From Geminicoccus roseus DSM 18922 (lineage in GTDB: Bacteria; Pseudomonadota; Alphaproteobacteria; Geminicoccales; Geminicoccaceae): DNA of 64,000 nt. The stretch spans positions 2,194,196 to 2,258,195 of the forward strand of contig NZ_KE386572.1 in the NCBI RefSeq assembly GCF_000427665.1, given 5' to 3'. Both the position numbers and the translations under genes were made by a program. Under the pieces are notes generated by a model. It was not told the origin of the DNA. It saw only the letters and a list, made by a program, of their open reading frames with translations, and made no database searches. This document shows, one piece after another, positions 1-64,000 of this stretch. Numbering within the stretch: position 1 is the first letter of the stretch; each line of letters opens with the position of its first letter.

Positions 1-1
1 G

Positions 2-43
2 TGGGTCCGCCGCAAGCGTAAGCGTCGCCTCGCCACCCGCTGA
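2..43 (+). CDS. C-terminal tail of a gene entering from the left (partial)
   Basis: Frame 2 reads WVRRKRKRRLATR and then TGA, an open tail of 13 residues running off the window edge. The very basic, Arg/Lys-rich end is compatible with a real protein C-terminus, but there is too little sequence to name a family. It may equally be chance coding, as the next 900 bp are open in several frames. Confidence 0.25.
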   Translation, partial: WVRRKRKRRLATR

Positions 44-215
44 GCAGCTTGATAGGACTATAAGCCGATAACTGCTATGCTGGCCGCCGCCGCCCCCTAT
101 CCGGTGGAAGACCAGCCATGCCTCAAGCGAGCGCCACGGTCCCGGCCCGCATCTTCCGCCCTGCGCCAGATCCATGTCGCTGCCGTTGGCCGGGCAAATC
201 CTCCCATCGCCCAAA

Positions 216-952
216 CGAACCCGAGCGCGCGAACCGGGCCGCTCCGGCCCGAAGCCTCGCCACGTGCATGCCCGGCGGATTTGCACGAACGAACCCGAGA
301 CACCGGCTGCGAAACGAACCCGAGCGCGGGGACGATCCCGGCCCTGGCGCGCTTTGGCTCCTCATCCGCTCGAGCACTCGCCACCGACATGCCGGCGGAT
401 TTGCACGAGCGAACCCGAGAGGTCGGCTGCGAAACGAACCCGAGCGCGGGGACGATCCCGGCCCTGGCGCGCTTTGGCTCCTCATCCGCCCGAGCACTTG
501 CCACCGACATGCCGACGGATTTGCACGAACGAACCCGAGACACCGGCTGCGAAACGAACCCGAGCACGGGGACGATGCCGGGCCCAGCCCGCTCCAGCTC
601 CTCATCCGCCCGAGGCCCCGCCACGGACATGCCCGACGGATTTGCACAAACGAACCCGAGCGCAGGGACGTTGCCGGCCCTGGCCTACTCCGGTCCAAGC
701 TCACCACGGGCATGTCCGGCGGATTTACACGAACAAATCCGAGACACCGGCTGCGCGACGAGCCCGAGCCTGGGGATACCGGTCAGATGATGCTCCCGAG
801 GCCGGCCCGGGATCCTGTTCCATGCCGCAGGGCGCGCTTTGCACGAACGAACCTGAGGATGGCGGGAACCGGGGCCAGGCCCTGTTCCCCTGGCCGCTGC
901 CGGCCGCGATCCGCGCCACTCCTCATCAGGGATTTCCACGAACGAACCCGAG
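216..952. repeat. 120-bp tandem repeat array with CGAACCCGAG boxes
   Basis: The decamer CGAACCCGAG occurs exactly at 216, 290, 315, 410, 435, 530, 555, 651 and 943, with one-base variants at 759 and 847. In the core the spacing alternates 25 and 95 bp, giving a 120-bp unit (301-420, 421-540, 541-660). The first two units differ at 7 of 120 positions. Units decay on both sides but keep GGATTTGCACGAA next to the box. Because 120 is divisible by 3 and stop codons are rare, several frames on both strands stay open, so the long open frames here are not evidence of a protein. I see no second gene in 44-1082. Confidence 0.85.
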
Positions 953-993
953 CCGTCCCGCGAGGACCGGCCGCGCGGCCCGCTCCATGCGAA

Positions 994-1027
994 AAGGGAG
1001 CCGGTCGCTGCCCCGACCGGCTCCCTT
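994..1027 (-). terminator. Rho-independent terminator of the Hsp20 gene
   Basis: A perfect 14-bp inverted repeat (994-1007 and 1014-1027) with a 6-nt loop is followed, on the minus strand, by TTTT. It lies 56 bp beyond the stop codon of the minus-strand small heat-shock gene, in the correct direction to end it. Confidence 0.85.
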
Positions 1028-1082
1028 CGTCATGATGGACCGGATGCAGCCGCTCGTGCGGCGGCTGCCCCGTCGGCCGTGC

Positions 1083-1559
1083 TTACGCGGCGGCCTTGTT
1101 GTCCTGCTGCTCGATCACCTTCGGCTGCGCGGTCTTCTCGGCGCCGATCGAGATCTTCTTCGGCTGCAGGGCCTCGGGCACCTCGCGCTTCAGCTGTACG
1201 TCGAGCAGGCCGTTGACCAGGTTGGCGCTGACCACCTGGACGTGGTCGGCCAGCTGGAAGCGGTGCTCGAAGGCGCGCTGGGCGATGCCGCGATAAAGAT
1301 ACTCGACGCCCTGCTCGGGGCGGGAGATCTGGCCCTTCACGATCAGCTGGTTCTCGTGGACGGTGATGTCGACATCCTCAGGCCCGAACCCGGCGACCGC
1401 CAGGGTCACCCGGTAGGTGTCCTTGCCGTTCTTCACGATATTATAGGGCGGATAGGTCTGCTCGCGGGCAGCTTCACCGAAGGCAGTCTCGAACAGCTTG
1501 TCGAAGCGGTCGAAGCCGACGGAAGCGCGGAGCAGGGGGGAGAGGTCGAAGTTACGCAT
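1083..1559 (-). CDS. hsp20: small heat-shock protein, IbpA/Hsp20 family
   Basis: A 158-residue ATP-independent chaperone that holds unfolding proteins in the cytoplasm. The N-terminus MRNFDLSPLLRASVGFDRF is the conserved IbpA-type opening. The alpha-crystallin domain follows (about residues 35-130), with YNIVKNGKDTYRVTLAVAGF at its start. A C-terminal IxI-type tail region (KKISIGAE) lies near residue 130. The start at 1559 is chosen because the conserved opening begins there and GGAGGA stands just upstream; a longer frame to 1685 would run through the predicted leader. Expression is probably heat-controlled twice, by a sigma-32-like promoter and by a ROSE-type hairpin over the ribosome site. 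It stands alone and ends at the strong terminator at 994-1027. Confidence 0.95.
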   Translation of the reverse strand: MRNFDLSPLLRASVGFDRFDKLFETAFGEAAREQTYPPYNIVKNGKDTYRVTLAVAGFGPEDVDITVHENQLIVKGQISRPEQGVEYLYRGIAQRAFEHRFQLADHVQVVSANLVNGLLDVQLKREVPEALQPKKISIGAEKTAQPKVIEQQDNKAAA

Positions 1560-1560
1560 G

Positions 1561-1582
1561 GAAGTCCTCCATTGAGCGACTT
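1561..1582 (-). promoter_or_regulatory. predicted ROSE-type RNA thermometer over the hsp20 ribosome site
   Basis: The leader directly before the hsp20 start can fold as AAGUC-G-CUC / GAG-GACUU with an AAUG loop. This pairs the Shine-Dalgarno GGAGGA and leaves a bulged G. The anti-SD strand carries UCGCU, matching the UYGCU signature of the final ROSE hairpin. ROSE elements are known in front of alphaproteobacterial small heat-shock genes. The fold was drawn by hand, not computed. Confidence 0.7.
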
Positions 1583-1668
1583 GGCAAGGGCTGTGCGCGA
1601 ATGCCCCGACCGGAGCCCTTCGCTTCCAACCCACTCGCCGGGCCCATCGTGGCACCCGACGAATTCTC

Positions 1669-1696
1669 AAATGGGAATCGCCCAAACAGCGTCAAG
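1669..1696 (-). promoter_or_regulatory. sigma-32-like heat-shock promoter of hsp20
   Basis: On the minus strand CTTGAC (1691-1696) and CCCATTT (1669-1675) give CTTG-N17-CCCATTT, close to the alphaproteobacterial RpoH pattern CTTG-N16-18-CYTATNT. Transcription would begin near 1660, leaving a leader of about 100 nt that includes the predicted ROSE hairpin. The -35 box overlaps the last codons of the propeller gene. Confidence 0.6.
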
Positions 1697-3794
1697 AGGG
1701 TTTCCGGCCAAATTTTTGATGGCGCGCGCCTGGCCGGAACAGCCGGTAGGGCAGGCTGTCCGGCGGCTCCGGCGGGCCGATCAGCGGCGCCTTGAGCGGG
1801 GTGGCGAGCCCCACAAAGATCATGATGGCGTCGCCGCCCGGATTGTTCGGCAGGGCGGCGATCTTCCAGTTGTTGGCGGCCCAGACATTGCCCGACGGAT
1901 CGACCGCCACCGCGGTGATCCGGGTCAGGCCCCGGTTGGTGTAGCCCGTTTTTGGCGAGATCGGGTCGCCGGTGCGCAGGCCGGGCGGGCACGCGGCGAC
2001 GTTGGTGCCGCAGAACTGGCTGATGCGGACCTCGGCGCTGCCGCCCTCGGCCAGGCCGCTGCCGAAATTGGCGACCCAGACCTGGTCGGCACCGTCCACG
2101 GTGATCCCCCACGGGATCGCGATGCCGCCGCCGGTGAAGGGGGCGCCGCGGGCGATGGCGCCGTTGGCGCCGATCAGGGTGATCGAGCCGCCGAACTCCG
2201 ACCCCGGGGCCTTGCCGCCGTCCGGGCAGGGCACGTCGACCACCCCGGAATTGGCGACCCACATGTTGCCCCGGCTGTCCCCGGCGATGCCCATCGGCCG
2301 GTCGAAGGCATCGCCGTCGATCGTCCAGACCCGGCGCCGGCCGATCACCGCCACCGAGCTGCTGTCGTTGCCGGTGACCCAGGCCTGGCCCCGCGGATCG
2401 ATCGCGATGTCGAACGGCTTGCCCAGGCCCAGCCGGGCCCTGCCGATGTTGCGCGCCCGGCGCGGGTCGCCGCCCGGGTAGAGGGTGACGCTGTCGTTGC
2501 CGCAATTGGCGATCCAGATGTTGCCGTCACGGTCCGAGACCGTGCCCTGCGGCCAGGAGATCCTGCCGGCGGTGTAGCCGGTGATGTCCGGGGAGAGCGC
2601 GTTGCCCTGCGCGTCGAACAGAGAAACGCTGTTGTGCGGCGCGGCGGCGGGCGTCTTCGAGCAGGCATCGGACTCGAAGCCGAAATTGCCGAGCCAGATC
2701 CGCCCGGCCGGGTCGCTGGTGATGCCGTAGCCGACCCCGGAGACGCCGCCACCGGCATAGGGCGCGCCCGGATAGAGCCGCCCGGTCGGGGTGAAGCGGT
2801 ACACGGTCTGGCCGGCGCAGACCTGGTCGGTGGCGCCGCCCGGCGTGTAGTTGTTGGCGACCCAGGCGGTCCCTTGCGCGTCGAACGCGAAGTTGCCCGG
2901 CCCGTTGATGTTGCCGTCGCCCTGGAACTTCAGGGCGATCGTCCAGGCATTGGGCGGGGTGGCCAGGGCCGGGGTGTAGGTGGCGGGACGCAGGGTCGCG
3001 ACCCGGTAGAGTTCGTCCACATGGCGCCAGGGATTGCGGGCGATCGCCGCGATGGCGTGCAGCGTGCCCAGGGGGAGGCGGTCGAGCCGGCCGCGCGCCG
3101 CGTCGAGCAGCCCGAAGCAGGTCGGCCGCGCCGCGATGCAGTTCGCCACCATGTTGGCCAGGCTGTTGAACGTCGCCAGGGTCTCGGTCGCGTCGCCGTT
3201 GGGTGGCTTCGCCAGCACCGGCGCGACCTCGCCGCTCTGCCGGTCGACCATGTTGCCGACCATGGCGGCGGCGTTGCGCACCCCCACCGTGTTGCCCGCG
3301 ACCGTGCGGCCTTCAAGGAACTGGGCGAGCGCGAAGCCGGTCGCGACCGTGCTGCGTTCGTTGACCACGACCTTGCGCGGCAGGACCGCATTGTCCGGCT
3401 CGCCCGGTGCTACGCCGCGCAGCACCGTCGCCAGCTCGGCTGGTCCATGCCGCGCCACCAGGTAGAGCACGCTGTCGGGATCGGCCGGCACCGGGAAGCG
3501 CAGGGCGAACCGGCCGTTCGGACCGGTGAAGGTGCGCCCGATCGCCTGGGCCTAGCCGGTTTCCCAGCCATGTCTGCGGAAGGCCGTCGGACCGGCGGGC
3601 GCCGTCCGGTAGAGGGTCACCGCATAGCCGCCGAGCCCCTGGCCCTTGGTCCGGACGACGCCCTCCACCGAGGCGAGATGCCTGCCCGCCCGGTCCGCCT
3701 GGGCGGGCAGGGCCGTCATCGTCAGCGCCAGCCAGCAGGCAAGCCCCAGGAGCCAGCGTGGCCAGGAAGGCGTGCTAGCCATGTGCATGTACAT
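1692..3794 (-). pseudogene. exported seven-bladed beta-propeller protein, split by an in-frame amber codon
   Basis: The start at 3794 (MYMHMAST) follows AAGGA and opens a signal peptide ending near PAQADRA. Then comes a carboxypeptidase-regulatory-like beta-sandwich (VEGVVRTKGQGLGGYAVTLY) that is cut by TAG at 3552-3554 (codon 81). The same frame resumes as AQAIGRTFTGPNGRFALRF, the expected continuation of that domain, and runs 619 more codons. The C-terminal part has seven repeats of the type VDPSGNVWAANN (for example FDAQGTAWVANN, DRDGNIWIANCG, DSRGNMWVANSG), typical of NHL/Vgb-lyase propellers, so probably extracytoplasmic. No frameshift is needed: one base change would restore an approximately 700-residue protein. 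It could be a recent pseudogene, a sequencing error, or a readthrough gene. Function unknown. Confidence 0.75.
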
Positions 3795-4114
3795 GGTGTC
3801 AGTCCTTCGGGATCGTCGGCGGCAAGGCCGCGGCCATCGGCGGCGAGGCCTGCCGGACGGATGGGACGATGGGGGACCGCCTTGAGCCTGATGACAAAGG
3901 GCCAAGGCCCCGGGCGGGTCCGTCCTTGGCATGATGCCGGCGCAATTATACGACATATCCGGACCTGCTGCACGGATAAGAACAGCAAAATCATGTTGAA
4001 AATGGGCGAAGGCGAGGCCAGGGGGACGAGCGGCCCGGGTGCGTCCCTGCCTGCAAATTCCGGGGCGAAGGACCATATTCTGTGGGACGATCTATCATCG
4101 AGGCGGAGACAAGC

Positions 4115-5080
4115 GTGACGAAGTCCAAGCGATCCACCGGGCAGCGGATCCGCGTGTTCGCGGCCATGGCGCTGGCCGTGGTGATGGTGCTGGCGAGCAC
4201 GGTTGCGGAAGCGCGCCGGGGCGGCTCGTTCGGCAGCCGTGGTGCGCGGACCTACAGCCAGCCCATGGCCACGCCCACGGCACCCAACAAGGCGGCGCCG
4301 ATGCAGCAGTCGGTGACGCCGGCGCAGCGGCCGGCCACGGCGGGTACCGCTGCGAGCGGCCAGCGCGGCGGATTCTTCTCGCGGGGTGGCTTCATGCCGG
4401 GGCTGATGGGCGGGCTGATCGGGGCCGGGCTGTTCGGCATGCTGTTCGGCGGCGGGTTCTTTGCCGGCCTTGGCAGCTTCGCCGGGATCCTGGGCTTCCT
4501 CCTGCAGATCGTGCTGGTGGTGGTCCTGGTGCGCTTCGCGCTGGCCTTCTTCCGCAGCCGCACGGCGCCGGCCTATGCCGGTGGCGCTGGTGGCGCCGGT
4601 GGCGCCGGGCCGCGCCCGCGTTCCGCCCCCGGCGGTGCCGCTCCGCGGCCGAACCGTGCCCGGGTGCGCGACGAGATCGGCGTGGCGCCGGGCGACTACA
4701 CCGCCTTCGAGAACGGGCTGCGCACCGTGCAGACCGCCTATGGCCAGGAGGACCTGGTGGCGCTCCAGGCGGCGGTGACCCCGGAGATGTACGGCTACTT
4801 CATCGAGGAGCTGGAGGCGAACCGGGCTCGGGGCCGCCAGAACCTCCTGTCAGACATCCGGCTCGTGCAGGGCGACCTGGCGGAAGCTTGGCGCGAGGGC
4901 AGCACCGAGTACGCCACGGTGGCGATGCGCTATGCCATGAAGGACTACACGGTCGAGCGCGCCAGCGGCAGCGTGGTCGAGGGTGATCCGGCGCAGCCCG
5001 TGGAAGTGACCGAGCTTTGGACCTTCACCCGGCCGGTGGGTGGCGCCTGGATCCTGTCGGCGATCCAGCAGGCCGGCTGA
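4115..5080 (+). CDS. Tim44-like domain membrane protein
   Basis: A 321-residue protein with an N-terminal signal or anchor segment (VFAAMALAVVMVLASTVAEA). A Gly/Ala/Pro-rich linker follows, then hydrophobic stretches around residues 100-150 (PGLMGGLIGAGLFGMLFGGG and LLQIVLVVVLVRFAL). The C-terminal Tim44-like alpha/beta fold runs from about residue 190 to the end (DYTAFENGLRTVQTAYGQED ... FTRPVGGAWILSAIQQAG). Bacterial members are inner-membrane proteins of unclear role. The GTG at 4115 is preferred because GCGGAGAC precedes it; another in-frame GTG lies at 4082. It is divergent from the propeller gene. Confidence 0.85.
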   Translation: MTKSKRSTGQRIRVFAAMALAVVMVLASTVAEARRGGSFGSRGARTYSQPMATPTAPNKAAPMQQSVTPAQRPATAGTAASGQRGGFFSRGGFMPGLMGGLIGAGLFGMLFGGGFFAGLGSFAGILGFLLQIVLVVVLVRFALAFFRSRTAPAYAGGAGGAGGAGPRPRSAPGGAAPRPNRARVRDEIGVAPGDYTAFENGLRTVQTAYGQEDLVALQAAVTPEMYGYFIEELEANRARGRQNLLSDIRLVQGDLAEAWREGSTEYATVAMRYAMKDYTVERASGSVVEGDPAQPVEVTELWTFTRPVGGAWILSAIQQAG

Positions 5081-5091
5081 GCTGTCGGGCG

Positions 5092-5111
5092 GCGGGCCCT
5101 TCGGGGCCCGC
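5092..5111 (+). terminator. hairpin terminator after the Tim44-like gene
   Basis: GCGGGCCC-TTCG-GGGCCCGC is a perfect 8-bp stem closed by a TTCG tetraloop, 12 bp after the stop codon. There is no long T run, so termination may be partial. The following gap to 5347 holds small dyads (CGGAAA-TT-TTTCCG at 5177-5190) and is the likely promoter region of the pilus operon. Confidence 0.55.
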
Positions 5112-5347
5112 TGCTTGGGCGCTTCCGATTTTTCTGGTGCGTCAACCGGGGTGTCAAAAAACCGCCTTGACGGATTCGGAAATTTTTCCGGCGAAGATCA
5201 AGTACCCCCTTTCCGGGGCTGCGCTATTTTGTTATCGATTTCTACACCGGCTTGAAGCTGCGGTTTTAGCAAGCTTGCAAGTGGGTGCCTGCCGGCAAGG
5301 CAGTCTGAATATTTCATCTATCAGCAAAATAGTGGTGAGGACGGATA

Positions 5348-5869
5348 TTGAAGCATCCGGCGATCTTCGCTGTGCTGGCGGCTGGCCTTTTTTTGGCCGG
5401 TATTCAGGATTTGAGGGCGATGACGGCGGTGGTCGTCGCGATCCGAGGGGAAATTGCCGCTCGCTGCTCGATGGACACGAGCACGACTTCCATTGATCTG
5501 GGCGATCTGCGTGAAGCGGGTCGTCGGCTTGTTTCCATCCATGTCGACTGCAACACACCCTTCCTGGTGGTGATGAGTTCCGATCGGGGTGCCCTGGTGA
5601 GCGATGCGGGAGGTTCGGTGCCTGCCGCATTCACCGATCGGGTGGCCTACCAGGCGAAAGTCGAGATCCCCACGGATCTCGGCCTGCTCGTGCATGCCTG
5701 CGGCAGCCATGAGGCGGCTGGTTCGTCCTGTGCCCCTGCTGACAGCCGGGGCGGGATCGCCCAGGGTATGGACGGTCAGGTCGAGATCAGCTGGAGCCGT
5801 CCGGAACTGGAACCCTTGGCCGGGCACTACCGCGACAGACTGTCGATTTCCTTCCAGCCGCGGACCTGA
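5348..5869 (+). CDS. minor pilin / spore-coat-U-like secreted protein (first gene of the pilus operon)
   Basis: A 173-residue exported protein. The start is TTG at 5348, seven bases after GAGGA, and gives a clear signal peptide (MKHPAIFAVLAAGLFLAGI). The mature part has paired Cys (IAARCSMD ... VDCNTPF, a third near HACGS) and ends in LSISFQ, the beta-strand pattern of the SCPU (spore coat U) pilin fold. The next four genes on this strand are a second pilin, a chaperone, an usher and a tip adhesin, so it is probably a minor or adaptor subunit of an archaic chaperone-usher pilus. Sequence conservation is low, so subunit rank is inferred from position. Confidence 0.7.
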   Translation: MKHPAIFAVLAAGLFLAGIQDLRAMTAVVVAIRGEIAARCSMDTSTTSIDLGDLREAGRRLVSIHVDCNTPFLVVMSSDRGALVSDAGGSVPAAFTDRVAYQAKVEIPTDLGLLVHACGSHEAAGSSCAPADSRGGIAQGMDGQVEISWSRPELEPLAGHYRDRLSISFQPRT

Positions 5870-5950
5870 ACCCGCGTTCGCTGTCAATTTCGCCGGCGTC
5901 CAGGCAAGGGCGCCAACCCTTTCGTGCGACATCTAGACGAGAAAGATCGA

Positions 5951-6532
5951 ATGATGATCCGTGTTCGCTTCGTCATGGCGGCTGCCGCCGGTCTCCTGCT
6001 GGGCGGCACCGCCCTCGACGTCCATCCGGCGCTGGCTGACGGCAAGGCCTTCAACCTTTCGGCCACGGTCGCTTCCGCCTGCACGTTCGCGACGAGCGGC
6101 GCTTCTTGGGGGCAGCAGCAGAACGTGGTGACGGGTGACCCGAACGCGGCTTCCCCGTCCATCAACTTCAGCACTTCTATCAATGCCACGGGTTCCGTGA
6201 ATGCGACGGCGGAATGGAAGTCGAAGGCCTCCTGCAACGTCAAGCCAAGCATCAGCCTCACCACCCAGAATGGGGCGATGACCAGCACAGGTCTCAACCC
6301 GAACAACGACTTTAACCATTACGTTGCTTACAAGGCCGTGGCCAATTGGGCTGGCCAGAACGTCAATATCGACGCCAATACCCCAAACCAGACCAGGACC
6401 CAGGCGCAGTCATTGAGCGGCGCTGCCAGCGGCGACATCACCGTGGTCTTCACGACCCAGAGCAGCAACAAGCCGTTCCTGGCAGCCACCTACACCGACG
6501 TGCTGACGGTCACGATCGCCCCGGCGACCTGA
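5951..6532 (+). CDS. major pilin-like spore coat U domain protein
   Basis: A 193-residue exported subunit: signal peptide to about residue 30 (ALADGKAF), then a SCPU-type beta-sandwich (FNLSATVASACTFATSG, ... YTDVLTVTIAPAT) with a Cys pair (ACTF, SCNV). The rich Asn/Thr/Ser content and terminal DVLTVTI strand are typical of CsuA/B-like structural pilins. The start at 5951 (MMIRVRF) is chosen because it opens the signal peptide; a GTG at 5924 would add nine charged residues. The 109-bp gap after it contains a strong hairpin that could raise pilin expression above the assembly genes. Confidence 0.8.
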   Translation: MMIRVRFVMAAAAGLLLGGTALDVHPALADGKAFNLSATVASACTFATSGASWGQQQNVVTGDPNAASPSINFSTSINATGSVNATAEWKSKASCNVKPSISLTTQNGAMTSTGLNPNNDFNHYVAYKAVANWAGQNVNIDANTPNQTRTQAQSLSGAASGDITVVFTTQSSNKPFLAATYTDVLTVTIAPAT

Positions 6533-6543
6533 CGGGCAGCGCC

Positions 6544-6584
6544 GGTACCTGTCCTTTCCCTCGATCCCGGAAAGGGCGGGTACC
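6544..6584 (+). terminator. intra-operon hairpin between major pilin and chaperone
   Basis: GGTACC (6544-6549) pairs with GGTACC (6579-6584), and inside it CCTTTCC (6553-6559) pairs with GGAAAGG (6569-6575). No T run follows. Its place, directly after the structural pilin and before the chaperone, suits partial termination or mRNA 3'-end protection, giving excess pilin transcript. That role is inference. Confidence 0.5.
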
Positions 6585-6641
6585 CGCGGCCTGCGCCCGT
6601 GCGAACGGCGTCCATTCCTCCATCCTGCGAACGATCCGATC

Positions 6642-7364
6642 ATGCGCTTGGTGTGCTGGGCACTGCTGGCCCTGTTGTCCTGGACCGTGCCGGCGGCGGC
6701 GATGACCGTCTGGCCGACCGTCATCGACTTGACCAGCCTCGGCCGCGACAGCCGGGCGCAGATCAACGTGGTGAGCGACGAGGCCACCGCCTTCCCGGTG
6801 GAAGTGTGGGTCGAGAGCCTGACGATCGCGGAAGACGGCAGCCAGAGCTTCGCCGATGCGAGCGGCGACTTCGTGATCTTCCCGCCCCAGGCGATCATCC
6901 AGCCGGGCGCCACCCAGATCTTCCGCATCCAGTGGGCGGGCGACCCGGCGCTGGCGCAGAGCCGGAGCTATGCGGTCCGGATCGAGCAGGTGCCCGTGCG
7001 CCCCAGCGATGCCGGCACCTCCGTCCAGCTGGTCTACAGCTTCGCTGTGATCGTCAACGTTGCCAGCCCGCAGAGCCAGCCTGCCCTGGTCGTGGTCGAG
7101 GCAGCGCCGGTCCGGGAAGGGGGCAAGGCCGCGCTCAGCGTGCTCCTGGAGAACAAGGGCGATCGCTACGCCTATCTGAGCCGCGGCGGCCTGTCCGTGT
7201 CGGGCAATGGCTGGTCGACCACCATCGGACCGGAAGAACTCGGGCAGCTGATCGGCATGGGCCTGGTCCAGCCGGGGGCGCGTCGACGCTTCTCCATCGC
7301 GGCCGAGATTCCCACCGGAGTCCGCTCTGTCACCGCCGAGCTGACTGCGCCGGCGCAGCCCTGA
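6642..7364 (+). CDS. csuC: periplasmic pilus chaperone, PapD/CsuC family
   Basis: A 240-residue protein with a signal peptide (WALLALLSWTVPAAA). Two immunoglobulin-like domains follow: domain 1 with WPTVIDLTSLGRDSRAQINV and the FPPQAIIQPGATQIFRIQW strand, whose Arg before IQW is the usual subunit-anchoring residue; domain 2 from about residue 140 (PALVVVEAAPVREGGKAALS). Such chaperones bind pilins in the periplasm by donor-strand complementation and pass them to the usher. It lies 26 bp before the usher gene, as in csu operons. Confidence 0.9.
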   Translation: MRLVCWALLALLSWTVPAAAMTVWPTVIDLTSLGRDSRAQINVVSDEATAFPVEVWVESLTIAEDGSQSFADASGDFVIFPPQAIIQPGATQIFRIQWAGDPALAQSRSYAVRIEQVPVRPSDAGTSVQLVYSFAVIVNVASPQSQPALVVVEAAPVREGGKAALSVLLENKGDRYAYLSRGGLSVSGNGWSTTIGPEELGQLIGMGLVQPGARRRFSIAAEIPTGVRSVTAELTAPAQP

Positions 7365-7389
7365 ACGCTCGATTCCGGAGCGGCATGCC

Positions 7390-9822
7390 TTGCGCGTCGC
7401 CCTCGCGATCTTGCTGCTGCTGGTGCTGGCCGGCGCGGCCATGCCGACGACCGCGTGGGCGCAGCCGGCCGCCGAGGCACCCTCCATCGAGATGGCGCTG
7501 CCGCTGCGCGACGGCGACTTCTACCTGGGGGACGTCCGGGCACGGCTTGCGGCTGATGGCAGTGGCGCCAGCTTCGAGCGCGCCCGGGTCCTGGAACTGG
7601 CCCGGCCGGTTCTCGCCCCCGAGGCCTATGCCCGGCTTGCGGCAGCGCTGGGCGACGCCGAGTTCGTGCCGGCCGCCACAGCCTCGGCCGGGCAGATCGC
7701 CGTCCTGTTCGATCCGGCGGCGGTCGATCTTCGCCTGGACGTGCCGCTCGACGCCCGCGAGGCGCAGGTGATCGCCCTGGACCGCAACCAGGCGAGCCAG
7801 CCCAGCAGCGAGGCGCAGGTTCCGGCCCTGGTCAGCGGCTACCTCAACCTGCGCGCCGGGCTCGACTTCGTCGCCTCCGATGGTGGAGGCGAGAGCGGCC
7901 TGCAGGAGCCGGCGGTCGGGATCGACGGGGCGCTGCGCATGGGACGGCTGGTCCTGGAGAACGAGATGCTGCTCGATCAGGGAGATCTGCAGCGCACCGG
8001 AAGCCGCGCCGTCGTCGATTTTCCCGAGCAGGTGCTCCGGGTCAGGGCCGGCGACCTGTTCGTGGTGCCCGGCGCCTTTCAGGCCGGGGCCGACCTGCTC
8101 GGCGTCTCGGTCAGCCGCAGCTATGCCGACCTGCAGCCGACCCGCAGCGTGCGTCCGACCGGTGCCCGCAGCCTGAGCATCGACCGTCCCTCCAATGTCG
8201 AGATCTACCAGAACGGCCAGCTCACCCGGCGCCTGCGCCTGCCCCCGGGCAACTACCAGATCGAGGACATCACCGCGCAGCTTGGCGCTACCGACATCCG
8301 GATCGTGGTCGAGGACGATGCCGGCCTGCGCCAGGAAATCGACTTCTCCCTGTTCTCCGACCTTTCCCTGCTGGAGGCGGGGATCGACGAGTTCGACCTG
8401 ACGGTGGGTGTCCTGTCTGATCAGGTGGACGGCAGCCTGGAGTATGGGGAGGACGGCTATGTGGCGAGCGGGTTCTACCGCCGCGGCATCACCGAGAACC
8501 TGACGGCCGGGATCGAAGCCCAGGCGGACCGGGAGGTACGCCAGCTGGGCGCGGGACTGGTCCAGGCGACGCCGCTCGGCATCTTCGGGGTGGATCTGGC
8601 GGGCAGCCTGGCCGACGCAGGCGAGGCCGGCTACGCGCTGCGCCTGGACTATCGCAGCTTCCAGGATACGGCGGCCGACAGCATCAACCAGAGCCTGCAG
8701 GCATCCTTCGAGATCAGGTCCCGCGATTTTCGCACGATCGGCCTGTTTGGTAGTGCGCCCGAGGGCGACGAAATGCAGGCCGCCTTTTCCTATGGGCGCG
8801 CCCTCGGCGACCGGCTCTACGGCTCGCTGTCCGGTCGCTACAGCGCCCAGGTTGACGGCGGCGACGAAACCTATGGTGCCGACGCCACGCTGAGCTGCTC
8901 GTTCGGCCGGGCCTGGTCGCTGACCACCACGCTGGGCTACGGCCACGGCGATGACGATCCGGGGTTCCGGCTGTTCGCGTCGCTGATCTACAATTTCGAC
9001 TACCGGACGCAGCTGCGCGCCGATCATGACACGAGGAGCGGCCGCTCTAGGCTCGCCTTCACCCGCAGCGGGACCGGCAATGTCGGCAGCTACGACCTCG
9101 ATCTCGAAGCCGAGCAGGTCGACGACGAGGCAGGCCTGGTCGGCAGCATCTCCTACTATGCCAATCGCGGGGAGGTCGGCGCCAGCCACCGCATCGCCAT
9201 GCTGCCCGAGGGGGACGGCTTCGACCAGCGGACGTCGCTGCGCGCCGCTACCGCCGTGGCGTTCGCGGGCAGCACCTTCGCCGTCGGCCGGCCCATCGCC
9301 AACAGCTTCGCGCTGGTGGAACTGCATCCCACGCTGGACGGGCGGACCGTGGCGATCGGGCCCTCCCAGGAGCAGGTCGACGCCACGGGCGATGCAATGA
9401 TGCCGGCGCTCGTGCCATCGCTGTCGTCCTATGCGCCGCAGCGGCTCGTCTACGACGTCGACGACCTGCCGCTCGGCTATGACCTGGGTGCCGGCGTGTT
9501 CGACCTGTTCCCGCCCTACCGCGCCGGCTATGCGGTGACGGTTGGGTCGGACTACACCATCACCGCGCTCGGCACCCTGCAGGATCGTGAGCAGGTGCCG
9601 GTTGCACTGGTGTCGGGGCAGGCGATCGAGTTGGCCGAGCCGGATCGGCCGCCGGTGCCGTTCTTCACCAACGCCACCGGCCGGTTTGTTGTCCAGGGGC
9701 TGCGGCCAGGGCGTTGGCGCCTGCAAGTGGATGGCAGTGCGGGAGTGGCGGCGGAGATCGTGATCCCGGAGGGCGGCATGGGGCTGGTCGAGCTGGGCGA
9801 ACTGCAGGCGGGACTGCCATGA
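7390..9822 (+). CDS. csuD: outer-membrane fimbrial usher, CsuD/FimD-PapC family
   Basis: An 810-residue usher that forms the outer-membrane pore and assembles pilus subunits. Signal peptide MRVALAILLLLVLAGAAM...AWAQ. The N-terminal chaperone-binding region is followed by the characteristic RPTGARSLSIDRPSNVEIYQ and LPPGNYQIEDI motifs (about residues 255-295), a long barrel (SLSGRYSAQVDGG), and C-terminal plug-like domains ending in FVVQGLRPGRWRLQVDG. The start is TTG at 7390 with GGAG nine bases upstream. Its stop overlaps the tip-adhesin start (ATGA), implying coupled translation. Confidence 0.92.
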   Translation: MRVALAILLLLVLAGAAMPTTAWAQPAAEAPSIEMALPLRDGDFYLGDVRARLAADGSGASFERARVLELARPVLAPEAYARLAAALGDAEFVPAATASAGQIAVLFDPAAVDLRLDVPLDAREAQVIALDRNQASQPSSEAQVPALVSGYLNLRAGLDFVASDGGGESGLQEPAVGIDGALRMGRLVLENEMLLDQGDLQRTGSRAVVDFPEQVLRVRAGDLFVVPGAFQAGADLLGVSVSRSYADLQPTRSVRPTGARSLSIDRPSNVEIYQNGQLTRRLRLPPGNYQIEDITAQLGATDIRIVVEDDAGLRQEIDFSLFSDLSLLEAGIDEFDLTVGVLSDQVDGSLEYGEDGYVASGFYRRGITENLTAGIEAQADREVRQLGAGLVQATPLGIFGVDLAGSLADAGEAGYALRLDYRSFQDTAADSINQSLQASFEIRSRDFRTIGLFGSAPEGDEMQAAFSYGRALGDRLYGSLSGRYSAQVDGGDETYGADATLSCSFGRAWSLTTTLGYGHGDDDPGFRLFASLIYNFDYRTQLRADHDTRSGRSRLAFTRSGTGNVGSYDLDLEAEQVDDEAGLVGSISYYANRGEVGASHRIAMLPEGDGFDQRTSLRAATAVAFAGSTFAVGRPIANSFALVELHPTLDGRTVAIGPSQEQVDATGDAMMPALVPSLSSYAPQRLVYDVDDLPLGYDLGAGVFDLFPPYRAGYAVTVGSDYTITALGTLQDREQVPVALVSGQAIELAEPDRPPVPFFTNATGRFVVQGLRPGRWRLQVDGSAGVAAEIVIPEGGMGLVELGELQAGLP

Positions 9823-10751
9823 CCAGCACACGAGCAATCTTTCGGCAGGCAGCGGCGGCTGGCGCGGTGCTGTGTCTGGCCGTGCTGGCTGGATCGCCCG
9901 CCGCGACCGCCTGTGAGAGCACAGTCCAGATCAATCCGAGCGTTCGGCCATTGCCCTATGACCCGTTCGAATCCGGCGACACGGTGATGCAGGCCTCGAT
10001 CCTGGTGCGCCAGGATGGGCCGGAGCCCTGCCCATTGCGGCTGGGATTCTACCGGTCGCCGGATGTCGACATCTCGATGCGGCAGACATCCGGGGCATCG
10101 TCCGGCAATGGCCCGCTGCGCTACGATCTCACCAGCAATGGGCGGAGGCTGATCGCCGACTGGCCGCAGAACAGCAAGCCGCCGATCTTCGTGATCGTCC
10201 CGCCCGTCGGACACAGCGGGCAGGGTGCCGAGGTGACCTACCAGTTGCGTATTCCACGCGGGCAGCTGGCAGCGCCGGGAAGATACACGGACGAGGTCGA
10301 ACTGCGCGTCTACGAGGTCAACGGCAAGGACCTGCTTGCCCTGCGCGTCCTCATCCTGGAGGCAGAAGTCAGTTCGGTCGTCAGCCTGAACCTGGTGGGC
10401 GCCGACGTGTCCAGCCCGTACAGCTACACCATGGACTTCGGCACGCTGGAATCCGGCGAGCGCCGCTCGATCGGCATCGAAGCCCGCTCCAACGGCCGCT
10501 ACCGGCTGGAGGTGCGGTCGCGCGAGGGGGGCGTCCTGCGGCTGGCCCCACCATTCGACGACTGGACCGTCGACTATGCGGCCTCCATCGCCGGCCAGAC
10601 AGTGAACTTCCCCGCCAGCCTCGGCAGCTTTTCGCCCACCGCGGCAAGCGGGGCGGTTCTCCCGCTCCAGGTCGTCATCGGCGACGTCGCCCGCAAGCGC
10701 GCCGGCGTCTACCGCGACGAGATCACGGTCTCGATCGAACCAGCACCCTGA
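9819..10751 (+). CDS. csuE: two-domain pilus tip adhesin, CsuE-like spore coat U protein
   Basis: A 310-residue exported protein with a signal peptide (GAVLCLAVLAGSPAATA). An N-terminal domain has Cys pairs (ACESTVQINPSV, PCPLRLGFYRSPDVD). From about residue 190 a C-terminal SCPU pilin domain begins (VVSLNLVGADVSSPYSYTMD) and ends in YRDEITVSIEP. Two-domain SCPU proteins at the end of csu operons are tip adhesins: the pilin domain joins the fibre and the N-terminal domain contacts surfaces. The ATG at 9819 overlaps the usher stop. The operon ends here; no clear terminator is visible before the convergent GMC gene. Confidence 0.85.
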   Translation: MTSTRAIFRQAAAAGAVLCLAVLAGSPAATACESTVQINPSVRPLPYDPFESGDTVMQASILVRQDGPEPCPLRLGFYRSPDVDISMRQTSGASSGNGPLRYDLTSNGRRLIADWPQNSKPPIFVIVPPVGHSGQGAEVTYQLRIPRGQLAAPGRYTDEVELRVYEVNGKDLLALRVLILEAEVSSVVSLNLVGADVSSPYSYTMDFGTLESGERRSIGIEARSNGRYRLEVRSREGGVLRLAPPFDDWTVDYAASIAGQTVNFPASLGSFSPTAASGAVLPLQVVIGDVARKRAGVYRDEITVSIEPAP

Positions 10752-10832
10752 GGGGCTGCGTCGCCTTTCACCTCCGCAGGATGCTCCTGCACTGCCGGGG
10801 CGACCGCTGCCCAGCCGCCTCCGGTGACGCGC

Positions 10833-12461
10833 TCAGTGGCTCGTCGATTTCATGATGAAGTCGACACAGCGGTCGCCGAGCATCATGGCAGGGGCATTGG
10901 TGTTGCCGGCATTGATGTCCGGAACAGCCGACATGTCGCAGACCCGCAGCCCTTCGACCCCACGCACCCGCATCCGCGAGTCCAACACTGCCATCGGGTC
11001 GCCATCGGCGCCCATCCTGCAGGTGCCGGCAGGATGGTAGTTGGTCTTGACGAAGCGCCGGCAGTGGCTGCGCAAGGCCGCGTCGTCCGGCTCCGGCATG
11101 TCCGGCAGGGCCACGCGCTCGATCCGCTCGGCGACCGGACTGGTCTTGAAGGCGCGCAGGAAGAAGCGCTGGCCGGCCACCATGGTGCGCATATCCTCTT
11201 CGTCCTTCAGCAGGTGCGGCGAGACCAGCGGCATGTCGGCCGGGTCGGCCGACCGCAGCTTCACCGTTCCCCGCGACTTCGGCTTCACCACCACGGTCGT
11301 GATGGTGAGGCCGTAGGTGTCCTTGATGGTGTTGCGGGTGTCCCGGTCCAGGTAGACAATCGGCACGCAGAAGGCCTGGATCGTCGGCGGCGCCTCCGGG
11401 TCCTCGGGGTTCACGAAGGCGCCCGCCTCGACGCCGGCGGATGTCACGGGCCCGCTGCCGAACAGCTTGAACTGCAGGCCGTTGCGCAGCATGCGCCAGC
11501 CCACCCCTTCCTTGAAGTAGCCATGGCGACCGTTGGCGATCGCGGTGATGGGCACTTCGGGATGGTCGATCAGGTTGGCACCCACGCCCGGAAGATCGAC
11601 CTGGCAGCGGATCCCATGGCCCTCGACATGCTCCGCCGGCCCGATCCCGGACAGCATCAGGAGCTTCGGCGTGACCAGCGCGCCCGCGCTGGCGATGATC
11701 TCGCCGGAGGCGTACGCCGTATGCTCCTCGCCGTTCTGCCGGTAGACGACCGCGACGGCCCGGCCATTCTCGACGATGATCCGCGAGACCTCGGCATTCA
11801 GCTGCACCGTCAGGCGCGGGTCGCGCATCAACGGCTCGATGAAGGCATAGGCCGCGCTGCTGCGTTTCCCGCTCCGGTTCGTGAACTGGTAGAGGCCGAC
11901 GCCGCGCTGGCTCGGGCCGTTGAAGTCGTGGTTGTAGGGAACGCCCATGGACTGCAGCGCCTGCAGGAACCAGCGGGAGAACTCGTTGACGTGGCCAGGG
12001 TCCGAGACGAGGAGCGGGCCATCGATGCCGTGCCGCTCGTCGCACAAGCGATTGTTCGCCTCCATGCCCCGGAAATGGGGCAGCACGGCGTTCCAGCTCC
12101 AGTCGGCGCCATCATTGTTGCCACGCAGGATCTCGTGCCAGCCATCGTAGTCGGCCGGGCGGCCGCGGATATAGACCTGCGCGTTCACCGACGAGCCGCC
12201 ACCCAGCACGTTGCCCTGCGGGATATCGTGGGCCCGCCCTTCCAGATGCTCCTGCGGCACCGTGGTGTGGTAGCGCATGTACTTGCTGCCGTTGATCATC
12301 TTGAAGATGCCCGGCGGCATGTCCAGGAGCGGATGACGGTGGGAGTGGCCTGCCTCGAGCAGGAGGACCCTATACCCGCCCGCGCTCACCAGGCGCGCGG
12401 CGGCCACGCAGCCGGACGATCCTCCGCCGACGACGATGTAGTCGAACTCAGCTCGTGCCAT
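10833..12461 (-). CDS. GMC-family FAD oxidoreductase (choline/alcohol dehydrogenase type), GMC1
   Basis: A 542-residue flavoenzyme. It has the FAD dinucleotide motif VVGGGSSGCVAAARL at residue 9, LLLEAG, the GMC signature GNVLGGGSSVNAQVYIRG near residue 85, and the C-terminal NYHPAGTCRMG with the catalytic His, then the second FAD contact (VCDMSAVPDINAGNTNAPAM). GMC enzymes oxidise alcohol groups of sugars or choline-like compounds; the substrate cannot be read from sequence. It is the last gene of the minus-strand catabolic cluster, behind the LacI regulator. Its leader shares GAGGGAGCC and flanking bases with that of the second GMC gene. Confidence 0.93.
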   Translation of the reverse strand: MARAEFDYIVVGGGSSGCVAAARLVSAGGYRVLLLEAGHSHRHPLLDMPPGIFKMINGSKYMRYHTTVPQEHLEGRAHDIPQGNVLGGGSSVNAQVYIRGRPADYDGWHEILRGNNDGADWSWNAVLPHFRGMEANNRLCDERHGIDGPLLVSDPGHVNEFSRWFLQALQSMGVPYNHDFNGPSQRGVGLYQFTNRSGKRSSAAYAFIEPLMRDPRLTVQLNAEVSRIIVENGRAVAVVYRQNGEEHTAYASGEIIASAGALVTPKLLMLSGIGPAEHVEGHGIRCQVDLPGVGANLIDHPEVPITAIANGRHGYFKEGVGWRMLRNGLQFKLFGSGPVTSAGVEAGAFVNPEDPEAPPTIQAFCVPIVYLDRDTRNTIKDTYGLTITTVVVKPKSRGTVKLRSADPADMPLVSPHLLKDEEDMRTMVAGQRFFLRAFKTSPVAERIERVALPDMPEPDDAALRSHCRRFVKTNYHPAGTCRMGADGDPMAVLDSRMRVRGVEGLRVCDMSAVPDINAGNTNAPAMMLGDRCVDFIMKSTSH

Positions 12462-12520
12462 CAGGCTCCCTCATCTGACTCGATCCTGCTTGTGCTTTCC
12501 CGGATAGCGGTACGCTGGGT

Positions 12521-13579
12521 TCACGTCGGGGAGCGCACCCTGTCCGTCGAGTCGCGGACAATCAGGGGGGCGTCCAGTCTTGTGCTCATCGGGATCTGGC
12601 CGCCCTCGACGACGCTCACCAGATAGTCGGCCGCGATCCGCCCGATCTCATCGGCAGGCACGTTGACCGTGGTGAGCGGCGGATCGCCCTCCGCGGCGAT
12701 CTCGATATTGTCGAAGCCCACGATGGAAAGGTCCCTTGGCACGTTCAGGCCCATCCGGCGCGCCTCCGAGGAAGCCCCCACGGCCACGGCATCGTTGGTG
12801 CAGAGCACGGCGGTGATGGCGGGATCGGTCGCGAACAGGCCCGACAGCGCGCGGCGCCCATAGGCGATGGAGGGCAGGGCGACCTCCACGATCCGGTCTG
12901 AGGGCAACCGGATCCCGGCCTCGGCAAGCGCCAGCACCATGCCGTCGAGGCGCGCCTTGGAACGGTCGTTCGGCAGGGCGGTGTTCGCGATGATCGCGAA
13001 CTCGCGATGTCCGAGTTCGAGGAGGTATCGGGTCATCTTGCGGGTAGCCTGGCGGTTGTCGATCCCGACAGCCGGGATCCCCTGGCCGGAGGTGCAGACA
13101 TAGGTGGTGACCAGCGGCACCCCATGCTGGCGAACAAGCGGCAGGACCTCCGGCGCGAACGAATCGCCCACCAGCACCAGCCCGTCGACGCCATGCTCAA
13201 GAAAGGCCCTGATCTCCTGCTCCTCCTTGCGCGGGTCGTACTGCGAGTTCGCGAGGAGCAGCGTGTAGCCGCGGGCCGCCAAGCGGTCCTGCAGGGCCTC
13301 GACCCCGTCGGCGAAGATCGCGTTTCCCAGGGTCGGTACCACCGCACCCACGATGTGGCTCCGGCCGGAACTCAGCGCGCGCGCCATCCGGTCGGGCGAA
13401 TAGCCCAGCAAGCGCACCGCTTCCTCGACCCGCCGCCGGATGGGCTCGCGGACAATCTCGGGCTGATTGAGCGCCCGCGAGGCGGTGGCCAGCGAGACAT
13501 TGGCCGCCCGGGCGACATCCACGAGTTTCACGCGGCCGCCGTCGCGATGCGACATGGGTATGGATGCGTCCCTGGACAT
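12521..13579 (-). CDS. LacI-family transcriptional regulator of the catabolic cluster
   Basis: About 352 residues. The N-terminal LacI helix-turn-helix and hinge helix (VKLVDVARAANVSLATASRA ... YSPDRMARALSSGRS) come first, then a periplasmic-binding-protein-like effector domain (IVGAVVPTLGNAIFADGVEA; AVLCTNDAVAVGA; LSIVGFDNIEIAAEGDPPLT). It probably binds a sugar and controls the surrounding transport and catabolic genes. Two operators of LacI type (TGAAAGCGNTTTCA) lie between the divergent CoA-transferase genes at 24.8-25.1 kb and are its best candidate targets. The exact start is unclear: ATG at 13579 or 13555 and GTG at 13618 all lack a good ribosome site. Confidence 0.92.
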   Translation of the reverse strand: MSRDASIPMSHRDGGRVKLVDVARAANVSLATASRALNQPEIVREPIRRRVEEAVRLLGYSPDRMARALSSGRSHIVGAVVPTLGNAIFADGVEALQDRLAARGYTLLLANSQYDPRKEEQEIRAFLEHGVDGLVLVGDSFAPEVLPLVRQHGVPLVTTYVCTSGQGIPAVGIDNRQATRKMTRYLLELGHREFAIIANTALPNDRSKARLDGMVLALAEAGIRLPSDRIVEVALPSIAYGRRALSGLFATDPAITAVLCTNDAVAVGASSEARRMGLNVPRDLSIVGFDNIEIAAEGDPPLTTVNVPADEIGRIAADYLVSVVEGGQIPMSTRLDAPLIVRDSTDRVRSPT

Positions 13580-13729
13580 GTGTTTGCCGGCAATGCTCGT
13601 ATGCAGGGCCGCCTTCACCTTCAGATCGCGTGGGGCAGCAAGCCAGGATACCGGGTGGACTGGCGGCTGTCTCTCCGGGCAGCTGCCTTGGGGGTCAGGC
13701 CGGGCTCCAGCCGCTCGGCAAGGGGCCGC

Positions 13730-14935
13730 TCATCGGCGTGTGCCGCCGCCGCCAAGCGGTTCCAGCTGCCGAACCAGCTTTCCCGGGTGGAGTACCCGCA
13801 TCAGGGCCTCGACGAAGTAGTAGTCGCCGAACAGCACCGCAGCATCGGGTCCGATATTGTGCGGCTTCGAGTAGCAGCCATGCATCAGCAGTCCCCGGTG
13901 AACCGGATCACGGGCGAGGTAGTCGCGGGCAAGACCGGATAGGAGACGCATCGCGGTCGACCTCCAGCGCTGGCGCTGGTCTTCGTCTGAATGCAGGTCT
14001 CCCAGGTCGAGCAGCGCCGCCACCATGATCGCGGCTGCCGCCGAATCCTCGACCGGCTGGCTGCTCGGATCATCGAAATCCCAGGGTGGGCAGGTACGAT
14101 CCCCCAGTTGCTCCAGCCACCGCTCCGCCAGCCTCACCGCAAGATCCAGGTAGTGTCGCTGGCCGGAGACCGCCGCGGTTGCGGCATAGCCATAGACCGC
14201 CCAGCCTGTTCCGCGCGACCAGGACGATCCGTCAGCATAGCCCTGGAACGTGTAGCCGCGCTGGCGGGCGCCTGTGACCGTGTCGTACTCGACCGCGTGG
14301 AAGAGGGTGTCGTTCTCCCGGACGAAGCCTTTCTCGGTCATCCGGGCATGCGCCTCGGCCGCCAGGCGGAAGCTGGCGTCGCCGCTCTGTTCTGCCGCCC
14401 AGTAGAGCAGGGGGATGTTCGCCATGGTGTCGATCGCCGAAGCCGCACGGCCGCGCGGATCGCTGAGCGGCCCCCAGGACGACACATAGGAGCCTGTCTC
14501 GGTCACCACGACGCGGGCACGCAGCCTGTCGGCCGCACGCAGGGCAAGATCGGCATAAATCGGATCGCTGGTCAGGCGGTGGAGCGGAACGGCCGAACTC
14601 CAGAAAATGAAGCCGATGTCGTGGGTATTGGGATCGTCCGCCCGCTGCGCCACGAGAAGCATGCGCTGCTTCGCCAGGTCCAGGTAGCGATCCTCGCCGG
14701 TATGGACATGGGCGGCGGCGAGCAGTCCCACCCAGAACCCGCAGAACCAGTTGCCGTGGCTCCAGTCCTCGCCGTCGTAGCCGGCCGAGCGGGAGGCCAG
14801 CATGGTGTCCCAGCTTCCATCCGGACGCGTCACGTACGGAAAGCTGATCCCCAGGCGAGGCTCGTCTTCGTCGAGCTTGCGGCCGAGGAGGTCCAGGGCC
14901 TCGGCGAGGGCGCCGAGGTCGGTGGAAGAGGACAT
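13730..14935 (-). CDS. glycoside hydrolase family 88 (unsaturated glucuronyl/rhamnogalacturonyl hydrolase)
   Basis: A 401-residue alpha/alpha-barrel enzyme that removes 4,5-unsaturated uronic acids left by polysaccharide lyases. Visible family features are WSHGNWFCGFWVGLLA near residue 58, NTHDIGFIFWSS with Asp106, SAIDTMANIPLLYWAA with Asp169 (these two Asp fit the conserved catalytic pair), and SSWSRGTGWAVYGYAATA. No signal peptide, so it acts in the cytoplasm on imported di- or oligosaccharides. The start at 14935 has GGAGAG eight bases upstream. It follows the importer genes, which suggests that the imported sugar is a uronide or pectin fragment. Confidence 0.9.
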   Translation of the reverse strand: MSSSTDLGALAEALDLLGRKLDEDEPRLGISFPYVTRPDGSWDTMLASRSAGYDGEDWSHGNWFCGFWVGLLAAAHVHTGEDRYLDLAKQRMLLVAQRADDPNTHDIGFIFWSSAVPLHRLTSDPIYADLALRAADRLRARVVVTETGSYVSSWGPLSDPRGRAASAIDTMANIPLLYWAAEQSGDASFRLAAEAHARMTEKGFVRENDTLFHAVEYDTVTGARQRGYTFQGYADGSSWSRGTGWAVYGYAATAAVSGQRHYLDLAVRLAERWLEQLGDRTCPPWDFDDPSSQPVEDSAAAAIMVAALLDLGDLHSDEDQRQRWRSTAMRLLSGLARDYLARDPVHRGLLMHGCYSKPHNIGPDAAVLFGDYYFVEALMRVLHPGKLVRQLEPLGGGGTRR

Positions 14936-14955
14936 GCTCGCTCTCCGGTGGAAGA

Positions 14956-15984
14956 TCAGGCTGCCTGAACCCGCCGCGCCAGCCGGCTCTGCAGGAGCAC
15001 GACCACCAGAAGGAAGGCGCCGCGCACGACCGACTGCCAGTAGGCGCTCAGGCTGATCCAGCCCATGCCGTTCTCGAAGTTCAGGATGGTGAAGATGATG
15101 CCAAGCAGGAGAGTCCCCGCCAGGGTCGCGCCGACGGAGCCGTTGCCGCCGGTGAGCAGCGTGCCGCCGACCACCACCGAGGCGATGGCGAACAGCTCCC
15201 AGCCCACCCCCTCGATCGGCTGCCCGGCCCCGAACTGCGCGGCCAGGATCACGCCTGCCAGACCCGCCAGCAGGCCCGACAGCAGGTAGACCTGGAAGAC
15301 GGTGCGGTCGGTCGGCAGGCCCATGAGGCGCGAGGCCTCCTCGCCGCCGCCCACGCCCAGGACGTGGCGACCGAACGCCGTGTGGTTGAGCAGGATCCAG
15401 CCGCCGAGATAGGCCGCGAGCATGATCCAGGCTGGGGTGGGGAAGCCCAGGACGAAACCCAGGAGGGTGCCCGTCCAGCCGGCATCCTCGGCATCCACCC
15501 ATTCCGGCCGGAAGGCGGAAAGAAGGTCGCCCTGTCCCAGTTCGACGAAGCCACTCTCGTAGGAGACCGACACCGACTGGTTGTTGGCGAGAAGGAGCGC
15601 CGTACCGGACGCGGCGAGCATCACCGCCAGCGTGGCGATGAACGGCATGATCTTCATCCGGGTGATGATGAAGCCGTTCAGCGCACCGGCAAGGCCACCC
15701 GCAGCAAGACCCGCCAGCAGGCCCGCCAGAACACCATAGGGACTGAGGTAGGCAGCCACGACGCTGGACAGGGCGGCCACCGAGCCCACGGACAGGTCGA
15801 TGCCGCCGGTCATGATGACGAAGCACATGCCCAGCGCCACCAGCGCGAACATCGAGTTGTACCGCAGCACCGAGAGAATGTTGTAGCTGCTCATGAAGCC
15901 GTCATAGCGCCAGGCGCCGAACAGCATGAGCAGGACCAGGGCAATGATGACGCCGAGGCTGGCCGTGCGGGTGAGACGAGGCAT
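14956..15984 (-). CDS. yjfF: sugar ABC transporter permease 2, YjfF/RbsC family
   Basis: A 342-residue inner-membrane protein with about nine hydrophobic segments and the family motifs VALGMCFVIMTGGIDLSVGS near residue 50 and SVVVGGTLLTGGNGSVGATL near 260. It pairs with the other permease to form the pathway for the sugar. The start overlaps the stop of the preceding permease (ATGA). The gene order binding protein, ATPase, permease, permease matches the E. coli galactofuranose importer ytfQ-ytfR-ytfT-yjfF. Confidence 0.92.
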   Translation of the reverse strand: MPRLTRTASLGVIIALVLLMLFGAWRYDGFMSSYNILSVLRYNSMFALVALGMCFVIMTGGIDLSVGSVAALSSVVAAYLSPYGVLAGLLAGLAAGGLAGALNGFIITRMKIMPFIATLAVMLAASGTALLLANNQSVSVSYESGFVELGQGDLLSAFRPEWVDAEDAGWTGTLLGFVLGFPTPAWIMLAAYLGGWILLNHTAFGRHVLGVGGGEEASRLMGLPTDRTVFQVYLLSGLLAGLAGVILAAQFGAGQPIEGVGWELFAIASVVVGGTLLTGGNGSVGATLAGTLLLGIIFTILNFENGMGWISLSAYWQSVVRGAFLLVVVLLQSRLARRVQAA

Positions 15985-17003
15985 CAGGCGCGATCCTGTC
16001 GCTGGAGCCAGACCGCCAGGATGATCAGGGCGGCCTTGACCACGAGGGCTGCCGGGTCGGGCACGCCGTTGGCGAGCAGCGTGTAGCGGACGAGCTGGAT
16101 GATGAGGGCACCCAGCAGAGTGCCGATGATGGTGGCCCTGCCGCCGGACAGGAGCGTGCCGCCCACCGCGACCGCCGCGATGGCGTCGAGTTCCATCCCC
16201 ATGCCGATCAGGTTGGCATCGGCGGCGGAGTTCATCGCGATGACGATCAGTCCGGCAATGCCGCTGCAGACCCCGGAGACGACGTACACGAGGCAGATGA
16301 CGCGCCGGGACGGCACCCCGGCCAGTCGTGCGGCCGGCGCGTTGCCGCCCACCGCCAGGATCTGTCGGCCGAACACGGTCTTGCGCAGAACCCACGCCGC
16401 GATCACCACGACCGCCAGCATGATCCAGACCTGGAAAGGCACGCCCAGGACCCGGCCGATCGCGATCGCCTGCATCTCCGGGACCTTGAAGACCTGCAGG
16501 TCGCCATTGGTCCAGACCTGGGCGATGCCGCGCCCGGCGATGAACAGGATCAGCGTGGCGATGATGGGCTGAATGTTGAAGCTGGAGATCAGCCAGCCGT
16601 TGAACAGGCCGAACAGCCCGGCGACTGCGATCGGGATGACGATGCCGAGCGCGATCCCGGTGTAGAGGTCCGGGACCGGGAAGAGCGTGCCCTGGAAGAT
16701 CCCGGGCGAGAGCGCGCCGGCGATCGCCATGAGCGAGCCGACGGAGAGGTCGATCCCGCCGGTGGCGATCACCAGGGTCATGCCGACCCCCACGATCACG
16801 ATCGTGCAGACCTGGGTGAGGTTCACCGACAGGGTCTGGGCCGTCGCGAAGTTCGGAGTGAAGGCGAGATTGAACAGGATCAGCAGGATCAGGGCGATCA
16901 GCGTGCCGAAGCGGCGCACGGCCAGCCTTGTGCCGAACAGTTGCCGGAAGCGGCCGCCCGGCTGTTCGCCCACGGGCATCCCGGTCTGCACGGCCGACTT
17001 CAT
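15984..17003 (-). CDS. ytfT: sugar ABC transporter permease 1, YtfT/RbsC family
   Basis: A 339-residue inner-membrane permease with the motifs IVGVGMTLVIATGGIDLSVG near residue 72 and AVAVGGTLLSGGRATIIGTL near 275, and multiple transmembrane helices. A short cytoplasmic N-terminus (MKSAVQTGMPVGEQPGGRF) precedes helix 1. Both its start and its stop overlap the neighbouring genes by ATGA, so ytfR, ytfT and yjfF are translationally coupled. Confidence 0.92.
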   Translation of the reverse strand: MKSAVQTGMPVGEQPGGRFRQLFGTRLAVRRFGTLIALILLILFNLAFTPNFATAQTLSVNLTQVCTIVIVGVGMTLVIATGGIDLSVGSLMAIAGALSPGIFQGTLFPVPDLYTGIALGIVIPIAVAGLFGLFNGWLISSFNIQPIIATLILFIAGRGIAQVWTNGDLQVFKVPEMQAIAIGRVLGVPFQVWIMLAVVVIAAWVLRKTVFGRQILAVGGNAPAARLAGVPSRRVICLVYVVSGVCSGIAGLIVIAMNSAADANLIGMGMELDAIAAVAVGGTLLSGGRATIIGTLLGALIIQLVRYTLLANGVPDPAALVVKAALIILAVWLQRQDRA

Positions 17004-18529
17004 GGATGATCTCCGTGTCCGTGCGCCATGGCATCCATCAGCGCCGGCTCGCTGATCGCGTCCTTGTCGAGCTGCGCCACGTTTCTTCCGTCACGCAGAA
17101 CGAACACCCGGTCGGCGCCCTCGACGATCTCCTCCAGTTCGGAGGAGATCATCAGGACGCCCAGCCCTTCCTCGGCCAGCTTGCGGATCAGGCGCTGGAT
17201 CTCCGCCTTGGCGCCCACGTCGATGCCGCGGGTCGGTTCGTCCAGGATCAGCAGCTTCGGGTTCATGCACAGCCAGCGGGCCAGGAGCACCTTCTGCTGG
17301 TTGCCGCCTGACAGCTCGCGGATCGGCTGCTCGGGACTGGCGCACTTGATCCCGATCTCCTTGATGAAGCGGTCGACGACCTGGCGCTGGCGCGCCTCGT
17401 CGACGATGCCCGATCGCGAGAGGGAGGGCAGGAGGGCTAGGGTCAGGTTCTCCCGGACCGACATCGCGGGGATGATGCCCTCGTGCTTGCGGTCCTCGGA
17501 GCAGAAGCCGAGGCCTGCCTTGATCGCGTCGATCGGCTCGCTGAAGCGGACGGCGCTGCCCTGATAGCGGATAATGCCTTCATCGGGATGATCGGCGCCG
17601 AAGATGGCCCGGGCCGTCTCGGTGCGGCCGGAACCAAGGAGCCCGGCCAGACCGACGATCTCGCCCTGGCGGATGGAGAGGCTGACGTTGCGCACCCGGT
17701 GGCCGGCAGCGAGGCCATCGGCATCGAGCAACTCGCCGCCGATCGCGTGGGCGCCGCCTGCGAAGGCCGTTGCGCCTCGCTTGGTGACCTCGGCGAGGTC
17801 GCGCCCCAGCATCGTTGCGACGAGCTCAAGCTTGGTCATCTCGGTCATGGGCGAAACCGCCACCGTGCGGCCGTCGCGCATTACGGTGACCCGGTCGCAG
17901 ATTTCGTAGAGCTCGTCGAGCTTGTGGCTGACGAAGACGACGGCGACGCCTTGGGCCTTCAACTGGCGGATGGTCTGAAACAGGATCGCGACCTCGTGCT
18001 CGTCCAGGGAGGAGGTCGCCTCGTCCATGATCACCAGCTTGGCTTCGCAGGAGACGGCGCGGGCGATCGCCACCATCTGCTGGACGGCGGTGCTGAACTC
18101 GTGGAGCGGCCGGCGGACGTCGACCTGGATGTCGAACTGCCGGAGCAGGGCGCTGGCGCCTTCGTGCATCCGCTTCCAGTCGAGCAGGCCGCCCCATTTC
18201 TTGAACTCACGGCCGAGATAGATGTTCTCGGTCACCGAGCGCAGCGGAATGAGGTTGATCTCCTGGAAGATCGTGCTGATGCCGCCCTGCTGCGCCATCT
18301 GCGGGGAGGTCACCGACCAGGGCTGTCCGGCAAATGTGATCTCGCCGGCATCCTTGGGAAAGTAGCCGTTCAGCACCTTGATCATCGTCGACTTGCCGGC
18401 GCCGTTCTGACCGATCAGGGCCATCACCTCGCCCGCCTCGACCTCGAGCGAGGCATCGATGAGCGCCGGGACATGGCCGAAACTCTTGTCGATCCCGCGC
18501 ATGGACAGGAGGGGATCCCGGACGATCAT
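17000..18529 (-). CDS. ytfR: sugar ABC transporter ATP-binding protein, YtfR/RbsA family
   Basis: A 509-residue double ATPase. Domain 1: Walker A GQNGAGKST, a degenerate signature (FSTAVQQMVAIARAV) and Walker B LVIMDEATSSLD. Domain 2: a degenerate P-loop (GLLGSGRTETARAIFG), an intact signature LSGGNQQKVLLARWL and Walker B LLILDEPTRGIDVGAK. This asymmetry is normal for RbsA/MglA-type importers. The start at ATG 18529 (MIVRDPLLSM) is preferred over an upstream in-frame codon at 18565 that would begin inside the hairpin that follows ytfQ. Confidence 0.94.
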   Translation of the reverse strand: MIVRDPLLSMRGIDKSFGHVPALIDASLEVEAGEVMALIGQNGAGKSTMIKVLNGYFPKDAGEITFAGQPWSVTSPQMAQQGGISTIFQEINLIPLRSVTENIYLGREFKKWGGLLDWKRMHEGASALLRQFDIQVDVRRPLHEFSTAVQQMVAIARAVSCEAKLVIMDEATSSLDEHEVAILFQTIRQLKAQGVAVVFVSHKLDELYEICDRVTVMRDGRTVAVSPMTEMTKLELVATMLGRDLAEVTKRGATAFAGGAHAIGGELLDADGLAAGHRVRNVSLSIRQGEIVGLAGLLGSGRTETARAIFGADHPDEGIIRYQGSAVRFSEPIDAIKAGLGFCSEDRKHEGIIPAMSVRENLTLALLPSLSRSGIVDEARQRQVVDRFIKEIGIKCASPEQPIRELSGGNQQKVLLARWLCMNPKLLILDEPTRGIDVGAKAEIQRLIRKLAEEGLGVLMISSELEEIVEGADRVFVLRDGRNVAQLDKDAISEPALMDAMAHGHGDHP

Positions 18530-18564
18530 CAGCAACGCTACCCGATGACTGGTTGAAAGACGCA

Positions 18565-18594
18565 AGCGGGCGCCCGGTCTTCCAGGCGCCCGCT
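18565..18594 (-). terminator. intra-operon hairpin between ytfQ and ytfR
   Basis: AGCGGGCGCC (18565-18574) and GGCGCCCGCT (18585-18594) form a perfect 10-bp stem with a 10-nt loop, eight bases after the binding-protein stop codon. Such hairpins commonly raise the amount of binding-protein message over the membrane components. Confidence 0.6.
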
Positions 18595-18601
18595 CATCAG
18601 A

Positions 18602-19579
18602 TCAATACGCCTCGGGCAGGTACTCGGCGGCGTTCTCCTGGGTGAACACGCGGTCGACGTTCACCACCCAGGTTGGGATCTCCTCGCCCTTCCCGTACTT
18701 CTCGATCGATTCGAATGCCTTGGGCCCGAAGTTCGGGTTGCACTCGACCACGACCTCGATCTTGCCGTCCATGAGCGCCTGGGTGGCATCCTTGGTGCCA
18801 TCGATCGAGGCGATGATCAGGTCCTTGCCGGCCACCTTGCCCGCGGCCTCCATGGCCGCGATGGCGCCCATGGTCATCTCGTCATTGTGCGAATACAGCG
18901 CGGTCGCGTCGGGGTGCGCCTGGTAGAGCGTCTCGAACACCTGCCGGCCCTTGTCGCGGGCGAAGTCGCCGGACTGGGACGCGATGATCTGCATCCCCGG
19001 GTGGTCCTTGATGTAGTCGGCGAAGCCCTTCATCCGATCGTTGGCCGGGGACGAGCCGATCGTACCCTGAAGCTCGATGATCTTGGCCTCGCCGTTCATG
19101 GCCTTGGTCAGGATCTCGGCAGCCTGCTGGCCTTCCTTGACGAAGTCGGAACCGATGAAGGCGACATAGTCCTCGCCGGCCTTGGCGAGGTTGGCATCGA
19201 CGTTGCGGTCGATCAGGAACAGCGGGATCCCGGCGCGCTTGGCTTCCATCACCGCCGGAATCAGCGGCTTCTCCTCGCGGGGGGCCAGCAGGATCACGTC
19301 GACCCGCTGGGCGATCATCGAGCGCACGTCGGCAACCTGCTTGGCGGCTGAGCCGGCAGCGTCGGTATAGACGAGCTGCCAGCCGCGCTTGGCCGCCTCG
19401 TCGCGCATGCTCTTGGTCTGCGCGAGGCGCCAGGGGTTGTTGCTCTCGGTCTGGGCGAAACCGACCTTGTAGGTGTCCTTCTGCTTCAGCTTCGGCAGGG
19501 CCGCCAGGGCCTGGCTGCCAAGGGTCACCAGGGTGATGCCGCCTGCCGTGGTCGACAGGAGCGAGCGTCGCGTGAACAT
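18602..19579 (-). CDS. ytfQ: periplasmic sugar-binding protein, YtfQ type
   Basis: A 325-residue substrate-binding protein. The N-terminus MFTRRSLLSTTAGGITLV resembles a Tat or Sec signal. The body follows YtfQ closely: VGFAQTESNNPWRLAQT, LLAPREEKPLIPAVMEAKRA, LIDRNVD, IELQGTIGSSPANDRMKGFA, SQSGDFARDKGRQV, LYSHNDEMTMGAI, IASIDGTKDATQALMDGK. It should bind a furanose or related sugar and feed YtfR/YtfT/YjfF. The start at 19579 has GGGAGA eight bases upstream. Ligand identity is open; GH88 nearby hints at a uronide. Confidence 0.93.
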   Translation of the reverse strand: MFTRRSLLSTTAGGITLVTLGSQALAALPKLKQKDTYKVGFAQTESNNPWRLAQTKSMRDEAAKRGWQLVYTDAAGSAAKQVADVRSMIAQRVDVILLAPREEKPLIPAVMEAKRAGIPLFLIDRNVDANLAKAGEDYVAFIGSDFVKEGQQAAEILTKAMNGEAKIIELQGTIGSSPANDRMKGFADYIKDHPGMQIIASQSGDFARDKGRQVFETLYQAHPDATALYSHNDEMTMGAIAAMEAAGKVAGKDLIIASIDGTKDATQALMDGKIEVVVECNPNFGPKAFESIEKYGKGEEIPTWVVNVDRVFTQENAAEYLPEAY

Positions 19580-19665
19580 TTCGATCTCCCTCAAGCGAGC
19601 CTTCTTCGCGGGCCCATCGCGTCGTGTGAACTATCGCGGACGCCGGAACGGCGTCTATACCTACG

Positions 19666-21273
19666 TTAAGCCGCGTCGGCGCGCTGCCCGGAGGCATCCT
19701 GCTGGATCATGTCCGCCCCCTTCTCCGCGATCATGATCGTGGCGGCATTGGTGTTGGCGCTGACCATGACGGGCATGATGGACGCATCCACGACCCTGAG
19801 GCCATCAAGCCCGTGCACCCTGAGACGCTGATCCACCACCGCCAGCGGGTCCGGGCCCATCTTGCAGGTGCCGACCGGGTGGTACTGTGTATGGCAGTTG
19901 TGGCGGAGGAAGGTGTCGATCTCCGCGTCGGTACGCACGCCCGGACCGGGGGTCAGTTCCTCGCCTCGGTAGGGATCGAATGCCTTCTGGGCCAGGATCT
20001 CGCGGGTGAGCTTGATCCCGTCCCGCAGGACCCGCACGTCCTCAGGCTCGGCCAGGTAGTTCGGGTCGATCGCCGGCGCCTGCAGCGGATCGTCAGAGCG
20101 GATCAGGACCGTGCCGAGGCTGGCCGGGCGCTGGACGTTGACCAGCGGTTGGTAGCCGTGCTGCCTGTGCAACTGCCGGCCATGGTCCCCATACATGACC
20201 ATGATGAAGTGGATCTGCACATCCGGCGCCACGACTTCCGACCGGGTCCTGATGAAGCCTACCGCCTGGATGCCCGGATGCGCCACCGGGCCGGTCCTGA
20301 ACATGGCATACTGGAGCAGCGACTTTGCCATGTTGAGCGGCTGCATCTCGCGCAGCAGCGAGATCGGCTGTCGACAGACCTGCTGGATTTCGGCGGCGAC
20401 GTGGTCGGACAGGTTCTGGCCGACCCCCTTGAGGTCGTGAACCACCTTGATACCGATGGAGCGCAGGTGCTCAGCATCGCCGATGCCGGAAAGCTGCAGG
20501 AGTTGCGGCGAGTTGATGGCGCCTCCGGACAGGATCACCTCGCGCTCGGCGCGCAGCACCCGGGTCTGGCCATCCTGGATGTATTCGACCCCGGTCGCCC
20601 GCCCGCCCTCGACGATGACCCTGGCGGCATGGGCCCGGGTGATCACCGTCAGGTTCGGCCGCTTCATGGCTGGGCGAAGGTAGCAATAGGCCGTGCTGGA
20701 TCGGCGACCGTCGGCGATCGTGCTGTCCAGCGGGCCGAAGCCCTCGGGCTCGGCGACGTTCACGTCGGGGATGCGCGGATACCCGGCCTGTTGCCCCGCC
20801 TCGAAGAAGGCCTGGGCCAGGGGGTGAAACGTCTTGACCCGTGATGTCCTCAAGGGGCCGCTGCCCCCATGAAACTCGTCCTCGCCAAGCTCCCACGACT
20901 CGGCTCGCTTGAAGTAGGGCAGCACGTCCGCATAGGACCAGCCCGGATTTCCCTTCTGCGCCCAGACGTCGAAGTCGGAGGCATGGCCCCGGATGTAGAC
21001 CATGCCATTGATCGAACTCGATCCGCCCAGCACCTTGCCGCGCGGCCAGAAAAAGGTTCGGTTGCCGCAATGCTTCTGCGGCACGGTATGGTAGCCCCAG
21101 TCGACCGCGCCCGACATCATGAGCTGGCGATAGCCGGCCGGCATATGGATGAACGGGCTTCGGTCAGGTCCACCGGCCTCCAGCACGACGACCTTGATTG
21201 CCGGGTCTGCGCTAAGCCGGTTCGCCAGCACGCAGCCGGCGGACCCGGCCCCCACGATGATGTAGTCGGTCAT
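19666..21273 (-). CDS. GMC-family FAD oxidoreductase (choline dehydrogenase-like), GMC2
   Basis: A 535-residue flavoenzyme with IIVGAGSAGCVLANRL at the N-terminus, the signature GKVLGGSSSINGMVYIRGHA near residue 83, SGGAINSPQLLQLSGIG near 250, and the catalytic region QYHPVGTCKMG followed by VVDASIMPVMVSANTNAATI. It is a different subgroup from GMC1, so probably a separate oxidation step or a separate alcohol. The start at 21273 follows CAGGGAGCC. It sits between the lyase gene and ytfQ on the same strand. Confidence 0.93.
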   Translation of the reverse strand: MTDYIIVGAGSAGCVLANRLSADPAIKVVVLEAGGPDRSPFIHMPAGYRQLMMSGAVDWGYHTVPQKHCGNRTFFWPRGKVLGGSSSINGMVYIRGHASDFDVWAQKGNPGWSYADVLPYFKRAESWELGEDEFHGGSGPLRTSRVKTFHPLAQAFFEAGQQAGYPRIPDVNVAEPEGFGPLDSTIADGRRSSTAYCYLRPAMKRPNLTVITRAHAARVIVEGGRATGVEYIQDGQTRVLRAEREVILSGGAINSPQLLQLSGIGDAEHLRSIGIKVVHDLKGVGQNLSDHVAAEIQQVCRQPISLLREMQPLNMAKSLLQYAMFRTGPVAHPGIQAVGFIRTRSEVVAPDVQIHFIMVMYGDHGRQLHRQHGYQPLVNVQRPASLGTVLIRSDDPLQAPAIDPNYLAEPEDVRVLRDGIKLTREILAQKAFDPYRGEELTPGPGVRTDAEIDTFLRHNCHTQYHPVGTCKMGPDPLAVVDQRLRVHGLDGLRVVDASIMPVMVSANTNAATIMIAEKGADMIQQDASGQRADAA

Positions 21274-21319
21274 GACGGCTCCCTGATCTGACTGCGGGCC
21301 TTTTTGCCGGGCCCGTCGT

Positions 21320-22285
21320 TCAAGCGGCCTGGTCGTGCCGCGCATCCTCCCGATCAAGCCCAGCCAGGCGGATCGCCTGCCGGAGACGCTCGATCTCGGC
21401 TGGCGGCAGCTTCACCAGGGGGGGCCGCACCACCGCGCGCGGCAGGCGCCCAAGCAGCACCAGCGCCTCCTTCATGCGGTTGTGCATGTCGAGGAAGGGC
21501 GGCGCATAGAAGGCGCGCGTCATCGGCTGCATCCGGTCGTTGACCGCCCTTGCGGCCGCCAGATCGCTCGCCTGCACGGCGCGCCACATGGCGACCTGTA
21601 GGTCTGCGATCACGCTGCCAGCGCCCGACAGGAAGCCATTGCACCCCAAAGCCAGCGAAGCCATCAGCCAGGCGCTGTGGGTCGAGAGCACGTTCACCGG
21701 GCGGGGCAGCGACTGAAGGGTGCGGATATGCACCTCATGCTGAGCCGGATCATTGCACCAGTCCTTGATCGCCCGGATGGAAGGCACCTCGTCCACGAGC
21801 CGCAGCAAGGTATCGAACGGGTAGTGGATGTTGCTCTTTTCAGGGTACTGGAAGCAGATCAGCGGCAGGTCGGTCGCATCGGCGATCGCCTTGAAGTGCG
21901 CCAACGCCATTTCCGGCCGCAGGTGGCCGCCCATGCCAAGGGTATTGGGAGGGAACACCAGGAGCGCCGAGGCGCCGGCCTGGTCCGCCATCCGCGCGAT
22001 CCGCGCCGCTTCAAAGCTGCCGTCGGCATAGATGCCGGAGATCAGCGGCAGGCGGTCGCCTACCTCGTCGAGGGAAGCCTCCAGGATGGCGCGCTGCTCG
22101 TCGAAGCTGCAGGCGTGCACCTCCGAAGCGTGGCCATTTACGGTGATCGCCGAGACCCCATCCACCGCGGCCACGTCATGCAGGTGCTTGCGGCTCGACG
22201 GAAAGTCGATCGAGTAGTCGTCGAAGAAGGCGAGCAGCGTGGCGGGAATGACGCCCGCGGGCTGATAGTGCGGAAACTTGGCCAT
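21320..22285 (-). CDS. dihydrodipicolinate synthase / N-acetylneuraminate lyase family aldolase
   Basis: A 321-residue class I aldolase with a TIM barrel. The Schiff-base Lys lies in SIRAIKDWCNDP near residue 170, and the catalytic Tyr in LPLICFQYPEKSN near residue 140. The usual GTTGE-like loop reads VNGHASEVHACSFDEQR. Members make or break a bond between pyruvate and an aldehyde, or dehydrate sugar acids; true DapA is unlikely in this catabolic setting. The start at 22285 follows GAGGAAG. It lies 29 bp behind the SDR gene. Confidence 0.88.
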   Translation of the reverse strand: MAKFPHYQPAGVIPATLLAFFDDYSIDFPSSRKHLHDVAAVDGVSAITVNGHASEVHACSFDEQRAILEASLDEVGDRLPLISGIYADGSFEAARIARMADQAGASALLVFPPNTLGMGGHLRPEMALAHFKAIADATDLPLICFQYPEKSNIHYPFDTLLRLVDEVPSIRAIKDWCNDPAQHEVHIRTLQSLPRPVNVLSTHSAWLMASLALGCNGFLSGAGSVIADLQVAMWRAVQASDLAAARAVNDRMQPMTRAFYAPPFLDMHNRMKEALVLLGRLPRAVVRPPLVKLPPAEIERLRQAIRLAGLDREDARHDQAA

Positions 22286-22314
22286 GTGTTTGTCTTCCTC
22301 ATTGGCGGCGCAGG

Positions 22315-23115
22315 TCATTGCAGCCAAAGGCCGCCGGTGACGTTCACGGTGTGGCCGGTCATGTACGCGGCGGCGTCGCTGGCGAGGAACGTGGCAATCT
22401 CGGCAACGTCCTCGGGCTGGCCCAACCGACCCAAGGGAATGCCTGCCATGCGCGCCTCGGCGCTGGGCAGGCCCAACTGCTGCAGCTCCACCTCGGCCCG
22501 GTCGCGCATGCCGGTGCGCATGATGATGCCTGGGCAGACAGCGTTCACGGTGATGCGGTCGCCAGCCAGTTCCAGCGCCATGGTCTCGGTCAGCGAGATG
22601 ATCGCGGCCTTGGAAGCGCAATAGGCGCCGTAATAGGCCTTGCCGCTCTTGCCGAGCCAGGAGGAGATATTGACGATCCGGCCACTGCCTTGGGCACGCA
22701 GGTGTGGGATGGCGGCCCGGCTGACATGGAAGAGGCCGTCGACATTGACGCGGAACGTGTCGCGCCAGTCGGCCATGCTGATTTCCTCCAGGCGGCCGAG
22801 GCGCAGGATTCCAGCGCAGTTGACCAGGATGTCGAGACGGCCCAGGTCGCGCCGGAGGCGGTCCACTGCCTGACGGGACTGTTCCTCATCCGCGACGTCG
22901 GCGACGGCCTGGCAAACTTGGCGATCAGCTGCACCGATCTCGCCTGCCACTCTCGCCAGCGCCTCCTCCTGCACGTCGATCAGGCCCACGGCACATCCGG
23001 CAGCGGCCATCCGGAGCGCGATCGCCCGGCCGATACCGGCGCCGCCGCCGGTGACAATCGCCGCTCTTCCTCGGAGGGGGTGCGGGGTCGCGACGCGGTC
23101 GCTGCCGATCGTCAC
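22315..23115 (-). CDS. short-chain dehydrogenase/reductase
   Basis: A 266-residue NAD(P)-dependent enzyme with TGGGAGIGRAIALRMAAAG at the cofactor site, NCAGIL, and the catalytic set ISSWLG ... YYGAYCASK (Tyr-x3-Lys). The C-terminal VNVTGGLWLQ is typical of 3-oxoacyl or sugar dehydrogenases. The GTG at 23115 is preferred because it overlaps the MaoC stop (GTGA) and starts just before the Rossmann fold; a longer frame reaches 23145. It could act on a hydroxyacyl-CoA made by the MaoC and CoA-transferase genes upstream, which is inference. Confidence 0.88.
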   Translation of the reverse strand: MTIGSDRVATPHPLRGRAAIVTGGGAGIGRAIALRMAAAGCAVGLIDVQEEALARVAGEIGAADRQVCQAVADVADEEQSRQAVDRLRRDLGRLDILVNCAGILRLGRLEEISMADWRDTFRVNVDGLFHVSRAAIPHLRAQGSGRIVNISSWLGKSGKAYYGAYCASKAAIISLTETMALELAGDRITVNAVCPGIIMRTGMRDRAEVELQQLGLPSAEARMAGIPLGRLGQPEDVAEIATFLASDAAAYMTGHTVNVTGGLWLQ

Positions 23116-23564
23116 GCTGCCGCTCCGGTCTCGTCCGGAACCCACTTGAGCAGGTGTTCCGCGACCGAAACCAGTTCGTCCTTCTGGTTGCGGACCTCGA
23201 TCTTGGCCCGGGTGCGGCGCCGCTCCTCGTCAACCTCGCTGATCGTGTAGACCACCTCGATCGTGTCACCCAGGAAGACGGGCGCCAGGAAGCGGATGCG
23301 GTCATAGCCAAGGGAAACGGGGGTCGTGCTGATGCCTTGCGACTGGCTGCGGTCGATCATGAGGGTGGAGGCTGTCGACATGAAGCCGACCAGGAGCGCC
23401 CCATGAGCGATCCGCCGACCATACTTGGACTTCTTCATGAACTCCTCGTTGACGTGATTGCCCGAGAAGTCCCCGGTCACGCCCGCGAACAGGTAGACAT
23501 CGGTCTCGCCGACGGTCTTGGCAAACCGGACGCTGTCGCCGATCTGCGCGTGCATTTCCTTCAT
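23112..23564 (-). CDS. MaoC-like hot-dog dehydratase / (R)-specific enoyl-CoA hydratase
   Basis: A 150-residue single hot-dog protein. The hydratase-2 active-site pattern is visible as GVTGDFSGNHVNEEF, with the catalytic Asp and His five residues apart, followed by GRRIAHGALLVGFMST. It should add or remove water on an acyl-CoA. Lying between a CoA-transferase and an SDR, it fits a short acyl-CoA route: activation, hydration, oxidation. Its stop overlaps the SDR start. Confidence 0.9.
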   Translation of the reverse strand: MKEMHAQIGDSVRFAKTVGETDVYLFAGVTGDFSGNHVNEEFMKKSKYGRRIAHGALLVGFMSTASTLMIDRSQSQGISTTPVSLGYDRIRFLAPVFLGDTIEVVYTISEVDEERRRTRAKIEVRNQKDELVSVAEHLLKWVPDETGAAA

Positions 23565-23615
23565 GACTTGTTTCCCTGATCGGCCGCCGTGCCTTCCTGG
23601 CCGGCGGCACCAACG

Positions 23616-24827
23616 TCATTGCGGCGCCATTTCCCGGCGCTTGCCGGCGACGATGCCGTCTTCGAACAGACTGGCGATCTCGTGCAGATCGTAGCCGATC
23701 TCCGCCAGGACCTCGGCCGTCTGCGCCCCCAGCTCCTGCGGCGGCAGGCGCACCTCGGGAGCCTTGCCGTCGTAGCGGACCGGATGGCTCACCAGGGTCA
23801 CCGGCGCACCTGAACTGCCGGGCACCGTCACGAAGCTCTTGTTGTGGACGACCTGCGGATCCGTCGCGACCGCCGTGTAGTCGTTCACCGGCGAGTGCCA
23901 GATGCCGCGCTCGCTGAAGCGGTCGATCCACTCCGCCGTTGTCCGGTTCTTCAGCGTCCGGCCGACGGCAGCCGCCACGTCCTCGCGCCGCTCGAACGCC
24001 TGAGCTTCCGGGACGCGCTCATCATCTGGAAGCTCCAGGGCATCGGCCAGCGCCTCCAGCGATCCCAGCGAGAGGGCGATGAAGCCGTCGCGCGTCGCAT
24101 AGACGCCATAGGGCGCCCCGAAATACCAGCCTGCGATCTGGCCCGGCTGGCGGATGTCGTCCTGGCGATCGCCGTTCAGGAAGCAGACCAGCGATTCCAT
24201 CTGCAGGTCGAGCGCCGCCGCCAGCAGGCTGACATCTACCCGCCCGCCCAGGCCGGTCCGCTCGCGACGCAGCAAGGCTCCCAGGATGCCTGCCGCGAAC
24301 AGCGCGGCGCCATGATGGTCGACCGCCGATACCCCGACCGCGCGCGGCCCCTCGTCGCGCGTCCCCGTGATCGCGGCAAGCCCGGACATCGCCTGGATGA
24401 TGAGGTCCTGACCGGGGCGGTTCACGTACGGACCATCGGCGCCAAAGCCCGAGGCGGTAGCATAGATGATGTCCGGCTTGATCTTGCGGACGTCGTCATA
24501 GCCCAGCCCGAGCTTGGCCAGCACGCCGGGGCGGTAGTTCTCGGCTACGACATCGGCCTGCGCAACCAGCCTGCGCGCGATCGCGATGCCCTCGGGGCTC
24601 TTCAGGTTCAAGGCGACGCTGCGCTTGTTCCGGTTGCCCGTGAGCTGGAGCATCGTGTGGCCATCGGCCCGCCGCCCGCCGACCCCGCCCCACTTGCGCT
24701 GGAACGCACCGTCCACCGGCTCCACCGCGATCACGTCGGCACCGAGGTCGGCCAGGAACTGAACGCCCACCGGCCCCATCAGGAAGTGGTTGAAGCTGAC
24801 GATCCGAAGATCCTTCAGATGATCCAC
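23616..24827 (-). CDS. CaiB/BaiF (family III) CoA-transferase A, first gene of the minus-strand operon
   Basis: A 403-residue enzyme with the family's N-terminal pattern LRIVSFNHFLMGPVGVQFLA, the NRNKRSVALNLKSPEG motif, and ASGFGADGPYVNRPGQDLI. The Asp of SAVDHHGAALFAAG fits the nucleophile that carries CoA from donor to acceptor acid. The GTG at 24827 is chosen since GGGGGAG stands six bases before it; the longer frame to 24872 would run into the operator at 24858-24871. It is divergent from the second CoA-transferase, and a LacI-type operator sits 31 bp upstream of the start. Confidence 0.92.
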   Translation of the reverse strand: MDHLKDLRIVSFNHFLMGPVGVQFLADLGADVIAVEPVDGAFQRKWGGVGGRRADGHTMLQLTGNRNKRSVALNLKSPEGIAIARRLVAQADVVAENYRPGVLAKLGLGYDDVRKIKPDIIYATASGFGADGPYVNRPGQDLIIQAMSGLAAITGTRDEGPRAVGVSAVDHHGAALFAAGILGALLRRERTGLGGRVDVSLLAAALDLQMESLVCFLNGDRQDDIRQPGQIAGWYFGAPYGVYATRDGFIALSLGSLEALADALELPDDERVPEAQAFERREDVAAAVGRTLKNRTTAEWIDRFSERGIWHSPVNDYTAVATDPQVVHNKSFVTVPGSSGAPVTLVSHPVRYDGKAPEVRLPPQELGAQTAEVLAEIGYDLHEIASLFEDGIVAGKRREMAPQ

Positions 24828-24857
24828 CTTGAACTCCCCCCCGACAAGCATCATTTG

Positions 24858-24871
24858 TGTAAGCGCTTTCA
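24858..24871. promoter_or_regulatory. LacI-type operator O1
   Basis: TGTAAGCGCTTTCA differs by one base from the perfect palindrome TGAAAGCGCTTTCA, a common LacI/GalR-family operator with the central CG step. It stands just upstream of the minus-strand CoA-transferase start and presumably represses the large operon. Confidence 0.7.
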
Positions 24872-25045
24872 AAATGGGTTAGCGCGGTTTGCCTCCTTGT
24901 GCAACAGCAGAACATGACTTGCTCCGCCCTGACGGCCACCGGTTCATCCTGTACCTCTTGGATTACGTTGCGCTTTTGAGGGTGTCTCGTGCCCGCCCGG
25001 CTCGATCCAGATCAGAGCTGGAGCCTTCGGCAAAAGCAGGGCGGA

Positions 25046-25083
25046 TTGACAACAAGTGGCGCAATGTAGTGAAAGCGATTTCA
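25046..25083 (+). promoter_or_regulatory. promoter with LacI-type operator O2
   Basis: A perfect TTGACA (25046-25051) is followed 18 bp later by TGAAAGCGATTTCA (25070-25083), one base from the palindrome TGAAAGCGCTTTCA. The operator covers the expected -10/start region, so binding should block transcription of the plus-strand CoA-transferase. No good -10 hexamer stands out. The centres of O1 and O2 are 212 bp apart. Confidence 0.7.
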
Positions 25084-25114
25084 GAGATAACCTGGATCGG
25101 AGGAAGGTGACTTC

Positions 25115-26314
25115 ATGCTTGAATGCATGCGCGTCGTCAGTTTCTGCCACTACTTGCAAGGACCGGCGGCCAGCCAGTACCTGGCCGACATGGGGGCGGA
25201 CGTCATCAAGGTGGAGGCCCTGCGAGGCGCGTATGAGCGCCATTGGTCCGGCGGCAATGTCTATGTGGAAGATGTCAGCGGGTTCTTTCTCTGCGCCAAC
25301 AGGAACAAGCGGGTCGTTGCCCTCGACCTGAAGTCACCGGCAGGCCTGGAGGCTGCCCTGCGTCTTGTTGATCGTGCCGATGCCGTCATCGAGAACTTCC
25401 GCCCCGGCGTGCTCGACCGGCTGGGGCTAGGGTATGCGGTGCTCCGGGAGCGCCGGCCCGACATCATTTTTGCCTCCGCATCCGGCTTTGGGTCGTCCGG
25501 CCCACTCCGGGACAAGCCGGGGCAGGACCTTCTCGTGCAGGCAAGGACAGGGCTGGTCGCTGCATCCGGCGGCGGCGGCACCGCGACCGGTGCTGCGATT
25601 TGCGATCAGCACGGCGGCGCCCTCCTCGCCATGGCTGTCCTAGGGGCCTATGTGCGTCGCCTGAAGACCGGCAAGGGCACCCATGTCGAGAGCAGCCTGT
25701 TCGCCGCAGGCATCGACCTCCAGGGCGAAGCGATCGTCAATTTTCTTACCGCTCAAGCCAGTTCTGCGCGCTTTGAGCGTGATCCCCATCTCGCGACATG
25801 GTTCCATCCTGCTCCTTACGGCATCTACAGGACATTCGAAGGGCGCCATCTGGCGATATCGTTGAACAGTCCTTCCAAGTTCGCTGAGGCGTTGGGGGAC
25901 GACCAACTGCGTGCCCTCGTGGATATCGACACGTACCGGGAGCGCGACCGCTATGCCCAGGCTACCGCCCAGGCACTGCAGAAGCACCGCTTCGAGGAAG
26001 TCGCAGCCATGCTGGATGCCGCGGAGATCTGGTGGGCGCCGGTGCAGGATTATCAGGATCTCGCTCAGGATCCGCAGGCAAGGCATCTGGGCATCTTCGC
26101 CGAAGTGGAGGTGCGCGGCGGCAAGGCCGTCCTGGTCAGCCATCCGATCCGGTACGACGGAGAGATCCCGAAGATCCGGCACCTGCCCTTGGATATCGGC
26201 CAGCACACCGGGGAAGTACTGCAGGAACTGGGATACAGCCCCGACGAGATCGCCGACATGGCGCGTCAGGGAGCGATTGTTGGACCTGGTCTGGTCGTAG
26301 GCGAGGCCGCCTGA
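25115..26314 (+). CDS. CaiB/BaiF (family III) CoA-transferase B
   Basis: A 399-residue paralogue of CoA-transferase A with the same landmarks: MRVVSFCHYLQGPAASQYLA, NRNKRVVALDLKSPAG, ASGFGSSGPLRDKPGQDLL, and the likely nucleophile Asp in AAICDQHGGALLAM. The ATG at 25115 follows GGAGGAAGG. It is transcribed alone, divergently from the main operon, and appears to share its repressor. The two family III enzymes may form a heteromer or act on two acids; neither can be settled here. Confidence 0.92.
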   Translation: MLECMRVVSFCHYLQGPAASQYLADMGADVIKVEALRGAYERHWSGGNVYVEDVSGFFLCANRNKRVVALDLKSPAGLEAALRLVDRADAVIENFRPGVLDRLGLGYAVLRERRPDIIFASASGFGSSGPLRDKPGQDLLVQARTGLVAASGGGGTATGAAICDQHGGALLAMAVLGAYVRRLKTGKGTHVESSLFAAGIDLQGEAIVNFLTAQASSARFERDPHLATWFHPAPYGIYRTFEGRHLAISLNSPSKFAEALGDDQLRALVDIDTYRERDRYAQATAQALQKHRFEEVAAMLDAAEIWWAPVQDYQDLAQDPQARHLGIFAEVEVRGGKAVLVSHPIRYDGEIPKIRHLPLDIGQHTGEVLQELGYSPDEIADMARQGAIVGPGLVVGEAA

Positions 26315-26709
26315 CCAGCCCTGCGGGCAGCCTGGGCCAAGGTGTCGCCCGGAAGCGCTTCATTGCAGCGGCCGACGACCTCGTCGAGAACGAGAGTGCC
26401 AGTAGGCCGGCAGGACCAGGACGTCTCCTCCAGTGGCGTGGCAACGGCCGGGCTGGCACAAAAGGCTTCACCGGCCTCCACGGCCGTGCCCCGCCGGTGC
26501 CATCTGCCCGGGCCGGTCGGCGATGGCAACATCCAGGCTCTTGCTCGGGACGGCCTTCCAGGTACGGCTTCGACGGGCTTGGTCGGCCCAATGCCATCAT
26601 CCGCCGCGGCAAGCTGCAATAAGGCCTTTGGCGAGGAGCAACGCTGGCGCCTCACGGAGCGAATATCTGCAGGGGCTGCATTGGCCTGGAAACCAGCGGA
26701 ACATGGCGC
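26315..26709. other. gap between CoA-transferase B and tRNA-Ser
   Basis: About 395 bp. Open frames here show no recognisable family, no plausible ribosome site and unlike-protein composition. A small GCCC-TGC-GGGC dyad just after the stop codon might weaken read-through. Nothing else seen. Confidence 0.5.
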
Positions 26710-26803
26710 TGGCGGAGGGGAAGGGATTCGAACCCTCGATAAGGCTTTAGGGCCCTATAACGGTTTAGCAAACCGCCGCCTTCAGCCACTCGGCCACCCC
26801 TCC
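26710..26803 (-). tRNA. tRNA-Ser (GCU)
   Basis: On the minus strand the gene begins GGAGGGGTGGCCGAGTGGCT and has the T arm GAGGGTTCGAATCCCTTC. The acceptor ends CCCCTCC, then discriminator G and an encoded CCA. The anticodon loop TTGCTAA lies in a GGTTTGCTAAACC stem-loop, giving anticodon GCU. A long variable arm (about TTATAGGGCCCTAAAGCC) confirms a class II serine tRNA. Confidence 0.95.
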
Positions 26804-26966
26804 GCAGGCGCGGTGCGAGTATCACCCCTTGCAGGTGCCGGTCAATGTATTGCCGCACGCGCAGGGACGCTCTCAGCATGTTCGCCGTCCCACGGCGCGA
26901 TCGGATCTCGTGGTGCGACTGGCTCTGGAGTAGGAACCGGCCGGGCGTGAGGGGTGAGGGAAGTGC

Positions 26967-28325
26967 ATGGCGGTCCATCGGGACCCGGGGACGATCGGCC
27001 TGGCTGCGGTGCGCAGGGAGGCGTGGCGGCTGGCAGTGCCGCTGATCGCGGCCAATCTGTCGGTCCCGCTGCTCGGCATGGTGGACACGGCGGTGGTGGG
27101 GCATCTGCCGCGCGCTGCCGATCTCACCGCCGCAGCCCTTGCCGCATTCCTGGTCTCGGTAGTTTGGTTCCTGTTCGGCTTCCTGAGGATGGGCACCACC
27201 GCCCTCGCCGCCCAGGCGGTGGGAGCGGGCGATCCGGTGATGCTGCAGGCTACCGCGGTGCGGGCGCTGGTCACGTCGCTGGCAATCGGCGGCGCGCTCC
27301 TGTTCATAACCTGGCCCCTGCAGATCCTCGGCCATCTGCTCTTCCAGCCTGATGCGGAGGTGGCCGCCGGGTTCGACAGCTTCCTGGCAATCCGCCTCCT
27401 GGGCGCCCCGGCCGCGCTCGGGCAGTTTGCCCTGACCGGCTGGCTGCTCGGCCGCCAGGACGGGAGAGGTCCCCTGGTGGTGGCCCTCTGTGCCAACGTC
27501 CTGAACGGACTGCTCGATGTCTGGTTCGTGTTCGGGATGGGCCTGGGGCTGCACGCGGTCGCGGCTGCGACCTCCATCTCCGAATATGCCGGACTGGCCG
27601 TCGCAGCGTGCCTGGCGGCGCGCCATGGACTGCCGGGCCGGGCGGCTGTCGCCGCTGCCTTGCGTGACCGTCCGGCGTTGGCTCGGCTCTTCCGTGTGAA
27701 CCGCGACCTGTTCCTGCGCTCCTGCTTCCTGGAAGCCTCCTTCATCGTGTTTGCCGTGGCGGCAGCGCGGCTGGGCGAGACCTTCGTCGCCGCCAACGCC
27801 ATCCTGCTGACCTTCTTCACGGCATCAGCCTGGCTCCTGGATGGCCTCGCCCAGGCCTGCGAGACGATGGTCGGCAGGGCTACCGGAGCCCGTTCGGCGA
27901 CAGGCATGCATCTGGCGATCCGGGCGTCATTCGAGCATGGCGCTGTGGTCGCATTGCTGTTGACCCTTCTGTTCGCGCTGGCGGGCGACTGGCTCATCGA
28001 TCTGATGACCCATCATCCAGCAGTGCGGGAACTGGCCAGGGCCCATCTGCCGTTCATCGTTGCCCTGCCGCTGGTATCGGTCTGGGCTTTCGTTCTGGAC
28101 GGCATCTTCTTCGGCACCGGCCGTGCCGATGTCCTGCGCAACGCGATGGCCCTCATCCTCGCCCTGTTCGTGTTGACAGCGCTGGTGCTCGTGCCGCTGC
28201 TCGGCAGCACCGGGCTGTGGCTGGCGTTCCTCCTGTTCCTGGCAGGTCGTGGGCTGGTGCTTGCCCTGTCGTTCCGGTGGATCGGCGGCAGCAGGACACT
28301 GGCAGGCTCGCTGTTGGCGGGGTAG
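26967..28325 (+). CDS. MATE-family efflux transporter, DinF-like
   Basis: A 452-residue membrane protein with 12 hydrophobic segments in two similar halves. The first half holds [20 protein letters not shown] and [18 protein letters not shown]; the second holds [24 protein letters not shown] proteins export cationic drugs or metabolites in exchange for H+ or Na+. The start at 26967 follows GAGGGAAG. It lies 31 bp before the formaldehyde dehydrogenase gene on the same strand, so the two may be co-transcribed. Confidence 0.92.
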
Positions 28326-28356
28326 GGACACTCTCTCCATCCTGGGAGATGTCGCA

Positions 28357-29463
28357 ATGAAGGTGCAGGCCGCCGTCGCATGGGAAGCGGGCAAGCCGCT
28401 GGAGATCGAGACCGTCGACCTCGAAGGCCCGAAGGCATTCGAGGTCCTGGTCGAACTCAAGGCTACCGGGATCTGCCACACCGACGAGTTCACCCGCTCC
28501 GGCGCGGATCCGGAGGGCATCTTTCCAGCCATTCTCGGTCATGAAGGGGCCGGGGTCGTAGTCGAGTGCGGCCCGGGCGTGACTTCGGTGCAGCCGGGCG
28601 ACCATGTGATCCCGCTCTACACGCCCGAATGCCGGCAGTGCAAAAGCTGCCTGTCGCGAAAGACCAACCTGTGCACCGCGATCCGCGCGACCCAGGGCAA
28701 GGGCCTGATGCCGGACGGCACCACGCGCTTCTCGCTCAAGGGCAAGCCGATCCACCACTACATGGGCTGCTCGACCTTCGCGAACTTCACGGTGATGCCG
28801 GAGATCGCCCTGGCCAAGGTCCGCACCGACGCTCCGTTCGACAAGATCTGCTATATCGGCTGCGGTGTGACCACAGGTGTCGGCGCCGTGATCCACACGG
28901 CCAAGGTTGAGGTCGGCAGCAACGTGGCGGTGTTCGGCCTGGGCGGGATCGGGCTGAACGTCATCCAGGGTGCTAGGCTCGCCGGGGCGGACAAGATCAT
29001 TGGCGTTGACCTGAACCCGGCGCGCGAGGAGATGGCCCGCCAGTTCGGCTTGACCCACTTCGTCAACCCGAAGGAGGTGGGCGACGTCGTCCAGCACATC
29101 GTGCAGCTGACCGATGGCGGGGCAGACTACAGCTTCGAGTGCGTCGGCAATGTTGGCCTGATGCGGCAGGCATTGGAATGCTGCCACCGCGGCTGGGGCG
29201 TCTCGACCATCATCGGTGTGGCTGGCAGCGGCCAGGAGATCGCCACCCGGCCGTTCCAACTGGTCACCGGGCGGGTCTGGAAGGGTACCGCCTTCGGTGG
29301 TGCCCGCGGCCGGACCGACGTGCCGAAGATCGTCGACTGGTACATGGACCAGAAGATCCAGATCGATCCGCTGATCACCCACACGATGCCGCTCGAGAAG
29401 ATCAACGACGCCTTCGACCTGATGCACGAAGGCAAGTCCATCCGATCGGTGGTGCTGTATTGA
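28357..29463 (+). CDS. frmA: S-(hydroxymethyl)glutathione dehydrogenase / class III alcohol dehydrogenase
   Basis: A 368-residue zinc enzyme that oxidises the glutathione adduct of formaldehyde with NAD+ and can reduce S-nitrosoglutathione. Catalytic zinc ligands are in TGICHTDE and ILGHEGAG. The structural zinc site has four Cys in [17 protein letters not shown]. The cofactor site is [20 protein letters not shown], and [16 protein letters not shown] is the class III hallmark. The start at 28357 follows GGGAG; the frame is open further upstream but without family similarity. The next gene begins two bases after its stop. Confidence 0.95.
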
Positions 29464-29464
29464 T

Positions 29465-30043
29465 ATGAGCACGGTCTGGTTCATCACCCATTCCGACGTC
29501 CAAATCGACGCGAACGTCCCGGTGCCGCGCTGGCCTTTGTCGGAGCGCGGCCGCGTCCGGATGAGGATGTTCCTGGCCAAGGACTGGGTGGCGGGGCTGG
29601 CCGCCATCTGGTCCAGCACCGAGCAGAAGGCCATCGACGGCGCGACGATCCTTGCGGAGGGGCGCGGTATTCCTCGCCATGAGCTGGAAGAACTCGGCGA
29701 GAACGACCGCAGCGCAACCGGCTATCTCGCCCGGACCGAGTTCGAGGCCACGGCAGACCAGTTCTTTGCGAGACCGCATGAATCGGTGCGCGGCTGGGAA
29801 CGGGCGGTAGATGCTCAGGCACGCATCGTCCAGGCGGTGGACCAGGTCATCCGCCTCCATGGCACCACCAGCGACGTCGCAATCGTGGCCCATGGCGGAG
29901 TGGGTACCCTGCTGCTCTGCCACCTGAAAGGCTGCCCCATCCAGCGCTCGGAAGACCAGCCCCCCAACAATGGCGGCAACTACTTCTCATTCGATGCGCA
30001 AGGTCGAACCCTGCATCATGGATGGCGGGCAGTAGACGCCTGA
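29465..30043 (+). CDS. histidine phosphatase superfamily protein with atypical catalytic motif
   Basis: A 192-residue cytosolic protein. It follows the phosphoglycerate-mutase-like layout: an N-terminal catalytic His in VWFITHSDVQID, WPLSERGRVRM, SSTEQKAIDGATILA where RA is usual, and the second His in VAIVAHGGVGTLLL. The normal RHG triad reads THS here, so the phosphate-binding Arg after the first strand is missing. It could still bind a ligand through other residues, or have a changed role. It is coupled to frmA by only one base of spacing, but a link with formaldehyde metabolism is not established. Confidence 0.8.
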   Translation: MSTVWFITHSDVQIDANVPVPRWPLSERGRVRMRMFLAKDWVAGLAAIWSSTEQKAIDGATILAEGRGIPRHELEELGENDRSATGYLARTEFEATADQFFARPHESVRGWERAVDAQARIVQAVDQVIRLHGTTSDVAIVAHGGVGTLLLCHLKGCPIQRSEDQPPNNGGNYFSFDAQGRTLHHGWRAVDA

Positions 30044-30230
30044 ATGTGAGCCGTAGAGAAGCGGCTGGCCGCTTCTGTATTCGTCTTTTTGGTCCCATGG
30101 CCGGTGATTTTCGTCACGCCTGTTCCTGCCCAGGCTGTAAATATTCATGGCTACCGGCCTAGCGGCCGGGATCGGCCGAGGCCGGCGATCGTGCCGGCTC
30201 ATGTGCCTGTCATGCAGGGGACAACCAGCC

Positions 30231-31214
30231 ATGGACCAGAAGGCAGCAGAGTGGCCGCGGAAGACGCGCGACCTGCACAATCATCACATGGATTCGACAA
30301 TCTGGGACAAGCTCGACTTCAGGGATGACGACATTGTCATCGCGACCTATGCCAAGTCAGGTACAACCTGGGTTCAACAAATTGTCGGTCAGCTTCTATT
30401 TCAGGGTGCTCCGGATGTTGCCGTAGCCGAGATGTCGCCGTGGCTCGACTTGCGGGTGCCGCCCCAGGATGTGAAGCTTGAGGCGGTCGAGGCGCAGCGG
30501 CACCGTCGCTTTCTGAAGACCCACCTTCCCGTAGATGCCCTGACCTTCTCGCCGAAGGCAAAGTACCTTTATATCGGTCGGGATGGCCGCGACGTGGTCT
30601 GGAGTCTCTACAACCACCACGTTCAAGCCAACGAGTATTGGTATCAGGCGCTGAACGATACTCCGGGCAGGGTCGGCCCACCTATCGCGCGCCCGCCTTC
30701 GGACATCTGCCAGTACTTCAATGAATGGCTGGATAGGGACGGCCTTCCGTTCTGGTCGTTCTGGGAGAACATCCGGAGTTGGTGGACGATCCGGCAGCTG
30801 CCGAACCTGATGCTGCTGCACTTCGCCGACCTCAAGGCGGATCTGCCGGGGCAAATCCGCCGGATCGCCACCTTCCTGGAGATTCCAATCGATGAGCGGC
30901 GCTGGCCTTCGATCGTTGAGCATTGCAGCTTTGACTACATGAAGGCGAACGCACGCTTCAGCGCGCCGGCGGGAGGCATCTTCTGGGAAGGAGGAGCTCC
31001 GACCTTCGTGCACAAGGGGACGAACGGACGCTGGCGCGAGGTGCTCAGCGCCGCCGATAGCCGCCGCTACGAAGAAGCGGCGCGGCGGGAACTTGGCGAT
31101 GCCTGTGCGCATTGGCTGGCGAGTGGAGAGATAGTGACGGAGACGGAGCCATTGCCGGTCGTCCGGCCGCTGGCTGCGAGCAGCGGCACGTCTGCGACGA
31201 CGATATCCGTCTAG
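30231..31214 (+). CDS. PAPS-dependent sulfotransferase (cytosolic type, Sulfotransfer_1)
   Basis: A 327-residue enzyme moving sulfate from PAPS to a hydroxyl or amine. The 5'-phosphosulfate loop is TYAKSGTTWVQQIVGQL near residue 40, followed by FLKTHLPVDAL with the likely catalytic His. The 3'-phosphate motif is YIGRDGRDVVWSLYNHH, and the C-terminal FVHKGTNGRWREVLS matches the RKGxxGDWK dimer/PAPS motif. The start at 30231 follows AGGGGA. It opens a stretch with two glycosyltransferases and a second sulfotransferase, suggesting sulfation of a glycan or lipid. Confidence 0.92.
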   Translation: MDQKAAEWPRKTRDLHNHHMDSTIWDKLDFRDDDIVIATYAKSGTTWVQQIVGQLLFQGAPDVAVAEMSPWLDLRVPPQDVKLEAVEAQRHRRFLKTHLPVDALTFSPKAKYLYIGRDGRDVVWSLYNHHVQANEYWYQALNDTPGRVGPPIARPPSDICQYFNEWLDRDGLPFWSFWENIRSWWTIRQLPNLMLLHFADLKADLPGQIRRIATFLEIPIDERRWPSIVEHCSFDYMKANARFSAPAGGIFWEGGAPTFVHKGTNGRWREVLSAADSRRYEEAARRELGDACAHWLASGEIVTETEPLPVVRPLAASSGTSATTISV

Positions 31215-31642
31215 CGTCGGCGCCGGTCTCTGAAGCGGCTGCTGTCCTACCGGCCGGCAGAGTGAAGCGACACCCATGATTGGCATGCGGGGCGGGGCGA
31301 GCTGTGCCTCGTCCCCCCTATCGCTCGGCTGCGGCATCCTGGTGCATCAGGTTGGCTGCAGTGCTGCTTGTGCTGGCAGACCCCGAATGCGATCAATTGC
31401 TATAGGCGGAAGTGGTTCCATGCAGAGGGCGGCAATCCAGCTATTCGCCTCAAAGGATCACATCGCTCATATATCAACGTTTTTCTGGAAATTATAAAGC
31501 ATTGGGAACCTGTTTGGGTCCTGGTGATTTTTTGCGAATGCAGTGGCAGCGGAACGTCGATCAGCGCCAGGCTTGGTTCTCAAGCAAGGTCGAGAGGCAT
31601 GACCGCGGTTGCGCAAGGTGGCTTTGGGAAAGGTGAGGAGCC
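31215..31642. other. gap with an AT-richer patch
   Basis: No gene is supported. The stretch 31440-31550 is visibly richer in A+T than its surroundings (CATATATCAACGTTTTTCTG) and may hold the promoter of the small secreted protein that follows. Confidence 0.4.
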
Positions 31643-32035
31643 GTGCACGGCTTGCGCTTGGGCTTGGCTCTGCTGGCTGCTTCAGTCGCGTATGTCTCCG
31701 ACAGCGGCGCGGCCAGCGAACGCCATTTCGATCTGCGAGTCACTGTCCCGGTCGTCTGTTCGATCGACCGTCTTGAGGCCAATGCGCCTGGGCTCCTGAT
31801 GTTCGAGGAGTTCTGCAATGCCGCCACAGGTTACCGCCTGTTCGTTCAGCACAGCCCAGGTGGCGCCGGCGACGCCTTGTACTTCCGCTATGGCGGGCGA
31901 TGGGTGCCGGCCAACCCGAGCGGTGTAACCCTGATTTCCGAGGAGCCCAAGGCTGGGCGCTATCGGCGCAGCCTGGAAGTTCGGCCGCACCGGCTGGCCG
32001 CCGCCGGGATCACGCTTTCGATCGTCCCGCGCTGA
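31643..32035 (+). CDS. small secreted protein, SCPU/pilin-like beta-sandwich
   Basis: A 130-residue protein starting at GTG after AGGTGAGG. Signal peptide LGLALLAASVAYVSDSGAAS, then LRVTVPVVCSIDRLE, EEFCNAATGYRLFVQHSPG (Cys pair) and a closing strand GITLSIVPR. This layout (short domain, two Cys, terminal LSI strand) resembles the first protein of the pilus operon at 5.3 kb, though similarity is weak. It may be an extra pilus or surface subunit encoded away from the operon. Family unnamed. Confidence 0.65.
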   Translation: MHGLRLGLALLAASVAYVSDSGAASERHFDLRVTVPVVCSIDRLEANAPGLLMFEEFCNAATGYRLFVQHSPGGAGDALYFRYGGRWVPANPSGVTLISEEPKAGRYRRSLEVRPHRLAAAGITLSIVPR

Positions 32036-32070
32036 ATGTTGGCTGTCTGCTCCGGCCACCGGGACCGTTC

Positions 32071-33732
32071 CTACCAGCTTTTTCTGGCCTCTTCCCGAGC
32101 GCCTGCCGGGGTCTCTGAACTGGCAGATGGGCCGGAGCATGCTGATCGGTCCGCAGTGGGTTCATGGCGCCACGTGTAGGCCATCACCCGACTAGCTTGA
32201 GGCAGGAGAACCGGCTTGGCTGAGCGCACAATCATGTCGGCGACGTCATTGTCCAGCATTGGTGCATGACGCCAACGATAGATGGACGTGATGACGATGC
32301 CTGTCCGGTGACAGGCCATTACCTGAGCGAGTGCTTCCGCTGTGCTGATGATCGGCCGGCCCGTGCGCGGGTCGACCGAAAACTGCGGAGTGTCCGAACC
32401 GGGACGCTCGTCGAGCCGGCTCCTGCTGACCAGGACGTCGTAATCCCCAAGGAAATACAGGGCGTCAAGTTCGGAAGTCACTACGACAACATCCGCTGCG
32501 CGGATGAGGGGAGCCAGCACGGGCTTTGCCAGATCCCAGCGGGTCGGCGGCAGCTCGGGCGGAATGGTGACATTTGCCAGCATCAGCAGGCTGCGCACCG
32601 AGGCTGCATTGGCGGCCACGATCCAGGCACCTGACAGGAACAAGACGATGAGCCCGAGGATGCCTTTTGGATGGGCTGGGTAAAGGCGCGCGAACAAGGT
32701 GCCTGTCTGCTCACGGGCAAAACGCACGATAGCCGAAAGGATGCTCGCAAGCCCGATGCCCCAGAGCGCAAACAGGAAGGGCATGATATAATAGACGTAG
32801 CGCAGGCTCTTCGAGCCGGCAAAACTGTGAAGTACCAGCCCCACGCCTGTCATGACAAACAAGAAGAAGCCAGTTTGTGGTCGAGCCGACAATGCCCCTA
32901 CGAGGAGGATTGGAAGGAGCGACCATAGAGTTGGATAATACAGAATCATCCAGGCATGGTAGTAAGCGGCGTTGTCGGCATTATCCGCAGACCAGAGCGG
33001 CGTGCTTCGGTACATTCCGAGCAGCTTCGCCAGCATGCCTGTTGAGCCAGCCGCCGCTATGGCCAGACCCAGAAGGACAACCGTCAGGATGATGAAGGCC
33101 AGGCGCCGGCCCCGTGGTACGTTCCTGGACAGGAGCCAGGGGCCCACAAGCTGCAGAACCAGCCACGCTCCCAATGCCGCCAGTCCGATCAGCGTGGTGA
33201 TCTGAAACATGATAGCGGCTGCGAATGCCGCGCTGGCGATGACGCCCCGGATCAGGCGGACACGAGGTGCAGCCGGATGGGTCACCAGATCGTAGATGCA
33301 GATGGAACCGAGCAGGAACGCCAGTCCATGGAAGGCGTAGAACCGGGCGAAATGGGCAATGTCTAGAGAGAAGGGGGAGACCGCGAAGAGCAGCACTGCG
33401 ATCAGGGCCGCTCGGTTTCCGGCCTCACGGCGCAGCCAGACGTACAGCAACGTGACAGTGGACGCGACGCAGAGCAGCGACGGGAGCCGCGCTATCCACA
33501 CATCGTCTCCCAAGAGCCCGAAAAGAGCAGCTATGACCCGGGTGAGCGGCCATCCCCGCTCATAGATGCCGTCGGCGATCGCATAGCGCCCAGTCTCTGC
33601 AAATCCTCGTGCCGCCAGGACATGGTAGAGTTCGTCGAAGTCCGGTGGAATGTCGAGGTTGACCGCATAGAGCGCGCAGCATGCCAGGAACAGCAGGCAC
33701 GGCACCGCCAGTTCGCTTCGCCAAGCGGTCAT
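32071..33732 (-). CDS. GT39/ArnT-like membrane glycosyltransferase
   Basis: A 553-residue membrane protein with roughly ten hydrophobic helices. The first periplasmic loop carries the acidic motif of GT-C enzymes (NLDIPPDFDELYHVLAARGF, Asp-Glu). IERGWPLTRV-type and FARFYAFHGLAFLLG segments follow, and a soluble C-terminal part of about 170 residues ends in YTWRHEPTADRS. GT-C enzymes use polyprenyl-phosphate sugars to glycosylate lipids or proteins at the membrane's outer face. It lies 70 bp downstream of the GT4 gene on the same strand, probably in one operon. Confidence 0.8.
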   Translation of the reverse strand: MTAWRSELAVPCLLFLACCALYAVNLDIPPDFDELYHVLAARGFAETGRYAIADGIYERGWPLTRVIAALFGLLGDDVWIARLPSLLCVASTVTLLYVWLRREAGNRAALIAVLLFAVSPFSLDIAHFARFYAFHGLAFLLGSICIYDLVTHPAAPRVRLIRGVIASAAFAAAIMFQITTLIGLAALGAWLVLQLVGPWLLSRNVPRGRRLAFIILTVVLLGLAIAAAGSTGMLAKLLGMYRSTPLWSADNADNAAYYHAWMILYYPTLWSLLPILLVGALSARPQTGFFLFVMTGVGLVLHSFAGSKSLRYVYYIMPFLFALWGIGLASILSAIVRFAREQTGTLFARLYPAHPKGILGLIVLFLSGAWIVAANAASVRSLLMLANVTIPPELPPTRWDLAKPVLAPLIRAADVVVVTSELDALYFLGDYDVLVSRSRLDERPGSDTPQFSVDPRTGRPIISTAEALAQVMACHRTGIVITSIYRWRHAPMLDNDVADMIVRSAKPVLLPQASRVMAYTWRHEPTADRSACSGPSASSETPAGAREEARKSW

Positions 33733-33802
33733 CGGTTCTCAGCCTCTTCCGGCTTTTCCCCATTGGGATAGTCGTGCCAGTTCCTGAAGAACCATCTCCA
33801 GA

Positions 33803-34945
33803 TCACAAACTCGCAGCTTTGGAGGCAGACGCTGGCCGCGTAGCCGTGGCCGGGAGTTTGTCATTGGACAAGAGCGATCGATAGACCTCGAGGTGCAGGT
33901 CGATGGCATGATCGAGAGCGAACACTCGGGCCACGTGTTCCCGCGCGCGCTGGCCACGTTCACGCCAGCGATCCTCTTCCAGAAGCCAGGCCAAGCCTTT
34001 GGCGAAGTCGTCCTTGGCGGCGTGATACCCGAACTTGGTGGCGAACCCATCCGGATCCACAAAACTCATGATGGCACATCCGTGGGCTGCCGCTTCCAGA
34101 AAGGAGTTAGGCATCGCCTCTCGTGTGGCAGTGTTGATCATGATCCAGCTTTCACCCAGGACGTTTCCATGGGTGCCCGAGGCAAACTGGTCGACCATGC
34201 CCAGAAACTCGATGTTTGGCAGACTGCCATACTTCTTCCGCAGAGAAGCCTCATAGTTGATGTCGCGGGACTTGCCCATCGCAAGAAATCGGACCTGCGG
34301 AAACTGCGCGGCCAGATCCAGGAACAGATCAGGTCGCTTCCTCCGGTCGAGTCTGGCGACGTAGCAGACCGTCGGTTGCTGGGCCTTGTGCGGCTCCGGG
34401 GGGATGGGAACTGGCGTGGGCAGGAACCGCGGCTTCACCTTTGGTCGGTACATCCGCTCGACCTTCGGAACCAGCCACTCGGCGATGGTGTAGAGAGCAT
34501 CCGCCCGTCGGACGGCATAGCCCAGAGCCGGGTTGCTTTCGAACAGGTAGTTGCCGACCACCTGCAACCTGTTAAGCGATGGACGTGCGAACTCCAGCGC
34601 CCAGTCGGTCCAGTCTCGCGGATCCCGGAAGGTGATCATATGTCGGCGCTCGGGCATCGCCCGCTGCGCCAGGAGAGTCCCCAGCGAGATCTCGCACGAG
34701 TGGTACACGTCAGCGTTCACGTCACGGAACAACTGCAGCATGCATTGTGGCCGGAGCGGTGGAAACCCGAGCACGGTGATCCCGTCCAGCTTTTCCACGG
34801 GGTGTTGGCCGGGACGCTGCGGGACTACCACGAAGACCTCAACACCGCGCTTCGCCAACTCGCCTCCGATCATCCTGGTGGCGCGGCCAAACCCGCCATG
34901 CTTGCCCCAAGCGAAAATCTCGGTGGAGATCAGGCAGATCCTCAT
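33803..34945 (-). CDS. glycosyltransferase family 4 (GT-B fold)
   Basis: A 380-residue cytosolic enzyme. The N-terminal Rossmann opening is MRICLISTEIFAWGKHGGFG with GRATRMIGGELAKRG, then FPPLRP, and in the C-terminal half VCYVARLDRRKRPDLFLDLA and GESWIMINTATREAMPNSFL, the family's acidic donor-binding region (EAMPNSFLEAAAHG). It should transfer a sugar from a nucleotide donor to a glycan. The start at 34945 overlaps the stop of a small upstream gene (ATGA). The 54 nt of frame upstream of that start have no family match. Confidence 0.9.
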   Translation of the reverse strand: MRICLISTEIFAWGKHGGFGRATRMIGGELAKRGVEVFVVVPQRPGQHPVEKLDGITVLGFPPLRPQCMLQLFRDVNADVYHSCEISLGTLLAQRAMPERRHMITFRDPRDWTDWALEFARPSLNRLQVVGNYLFESNPALGYAVRRADALYTIAEWLVPKVERMYRPKVKPRFLPTPVPIPPEPHKAQQPTVCYVARLDRRKRPDLFLDLAAQFPQVRFLAMGKSRDINYEASLRKKYGSLPNIEFLGMVDQFASGTHGNVLGESWIMINTATREAMPNSFLEAAAHGCAIMSFVDPDGFATKFGYHAAKDDFAKGLAWLLEEDRWRERGQRAREHVARVFALDHAIDLHLEVYRSLLSNDKLPATATRPASASKAASL

Positions 34946-35262
34946 GAGCTCACGCTCGCCGGCAGTGCAGGGCCGGGCCTCGCCTGCAATCCGGTCCAAC
35001 CGCCCGCCGCTAGGCCAGACGGACGTGAATCACGCTGCCACGCGACCTTGCCCATTCTAACAGTGAGGGGGGAGAAGCGTCCTGCAATTGCACCGGCCGT
35101 GGTCGTGGGTAGGAAGTCGGAGCCATGAATCTGGATAGGTAGCCAGGGTTCTCGTTCTCCGCCAAATGATAGAGAATCGATGAGCGGTCGGCGTTCATCG
35201 GCAGAAGCATGCAGATTTGGATTATGACGGACGTCCATCAGGGGCTTTAACTTCTGAGCCAT
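34942..35262 (-). CDS. small protein of unknown function coupled to the GT4 gene
   Basis: A 106-residue frame with an excellent ribosome site (GGAGGAGAG, five bases before the ATG) and an ATGA overlap with the glycosyltransferase start. The sequence (MAQKLKPLMDVRHNPNLHAS ... WLPIQIHGSDFLPTTTAGAI) has no signal peptide or membrane helix and matches no family I know. The last 40 residues are low-complexity, so it may be the remnant of a longer gene or a true small protein. Confidence 0.5.
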   Translation of the reverse strand: MAQKLKPLMDVRHNPNLHASADERRPLIDSLSFGGEREPWLPIQIHGSDFLPTTTAGAIAGRFSPLTVRMGKVAWQRDSRPSGLAAGGWTGLQARPGPALPASVSS

Positions 35263-35345
35263 CCGACTCTCCTCCGCTGCGGCTTGCCACCTTCATTCTT
35301 GAGGCATCAAATTAACGAGTTTCCGGGAGAGACTACAATCCTGGA

Positions 35346-36305
35346 TTATTCGAGCCAATGCGACAGGTTGTGCCCGATCGTCCCCTCAAGCTTCCTGATA
35401 TCAGGGCGGAATCGCGCCAGCAGCATTGTCCGAGTGTCGGATGAGAGTGGCTCCACGGCAACCGGCGTCATGGGTTTCAGAAGCAGGCGTCGTACTGTCG
35501 GCCGGATCGTCCGGTAGAGCCAGGCAGGCATTCGTGCCTGCAGGCTGGCAGACTGGAGGTAGGGACGAGCAATCAACCAGAAGAGCGGGCCAGACCGTGG
35601 AACCTGGGCCACCGCAGAGACATTGTGGCGCTCCTGCGTGTCCATCGGCACGTGCGGATCAATGTCGAGAAACCGGAAGATTGCCTGCATGCAGTCGACC
35701 GGATCGCGTCGAAGGTCCTCATAAAGCACGACGTGGATCTGCCTGGAGTCGAAGAGGTCGAAATAGGGGGCAAGTTGCTGGCCATAGAAGCCCCGCTCCA
35801 TGTATAGCCAGGTTGGTGCCCAGTTTGCTCGCTTCCGCTCTGGTTCAGCGTCCACGGCATGTTCAAATCGGTCCAGCGGCTCGGCCTGGTCACGGCGCAT
35901 CTGCATATACTTTGAATGCGCTCGGTCAACCGGATGCCGCAGGACGACGATGATCCTGGCATCTGGAGCCTGTTCCTTGATTCGCCGGGCAGCGTCAGGA
36001 TAATACAAATAAGATGCTGATGATTCGCCTCGAAAAAATGCACCTGAGCCCTGCGAGAAGAGGTCTTCATACTCACGTTGATCCAGGATTGAAAATTGGT
36101 ACTTCTCTCTGCGGATCCGGTCGCGGCGGAAGAATGATCCTGGCTCTTCTGGTGGTCCAGCAAAAGATGGCAAGACCCCGGGAAAAGCGAAGTAGTTCGG
36201 CTCCTTGACAGGCGACATGAAGACGTCTGGATGTTGTCCGAGATAATGGTGCAGGGAAGTGGTGCCGGATTTGGCCGCGCCTATGACGAACAGGTTTGGC
36301 ATCAT
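35346..36305 (-). CDS. sulfotransferase, NDST/heparan-sulfate type
   Basis: A 319-residue PAPS-dependent enzyme. The 5'-phosphosulfate loop is LFVIGAAKSGTTSLHHYLGQ at residue 5, and the 3'-phosphate strand is IIVVLRHPVDRAHSKYMQM near residue 120. KEPNYFAF near residue 35 is typical of the bacterial/NDST-like branch, as is FLDIDPHVPMD in the C-terminal half. It is a different branch from the sulfotransferase at 30.2 kb. It lies on the same strand as the two glycosyltransferases and upstream of them, so it probably decorates the same product. The first two codons are both ATG. Confidence 0.92.
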   Translation of the reverse strand: MMPNLFVIGAAKSGTTSLHHYLGQHPDVFMSPVKEPNYFAFPGVLPSFAGPPEEPGSFFRRDRIRREKYQFSILDQREYEDLFSQGSGAFFRGESSASYLYYPDAARRIKEQAPDARIIVVLRHPVDRAHSKYMQMRRDQAEPLDRFEHAVDAEPERKRANWAPTWLYMERGFYGQQLAPYFDLFDSRQIHVVLYEDLRRDPVDCMQAIFRFLDIDPHVPMDTQERHNVSAVAQVPRSGPLFWLIARPYLQSASLQARMPAWLYRTIRPTVRRLLLKPMTPVAVEPLSSDTRTMLLARFRPDIRKLEGTIGHNLSHWLE

Positions 36306-37128
36306 GTCGTTGGTCTCATGGTGCTGTCTACTCTCAACAAGATGCGAACAGGCCGGCCGGAGCGCCTACTGACCTGAACAGAGCGCGATCAGCCTTGAAT
36401 GGCTGTAGTTTAGAGTCCTCGCCCGGGGCGAAATCTTGTCGAAGGGCGATGGTTCTTGAACAATTTTCCGTGGACTCGGGCTGAAGAGGCCGCGTCTGTC
36501 GAGCATGAGAAGGTATCACTTGAGACGTGATTATCTAATACCAAGCGATCGAACAATTAAATTTGCGCACTCGATAGCGGTCTATTATTTTGTGAGGGAA
36601 CTTATCTCGGTATCTTTTGTGCTTGCTGGTGAGACTCTCTGAAATAAAAATTGGGAAACTTTCTGAGGAATGCTTATTTTCTGGGCAGAAAGACTTGAAT
36701 GCCTAAGTATGATCGAAGAGTATATTGCAACAGACCGTTGTCTCTTTGTTCCTCTCATAGTTCAACAATCGGCTGTGGCCGCATGATGATTGGTCAACCC
36801 GCACACCGGCTTCAGAAGGTGGGCAGCGATGCATTCACTCATCCGATCGGTTTGTCCCCTGCGTCCCTGATGATCTCATTCAGCAGCCAGATCAGCTCTT
36901 CGTCCTGTTGAACAAAAATCTGCGAGTCATACGTGGGCGGTACCTTGAACTGCGTCCCCTGGTTGTTGTCCCGCAAGCGTCGGAGGTTTCTATCGGAGAG
37001 ATTCGATGGGGCTGGGCTACCTGATGAAAGGCGGGGATGTTCGTCGGTGGCGCGATAGCTTCCGCCTGCCGATTCTGGGACGCGCGTCAGGAGGCATATT
37101 GGCAAACGAGATCGGCCGCCGCCGATCT
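36306..37128. other. 823-bp gap, AT-rich in its first half
   Basis: The stretch 36520-36720 is clearly AT-rich for this genome and probably holds the promoter of the sulfotransferase gene. A TTG-started frame on the minus strand (36839-37105, 88 residues, ending DEELIWLLNEIIRDAGDKPI) looks somewhat protein-like but has no ribosome site or known family. No other gene is supported. Confidence 0.4.
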
Positions 37129-39231
37129 TCAGACCCGCAGGGTGGGATGGTCAGCGCGCGCCGCGTGATGCTCCGCGATAGCCCCGAACAACTGTTCCCA
37201 TTCCACTGGCTTGACCAGGACGTCATTCATTCCTGCGTCTCGGCAGCGCTGATACTCCTCCGGCAGAATGCTGGCCGTCAGTCCCAGCACCGGCACCTTG
37301 TTCCGCGGATCGGGAAGATCGCGGATGAGCCGCGTCGCCTCGATGCCGTCCATTACCGGCATCTGGACGTCCATTAGGACCATCTCGAACCTGCCTCTGA
37401 CCATCATCTCGACAGCCTCGACGCCATTGCGTGCGGCTGTGACCTGATGGCCGTACCGGCCCAGCATCTGGGACACCAGCTTCCGGTTTACGGCTCCATC
37501 ATCCACGACGAGCACCCGGAGGGGAGGCATGGCCGTGGCATCCAGCGGAGCCGCGTCGGGGGCCGAACCCAATTCGAGCGTTACCTGGAACCAGAAACAG
37601 CTTCCGATCCCTCGTGTGCTCGTGACGCCTATCTGCCCACCCATGGCCTCGATGAGGCGCTTGCTGATGGCGAGGCCCAGCCCGATCCCGCCATGGCTCC
37701 TCTTGGTGGAGGTCCCGTGCAGGTCGAAGGACTGGAACAGATCGGCGACCTTCTGGGCAGACATCCCGACGCCGGTGTCCACGACCTCGACGAACAACTC
37801 GACAGCAGAATCTCTTGCAAGCTTGTGGCGTACCCGCACCGTGACGCTGCCACGGTTGGTGAACTTGAGGGCGTTCCCGACGAGGTTGAGCAGAACTTGC
37901 CGAAGCCGCTTGGGGTCGCCCCGGACCACTTCCGGCAGATTCTCTTCGACCTCGAAATAAAAATCCAAGCCCAGATCGCTCACTTGCGGCATCGAAAAAG
38001 ATCTTACCTGATCCAGAACCTCCCGGATCGAGAAGTCGACGGAATTGATGCAAAGCCGACCAGTTTCGCTTCTTGAATAGTCAAGCAGGTCATTGAACAT
38101 TGCGAGAAGGTGTCGCCCTGAAGTCCGTATGGTTTCAAGATAACCCTTCTCGTTAGGGGACAGATCGGATTCGGACATGAGGTCGACCATGCCCAGGACT
38201 GCGGTGATCGGAGTACGGAACTCGTGCCCCATTGCCGACAGGAAATTCGCCTTCGCTCGCCTGGCCTCCGCCGCACGTTCTTCCGCTGCCTGTAAAGCCC
38301 GCGTCAGTTCCTCCCGCTTCGAGTGAGCAATCCCAGCCGCGAGCAGTGCCAAAGAGGCAACGGCGAGGAAGATTTGAGAACCGATAAGGGAAGCGTCAGA
38401 TCCAAACCAACCGGTCCCGACTTTTGCCATGGCGATGACTGCCAGGGTCAGAGCGACCAGCGTCAAGGAGCCCCACGAGAAGCCATGGCGGGAAGCGACC
38501 AGAACCACCAGGGGGACGAGCAGCATTGGAAGCTGAAGATATGGCGGCGCAGCAAAGGCAGCCGCTCCCACAGCCGCCACTCCGGCGATCACAGCCGCAA
38601 CTGCCGTCAAGGAGGGACCAGGATCCCGCCGCCTAGCCAGTGGGCTGCTCCAGATGAGCAGCACAGGCAGAACCACGAGCAGGCCTACCGCACGGGGTGC
38701 ATAGGAAACGAGCACGTCTTGAACCGTGGGAAGGCTGCCAATGAGAATCTGTCCGGTGACGATCGAAATGGACACCGTCATGGCGGGGATCACCAGGGCT
38801 GCCAGGCTTAGGGCACCCGCTTGCCAATAGTTTCCGATATCCAGCCGGTTCTTGAAGAACCTTTGCAGGACACCGGCCGCCAGAACTGCCTCGCCGACAT
38901 CCAGCCCGACCTTCTCGATGGCCGTGGCCGGCCCCAGCCCAAAAATGCTGCCGGCAGCCAGGATCGCGGCGGCACCTGAGAAGGCCAGGATCGGCCATGC
39001 ACGAACGTCATGCCGAAGAAAAACCCCCAGCATCACGGCGCTGACGGGGGTCAGCAGCATGCCTGCGTCAGAAGGACCCCAGAGGACCTGATCGATCAAC
39101 GTCGAGAGAAATGCTGCCAGCGCGATTGCCAGGATCCAGCAGATGGACGCGGAGGCGATGACGCGGCCGCAAGCACGCGGCCTTGAAAAGGGGTTCGCAA
39201 GCACGTTGCCGGTCTTCCCTGCCTGAGTCAT
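37129..39231 (-). CDS. MASE1 hybrid sensor histidine kinase
   Basis: A 700-residue protein. Residues 20-305 form a MASE1-like integral membrane sensor of about eight helices (LTPVSAVMLGVFLRHDVRAW; FGLGPATAIEKVGLDVGEAV). The kinase core follows, with the phospho-accepting His336 in FLSAMGHEFRTPITAVLG, the N box NLVGNALKFTN, and G boxes DTGVGMS and GGIGLGLAISK. A C-terminal receiver domain has its phosphorylatable Asp621 in VLMDVQMPVMDG and the conserved Lys in LVKPVEW. It has no output domain, so it should pass phosphate to an unlinked partner. It lies 0.9 kb from rpfF. Confidence 0.92.
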   Translation of the reverse strand: MTQAGKTGNVLANPFSRPRACGRVIASASICWILAIALAAFLSTLIDQVLWGPSDAGMLLTPVSAVMLGVFLRHDVRAWPILAFSGAAAILAAGSIFGLGPATAIEKVGLDVGEAVLAAGVLQRFFKNRLDIGNYWQAGALSLAALVIPAMTVSISIVTGQILIGSLPTVQDVLVSYAPRAVGLLVVLPVLLIWSSPLARRRDPGPSLTAVAAVIAGVAAVGAAAFAAPPYLQLPMLLVPLVVLVASRHGFSWGSLTLVALTLAVIAMAKVGTGWFGSDASLIGSQIFLAVASLALLAAGIAHSKREELTRALQAAEERAAEARRAKANFLSAMGHEFRTPITAVLGMVDLMSESDLSPNEKGYLETIRTSGRHLLAMFNDLLDYSRSETGRLCINSVDFSIREVLDQVRSFSMPQVSDLGLDFYFEVEENLPEVVRGDPKRLRQVLLNLVGNALKFTNRGSVTVRVRHKLARDSAVELFVEVVDTGVGMSAQKVADLFQSFDLHGTSTKRSHGGIGLGLAISKRLIEAMGGQIGVTSTRGIGSCFWFQVTLELGSAPDAAPLDATAMPPLRVLVVDDGAVNRKLVSQMLGRYGHQVTAARNGVEAVEMMVRGRFEMVLMDVQMPVMDGIEATRLIRDLPDPRNKVPVLGLTASILPEEYQRCRDAGMNDVLVKPVEWEQLFGAIAEHHAARADHPTLRV

Positions 39232-40133
39232 CAATTACCGGATATGTTTCTTATCAGTCCGCGAATCTGATACGCTGGAAAAAACAGATAAATACTACGC
39301 TCCTGCCGGCAAGCATAGTGTGGTGAATGAGCGCAGTGCCCCCTGACTGGAATGCGTAATAGATGGCAGGCGTGCAATTATCGTCTCAAAGAGTGGGGTT
39401 GATCCAGTTAAGGTCGACCCTTGGACACTCCTGCCTGAGGATAAAGCATCAAGATGCTTACCCATGTTGATGGAGGGAGGTAGGCACGCGCAATGGGTTT
39501 CAGGACAATGAACGCTCAGGTTGTGGATGTCGTGTTCGAAAGCGTGTAACGTGCAAGGCTCTTAGATCAAACTAAGGCAGCAGTGAAGCTTCCGGACATT
39601 TATTGAGATATTTCAAATATTTTACTTGAGTTTAGAAATCTTTCTATAAATCTCATTCAGTAATAGAATATTTTAGTTAAAATCATCTGCAGACAAGTGT
39701 GTTGATTAACATGCTTTGAAGCCTTCCGTCGACGGCGCTGGCATGTCGGTCAATGACATATTGGTAATGCGTGCAACTGTGGGGCGTGGCGATTCCTGCC
39801 GAAGAGCGATACGGGGCTGTATGTTGAAATGAAAACATTCTGGCGAATTGCAATCTTTTCAAAAGAAATCGGTCAGCGTTCTAGCGAAATCTATAGGTCA
39901 GGTTCTAATCCTTTTTGATGTTGGAATGAGAATCTTCCGAGAATTTTTGAATATTTCGTAAGCTCAGCATGGAGTATTTTCTATTCTTTGCAAATTTTGC
40001 TTAAATTGTTAAGTAAAACTTTAAAATATATCATTTGAGTATTCAGAATTTTAGTGTTTTTGTTGGGGGCAGAAGGAAATACATCTGAGTTTCTCGGATT
40101 GTTCCGGGAGCTCCCTAGAGTTGGGTAAAGTAA
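39232..40133. other. AT-rich 900-bp gap upstream of rpfF
   Basis: From about 39560 to 40130 the sequence is strikingly AT-rich (for example 39601-39720), unlike the GC-rich genes on both sides. I find no supported gene. A short hairpin AAGCAT-CAAG-ATGCTT lies at 39444-39459, and a perfect dyad GGGAGCTCCC lies at 40106-40115, 18 bp before the rpfF start. The region presumably holds the rpfF promoter and perhaps binding sites for a silencing protein. Confidence 0.5.
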
Positions 40134-41138
40134 ATGTCTCGTGCTCTGCGCTCCTTCCAGAATGACGTCTACTACCCTAAGCTTGCGGGCGCTGCTGCCC
40201 CGGTTGCCACGGTGACCCGCTTCCCGTCGTGGCGGAGCCGCTCGCCGGAGCTGGAGCTGGAGCATCTGAGCGTGGAGCTGGATGCCTCGGCGGGTCTGCT
40301 GTTCGCGCGGATGAAGCACCGCGCCCGGGCCTGCTACACCCCGGCCCTGATGCAGGACATGCGCCGCCTGCAGCACCACCTGGTCGAGCTCTATGCCGGC
40401 CGCCCGACCGAGGAGATCCCGTTCCGCTACCTGGTCTGGGCGTCCGAGGCGCCCAAGGCCTGGAGCCTGGGCGGCGATCTCGCCACCTTCACCGGGATGA
40501 TCCGTGCCAAGGACGAGGCCGGGCTGCGCGCCTACGCCCATCTCGCCATCGACATCCTGCACGACAACCTGACCAGCCTGGGCCTGCCGATCCTGACCGT
40601 GGCGCTGATCCAGGGCGACGCGATCGGCGGCGGCTTCGAGGCGATGCTCACCGACGACCTGGTGATCGCCGAGGCTAGCGCCAAGTTCGGCCTGCCCGAG
40701 ATCCTGTTCAACCTGTTCCCCGGGATGGGCGGCTACAGCTTCCTCAAGCGCAAGCTGGGCGCCGCCCTGGCCCGGCAGATCCTGGAGGACGGCCTGTCCC
40801 GCTCGGCGGCCGAGGTCAAGGCGCTGGGCCTGGTCGACCTGGTCTGCGCCGAGGGCCAGGCCGAGGCGACCTTGCGCGGCTACGTCGCCGACAACGCCCG
40901 CCGCTTCAAGACCCTGCTCACCCTCAAGCAGGTCCGCGAGCGCGCCGACCCGCCCTGCAAGGCCGAGCTGGTCGACATCGTCGACCTGTGGGTCGACCTC
41001 GCCCTTGAGCTTGGCGAGGACGAGCTGCGCCGCATGGACTGCCTCGCCCGCGTCCAGGAAAAAAAGAGGGCGCTGGCTGGGCAGGCTGTCCGCGAGGAGG
41101 TCAGCCTCAGCAAGATGGCCGTGGGCGCGAAGTGGTAA
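40134..41138 (+). CDS. rpfF: DSF synthase RpfF (crotonase-fold enoyl-CoA hydratase/thioesterase)
   Basis: A 334-residue crotonase-family enzyme that should make the diffusible signal factor, a cis-2-unsaturated fatty acid, from hydroxyacyl-ACP. The hallmark block is VALIQGDAIGGGFEAMLTDD ... FGLPEILFNLFPGMGGYSF. It carries Glu169 and Glu189, 20 residues apart, as for the two catalytic Glu (141 and 161) of Xanthomonas RpfF. WSLGGDLATFTGMIR and VDLWVDLALELGEDELRRMD also match RpfF closely. The N-terminus is about 40 residues longer than in Xanthomonas. It converges on rpfC, 54 bp apart. The start ATG has only a weak ribosome site. Confidence 0.88.
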   Translation: MSRALRSFQNDVYYPKLAGAAAPVATVTRFPSWRSRSPELELEHLSVELDASAGLLFARMKHRARACYTPALMQDMRRLQHHLVELYAGRPTEEIPFRYLVWASEAPKAWSLGGDLATFTGMIRAKDEAGLRAYAHLAIDILHDNLTSLGLPILTVALIQGDAIGGGFEAMLTDDLVIAEASAKFGLPEILFNLFPGMGGYSFLKRKLGAALARQILEDGLSRSAAEVKALGLVDLVCAEGQAEATLRGYVADNARRFKTLLTLKQVRERADPPCKAELVDIVDLWVDLALELGEDELRRMDCLARVQEKKRALAGQAVREEVSLSKMAVGAKW

Positions 41139-41185
41139 TGATGCCCCAACGGGCGACGATACCCACTTCTTCCGGTCGAACGTGC

Positions 41186-41215
41186 GGCATCGTCATCTGG
41201 CTGTCCGACGATGCC
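41186..41215. terminator. possible shared terminator between convergent rpfF and rpfC
   Basis: GGCATCGTC (41186-41194) and GACGATGCC (41207-41215) form a perfect 9-bp stem with a 12-nt loop across the rpfC stop codon, 48 bp after rpfF. There is no T run on either strand, so it is a weak candidate. Confidence 0.35.
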
Positions 41216-43757
41216 TGCTTTCGGGAGGGCGATACGCTCGCAGCAGGCCTATGACGGCATGCACTTCAGCCTCCAGGGCATGAACAGCTTGGAGATCGTC
41301 GCCAAGAAGGTCTTCGTCGGTTCGATCCTGCCATGCCAGCAGCGTCCCGTGCAAAGCTGACGCTCCCACATAAGCAGCGCTGCCGCACAGCTTGTGGGCG
41401 AGATATCGCATCCTTGCAGGATCACGACTTTTCGCAGACTCCCGCATGGCGCCGATCGACTCCTCGGCTTCGGTGATGAAGGTGGCGATCAGCTCCTCCG
41501 CAAAGCCATCCTCCATATCCGGCCCCGCCCACGCATCGAGCCTGCGCCGGTCGAGGACTGGAACGGCAGCCGCATCGGTGGATGGTTTTCCTGAGCTGAT
41601 AACAGCCCCCTGGCCTGGTGTAGCCGGGTGGACGACGCGCAGGCTGGCGGCGGGGGCCGGGGGTGGACTGGCGGGGGGGTGGGGGCGGACGCGGTTCTCG
41701 ACCAGGCGGTCGATCTGGGCCAGCAGGATGGGCGCGTCGATCGGCTTCACGGCATGGCCGGCAAAGCCGACCTGGCGGCATTCCTCGACGGTGGCCTCGG
41801 TGACGTCGGCGGTCAGCGCCAGCACCGGCGGCAGCTCGTCCTCGACAAAGCGCAGCAGCTTGAGCGCCTCGATCCCGCTCATGCCCGGCATGTTCAGGTC
41901 CATCAGCACCAGGTCGAACGCCTCGGCGGCGATCCGGTCGACCGCCTCCTGCCCGGAGCCGACCACCACCACCTGGTGCCCGGCGCTCTCCAGGATCCGC
42001 CTGGCCACCTGCTGGTTGGTCAAATTGTCCTCGGCCACCAGCAGCCGGGCCGGATGCGCCGCCCGCACCGGCGCCGGGCGGCCGTCGGGCAGGGCCTGGT
42101 GCGGCGCCAGCGCCGCGCGCACCAGCACCGGCAGGTCCCGCTCCAGGTCCGGCGCCGCCAGCGCCGCCAGGGCAGCGTCCGGGACCGGCCGCTCCGGCGG
42201 CTGCACCAGCACCAGGTCGACGCTGCCCTCGATCCGCCGCGCCACCAGCTGGGCCAGCTCAGCCAGGTCCTCGGCCAGCGGCTCGGCCAGCACCAGCAGC
42301 TTGCGGCCATGGCCCAGGCGCAGCGCCCGCACCGCGCTGGCCAGGTCGCCGGCGGCCATGGCCGCAGCGCCGGCCGCCTCCACCGCCGCCCGGGCCCGCG
42401 CCGCCAGGTCTCCCCGGCCCAGCACCACCACGGTGCCGTGCAGCGGGAAGGACGCCACCGTCGGGGCCGGGGCCGGCGCCAGCGGCAGCACGAAGCCGAA
42501 CCGGGCGCCTTCGCCCACCGCACTGGCCAGGGTCAGCCGCCCGCCCATCAGCTCCACCAGCTCCTTGGCGATGGTCAGCCCCAGCCCGGTGCCGCCATAG
42601 GCCCGGTTGGTGGTGTCCTCCGCCTGGGTGAAGCTCTCGAAGATCCGCGCCTGCAGCTCAGGCGGAATGCCGATCCCGGTGTCCTCGACCACGAAGCCGA
42701 CCCCGGCCCGGCCGTCCGGCAGCGCTGCCGCCTTGGCCACCCGCAGGGTCACCCCGCCCTGTTCGGTGAACTTCAGCGCGTTGGCGACCAGGTTGGCCAG
42801 CACCTGCTGCAGGGCGGCGACGTCGCCCTGCAGGTGCGGCGGCACGCCCGGGTCCAGCACCAGGCGCAGCCACAGGCCGCGCGCCTGCGCCTGCGGCTCC
42901 AGCATGCCGCGCAGGACCCCTAACAGCGCGTGCAGGTCGAACGGCTTGGTCACCACCACGAACCGGCCGGCCTCGATCTTGGCCGCGTCCAGCACCGCGT
43001 CGACCAGCCCCAGAATGGTGCCGGCCGCGGTGCGGATCGTGCCGACCATCTCGCGGCGGTCGTCGTCGGCCTCATCCTGGCGCAGCAGGTCGGACAGGCC
43101 GATCACCGCGTTGAGCGGGGTGCGGAACTCGTGGCTCATCACCGCCAAAAACCGGCTCTTGGCCTGGTTGGCGGCCTCGGCGCGGCGGATCGCCTGCTCC
43201 AGCTTGCGCAGCAGCACCGACACGTAGGCCGGCAGCACCACCAGGGCCAGGATCATCGCCACGTCCAACGCCGGCACCTGCCGCCAGTCCGGGTTGAGCA
43301 GCACCACCAGCCCGAACAGCACCAGCGACACCGCGGCCGAGCCGAACAGATAGGGCCGGCCATAGCGGAAGCCGTGGCCGAAGATGATCCACAACAGGAT
43401 CGGGTAGAACGGCGCTGCGGTCATCCCCCCCGCCAGCATCACCGCGTTCACCCCGCCGGTGTCGATCAGCATCCCCAAAACCCGGCGCACCACGCTCACC
43501 CCGGGCCACACCAGAATATGCACCAGAACCAGAACCGCCAAAACCAGCGCAACCACGCTGATCCCAAGGCCGTAGAAGAGATAGCTCGTCGTTCCATCCA
43601 GCAGCATCGTGGACAGAATGATGTAGAAGCCGATCAGCAGCGCGAACCCGATCCGGATCAAGGCCTGCTCGTGCTCGGTGTCCGGGCGCGAGGCCAGCCG
43701 ATCCTTCACGCGCCCGAGCAACCTATGTCCCTCAGGTGGATGCCCTTCCGCAGCCAT
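41193..43757 (-). CDS. rpfC: DSF sensor RpfC: hybrid histidine kinase with receiver and HPt domains
   Basis: An 854-residue sensor. The N-terminus RLASRPDTEHEQALIRIGFA closely follows the Xanthomonas RpfC opening, which binds DSF. About five membrane helices follow (residues 35-185), with RRVLGMLIDTGGVNAVMLAG and GHGFRYGRPYLFG. Kinase: His209 in FLAVMSHEFRTPLNAVIG, N box NLVANALKF, G boxes EDTGIGIP and YGGTGLGLTIAKEL. A degenerate receiver-like stretch spans residues 440-550, and a true receiver has Asp620 in VLMDLNMPGMSG. The C-terminal HPt has His788 in YLAHKLCGSAAYVGA. The ATG has GGAAACC before it. The partner RpfG is not in the window. Confidence 0.88.
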   Translation of the reverse strand: MAAEGHPPEGHRLLGRVKDRLASRPDTEHEQALIRIGFALLIGFYIILSTMLLDGTTSYLFYGLGISVVALVLAVLVLVHILVWPGVSVVRRVLGMLIDTGGVNAVMLAGGMTAAPFYPILLWIIFGHGFRYGRPYLFGSAAVSLVLFGLVVLLNPDWRQVPALDVAMILALVVLPAYVSVLLRKLEQAIRRAEAANQAKSRFLAVMSHEFRTPLNAVIGLSDLLRQDEADDDRREMVGTIRTAAGTILGLVDAVLDAAKIEAGRFVVVTKPFDLHALLGVLRGMLEPQAQARGLWLRLVLDPGVPPHLQGDVAALQQVLANLVANALKFTEQGGVTLRVAKAAALPDGRAGVGFVVEDTGIGIPPELQARIFESFTQAEDTTNRAYGGTGLGLTIAKELVELMGGRLTLASAVGEGARFGFVLPLAPAPAPTVASFPLHGTVVVLGRGDLAARARAAVEAAGAAAMAAGDLASAVRALRLGHGRKLLVLAEPLAEDLAELAQLVARRIEGSVDLVLVQPPERPVPDAALAALAAPDLERDLPVLVRAALAPHQALPDGRPAPVRAAHPARLLVAEDNLTNQQVARRILESAGHQVVVVGSGQEAVDRIAAEAFDLVLMDLNMPGMSGIEALKLLRFVEDELPPVLALTADVTEATVEECRQVGFAGHAVKPIDAPILLAQIDRLVENRVRPHPPASPPPAPAASLRVVHPATPGQGAVISSGKPSTDAAAVPVLDRRRLDAWAGPDMEDGFAEELIATFITEAEESIGAMRESAKSRDPARMRYLAHKLCGSAAYVGASALHGTLLAWQDRTDEDLLGDDLQAVHALEAEVHAVIGLLRAYRPPESRHRRTAR

Positions 43758-44020
43758 GGTTTCCTACATCCACGATAGGCATTCAGCTCGCCTGCGAGAT
43801 ATCGAAGCGACGAATTCCTTCAACATCCGGAGAAGGACATGCCTAGTCTCCGGCTGCTTCGGCATCCAGGATGGAATACGCCCTTTCGGCACTTTTCGAA
43901 GCTTCGGCACCGACCGGGGGAAAGATCATGCACTTTCCGGGATCGTGAAACGAGGTCCCTCTTGCTTCTCCTCAAGCGGTCGAGGTCAGGGCGAGGCTTG
44001 CCAAGATGGCATCCATCTCC
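43758..44020. other. gap upstream of rpfC and the RraA-like gene
   Basis: Divergent intergenic region that must hold the rpfC promoter. I see no gene, no clear -35/-10 pair for rpfC and no strong repeat. Confidence 0.35.
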
Positions 44021-44026
44021 AACGCT

Positions 44027-44056
44027 TTTGACAAATATTTACAAATTCCCTCTACC
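44027..44056 (+). promoter_or_regulatory. promoter with imperfect dyad, likely GntR-regulated
   Basis: TTGACA (44028-44033), a 17-bp spacer and TCTACC (44051-44056) give a reasonable sigma-70 promoter 73 bp before the RraA-like gene. The -35 box lies in an AT-rich dyad, TTTG-N2-AA-N3-TT-N2-CAAA (44027-44045), well placed for the GntR-type regulator encoded in the same operon. Confidence 0.5.
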
Positions 44057-44128
44057 GCTCTACGGAGAACTGATCGGAAGACGATCCGACGCATCCATGT
44101 CGCGTTTGCCCGGTGGAGGAGAAATCTC

Positions 44129-44845
44129 ATGACGACGCTGACCGACCAGACGCGGAACAAGCTGCTCAAGGTGAGCACCGCCACCTTGACGACGGCAATG
44201 TTCAAGCGCGGATTCAAGAACGTCTACATCCAGGGTGTCCGTCGCCTCGCCCCGGGCCCCAACATGGTCGGGCCTGCCTACACACTCCGCTACATTCCGT
44301 CTCGCGAGGACCTGGACGTGCTCAGTTCCTTCGCGGATCGCAGCAACGCCCAGCGCAAGGGTGTCGAGGAATGTCCGGCAGGGGCCGTGTTCGTGGTTGA
44401 CTCCCGTGGGGATGCGACAGCGGCATCGGCAGGCTGCATTCTCGTCACGCGCTTGCAAATGCTGGGCTGCGCGGGGATCGTCTCGGATGGTGGCTTCCGT
44501 GATTCGCCCGAGATCGCCCGCCTGTCCATTCCAGCCTATCATGCCCGGCCCAGCGCTCCGACCAACCTGACCAAGCATCACGCGGTCGCCATCAATGACC
44601 CCATCGGCTGCGGGGGAGTAGCGGTATTCCCGGGGGACATCATGGTGGGGGACGATGAAGGGGTGGTCTGCCTGCCGGCGCACCTGGCTGACGAGGTCGC
44701 CGAAGACGGCTGGGAGATGACCGTCTTCGAGGATTATGTCCTGGAAAAGGTGCAGGAGGGTGCCTCGACGTTCGGTCTGTACCCGCCGACGGCACCGGAG
44801 ACCCTGACCGATTTCGCTGCATGGAGGATGAAGCAGGGACGATGA
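44129..44845 (+). CDS. RraA-family protein (HMG/CHA aldolase or RraA-like)
   Basis: A 238-residue protein of the RraA/MenG fold. Core motifs: LLKVSTATLTTAMFKRGFKN, GPAYTLRYIPSREDLD, GAVFVVDSRGDATAASAGCI, LQMLGCAGIVSDGGFRDSPE and VFPGDIMVGDDEGVVCLPAH. The G-x-R/D-D pattern in SDGGFRDSPE matches the metal and pyruvate site of class II 4-hydroxy-4-methyl-2-oxoglutarate aldolases. In this catabolic setting a lyase role on a keto sugar acid is more likely than RNase E inhibition. The start at 44129 has GGAGGAG upstream. Its stop overlaps the GntR start. Confidence 0.88.
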   Translation: MTTLTDQTRNKLLKVSTATLTTAMFKRGFKNVYIQGVRRLAPGPNMVGPAYTLRYIPSREDLDVLSSFADRSNAQRKGVEECPAGAVFVVDSRGDATAASAGCILVTRLQMLGCAGIVSDGGFRDSPEIARLSIPAYHARPSAPTNLTKHHAVAINDPIGCGGVAVFPGDIMVGDDEGVVCLPAHLADEVAEDGWEMTVFEDYVLEKVQEGASTFGLYPPTAPETLTDFAAWRMKQGR

Positions 44846-45645
44846 GCACCGCCCTTTGCCCGGCGGATGGACGTCCGGCCAGCCCCGACTCGGCCAGAAA
44901 GCTGGCCGACCAAGTCTATGACGGAATCCTCGAGGCGATCGTCGAGGGCGAGTTTCAGGTGGGTCGCCGGCTGCCCACCGAGATGGCACTCAGCCATCGC
45001 TTCGGCGTCTCCCGCCCGATCCTTCGCCAGGCACTGGAGCGCTTGCGCGGCGACGCCCTGATCGTCTCCCGCCAGGGCTCCGGGTCCTATGTACATCGTT
45101 GCCCGGACAGGAGCGTCATGGACTTCGCGCCTGTGGGCTCGATCGCCGAAATCCAGCGCATCTTCGAGTTCCGGATGGCGATCGAAGCGGACGCCGCGGG
45201 GCTGGCAGCGCAGCGACACGACGCGCACAGCCTGGCACGGCTTCGCGAGGCACTGGAAGAACTGGATCGCTGCGTCGCGACCGGAAACCTCGGTGCCGCC
45301 GCCGACGAGAGCTTTCATGTCGCCGTCTGTGCCGCATCCGACAATCACTACTTCTTGGCCGCTCGTGCCTCGATGAAGTCCCAGATCGTCGCGGCAATGT
45401 CGCTGAACCGCGGCCTGTCGATCGCAGACCCGGTGCAGCGTCTGCACAAGGTCCAGCAGGAGCATCACCGCATCTTCCAGGCAATTGCGGCAGGGGATCG
45501 ACCGGCGGCCCACGATGCCATGCGAGAGCATCTGGAGGCCGCCGGCCGGCGGATCTTTGACGCCACTCCCAGGGAGACGGTGCCGAAGCGGGAACTCGTT
45601 CCTGAGCCATCCACAGGGGCTGGTGAAACTCCGGGCCGGCGTTGA
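44842..45645 (+). CDS. GntR/FadR-family transcriptional regulator
   Basis: A 267-residue regulator. The winged-helix N-terminus is KLADQVYDGILEAIVEGEFQ, VGRRLPTEMALSHRFGVSRP and LERLRGDALIVSRQGSGSYV. A FadR/FCD all-helical ligand domain follows (IQRIFEFRMAIEADAAGLAA; DESFHVAVCAASDNHYFLAA; QQEHHRIFQAIAAGDRPAAH), whose Asp and His residues usually bind a metal and a small organic acid. The ATG overlaps the RraA-like stop (ATGA). It probably senses a sugar acid and controls its own operon through the dyad at 44027-44045. Confidence 0.92.
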   Translation: MSTALCPADGRPASPDSARKLADQVYDGILEAIVEGEFQVGRRLPTEMALSHRFGVSRPILRQALERLRGDALIVSRQGSGSYVHRCPDRSVMDFAPVGSIAEIQRIFEFRMAIEADAAGLAAQRHDAHSLARLREALEELDRCVATGNLGAAADESFHVAVCAASDNHYFLAARASMKSQIVAAMSLNRGLSIADPVQRLHKVQQEHHRIFQAIAAGDRPAAHDAMREHLEAAGRRIFDATPRETVPKRELVPEPSTGAGETPGRR

Positions 45646-45742
45646 GCGGCAGTCGTGGACACAGAATCCTAGGAGGAGAGAACCTGCCGTTCCGGTTCCT
45701 GGGTCCGAAGCCGATGATCTCCGTCGTGCCATGAGGGATCGG

Positions 45743-45785
45743 GTGCCGCGGCACATACCTACCCGAGCAACGCCATCATGATGGC
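45743..45785. repeat. two perfect palindromes in a convergent gap
   Basis: GTGCCGCGGCAC (45743-45754) and GCCATCATGATGGC (45772-45785) lie between the ends of the GntR and IlvD/Edd genes. They could be part of transcription end signals or protein-binding sites; neither has a T run. Confidence 0.4.
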
Positions 45786-45847
45786 ATGTACCAAGCCGGG
45801 CAGGGCAGCCTGGACAAGCAGCCGGCGAGGACGCCCGTGCGCTGGGC

Positions 45848-47569
45848 TCAGCTCGAAGCGAGATCGGGGTGCTGCAGTATGCGGAAGTCGCAGCCCTGGT
45901 CGGCCTGGAGGATCTGCTCCTGGTAGAAACGCGCGTACCCGCGCTCGGCGGTCTCTGCCCGATGCCTGCTCTCCGCGCGCCGGCGCTCCAGTTCGTCCTC
46001 CGCTACCAGCAATTCGATCCGGCGCTTCTGGACCGACAGGACAATCCGGTCACCGTCGCGCACCAGACCCAGAGGACCACCAGAGGCGGCATCCGGTGCC
46101 ACGTGCAAGACGATGGTGCCAAATGCGGTGCCGCTCATCCTCGCATCGGATATCCGGACCATGTCCTTGACGCCGGCCTTGGCAAGCTTGGACGGAATCG
46201 GCAGGTAGCCAGCCTCCGGCATCGCGGAAGCGCTGGTGGGGCCGGCATTCTGCAGGACCAGGAAGTCATCGGGCTGGACGTCGAGATCGGGATCATCGAT
46301 CCGGCTGGCCAGATCCTCGAGCGAGGTGAACACCACCGCACGCCCGGTTCGCTCGAACAGGGCGGGATCCGCTGCCGAGCGCTTCAGGATCGCGCCACGC
46401 GGAGCCAAATTGCCGAACAGCGCGACCAGACCCCCTTGCGGGTCGATCGGATCGGTCCGAGGACGAACCACCGAGCGGTCGACCCAGGCCGGCGCGGCGG
46501 CGATCCGCTCGCCTAGCGTCTCGCCGGTGATGGTCGGGCAGTCCAGGTGCAGGAGGTCGCGCAGTTCCGCCATCAGCGCCGGCACCCCGCCGGCCACGTC
46601 GAAGTCCTCCATGTAGTGCTGTCCGCTGGGCTTCAGGTCGAGCAGCACCGGGGTTGTGTCGCTCAGGATGTTCAGGCGGTCCAGGTCGATCCGGATGCCG
46701 GCGCGCCCGGCGATGGCAGTCAGGTGGATGATGCCGTTGGTGGAGCCGCCAATGGCCAGGAGCATGCGAAGGGCATTTTCTACCGACTTCTCCGTGACGA
46801 TGGCAGCCGGGGTCAGATCCGAGCCGACCAGACCGGCCGCGATGCGGCCGGAGGCCTCGGCAATCCTCAGACGCTCCGCATCCACCGCCGGGACGGCTGC
46901 CGATCCGGCCGGCATCATCCCCAGCGCTTCCGCGACGATCGCCATCGTGCTGGCGGTGCCCATCACCGCGCAGGTGCCGGGGGTGGTCGCCAGCCGGCCC
47001 TCTATCTGCCGGATGTCCGCATCGCTGACCTCGCCTGCCCGATAGCGGCCCCAGAAGCGCCGGCAATCGGTGCAGGCACCCAGGCGCTCGCCGCGATAGC
47101 GGCTGGTGGACATCGGTCCCGCCACGAGCTGGATCGCGGGGATCCCGGCGGATACTGCCCCCATAAGTTGCGCCGGCACGGTCTTGTCGCAACCGCCGAC
47201 CAGCACCACCGAGTCGATCGGCTGGGCGCGGATCATCTCCTCGGTGTCGATCGACATCAGGTTGCGAAACTTCAGGCTGGTCGGGTTGAGAAATACCTCG
47301 CCCAATGAAATGGTTGGGAACACGACGGGCAGGGCGCCGGAAGTGAGCACGCCGCGCTTCACCGCCTCGATCAGTTCCGGGAAATGCCGGTGGCAGTTGT
47401 TGAAGCCGCTGCGCGTGTCCACGATGCCGACGATCGGCCGGTCGAGCATTTCACGGCTGTAGCCCATCGAACTGGCGAACGAGCGACGCAGGTAGAGGCT
47501 GAATGCCTTGTCGCCATAATTGGTCAGCCCACGCGCAATGCCGCGGCTATTCTTGGTTCGATCCGTCAT
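45848..47569 (-). CDS. IlvD/Edd-family sugar-acid dehydratase
   Basis: A 573-residue iron-sulfur dehydratase. Cluster Cys are visible in VVLVGGCDKTVPAQLMGA, GACTDCRRFWGRYRAGE and TTPGTCAVMGTASTMAIVA. LAIGGSTNGIIHLTAIAGRA and ISDARMSGTAFGTIVLHVAP are family signatures. GKxxGRxxxR-type IlvD landmarks of branched-chain synthesis are absent, and the C-terminus is longer, as in pentonate/hexonate dehydratases (xylonate, arabinonate). It should convert an aldonic acid to its 2-keto-3-deoxy form. The start has GGAG eight bases before the ATG. The next gene upstream is divergent. Confidence 0.88.
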   Translation of the reverse strand: MTDRTKNSRGIARGLTNYGDKAFSLYLRRSFASSMGYSREMLDRPIVGIVDTRSGFNNCHRHFPELIEAVKRGVLTSGALPVVFPTISLGEVFLNPTSLKFRNLMSIDTEEMIRAQPIDSVVLVGGCDKTVPAQLMGAVSAGIPAIQLVAGPMSTSRYRGERLGACTDCRRFWGRYRAGEVSDADIRQIEGRLATTPGTCAVMGTASTMAIVAEALGMMPAGSAAVPAVDAERLRIAEASGRIAAGLVGSDLTPAAIVTEKSVENALRMLLAIGGSTNGIIHLTAIAGRAGIRIDLDRLNILSDTTPVLLDLKPSGQHYMEDFDVAGGVPALMAELRDLLHLDCPTITGETLGERIAAAPAWVDRSVVRPRTDPIDPQGGLVALFGNLAPRGAILKRSAADPALFERTGRAVVFTSLEDLASRIDDPDLDVQPDDFLVLQNAGPTSASAMPEAGYLPIPSKLAKAGVKDMVRISDARMSGTAFGTIVLHVAPDAASGGPLGLVRDGDRIVLSVQKRRIELLVAEDELERRRAESRHRAETAERGYARFYQEQILQADQGCDFRILQHPDLASS

Positions 47570-47917
47570 CCAGCCGCTCCGTCACCATCGATCCAGGGGC
47601 CGCCTCGGCCCGCGTGGCGGAATATTCCGCAGGAATGGCGTTGCGTCGATGTGGGGAAGGACAAAAGGCCGCTTTCGTCGGCCTTGTTCCTGTGAACCCT
47701 GCGGGACGCTTCGGGTCTGGCGCCACCGGTTGGCCTTGCCAGCGGCCCGAATTGGGTACCACTTGATCTCCGGCCGGTCGTGTCGAGAGAAACAGGCAGC
47801 CGATCATGTTGGCCGCATGGCTCTGGCGAGGCCGACGCTGCGTGCCGGTGGGGGCGTGGAGGGTGGCACGCCCGGAGGCACGGTCTTGCCTTCTTGATGA
47901 CGGAACGGGTTGAGACG
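47570..47917. other. divergent gap between the dehydratase and Ptb-like genes
   Basis: About 350 bp that must hold two outward promoters. I could not pick convincing -35/-10 boxes and see no gene. Confidence 0.35.
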
Positions 47918-48877
47918 ATGACCGAGATTGCGCAGCCGGTGGAGCGCCGGCATGAGAAATATGAGCGGCTGATCGAGGCGACCCGCGCGATCCCGGCGAT
48001 TCCGTGCGCCGTGACGCACCCATGCGACGCCACGTCCCTCGCCGGTGCCATCGAAGCTGCGGAGGCCGGCATCATCGTGCCGATCCTCGTTGGGCCCACC
48101 GCGAAGATCAGTTCGGTGGCCAGCCGGGCAGGAATCGAGCTGGAAGGCTATGAGATAGTCGATGTGGCGCACAGCCATGCCGCGGCGGCCAGGGCGGTCG
48201 AACTGGTGCGCTCCGGCAGCGCCGACCTGCTGATGAAGGGCAGCCTGCATACCGACGAACTGATGGGGGAGGTCGTCGATAAGGCGACCGGGCTTCGAAC
48301 GGAGCGCCGGATCAGCCACGTCTTCATCATGGATGTTCCCACCTATCCGGAGCCGCTGTTCATCACCGATGCGGCGATCAACATCTTCCCAGACCTGGAG
48401 ACGAAAGCCGACATCGCGCGCAACGTGATCGACCTCCACCTTGGGCTGGGTCTGGGTCCGCCGCGCGTGGCGATCCTCTCCGCAATCGAGACGATCAGTT
48501 CGAAGCTGCCGAGTACCATCGAGGCGGCGGCGCTCTGCAAGATGGCCGAGCGCGGCCAGATTGTCGGCGGCTTTCTGGATGGACCGCTCGCTCTGGACAA
48601 CGCAATCAATCTCGAGGCTGCCCGGATCAAGGGGATTGGCGGCGAGGTGGCAGGCAAGGCGCAGGTCCTGCTGGTTCCCGACCTGGAGGCCGGCAACATG
48701 CTGGCCAAGAACCTGTCGTTTCTCGCAGGCGCCGATGCGGCAGGAGTCGTGGTGGGTGCCAGGGTGCCGATCATCCTGACCAGCCGGGCGGACAACGTCC
48801 GGACCCGGATGGCCTCCTGCGCAGTAGCGGCCCTGTTCGCCCATCATCTTTCCGAGAGCCGCCCGGCAGCGGCATGA
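47918..48877 (+). CDS. phosphate acetyl/butyryltransferase-like protein
   Basis: A 319-residue PTA/PTB-domain protein. Visible family features: EAAEAGIIVPILVGPTAKIS, SADLLMKGSLHTDELMGEVV, DAAINIFPDLETKADIARNV, GGFLDGPLALDNAINLEAAR and ADAAGVVVGARVPIILTSRA. These enzymes exchange phosphate and CoA on short acyl groups. It lacks the extra MaoC domain found in many bacterial fusions, and no acetate or butyrate kinase is nearby. The start at 47918 (MTEIAQPV) is favoured over 47897; neither has a strong ribosome site. Confidence 0.85.
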   Translation: MTEIAQPVERRHEKYERLIEATRAIPAIPCAVTHPCDATSLAGAIEAAEAGIIVPILVGPTAKISSVASRAGIELEGYEIVDVAHSHAAAARAVELVRSGSADLLMKGSLHTDELMGEVVDKATGLRTERRISHVFIMDVPTYPEPLFITDAAINIFPDLETKADIARNVIDLHLGLGLGPPRVAILSAIETISSKLPSTIEAAALCKMAERGQIVGGFLDGPLALDNAINLEAARIKGIGGEVAGKAQVLLVPDLEAGNMLAKNLSFLAGADAAGVVVGARVPIILTSRADNVRTRMASCAVAALFAHHLSESRPAAA

Positions 48878-48884
48878 ACAGCCG

Positions 48885-48908
48885 CCATGCCGCAGGCGGC
48901 GGGCATGG
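48885..48908. terminator. possible shared hairpin between convergent Ptb-like and SDR genes
   Basis: CCATGCCGC (48885-48893) pairs with GCGGGCATGG (48899-48908) with one bulged base, seven bases after the Ptb-like stop. No T run. Moderate candidate for a bidirectional end signal. Confidence 0.35.
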
Positions 48909-48962
48909 GGTCCGAAGCCGCCTCCCGCTTTCGAGACCCTTTGATGCCGCTTCCCTACTCAA

Positions 48963-49727
48963 TCAGGCCGCGGTCCAGCCTCCATCCACCATCAGTGCCG
49001 AGCCGGTCATCAGGGACGAAGCATCCGATGCCAGGAACAGGATGGCTCCGGTCAGGTCCTCGACGCTGCCAAGCCGGCCGAGGGCGATCTTGCCCAGGAC
49101 CTCGTCGCGAAAGCCCGGCGCGCTCAGGTAGGGGCGGGTCATCTCCGTCTCGATGAAGGTCGGGCAGATCGTGTTGACCCGGATGCCGCTCGGGCCGAGA
49201 TCCAGGGCCATCGCCCTGGTCATGCCCTCGACGGCAGCCTTCGAGGCGCAGTAGACGGAGCGGTTGCGCCCACCGACATGCCCCATCTGCGACGAGATGT
49301 TGATGATAGAGCCGGGCCGGCCGGCCTCGATCAAGCGACGGGCCACTGCCTGCGCGGCGAAGAAGGCGGCGCGCACGTTCAGGCCGAAGATCATGTCGAA
49401 GTCATCGACGGTGACCTCGACGAACGACCTTGGGCGATTGGTACCGGCATTATTGACGAAAATGTCGAACGGCTCGTCCCGTGCCAGGGCCTCCGCCAGC
49501 GCATCCAGGTCGGTGACGTCCAGGGCAAGGCTGGATGCCCTTCCGCCGGCGGCGCAGATCGCCTGCGCGGCGGCATCGACCTCATGCGCCGAGCGGGCGA
49601 CCAGGGTGACCGCGGCGCCGGCGTCAGCCAGCGCTGCGGCTGCAGCCAAGCCGATGCCGCGTCCGGCGCCGGTCACCAGGGCGCGCCGACCGTCGAGGCG
49701 GAATGAAGGAGGCTGGGGCAAGGGCAT
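48963..49727 (-). CDS. short-chain dehydrogenase (sugar/polyol type)
   Basis: A 254-residue NAD(P)-dependent enzyme: VTGAGRGIGLAAAAALADAG at the cofactor site, LDVTDLDALAEAL, VNNAGTNRPRSF, and the catalytic ISSQMGH ... SVYCASKAAVEGM. The C-terminus SALMVDGGWTAA is typical. The ATG lies two bases after the HisD-like stop codon, so the two are co-translated. It probably carries out the second oxidation or a partner reduction in the same route as the HisD paralogue. Confidence 0.92.
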   Translation of the reverse strand: MPLPQPPSFRLDGRRALVTGAGRGIGLAAAAALADAGAAVTLVARSAHEVDAAAQAICAAGGRASSLALDVTDLDALAEALARDEPFDIFVNNAGTNRPRSFVEVTVDDFDMIFGLNVRAAFFAAQAVARRLIEAGRPGSIINISSQMGHVGGRNRSVYCASKAAVEGMTRAMALDLGPSGIRVNTICPTFIETEMTRPYLSAPGFRDEVLGKIALGRLGSVEDLTGAILFLASDASSLMTGSALMVDGGWTAA

Positions 49728-49729
49728 GG

Positions 49730-51037
49730 TCACTCGGCGGCGGTGGCATAGGGGATGTTGCGGCCGCCATAGCGACGCACGCGAAGGTTGGCCTGTTCGG
49801 CATGGCCGGCAAAGCCTTCCAGCATGCACAGGCGCGAACAGTACTCGCCGACCAGCGCCGAGGCCTCGTCGGTCAGGACTCGCTGGTAGGTGACGGTCTT
49901 CAGGAACTTGCCGACCCAGAGCCCACCGGTATAGCGGGCGGCCTTCTTCGTCGGCAGGGTGTGGTTGGTGCCGATCACCTTGTCGCCGTAGCTGACATTG
50001 GTGCGCGGTCCCAGGAACAGGGCCCCGTAATTGGTCATGTTCTGCAGGAAATAGTCCGGATCCCTGGTCATCACCTGGACATGCTCCGAGGCGAGCCGGT
50101 CCGCCTCGACCACCATCTCCTCGTCGCTGTCGCAGACGATCACTGCACCAAAGTCCCGCCAGGCTGCCGCGGCGATCTCTGCGGTGGGCAGGATGGTCAG
50201 GATGCGCTCGACCTCTGCCATGGTCTCGCGGGCGAGGCGCTCCGAGGTGGTGAGCAGGATGGCTGGCGAGTTCGGCCCGTGCTCGGCCTGGCCCAGCAGG
50301 TCGGTGGCGCACATTTCGGCGTCCACGCTCTCGTCGGCGATCACGAGAGTCTCGGTCGGCCCTGCGAACAGGTCGATGCCGACCCGGCCGAACAACTGGC
50401 GCTTGGCCTCTGCAACATAGGCGTTGCCCGGGCCGACCAGCATGTCGACCGGATCGATCGTCTCGGTGCCGAGTGCCATGGCGCCCACGGCCTGCACACC
50501 CCCCAGGCAGTAGATCGTGTCCGCACCAGCCAGGTGCTGGGCGGCAACGATCGCCGGGGCGGGACGGCCCTTGTAGGGAGGCGCGCAGGTGATGATCTGG
50601 GGAACGCCTGCGACCTTGGCGGTGACCACCGACATGTGCGCGGAGGCGACCATGGGATACTTGCCGCCCGGAACATAGCAGCCGACGCGACCGACTGGGA
50701 TGTGCCGGTGGCCGAGCACGACGCCTGGCAAGGTCTCGACCTCGACATCCTGCATCGCAGATCGCTGATGCTCCGCAAAGCTGCGGATCTGGTCCTGGGC
50801 AAAGCGGATGTCGTCGAGGTTGCGCTGCGAAAGTTCACTCAGGCAGTCCCGTACCTCCTGGTCGGTGAGTCGGAAATCGTTCCGGTCCCAGCCGTCGAAC
50901 TTCGCCGAGAGCTCCCGGACCTTCGCATCCCCACCCATGGCGATGTCGGCCAGGATCGCCTCGACGACGCCGCGTACCTGCGCGTCGTCCTGTGCGGCCG
51001 TGTTCGGGTCACGGCCTTGTTTAAGCCAGCGGGCCAT
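49730..51037 (-). CDS. histidinol-dehydrogenase-family alcohol dehydrogenase (catabolic paralogue, HpsN-like)
   Basis: A 435-residue zinc- and NAD-dependent enzyme. HisD-type landmarks: [38 protein letters not shown], the zinc/catalytic residues of [17 protein letters not shown], the Glu-His pair in LASEHVQVM, and the C-terminal His in [15 protein letters not shown]. It is not in a histidine operon but paired with an SDR, and its overall pattern is closer to sulfopropanediol 3-dehydrogenase (HpsN) type paralogues than to true HisD. The substrate is therefore a diol or sugar alcohol of unknown identity. The start at 51037 has GGAGG six bases upstream. Confidence 0.88.
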
Positions 51038-51193
51038 GGGTGCCTCCAGGTTTTCCGCATGGCTTAGGCGGCTGGCGCTTGGATGCAAGGGCCAATGCGA
51101 TCAGGACCGCGATCTGCCTGGTCCGGCAGCCGCAGGAGGACGCAGCGGACAGAGCGAGAACAGGTCGGCAGGCGGTATTCCTGCCGGCAGCGA

Positions 51194-51739
51194 TCAGGCC
51201 TCCACCCGTGCCTGCAGCCTTGCGATGGTGCGTGAGAACACTTCCGAGTCGTAGGTCGCGCGTGCCAGCACCAGGGCACCCTGGATCGCGGCCACGATCT
51301 CCTCGGCCAGGGCCGGCTCCTTGCCTGCCCTGGTCAAGGCATTGGCCAGGGCGTCCTGCCATCTGATGAAATACTGGGTGATCCGCTGGGCAAAGCGCTC
51401 ACGGGCATCGGCCAGGGCGAGCAGGCCCACCAGGCAGATGCGTCGGCCTGACTGGAAATAGGCAGTGACCGTGCTGAACATGGCCAGGATCTCGGCCATG
51501 GGATCGGCACCCTCGTGGAGCGGGCGGAACAGGTTAGCTTCGAACCAACCCTCGATCTCGGCCAGGACGGCGTTCGCCATCTCCTCCTTTCCGCCCGGAA
51601 AGAAATGGTAAAGGCTACCCTTGCCGAGCCCGGTGCGCTGGCCGATCAGGGCAAGGCTCGCCCCCTCGTAGCCATGCTCGCGGAACAGTTCGGCCAGCAC
51701 CGGGACGATGTCGGGGCGCTCCTGGACAATCCGGGCCAT
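51194..51739 (-). CDS. TetR/AcrR-family transcriptional regulator
   Basis: A 181-residue repressor. The N-terminal helix-turn-helix is LFREHGYEGASLALIGQRTG followed by LGKGSLYHFFPGGKEEM. The C-terminal ligand domain (AYFQSGRRICLVGLLALADA) resembles the LfrR/YxaF-like branch. It is co-transcribed with the NTF2-like gene, four bases behind its stop codon, and most likely binds the dyad at 52217-52253 in front of that gene, controlling both. Confidence 0.92.
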   Translation of the reverse strand: MARIVQERPDIVPVLAELFREHGYEGASLALIGQRTGLGKGSLYHFFPGGKEEMANAVLAEIEGWFEANLFRPLHEGADPMAEILAMFSTVTAYFQSGRRICLVGLLALADARERFAQRITQYFIRWQDALANALTRAGKEPALAEEIVAAIQGALVLARATYDSEVFSRTIARLQARVEA

Positions 51740-51743
51740 GGTC

Positions 51744-52211
51744 TCAAAGGCCCAGTTCGCTCAGCCCGGGATGATCCGCTGGCCGCGGGCCAAGGGGCCA
51801 GTGGAACAGGCGCTGCTCCGGGTGGATTGGCTGGTCATTGATGCTGGCGAGACGCCGCGTCATCAGGCCGTTCCGATCAAACTCCCATTGTTCATTGCCA
51901 TGGCTGCGAAACCACTGGCCGCCCGCGTCATGCCATTCATAGGCGAACCGCGCGGCGATCCGATTGCCGTGGAAGGACCACACCTCCTTGATCAGGCGGT
52001 AGTCCAGCTCGCGCTGCCATTTCCGCGTAAGGAAGGCCGCGATCGCTTCGCGCCCCTGCAGGAACTCAGCGCGATTCCGCCAGCGGCTGTCCTCGCTGTA
52101 GGCCAGAGCCACCTTGCCCGGATCGCGGCTGTTCCAGGCATCTTCCGCAAGGCGGGCTTTCTGCGCGGCGTTGGTGGCATCAAACGGTGGCAGAGGCGGG
52201 CGGCTGTTCAT
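51744..52211 (-). CDS. nuclear-transport-factor-2-like protein, DUF1348 family
   Basis: A 155-residue small alpha+beta-cone protein. DUF1348 hallmarks: [80 protein letters not shown] and [20 protein letters not shown]. Function unknown; members are often controlled by an adjacent TetR regulator, as here. The ATG at 52211 follows GGAAGGTACAGG, so the ribosome site overlaps the end of the operator dyad. Confidence 0.88.
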
Positions 52212-52216
52212 CGCAC

Positions 52217-52253
52217 CTGTACCTTCCACTAAAGATTGTACTGAAAGGTACAG
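52217..52253. promoter_or_regulatory. TetR-type operator dyad upstream of the DUF1348-tetR operon
   Basis: CTGTACCTTCCA (52217-52228) and TGAAAGGTACAG (52242-52253) are inverted with 11 of 12 positions matching. Inside, TGTAC-N6-GTACA (52237-52252) is a perfect shorter palindrome, giving three TGTAC half-sites. It sits 5-42 bp before the NTF2-like start, a normal position for TetR autoregulation. Confidence 0.7.
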
Positions 52254-52735
52254 ATGCTGCTGCCTGTTGTCCACCTCCGTGGTTGCACTGCCTGCAGAAG
52301 TATCCGGCCGCCAATCGGTCTGCTGCTGCGTCACCGAGTTGGAGCTGCCCAGGCCTGTGCGGCAAGCTTCCGGCGATGGCCCTGATTCAATGCACGTCGG
52401 AGCCTCCAGCGTTTGCCCAGCGGCTGGCAGCCGGCTCACGGCGATGCCAATCCTCCAGGACTACGCAAAGACCACTCAGATCATCGTCGGGATAGGGCAC
52501 ATGAGGTCAGCTCGACATCATATCGCCGCCGGAAAATGAACTAAATGCCATTGCGGCGTCCTGCCGCATGCATTAAAAAGTTTCCGTACCCAGCCGCTAC
52601 TCGCACGCGGAGTGGCCGCATTGGCTTGATCAATAGCGATACGCTGAATGTTCGCCTCCGGAAGTAGGTCGCGGTCTCTTGCTGGGATCGTCGCGGCTTC
52701 CGGCAGCTCGAAATATAAGCTGCGAAAGTATTGAA
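52254..52735. other. gap upstream of the copper-radical oxidase
   Basis: About 480 bp with no supported gene. It must hold the promoters of both the tetR operon and the oxidase gene, but I could not assign boxes with confidence. Confidence 0.35.
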
Positions 52736-54277
52736 ATGTCTGAGCACCATGAGCCGCAGGGCAACTGCGGCAAGCCCTCGCTCGCGCGCCGGTTCTTCCT
52801 CAAGTCCGCCGTCTGCCTGGGCGCCTTTGGTTCCGCAGGACTTGTGCCGCGCCACACGCTGGCAGGAATGACGGGTGACGCGGCGCTGGGCGCCTGGGGC
52901 AGCCTGATGGATTGGCCGATCATTCCGATCCACATGGTGATGACCCGGGACGGCCGTATCATGAGCTACGGCTCGACCACGGCGGGCCAGCAATCCGGCT
53001 ACTTTGTGTACGACATCTGGGATCCGAACGACGGGCCGGAGGGCTACCACCTGACCCTTCCGAACGGCACCAGCACCGACGTGTTCTGCAGTGCTCAGGT
53101 GCTGCTGCCCGATGTCGGGGACATTCTGATCGCCGGTGGCGACATGTGGACCGGAGCAAAGACGCTCAACAAGGGCATCGACAATTCGACGATCTACCTG
53201 ACCCGCCAGAAAAGATTGGTGTCCGGGAGGCTGATGAACCGGGCGCGCTGGTATGCGACGGTGACGACCCTGCCAAACGGCGAGAGCTACATCCAGGGCG
53301 GCGACAAAGGCACGGATCATCCGGAGATACGTGGCCGCGACGGCTCGTTCCGCCTCCTGGAAGGCGCCGACACCAGCAAGCTCTCCTACTACTACCCGCG
53401 CAATTGGGTCGGCCCGGATGGTCTTGTGTTCGGTCTGGCCGACCGGAAGGCCTACCGAGTCGATCCCAGCGGCAGCGGCCGGGTCGAGGATCTCGGCACG
53501 ATGCGTGGCACCTGGGGCAAGAGTTCCACCGAAGCGATGTTCCAGCCCGGCAAGATCCTGCGGGTGGCCGGGGGCGGGACCCGGCCTGAACCTGGCAACA
53601 TGGCGAGCGTGGTCGATATCAACGGTCCGGTTCCCACCTTCACCCAGACTGAACGCCTGCCGAAAGCATTGCACTGGAGCACCGCTACCCTGCTGGCCGA
53701 TGGCAAGGTCGTGGTGACCGGTGGTTCCAAGGGCTACAACGAACTGGTTGAGGTCAACTACAACGCCTTTATTTGGGATCCGAGGACCGGGCGCTGGACT
53801 TGCGGCGCCGCCACGACGTCAGGCCGGGCACGGCTCTATCATTCCGCGGCGATCCTGCTGGCCGACGCGACCGTGCTGGTTGGTGGCGGGGGAGCTTCGG
53901 GCCCGCAGAACAACCTGGACGCAGAGATCTACTATCCGCCCTATCTGTTTGACCGGAACGGACAGCGGGCGGTTCGGCCGGCCATCACCGCCACACCCCC
54001 TAGCTTGAAGGCCGGGCGCAATTTCAAGATCAACGTCGACAATGGAGCGAGGATCGCGCGGGTGACCCTGGTCAAGACCGGATCGGCGACCCACAGCTTC
54101 AACATGGACCAGCGTTTCATGGAACTGCCGTTCCAGCGGGCAGGCAACACGCTGGCGGTCACCGCGCCGAAGAACAACAGGCTGGCACCGCCCGGCTACT
54201 ACCTGATGTTCGTGATCGACCAGGATGGAGTGCCATCGGTGGGCAAGGTCATGCCGATGTACATCACCGCAAATTGA
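52736..54277 (+). CDS. copper-radical oxidase, galactose/glyoxal oxidase-like, Tat-exported
   Basis: A 513-residue exported enzyme. The N-terminus has a twin-Arg signal (LARRFFLKSAVCLGAFGSAG). The mature part is a Kelch-type propeller followed by a C-terminal DUF1929-like Ig domain (RPAITATPPSLKAGRNFKIN). All expected copper-radical residues are present: the cross-linking Cys in STDVFCSAQVLLP, its partner Tyr in LSYYYPRNWVG, the Tyr-His pair in GRARLYHSAAILL and the last His in GSATHSFNMDQRF. Such enzymes oxidise aldehydes or primary alcohols of sugars and make hydrogen peroxide. It stands alone. The start at 52736 opens the signal peptide; the ribosome site is weak. Confidence 0.88.
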   Translation: MSEHHEPQGNCGKPSLARRFFLKSAVCLGAFGSAGLVPRHTLAGMTGDAALGAWGSLMDWPIIPIHMVMTRDGRIMSYGSTTAGQQSGYFVYDIWDPNDGPEGYHLTLPNGTSTDVFCSAQVLLPDVGDILIAGGDMWTGAKTLNKGIDNSTIYLTRQKRLVSGRLMNRARWYATVTTLPNGESYIQGGDKGTDHPEIRGRDGSFRLLEGADTSKLSYYYPRNWVGPDGLVFGLADRKAYRVDPSGSGRVEDLGTMRGTWGKSSTEAMFQPGKILRVAGGGTRPEPGNMASVVDINGPVPTFTQTERLPKALHWSTATLLADGKVVVTGGSKGYNELVEVNYNAFIWDPRTGRWTCGAATTSGRARLYHSAAILLADATVLVGGGGASGPQNNLDAEIYYPPYLFDRNGQRAVRPAITATPPSLKAGRNFKINVDNGARIARVTLVKTGSATHSFNMDQRFMELPFQRAGNTLAVTAPKNNRLAPPGYYLMFVIDQDGVPSVGKVMPMYITAN

Positions 54278-54426
54278 GGACTCAGATTGACAGGTAGAAG
54301 TGGCGACGATCGGCTGGTGGTTGCGCACCATTGATGCCCGGCACATAGGCCGTCCAACAGGTGACCGGTCGAGATGCGCCGGCCGTTCGACGGCAGTTCG
54401 AGCGAAACATGAATGGCCAACCGTTG

Positions 54427-54463
54427 ACGGCACCGCCGGCGTCGGCCCGGCCGGCGGTGCCGT
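54427..54463 (+). terminator. Rho-independent terminator of the copper-radical oxidase gene
   Basis: A perfect 14-bp GC-rich stem (54427-54440 and 54450-54463) with a 9-nt loop is followed by TTTCGTT on the plus strand. It ends the oxidase gene and lies 7 bp beyond the stop of the convergent msrA. Confidence 0.8.
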
Positions 54464-54469
54464 TTTCGT

Positions 54470-54991
54470 TCATTCGGCTGCGGTTGCTGTCTCCGCCCGA
54501 ACAGGCAGCGTCCAGTTCGGGCGGACGAAATGGCAGGTATAGCCGTTGGGATACCGTTCCAGGTAATCCTGATGCTCCGGCTCCGCCTCCCAGAAGTCGC
54601 CGATCGGACTAACCTCGGTGACCACCTTGCCCGGCCAGAGGCCGGAGGCATCCACATCCGCGATCGTGTCCAGAGCCACCCGGCGCTGCGCCTCATCAAC
54701 GTAGAAGATCGCCGAGCGGTAGCTGGTCCCGATATCGTTGCCCTGGCGGTTGACGGTGGTCGGGTCGTGGATCTGGAAGAAGACCTCCAGCAAGCTACGG
54801 TAGCTGATCTTCGCCGGATCGAAGATGATCTCGATCGCCTCGGCATGGGTGCCGTGGTTGCGGTAGGTGGCATTGGGGACGTCGCCGCCCGTGTAGCCGA
54901 CCCGGGTAGAGATCACCCCGGCCTTTCGCCGGATCAGGTCCTGCATGCCCCAGAAGCAGCCGCCGGCCAGAACCGCGCGTTCCTGTGTCAT
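54470..54991 (-). CDS. msrA: peptide methionine-S-sulfoxide reductase MsrA
   Basis: A 173-residue repair enzyme that reduces the S epimer of methionine sulfoxide. The catalytic Cys lies in [16 protein letters not shown] (residue 12), followed by [20 protein letters not shown] and [20 protein letters not shown]. The start overlaps the msrB stop (ATGA), so both are made together. The C-terminus lacks extra resolving Cys. Confidence 0.96.
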
Positions 54992-55437
54992 CGAATGTCC
55001 TCCACCTGGTCGAGATAGGCGCCGTATCCCTCGGCTTCCATGGCGGCACGCGGGATGAAGCGCAGGGAGGCCGAATTGATGCAGTAGCGCAGGCCGCCGC
55101 GATCCTGCGGGCCGTCCGGGAAGACGTGACCGAGATGGCTGTCGCCATGGGCCGAGCGCACCTCGATGCGGATCATGCCATGCGTCGTGTCGCGCCGCTC
55201 AAGCACGTTGGCCGGCTCGATCGGCTTGGTGAAGCTTGGCCAGCCGCACCCTGACTCGTACTTGTCCGAGGATGCGAACAGAGGCTCGCCGGAGACGATG
55301 TCGACATAGATGCCCGGCTCCTTGTTGGCGAGATAGGCGCCGGTGCCGGGGCGCTCGGTGCCGTTTTCCTGGGTGACCCGGCGCTGTTCGGGCGTCAGCC
55401 GGGCGATCGCCTCGGGATCCTTGCGGTAGCTGGGCAT
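54988..55437 (-). CDS. msrB: peptide methionine-R-sulfoxide reductase MsrB, zinc-less form
   Basis: A 149-residue enzyme for the R epimer. The catalytic Cys is in [16 protein letters not shown], and [12 protein letters not shown] and [14 protein letters not shown] are conserved. The two CxxC zinc motifs of many MsrB proteins are absent ([13 protein letters not shown] takes the place of the first), so this is the zinc-free class. The start at 55437 follows AAGGAG; the frame is open to 56295 but only this part is family-like. First gene of msrB-msrA, divergent from the ECF41 gene. Confidence 0.95.
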
Positions 55438-55689
55438 GGACTGCTCCTTGAAGATGATCCCACGTGCCTGGCCGTGGGCGGCCAGGCGCCGCAGGGGTCG
55501 CCATGGCGTCGTGGAATCGATGCTGGGACCTCTTGGAGCATAGATAGGCAGCCGAACGCATCGGCGCACGGGGGGGCGACTGCCGGGCTGAGGGGCAGGA
55601 CGGTCATCATTTCCTGTCATCCTATCCCGAGTCACTTTTTGAGGGGCTGTCTCGTCCTGGTCAGGCGAAAGGACCGGATGGAGGTGAAG

Positions 55690-55827
55690 ATGGCAGTTCT
55701 CGTGCTCGGCTGGATCGTGCGGCAGACAATGGAATGGCGAAGAATGTGCGGGTGGCTGGCCGGTAGGAGCGAATGGATGATCAGCCGGCACGGTTCCAGA
55801 ACATGCGTCGCCTGCCGGCGGGGATGA
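55690..55827 (+). CDS. small ORF (45 residues) directly upstream of the ECF41 sigma gene
   Basis: GGAGGTGAAG stands immediately before the ATG, an unusually strong ribosome site for this window. The frame ends three bases before the sigma-factor start. The peptide begins [20 protein letters not shown] and is Trp/Arg-rich with two later Cys (the second in CVACRRG); no known family. It may be a leader peptide coupling translation to the sigma gene, or a small partner protein. The rest of the 390-bp divergent gap shows no clear ECF41 promoter. Confidence 0.45.
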
Positions 55828-55830
55828 GCC

Positions 55831-56733
55831 ATGTCGTCGGCTGACGAAACCACCAGCCTGTTCGAGGAGCACCGGCCGCGGCTGCTGCGACTGGCCTATC
55901 GCATGCTCGGCACGGCCGCCGAGGCGGAGGATGTCGTGCAGGATGCATGGCTGCGCTGGCGACAGGTCAAGACCGGCACGGTGCGGGAGCCCGGCGCGTT
56001 CCTGACCCGTGTCGTGACCCGCCTGTGCCTGGACGTCATGAAGTCGGCCCGCGTCCGACGGGAAAGCTATGTCGGCAGCTGGCTGCCCGAGCCGATCGTT
56101 GAGGCAGAGGAGGAGGGACTCCGGCTGGACGAACTCACGCTCACCCTCATGCTGGCCCTGGAGCGCCTCTCGCCGCTGGAGCGTGCTGCCTTCCTCCTGC
56201 ACGACGTCTTTGAGGTCCCGGCCCAGGAGGTCGGCGCCGCCCTGAATCGTGATGCCAGTGCGGTCCGCCAGCTGGCGGTGCGTGCGCGCCGGCACGTGCG
56301 TGCATCGCGTCCCCGCTATCCGGTGGATCGAGCCGAGGGTGACCGGATCGCCCAGGCCTTCTTCCAGGCGTCAGCCAGCGGCGATCTCGTCGCGCTGCGC
56401 TCCTTGCTGGCAAATACGGTGGTGCTGCACTCGGATGGAGGGGGCAAGGTGCTCGCCTCTCTCAACCCGATCTTTGGCGTCGAGCGGGTTCTGCGTCTGT
56501 TCGAGGGCCTCTCGAGAAAGTACGCGGGGGCAATGGCTAGAATGATCCGGCTCGTCCGGATCGACGGCCTGCCAGGCTATGTCAGCCTGGCGCGCGACGG
56601 ATTCCTGCAAACCACGGCGCTTGCGATCGAGGATGGCCGGATCATCGCCATCTACATCACCCGAAACCCGGACAAGCTGGGAAGGATTGCGTCCATGGTC
56701 GCCACGGAAGGGCAGACGGCCCGGCTGCAGTAG
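55831..56733 (+). CDS. ECF41-group RNA polymerase sigma factor (SigJ-like) with SnoaL/NTF2-like C-terminal domain
   Basis: A 300-residue sigma factor. Region 2: [20 protein letters not shown]; linker with the ECF41 motif WLPEPI; region 4: [20 protein letters not shown]. From about residue 170 an NTF2-like domain carries the other ECF41 hallmarks DGGGK and NPDK. In this group the extra domain, not a separate anti-sigma factor, controls activity. ECF41 genes usually sit beside a target gene for a carboxymuconolactone decarboxylase, oxidoreductase or epimerase; none is present here, and msrB-msrA is the divergent neighbour. Confidence 0.93.
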
Positions 56734-56800
56734 CGGGCAACCCTGGTGGAAGCTCACGTCGCCTCTGTCGATCCTCGCCTGGTCCCGCTAGGTTCCGCGC

Positions 56801-59515
56801 ATGAGCAATGCATCCCGCCTCGTCCTGGTCGACGGCTCCGGCTACATCTTCCGGGCATTCTTCGCGCTGCCGCCGATGACCCGGCCGGATGGCACGCCGG
56901 TGAACGCCGTGTTCGGCTTCGCCTCCATGCTGTTCAAGCTGATGACCGACCGGCCCGAGGACGATCTCCTGGTCGTGTTCGACCATTCGCGCGCCTCCTT
57001 CCGCAACGAGATGTACGACGCCTACAAGGCCAACCGCGACGAGCCGCCGCCGGAACTGCGGCCGCAGTTTTCGCTGGTACGGGACGCCGCCCGTGCGTTC
57101 GGCCTGCCGGTGGTGGAACTGGAAGGCTTCGAGGCCGACGACCTGATCGCCTCCTATGCCCGGCATGCGCGTGCCGAAGGGCGGGTCGTGGAGGTGGTCA
57201 GCTCCGACAAGGACCTGATGCAGCTGGTGGACGACGGCGTCTTCCTGTTCGACCCGATGAAGCAGAAGAACATCGGCAAGGACGAGGTGTTCGAGAAGTT
57301 CGGGGTAGGGCCCGAGCGGGTGCGCGACGTGCTGGCCCTGGCGGGTGATACCTCCGACAACGTGCCGGGCGTGCCGGGTATCGGAGTGAAGACTGCCGCG
57401 CAGCTGATCAACGAGTACGGGTCGCTGGAAGCGCTGCTGGCGCAGGCCGACAAGATCAAGCAGCCCAAGCGGCGCGAGACGCTGGTCAGCAATGCCGACA
57501 AGGCGCGCCTGTCCTACCAGCTGGTAGGGCTGCACGACGAGGCGCCATTGCCGCTGACCCTGGCCGAGGTCGCCCGGGCGGCGATCGACCCTGCCATGCT
57601 GCTGCCGTTCCTGCAGGAGAACGGCTTCAAGACCTTGATCTCGCGGATCGGCCTGCTCGCCGAGGCGGCGGAGGTGCACAAGGTCAAGGCGGTCCGGCAG
57701 GAGGCTCGTTACCGGGCGATCACCGAGCTCGCTGAACTCGAGGGATTCCTCGTCCGGGCAAAGGCCTCCGGCTACCTGGCGATCGACACCGAGACGACGT
57801 CGCTCAGCGTCATGGACGCCACGCTGGTCGGACTGTCGATGGCGGTCGACGAGGAAGAGGGGATCTATGTACCGCTCTGCCACGAGGATGCCTTCGGCCA
57901 GCCCTGCGAGGGGCAACTCGCTACCGACATGGTCATCGACCGGCTGCGGCCGATCCTGGCCGATCCGGCCATCCTCAAGATCGGCCACAATCTCAAGTAC
58001 GACATCGGGGTCCTGGCCAAGTACCAGGCCCAAATCCAGCCCTATGACGATACGCTGCTGATCAGCTACGTGCTGGACGGAGCGAAGCACGGCCACGGAA
58101 TGGATGAACTGGCCAAGCGGCACCTGGACCACGACACGATCAGCTACGACTCGCTCACCGGCACCGGCAAGGGGCGGATCGGCTTTGCCAGGGTTGCAAT
58201 CGACAAGGCCACTGACTATGCGGCGGAGGATGCGCTGATCACCTTCCGCCTCTGGAAGCTGCTCAAGAAGCGCCTGGTCGAGGAGAAGATGGTCCGGGTC
58301 TACGAGGAACTGGACCGGCCGCTGCCTGCGGTGGTGGCGCAGATGGAACTTGACGGGATCGCGGTCGATCGCGACCTGCTCCGCCGGATGTCCGGCGAGT
58401 TCGGCCAGCGCATGGCGGCGTTCGAGGCAGAAGCGGCAGCCCTGGTCGGGCATGCGTTCAACATCGGCTCTCCCAAGCAGCTGGGCGAGGTGCTGTTCGA
58501 CGAGATGAGCATTCCCGGCGGCAAGAAGGGCAAGGCCGGGGCCTACGTGACGGATGCCGATGTCCTGGAGCAGCTGGCCGCACAGGGCCATGAACTGCCG
58601 AAAGTCGTGCTGCAGTGGCGGCAGCTGCAGAAGCTCACCCGCACCTATACCGATGCACTTGTCGAACAGATCAGTACTGTCGATCAGAGGGTGCACACCT
58701 CCTACATGCTGGCTTCGACCTCGACCGGGCGCCTGAGCTCGACCGAGCCAAACCTGCAGAATATCCCGATCCGCACGGAGGAGGGCCGCCGGATCCGCCA
58801 GGCATTTGTCGCTGAACCTGGCTGCGTCCTGATGTCGGCAGACTATTCGCAGGTAGAACTGCGGATCCTGGCGCATATGGCGGAGGTCGATGCGCTGAAG
58901 GAAGCCTTTGCCGCCGATATCGATATTCATCGGGTCACGGCAGGCGAAATGTTTGGCGTCCCGGTGGATGAGGTCGGCGCGGACCTTCGGCGCAGCGCCA
59001 AGACCATCAACTACGGGATCGTCTACGGGATCGGCGCGTTCGGATTGGCCCAGCGCCTGGGCATCTCCCATGGCCAGGCCAAGGACTATATCGATCGCTA
59101 CTTCTTCCAGTACCCTGGGATCAGGGAATACATGGACAAGACCAAGGCCCAGGCTCGTGAGCAGGGCTACGTGCTGACCGTGGATGGGCGACGTTGCTGG
59201 GTCCCTGAGATCCTGTCCAAGCTGCCGGCCAGGCGCGCCTATGCCGAGCGGGCCGCGATCAACGCTCCGATCCAGGGCTCCGCCGCCGACATCATGAAGC
59301 GGGCGATGATCCGGGTGGCGCGTCGACTGTCCGACGAGCGGGCCGGTGCCAGGCTGCTCCTGACCGTGCATGACGAGCTGCTGCTGGAAGTTCCGGAAAG
59401 CGAGGTCGCCGCGACCCAGGGACTGGTGCAGGAAATCATGCAAGGGGCGGCAAGCTTGAGCGTGCCGCTGATCGTCGAGGTCGGCAGCGGTCGAAGCTGG
59501 GGCGAGGCGCACTAG
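56801..59515 (+). CDS. polA: DNA polymerase I
   Basis: A 904-residue polymerase for Okazaki-fragment processing and repair. Residues 1-290: 5'-3' exonuclease (RLVLVDGSGYIFRAFFALPP; LEGFEADDLIASYARHARAE; GVPGIGVKTAAQLI). Residues about 300-500: 3'-5' proofreading domain with an intact acidic pair (YLAIDTETTSLSVMDA). Residues 510-904: polymerase A with LSSTEPNLQNIPIRTEEGRR, SADYSQVELRILAHMAEVD, RRSAKTINYGIVYGIGAFGL and LLTVHDELLLEVPESEV. All three activities look complete. It begins 67 bp after the sigma factor. Confidence 0.97.
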   Translation: MSNASRLVLVDGSGYIFRAFFALPPMTRPDGTPVNAVFGFASMLFKLMTDRPEDDLLVVFDHSRASFRNEMYDAYKANRDEPPPELRPQFSLVRDAARAFGLPVVELEGFEADDLIASYARHARAEGRVVEVVSSDKDLMQLVDDGVFLFDPMKQKNIGKDEVFEKFGVGPERVRDVLALAGDTSDNVPGVPGIGVKTAAQLINEYGSLEALLAQADKIKQPKRRETLVSNADKARLSYQLVGLHDEAPLPLTLAEVARAAIDPAMLLPFLQENGFKTLISRIGLLAEAAEVHKVKAVRQEARYRAITELAELEGFLVRAKASGYLAIDTETTSLSVMDATLVGLSMAVDEEEGIYVPLCHEDAFGQPCEGQLATDMVIDRLRPILADPAILKIGHNLKYDIGVLAKYQAQIQPYDDTLLISYVLDGAKHGHGMDELAKRHLDHDTISYDSLTGTGKGRIGFARVAIDKATDYAAEDALITFRLWKLLKKRLVEEKMVRVYEELDRPLPAVVAQMELDGIAVDRDLLRRMSGEFGQRMAAFEAEAAALVGHAFNIGSPKQLGEVLFDEMSIPGGKKGKAGAYVTDADVLEQLAAQGHELPKVVLQWRQLQKLTRTYTDALVEQISTVDQRVHTSYMLASTSTGRLSSTEPNLQNIPIRTEEGRRIRQAFVAEPGCVLMSADYSQVELRILAHMAEVDALKEAFAADIDIHRVTAGEMFGVPVDEVGADLRRSAKTINYGIVYGIGAFGLAQRLGISHGQAKDYIDRYFFQYPGIREYMDKTKAQAREQGYVLTVDGRRCWVPEILSKLPARRAYAERAAINAPIQGSAADIMKRAMIRVARRLSDERAGARLLLTVHDELLLEVPESEVAATQGLVQEIMQGAASLSVPLIVEVGSGRSWGEAH

Positions 59516-60012
59516 CCAAAGCTGGGGCGAATGAACGCCCTGGTTGATTTGTGGCTGGGTTCGGTTGCAGAAGCCGGTTGATCAGCCCCGTGGTGGTCAG
59601 ATCATGCTGGAGGACCTCCTGCATACGCTGACTGCCACTGTCCGGTCGCCATGAGGGAAGGTGCGGGCAGATGGATGCCGACTGGCCATGCCCAGGGGAG
59701 GCAGAACGGGAACGCTCCGGAAGGCGGCGATCTCCAGCCTCGATCTCCTGGAACGGCTCGCCGTGCGTTCAAACAGGACGAACCCGCAGTTCCGGAACTC
59801 TGAAGGCGACACCCCCGGCCGGCCGGGCGGCTTCGTCCCAGGCCGGACCCATCCGCCCACCATGCCCCTTTGCGAGCGTGGCGAGCGCTGCAGGAGAAGC
59901 CCGGTGCGCCCGCGTGTCGTGGCAAGGGACGCATTGCGGCTTCAATTCGAGCGGCGACTTGCCGCCTCGGGGGAAGCTTGCCGCATATTCAACCGTAGGA
60001 TACCAGTGGAAC
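59516..60012. other. 497-bp gap after polA
   Basis: A 12-bp direct repeat AAGCTGGGGCGA (59494-59505 and 59519-59530) brackets the polA stop codon. Open frames on both strands have no known family or ribosome site. The gap separates polA from the polyamine genes and presumably carries their promoter. Confidence 0.4.
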
Positions 60013-60810
60013 ATGAGTGATCGAGCCCCCGTCCCGCTGATTGGTGTCACCGCCTGCTTCCGAGAAAGCGGGGATGGCCTGGGCGTACACAGCGTAGGTG
60101 GCAAGTATCTCCATGCCGTCCTCCAGGCCTGTCAGGGGATGCCCGTACTTGTGCCGGCGATCGGCGCAGCGGCCGACCTCGATCTCCTGATCGAGCGGCT
60201 GGACGGGCTCCTGTTCACCGGCAGTCCCAGCAACGTCGAACCGCATCATTACGGCGGGCCTTTGGCCCGCGCCGACAACATTGCCGATCCGGAGCGGGAC
60301 GCCACGACCCTGCCGTTGATCCGCAAGGCGATCGACAGCGGCCTGCCGATCTTTGCGATCTGTCGCGGGTTCCAGGAACTCAACGTGGCGCTGGGAGGCA
60401 CGCTGCATCAGCATGTCCACGAGGTCCCGGGTCGCTTCGACCACCGCTCGCAGAAGGATCGGCCTCCGGCACAGCGCTACGATCCGCGCCACCCGATCTC
60501 GATCACCCCAGGTGGCCTGCTGCAGGAGATCCTGGGCGGAGCCTCGACCACCCAGGTGAACACGCTGCATGGGCAAGGCATCGACCGCCCGGCCGCGCGG
60601 TTGCGGATCGAGGCGCTGGCATCGGACGGCACGCCGGAAGCCGTGAGTGTGCCGGATGCCCCAGGCTTCGTGCTGGGCGTGCAGTGGCATCCGGAGTGGC
60701 GGGCCATGGACAATCCCGACAGCGTGATGATGTTCCGGGCCTTTGGGGACGCCTGTCGTGCCCGCGCCCAAACCAAGGTGCCGCATGCTCAATATCTCCG
60801 AGTGGCTTGA
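60013..60810 (+). CDS. puuD: gamma-glutamyl-gamma-aminobutyrate hydrolase (PuuD family)
   Basis: A 265-residue class I glutamine-amidotransferase-fold hydrolase that frees GABA (or a related acid) from its glutamyl conjugate. The nucleophile Cys lies in GLPIFAICRGFQELNVALGG, the His-Glu pair in VLGVQWHPEWRAMDNPD, and LDGLLFTGSPSNVEPHHYGG is conserved. The start at 60013 is chosen because the family begins at PVPLIGVTACF; the upstream extension is unlike protein. It overlaps the next gene by 26 bp. Confidence 0.93.
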   Translation: MSDRAPVPLIGVTACFRESGDGLGVHSVGGKYLHAVLQACQGMPVLVPAIGAAADLDLLIERLDGLLFTGSPSNVEPHHYGGPLARADNIADPERDATTLPLIRKAIDSGLPIFAICRGFQELNVALGGTLHQHVHEVPGRFDHRSQKDRPPAQRYDPRHPISITPGGLLQEILGGASTTQVNTLHGQGIDRPAARLRIEALASDGTPEAVSVPDAPGFVLGVQWHPEWRAMDNPDSVMMFRAFGDACRARAQTKVPHAQYLRVA

Positions 60811-62125
60811 AGAACGCCACATCACCGAGGTCGAATGCCTGATCGTCGACATCAATGGCATCGGCCGGGGCAAGGTGCTGCCCGCCTACAAGTTTCTGAA
60901 ATCACTGGAAGACGATACGCTCCGCATTCCGGAGAGTGTCTTCATTCAGACCGTGACCGGCGATTATCCGGAAGAAGACGTGATCGACCCGGCGGACCGG
61001 GACGTCCGCCTGCGTCCGGATCATGACTCGCTGCGCTTGGTACCCTGGTATGATGAACCTACGGCCCAGGTGATCTGCGACGCATTCCATCACGACGGCA
61101 ATCCCGTGATGATCGCTGCCCGACAGGTCCTGCGCCGGGTCGTGAAGCTCTATGAGGAGCGCAACTGGAAGCCGATCGTGGCGCCGGAACTGGAGTTCTT
61201 CCTTACCAAGATCAACACCGACCCGGACTATCCGCTGGAGCCGCCGATCGGCCGCTCCAAGCGGCCGGAAACCGGCCGGCAGAGCTTCGGCATCGATGCC
61301 CTGAACGAGTTCGATCCGATCTTCGAGGATGTCTACGCTTGGTGCGAGGCGCAGGAGATCGACGTGGACGGCATGACCCACGAGGCTGGTGCCGCCCAGA
61401 TGGAGATCAACTTCGCCCACGGCGATCCGCTCGACCTCGCCGACGAAGCATTCCTGTTCAAGCGTACGCTCCGGCACGCTGCCCTCAAGCACGACATCTA
61501 CGCCACCTTCATGGCCAAGCCCATGGAGCGGGAGCCGGGCTCGTCGATGCATATCCACCAGTCGGTGGTGGACGTCAGGACAGGGCAGAATCTGTTTTCC
61601 GCCGGTGAGGACGGCTACTCGGAACTGTTCCTGTCGCACATCGCCGGGCTGCAGAAATACCTGCCGCATTGCATGCCGCTCTTGGCGCCGAACGTGAACA
61701 GCTACCGAAGGCTGCGGCGCTTCTCGACCGCGCCCATCAACGTCCACTGGGGGATCGAGAACAGGACCGTCGGCCTGCGCGTGCCGGCATCCTCGTCCGA
61801 CTCCCGACGGATCGAGAACCGTATCGCCGGGGCCGATGCCAATCCCTATTTGGCGATCGCTGCCTCTCTGGCCTGTGGCTATCTCGGGATGATCCACAAG
61901 CTTGAGCCGACGAAGGCAATTTCGGGCAGCGCCTATCGCCTCTCCCATTCGCTGCCTACCCAGCTGGGCGAAGGACTGGAGAAGCTTGCCGCATCCAAGG
62001 CGATGCGGGAGACGTTGGGCGAGGAGTTCGTCGAGGTCATGCTGGCGGTCAAGGAGACCGAACACGCGGCCTATCAGTCCGTGATCAGTTCCTGGGAGCG
62101 CGAGCATCTCCTGCTGAACGTCTAG
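60785..62125 (+). CDS. puuA: gamma-glutamylpolyamine synthetase, glutamine-synthetase family (PuuA-like)
   Basis: A 446-residue ATP-dependent ligase of the GlnA fold. Motifs: VECLIVDINGIGRGKVLPAY, PIVAPELEFFLTKINTD (metal Glu), EAGAAQMEINFAHGDPLDLA, GSSMHIHQSVVD, LLAPNVNSYRRLRRF and RIENRIAGADANPYLAIAAS. The adenylylation loop of housekeeping GlnA is absent, as expected for PuuA/GlnT-like enzymes. Together with puuD and the aminotransferase it indicates glutamylated-putrescine catabolism. The start at 60785 (MLNISEWLEE) lies inside puuD. Confidence 0.92.
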   Translation: MLNISEWLEERHITEVECLIVDINGIGRGKVLPAYKFLKSLEDDTLRIPESVFIQTVTGDYPEEDVIDPADRDVRLRPDHDSLRLVPWYDEPTAQVICDAFHHDGNPVMIAARQVLRRVVKLYEERNWKPIVAPELEFFLTKINTDPDYPLEPPIGRSKRPETGRQSFGIDALNEFDPIFEDVYAWCEAQEIDVDGMTHEAGAAQMEINFAHGDPLDLADEAFLFKRTLRHAALKHDIYATFMAKPMEREPGSSMHIHQSVVDVRTGQNLFSAGEDGYSELFLSHIAGLQKYLPHCMPLLAPNVNSYRRLRRFSTAPINVHWGIENRTVGLRVPASSSDSRRIENRIAGADANPYLAIAASLACGYLGMIHKLEPTKAISGSAYRLSHSLPTQLGEGLEKLAASKAMRETLGEEFVEVMLAVKETEHAAYQSVISSWEREHLLLNV

Positions 62126-62373
62126 CTTGAGGGCAGCCTGCCGTGGGCGACCGGCCGGGCCAGCCCCGGTCCGGCCAGGTCAGCATGCATCCGCTGCGGG
62201 AGAGATTGGTCACCCATGATCGTGCCAAGCTGGATCGTGGGCAGCTTGGGGGGTGGCGGGCATCCTGGCGAGCATGGCAGGATGATCTGGCCGAGGTTCG
62301 GCATCATCAGACAGGCGAGAAGGGCAAGACGTCCCGCCGGCAGGCAAGGCCGGCGGACCTTGAAAGGTGGATC

Positions 62374-63753
62374 ATGGATCTTCAGGTCGCGATGCAGCGT
62401 TGGCAGGAGCTCGATGCCGAGCACCACCTGCATCCGTTCAGCACCCACCACCAGCTGGCGGAAAAAGGCACGCGCGTCATCGATCGCGGCGAAGGATGCC
62501 ATATTTGGGAAGCAGACGGCCATAAGCTCATCGACGGCATGGCCGGCTTGTGGTGCGTCCAGGTGGGCTACGGGCGGGAACGGCTGGCCAGGACAGCCTA
62601 CGAACAGCTCAAGCAGCTCAGCTACTACAACAGTTTCTTCCAGTGCGCCTCGATCCCCTCGATCGAGCTTTCGGCGAAGCTTGGAGAGATCCTGCCGGCC
62701 GGCATGAAACGGGTCTTTTTCGCTTCCTCCGGTTCCGAGGCCAACGATACGGTCATCAAGTCCGTCTGGTACTACTGGAACCTGATGGGCAAGCCCGGCA
62801 AGAAGCACTTCATCTCGCGCAAGCTCGGCTATCATGGAGTAGGTATCGGCTCTGCCAGCTTGACCGGCATGTCGTTCATGCACGGCATGTTCGACCTGCC
62901 GCTGCCGCGCTTCCACCACATCATGAACCCGTATTGGTGGGGCGAAGCCGAAGAAGGCGAGACCGAGGAGCAGATCGGCCAGCGTGCCGCCCAGGCGCTC
63001 GAGGACAAGATCCTGGAACTGGGGGCGGAGAATGTCGCAGCCTTCGTCGCCGAGCCGATCCAGGGCGCTGGCGGGGTGATCATTCCGCCGGACAATTACT
63101 GGCCGGCAATCCAGGCGATCTGCCGAAAGCACGACATCCTGCTGGTCGCCGATGAGGTCATCTGCGGGTTCGGCCGGACCGGCGCCTGGTGGGGCAGCGA
63201 GACCTACGGGATCCAGCCGGACATCATCGCGATGGCCAAGGGACTCTCGTCCGGCTACGTGCCGATCTCGGCGGTGGCCTTCGGCGCCAGGGTCGGCGAT
63301 GCCATCTTCAATGGCGAGAAGGAATATGCCCACGGCGTCACCTATGCCGGTCATCCGGTGGCGGCTGCCGTGTCGCTGGAGAACATCCGGATCATCGAGG
63401 AGGAAGGGCTGGCGACCCGGGCCGCCGGTCCGATCGGTGCCTACTGGAGGGAGGTCCTAACCGAGACCTTCAAGGACCATCCCATGGTCGGCCAGATCCG
63501 CACCAAGGGGCTGCTGGCCTGCCTGGAACTGGCCGAAGATCGCAGCAGGCGGAAGCGTTTCGACGAGAAGCGCGAGGTCGGCTCCACCTGCCGGGACCTG
63601 TCGGTGAAGAACGGGCTGGTGATGCGGGCGGTCCGGGATGGCATGGTGTTGTCGCCGCCCCTGATCGTGACCGAGGCGCAGGTCGACGAGATCGCCGCCA
63701 AGGCCAGGAAATCGATCGATGAGACGATGACTGCGGTCGGGTTCAAGGGCTGA
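62374..63753 (+). CDS. spuC: class III PLP aminotransferase, putrescine/polyamine-pyruvate type (SpuC-like)
   Basis: A 459-residue omega-aminotransferase. HLHPFSTHHQLAEKGTRVID opens the family core; SSGSEANDTVIKSVWYYWNL binds the cofactor phosphate; ADEVICGFGRTGAWWGSETY holds the PLP-binding Asp; and IIAMAKGLSSGYVPISAVAF carries the Schiff-base Lys. GLWCVQVGYGRERLA is typical of putrescine- or beta-alanine-pyruvate enzymes. The ATG at 62374 follows AAAGGTGG. It is 248 bp after puuA on the same strand and should convert putrescine or a glutamylated form to the aldehyde. Confidence 0.93.
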   Translation: MDLQVAMQRWQELDAEHHLHPFSTHHQLAEKGTRVIDRGEGCHIWEADGHKLIDGMAGLWCVQVGYGRERLARTAYEQLKQLSYYNSFFQCASIPSIELSAKLGEILPAGMKRVFFASSGSEANDTVIKSVWYYWNLMGKPGKKHFISRKLGYHGVGIGSASLTGMSFMHGMFDLPLPRFHHIMNPYWWGEAEEGETEEQIGQRAAQALEDKILELGAENVAAFVAEPIQGAGGVIIPPDNYWPAIQAICRKHDILLVADEVICGFGRTGAWWGSETYGIQPDIIAMAKGLSSGYVPISAVAFGARVGDAIFNGEKEYAHGVTYAGHPVAAAVSLENIRIIEEEGLATRAAGPIGAYWREVLTETFKDHPMVGQIRTKGLLACLELAEDRSRRKRFDEKREVGSTCRDLSVKNGLVMRAVRDGMVLSPPLIVTEAQVDEIAAKARKSIDETMTAVGFKG

Positions 63754-63768
63754 AAGAGGATAGGGACG

Positions 63769-64000
63769 ATGGCGGACCATGAGAACCTGCAGGATCTCCT
63801 CGCTGACGAGGAGCGGCTGCAGTTCGCCAGATTCGATAGCGACACTGCCCTGGCGCTCGGAATGTTCATCCTGGAGCAGGCACGTAGCCGCGGTCACGCC
63901 GTCACCATCGACGTGACCCGGGGCGCGCAGCAGGTCTTCCACGCGGCCATGTCTGGTACCAGCGCCGATAACGACGCCTGGGTTCAGCGCAAGGCTCGCG
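63769..64000 (+). CDS. UPF0303 / heme-degrading-domain protein (partial, runs off the window)
   Basis: ATG after AAAGAGGATAGGGACG, 15 bp downstream of the aminotransferase. The visible 77 residues read LALGMFILEQARSRGHAVTI, DVTRGAQQVFHAAMSGTSAD and NDAWVQRKAR, which matches the UPF0303/HbpS-like family (usually 150-165 residues). Possible heme- or flavin-binding role; the physiological job is not known. The C-terminal half is outside the window. Confidence 0.85.
   Translation, partial: MADHENLQDLLADEERLQFARFDSDTALALGMFILEQARSRGHAVTIDVTRGAQQVFHAAMSGTSADNDAWVQRKAR

Follow-up and report, generated by a model that had tools for sequence, protein, structure and literature searches.

The marine bacterium Geminicoccus roseus carries two sulfotransferase genes close to genes for a GT4 glycosyltransferase and a membrane transferase. 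We asked whether these genes form a locus for a sulfated surface glycan, as a first, sequence-only reading had proposed for the 64,000-nucleotide stretch of DNA analysed here (the window). The proposal is retained, with indirect support, as the best reading of three of the genes, ST3, GT4 and a PMT-type transferase; the other sulfotransferase, ST1, most likely stands outside.

Gene content and composition of the locus

The features of the locus are listed in Table 1. The best unit is formed by ST3, GT4 and the PMT-type transferase, three genes on one strand inside an island of low GC3. The six island genes had a mean GC3 of 0.718, and the remaining 41 called genes of the window that reach 120 aa averaged 0.843 (p 8e-6 by a Mann-Whitney test, with island limits set after inspection of the data). 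Two gaps described earlier as AT-richer had a GC content of 43% (31440-31550) and 39% (36520-36720) compared with 65% for the window, which bears out the description. Equally low values were found in about 1% and 0.6% of stretches of the same size, respectively. A bigger AT-rich gap (39235-40133, 42% GC) is located beyond the sulfotransferase-glycosyltransferase locus. Rfam matches were absent within 29900-40200. Promoter-like sites numbered 4, with 1.8 expected, and terminator-like sites 3, with 4.6 expected; these counts carry little information.

Table 1. Features of the G. roseus locus (window coordinates)
Feature	Position	Strand	Evidence
ST1, SULT-like sulfotransferase	30231..31214	+	PF00685 E 2e-49, 168.8 bits vs cut-off 22
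Candidate small secreted protein, 130 aa	31643..32035	+	picked by codon-usage caller
Multi-pass PMT_2-type membrane transferase	32071..33732	-	PF13231 E 1e-6, 29.5 bits vs cut-off 26.1
GT4 glycosyltransferase	33803..34945	-	PF00534 E 1.4e-9 (38.2 bits, cut-off 26.4); PF13692 E 2.3e-9
106-aa ORF, probably no gene	34942..35262	-	codon composition, caller, relatives search, shuffles
ST3, Sulfotransfer_3 family	35346..36305	-	PF13469 E 7.5e-24, 85.6 bits vs cut-off 27
MASE1-HisKA-HATPase-receiver hybrid kinase	37129..39234	-	Pfam; GC3 0.71
Low-GC3 island, ST1 to MASE1 kinase	30231..39234		mean GC3 of 6 genes

A secreted protein had also been assigned to the locus. Our home-made codon-usage caller picks this ORF, but Pfam gave no match at E 0.5, and we keep the protein as a weakly supported candidate.

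The 106-aa ORF between GT4 and ST3 had been taken for a small coupled gene. Its overlap of 4 bp with the GT4 start is real; this start was placed at ATG 34945, and TTG 34999 was passed over. However, the ORF has a GC3 of 0.56 (0.64-0.76 in six neighbours) and a GC2 of 0.58 (0.43-0.53), and it was left unpicked by the codon-usage caller. A search of 60 genomes revealed no relatives in the 59 others, and equally long open stretches arose in 487 of 2000 shuffles of the 400-base region around it. We therefore rejected the coupled gene; the ORF is probably no gene.

The MASE1 hybrid kinase, also in the island, shares the strand of ST3 and lies upstream of it, and its position makes it a candidate regulator. 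The neighbouring RpfF-type gene (GC3 0.93), a hypothetical source of DSF control, and a second kinase (0.88) are of ordinary composition and fall outside the low-GC3 signature. The best PDB match of the RpfF-type protein was RpfF (3m6m, E 1e-45). It scored 286.5 bits with the crotonase family NF006452 (cut-off 177) and 176 bits with the RpfF equivalog profile NF053515, below the cut-off of 550.

ST3 resembles carbohydrate sulfotransferases

In the PDB, ST3 matched the bacterial protein 3rnl first (E 1e-53), followed by heparan N- and 3-O-sulfotransferases. Foldseek with a predicted ST3 model of moderate quality (pLDDT 66) was led by the same families, again with 3rnl as best match (E 2.3e-16, with a TM by target of 0.74 and an rmsd of 5.9). 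A GAAKSGTTS loop, which we take to be the 5'-phosphosulfate loop, was read near the N-terminus. Profile and predicted fold thus identify ST3 as a putative PAPS-dependent sulfotransferase with the sulfotransferase fold. Its resemblance to the heparan enzymes suggests that it is likely of the carbohydrate type. The heparan sulfate N- and 3-O-sulfotransferases (1nst, 1t8t) are alike in sequence and fold, although identity to ST3 in the Foldseek alignments was just 17-26%.

The ST3 structure alignment used 4 of the 5 relatives from the scan of genome contigs (all except L014). A relative at 33% is located inside a flippase/GT4 cluster in genome G008. In a tree of 15 sulfotransferases, from which the own-genome matches L110, L111 and L113 were left out, ST3 grouped firmly only with the copy of a sister species, and 8 of the 12 inner branches were open.

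GT4 is paired with ST3 in a second species

Relatives of GT4 were found in three other genomes, at 79%, 65% and 48%. At E 1e-20, GT4 is present in 4 of 31 genomes of the order, own genome counted. A class-wide profile search of 385 genomes found GT4 in a single one, that of the window itself; with at most five candidates scored per genome, and with G001, G021 and G025 absent from the set, this count carries little weight. In G001, the sister species of the same genus, ST3 (58%) and GT4 (79%) are encoded about 1 kb apart. They were the only ones of 14 tested window-region proteins to match that contig, so the flanks of the pair differ between the two species.

The nearest GT4 relatives are paired with LPG_synthase_TM proteins rather than with PMT. 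In all three other genomes an LPG_synthase_TM gene adjoins GT4 or sits two genes off; that of the sister species separates GT4 from ST3. Because GT4 is paired elsewhere with this lipid-flippase-like protein, a glycolipid stays beside a polymer as a possible product. GT4 would then glycosylate a membrane lipid whose head group ST3 would sulfate. The product would be flipped by a membrane protein, LPG_synthase_TM in the sister species and, for G. roseus, either the PMT protein or one of the LPG_synthase_TM type encoded elsewhere. The LPG_synthase_TM neighbours speak for this reading, as do five such genes above the family cut-off in the G. roseus genome, none of them in the window. A decayed copy between ST3 and GT4 was rejected, since tblastn of four relatives gave a best E of 2.8, and the missing remnant speaks against the glycolipid. 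We regard a sulfated glycolipid as unlikely.

Relatives of the PMT-type transferase lie in polysaccharide clusters

The membrane transferase next to GT4 was confirmed as PMT_2-type, with PF13231 above cut-off. Residues D33-E34, presumably the conserved acidic pair in the first loop of PMT_2/GT-C transferases, were invariant in 14 aligned relatives. A profile of 14 sequences found no relative of solved structure (0 PDB chains at E 0.01). The protein is 57% identical to a paralog in its own genome (G000:C1:85815-87455) near Wzx/Wzy-type genes. Clusters around PMT relatives hold flippase, Wzy_C, GT4, asparagine-synthase-like, heparinase II/III and cadherin/chondroitinase-B proteins (Pfam scan of 20 proteins at 5 loci; neighbours beyond these loci were mostly judged from coordinates and first residues). 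This location of the relatives in polymer clusters also argues against a glycolipid and fits the polymer reading.

The sulfotransferases had been thought to act in a group where sulfated products are uncommon. For the enzymes this is wrong: PF13469 and PF00685 each occur in 31 of 31 family genomes. Among 19 other family copies of the PMT gene, three (in G014, G017 and G019) have a sulfotransferase within 40 bp, and in each case a GT4 gene comes next to the pair. Between 0.03 and 0.05 such abutments were expected (rough Poisson P at most 2e-5, in a post hoc test that counts related genomes as independent and takes per-genome sulfotransferase counts among the matches listed). Fifteen of the 19 are free of a sulfotransferase within 5 kb, among the matches listed. 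GT4 genes are common in PMT clusters, so the neighbouring GT4 adds little. The abutting sulfotransferases are just 26-30% identical to ST3. Together with the open tree, this low identity indicates that the trio recurs by function rather than by demonstrated descent.

ST1 probably stands apart

The two sulfotransferases do belong to different branches, as had been noted. While ST3 leads to bacterial and then heparan-type enzymes, the best PDB matches of ST1 are SULT2B1 and SULT1 (SULT2B1 E 2e-30). The likeness to these cytosolic SULT enzymes covers residues 26-301 of 327, but ST1 is bacterial. By its domain match, ST1 is a predicted SULT-type sulfotransferase.

Relatives at 70-73% were detected in G003, G021 and G025 (the G025 contig spans only 3.8 kb). 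Neither GT4 nor PMT nor a flippase was noticed beside them, with Pfam applied to three of the neighbouring proteins; the next gene in G003 encodes a penicillin-binding protein that has a transglycosylase domain. ST1 found no match in the sister species, which keeps ST3-GT4. The first proposal, that both sulfotransferases serve one locus, is kept for ST3 and most likely fails for ST1. Because ST1 lies on the opposite strand, is SULT-like and has relatives lacking such partners, we infer that it is probably independent of the trio. For ST1 and ST3 to share one glycan, with the island as a single functional unit, would agree with their common place in the low-GC3 island and with the two sulfotransferases of distinct subfamilies in the synechan cluster (PMC8205485). 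Set against strand, sequence type, the sister species and the neighbours of the ST1 relatives, this appears quite improbable. Least probable is that unrelated small molecules are the substrates of the sulfotransferases, which would sit with glycosyltransferases through loose packing in a variable, perhaps acquired island: low GC3 spans unlike genes and sulfotransferase domains are plentiful across the family, but ST3-GT4 is kept despite different flanks and the PMT-sulfotransferase-GT4 trio repeats.

PAPS supply, export and the proposed module

We searched the own genome for a co-located PAPS kinase. The window has none; CysNC was found on another contig, C1 (E 1e-66), and a far weaker second match, at C5:4554230, likewise falls outside it. 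CysDNC is encoded at G000:C1:3963-6681, and the same contig carries Wzy_C, Wzz/kinase and flippase genes as well as the PMT paralog. Pfam revealed no flippase or polymerase among the 10 proteins scanned at the locus and around it. CysH scored above cut-off with the NCBIfam PAPS-reductase model NF002537 and below it with the APS model TIGR02055. It carries CC...CxxC cysteines, which we take to suggest the iron-sulfur APS type. On whether PAPS is made solely for sulfation, the cysteines and the models of CysH thus point in different directions.

We favour, with confidence slightly above even, the reading of ST3, GT4 and the PMT-type transferase as a satellite module whose products decorate a polysaccharide of the cell surface. 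For its substrates, step order and export route we infer the following. CysDNC would make PAPS. In the cytoplasm, a lipid-linked glycan would receive a sugar from GT4 and sulfate from ST3. At the outer face of the inner membrane, another sugar would be taken from a lipid-linked donor and appended by the PMT-type enzyme. Polymerisation and export of the chain would fall to the Wzx/Wzy-type system encoded on contig C1.

A wider idea, which we put forward tentatively, is that Geminicoccaceae share a glycosaminoglycan-like sulfated exopolysaccharide. PMT, sulfotransferase and GT4 modules beside flippase/Wzy genes would build it, secreted cadherin/chondroitinase-B and heparinase II/III proteins would trim it, and the window would hold a detached copy of the module.

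Comparison with known systems

Cyanobacteria and certain other bacteria, most of them marine, are known to make sulfated extracellular polysaccharides. Decoration of a secreted polysaccharide with sulfate and sugar is an already known activity, for which the Geminicoccaceae seem broadly equipped. With sulfotransferase domains in every searched family genome, several directly beside a polysaccharide transferase, the family would give tractable access to such polymers and to enzymes for their production. It would also have implications for the attachment of these bacteria in marine biofilms.

The synechan xss cluster of Synechocystis sp. PCC 6803 shares with our locus sulfotransferases of distinct subfamilies and several glycosyltransferases; further likenesses are a Wzx/Wzy route and a histidine kinase in the cluster. 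Its host is a phototroph that produces a sulfated extracellular polysaccharide (PMC8205485). Nearly all synechan genes are gathered in a single cluster on a plasmid, and their product has been analysed (PMC8205485). In contrast, the G. roseus window has a few of the genes. Flippase and polymerase are missing from its Pfam-scanned cluster, with Wzx/Wzy-type genes on another contig, while PAPS genes are present in the genome. The Vibrio sp. KMM 8419 cluster for a sulfated capsular polysaccharide shares sulfotransferases, glycosyltransferases and cysNDC for PAPS (PMC11641403). That capsule is of the ABC-transporter type and of known structure, and the PAPS genes occur there a second time, inside the cluster (PMC11641403), unlike in G. 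roseus, where CysDNC is encoded on a contig other than that of the locus.

Gene content and composition of the locus

The Geminicoccus roseus assembly comprises five contigs (5,698,370 bases), and the contig carrying the window has 5,421,495 bases. The sequence-only reading had proposed a sulfated surface glycan, and its two sulfotransferases (ST3, ST1), GT4 glycosyltransferase and PMT_2-type membrane transferase (PMT) were all found in the positions named. The minus strand carries ST3, GT4 and PMT, with ST3 foremost in transcription order; ST1 and a possible secreted protein occupy the plus strand. The GT4 start is best placed at ATG 34945. A 106-aa ORF ending on this start codon had been taken for a small coupled gene and was rejected. 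Its codon-position composition is odd, a codon-usage caller passed over it, and a search of the other 59 of the 60 genomes gave no relative. When its 400-base region was shuffled 2000 times, an open stretch as long occurred in 487 cases. Thus, it probably arose by chance.

The two AT-rich gaps pointed out earlier (43% and 39% GC versus 65% in the window) are real and part of a wider low-GC3 pattern. Among called genes of 120 aa or longer, the six that span ST1 to the MASE1 kinase had a mean GC3 of 0.718 versus 0.843 in the 41 others (Mann-Whitney p 8e-6, with island bounds picked after data inspection). The RpfF-type gene (0.93) and the second kinase (0.88) lie outside this island.

Features of the G. 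roseus locus and of related loci (bare coordinates, window; C1 and C5, G. roseus contigs; L numbers, extracted loci)
Feature	Coordinates	Strand	Remark
ST1, SULT-like	30231-31214	+
Possible secreted protein	31643-32035	+
PMT	32071-33732	-
GT4	33803-34945	-
106-aa ORF	34942-35262	-
ST3, Sulfotransfer_3	35346-36305	-
MASE1 hybrid histidine kinase	37129-39234	-
Gap upstream of RpfF-type gene	39235-40133		0.9 kb, 42% GC; longer than both named gaps
Hybrid kinase	41193-43757		HisKA, HATPase, receiver and Hpt domains; convergent with RpfF-type gene
CysNC	C1:3963-5825
CysD and CysNC adjoining a GT4 gene	L145 2620-6681 (G. roseus C1)
Protein near PMT paralog	C1:77693-81259 (L125 1694-5260)		1188 aa; bacterial Ig, cadherin-like and laminin-G-type domains
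PMT paralog	C1:85815-87455
Second APS-kinase match	C5:4554230
Transgly_assoc protein	L078 10718-10972; L079 9774-10028		84 aa; adjoins ST1 relative in two genomes
Cadherin/Ig protein with chondroitinase-B domain	L131 14119-17727		1202 aa; relative's polysaccharide cluster
Heparinase II/III protein	L133 3929-5665		relative's polysaccharide cluster

Association of ST3 with GT4 and of sulfotransferases with PMT

Gene neighbourhoods indicate that ST3 and GT4 go together. The genomes searched include just one other from the genus, G001, which has about 1150 contigs and about 5.9 Mb. There, relatives of ST3 (58%) and GT4 (79%) lie on one contig and strand, about 1 kb apart, with an LPG_synthase_TM gene between them. 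Only these two of 14 window-region proteins tested matched that contig, so the flanks differ there from G. roseus. Few genomes carry this GT4 subfamily: counting G. roseus, it was found in 4 of 31 genomes of the order at E 1e-20. In the remaining two genomes, G025 (65%) and G021 (48%), LPG_synthase_TM genes adjoin the GT4 relative or lie two genes off; a second GT4 was present too, and no sulfotransferase was seen nearby on the stretches read (6 kb contig in G025). Because of this company with LPG_synthase_TM proteins, a sulfoglycolipid product is the main rival explanation, albeit an improbable one in our estimate.

The genes PMT, sulfotransferase and GT4 follow each other on one strand in two genomes, with a 4-bp overlap (G014) and a 5-bp gap (G017) at the PMT-sulfotransferase junction. 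In a third (G019) the one-strand order is sulfotransferase, PMT, GT4 with a 39-bp gap. A sulfotransferase abuts PMT in 3/19 other family genes (expected 0.03-0.05) and lies within 5 kb in 4/19, G025 being added (expected 0.33-0.62, P 0.0004-0.004); for the other 15, none within 5 kb was among the matches listed. The abutting enzymes share 26-30% identity with ST3, relative to which a tree of 15 sequences fails to place them, so the trio appears to recur by function. GT4 as third member adds little weight, being frequent in such clusters.

As proposed, the two sulfotransferases represent different branches. The top solved relative of ST3 was an Alicyclobacillus sulfotransferase (3rnl, E 1e-53), with heparan N- and 3-O-sulfotransferases ranking next, and the same families led a Foldseek search with its AlphaFold model (five sequences, pLDDT 66). 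ST1 matched SULT2B1 and SULT1 enzymes. Its relatives at 70-73% lie in G003, G021 and G025, the G003 match being interrupted by one in-frame stop. Neither a GT4 nor a PMT nor a flippase was seen adjoining any of the three; in G003 the preceding gene codes for a penicillin-binding protein that has both transglycosylase and transpeptidase domains. G001 gave no ST1 match.

Polysaccharide clusters and sulfate supply

PMT probably belongs to polysaccharide clusters. Relatives occur in 18 of 60 genomes, G. roseus counted, and the family of 31 genomes holds 20 PMT genes, taking two contig-end pieces in G001 as one. Neighbourhoods of 18 of the 19 other genes were viewed with a home-made gene caller, which missed the one in L144; several of the contigs are short. 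A Pfam scan of 20 proteins from five loci revealed polysaccharide flippases, GT4s, Wzy_C, asparagine-synthase-like proteins, a heparinase II/III protein and cadherin/Ig proteins, one with a chondroitinase-B domain; the latter and the heparinase suggest lyases for an acidic polymer. The G. roseus PMT paralog (57%) adjoins a GT4 with a flippase about 3 kb upstream, and Wzy_C and a Wzz/kinase protein are coded about 27-29 kb away on that contig.

No PAPS kinase is co-located, as both genome matches to APS kinase lie outside the window. The strong match is a CysNC protein with CysD adjoining and GT4 downstream, a stretch that may mark a further sulfated-glycan locus; the second is barely above cut-off. 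PAPS may also be spent on cysteine synthesis, CysH being of ambiguous type. Sulfated glycans or sulfolipids had been thought uncommon in this group. The sulfotransferases themselves are not: PF13469 and PF00685 each occur in 31/31 family genomes, with 170 and 145 matches when counted per genome, the two sets overlapping. These counts speak to enzymes; sulfated glycans do not follow from them.

Proposed function and known systems

We lean towards ST3, GT4 and PMT forming a satellite module. It would attach sulfate and sugar residues to a lipid-linked glycan, which would be exported through the Wzx/Wzy-type system coded on C1. A DSF signal may regulate the module: the RpfF-type neighbour has RpfF as its best PDB match (E 1e-45) but scores under NCBI's RpfF cut-off. 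The hybrid kinase convergent with it has an RpfC-like architecture. The MASE1 kinase, which lies within the island, is a further candidate regulator by position only.

Nothing linking Geminicoccaceae with a sulfotransferase was found in the literature searched, most subscription papers lying outside it, and no G. roseus exopolysaccharide paper concerned a sulfated polymer by title and abstract start. The closest known systems are synechan of Synechocystis (PMC8205485) and a sulfated capsule made by Vibrio sp. KMM 8419 (PMC11641403).
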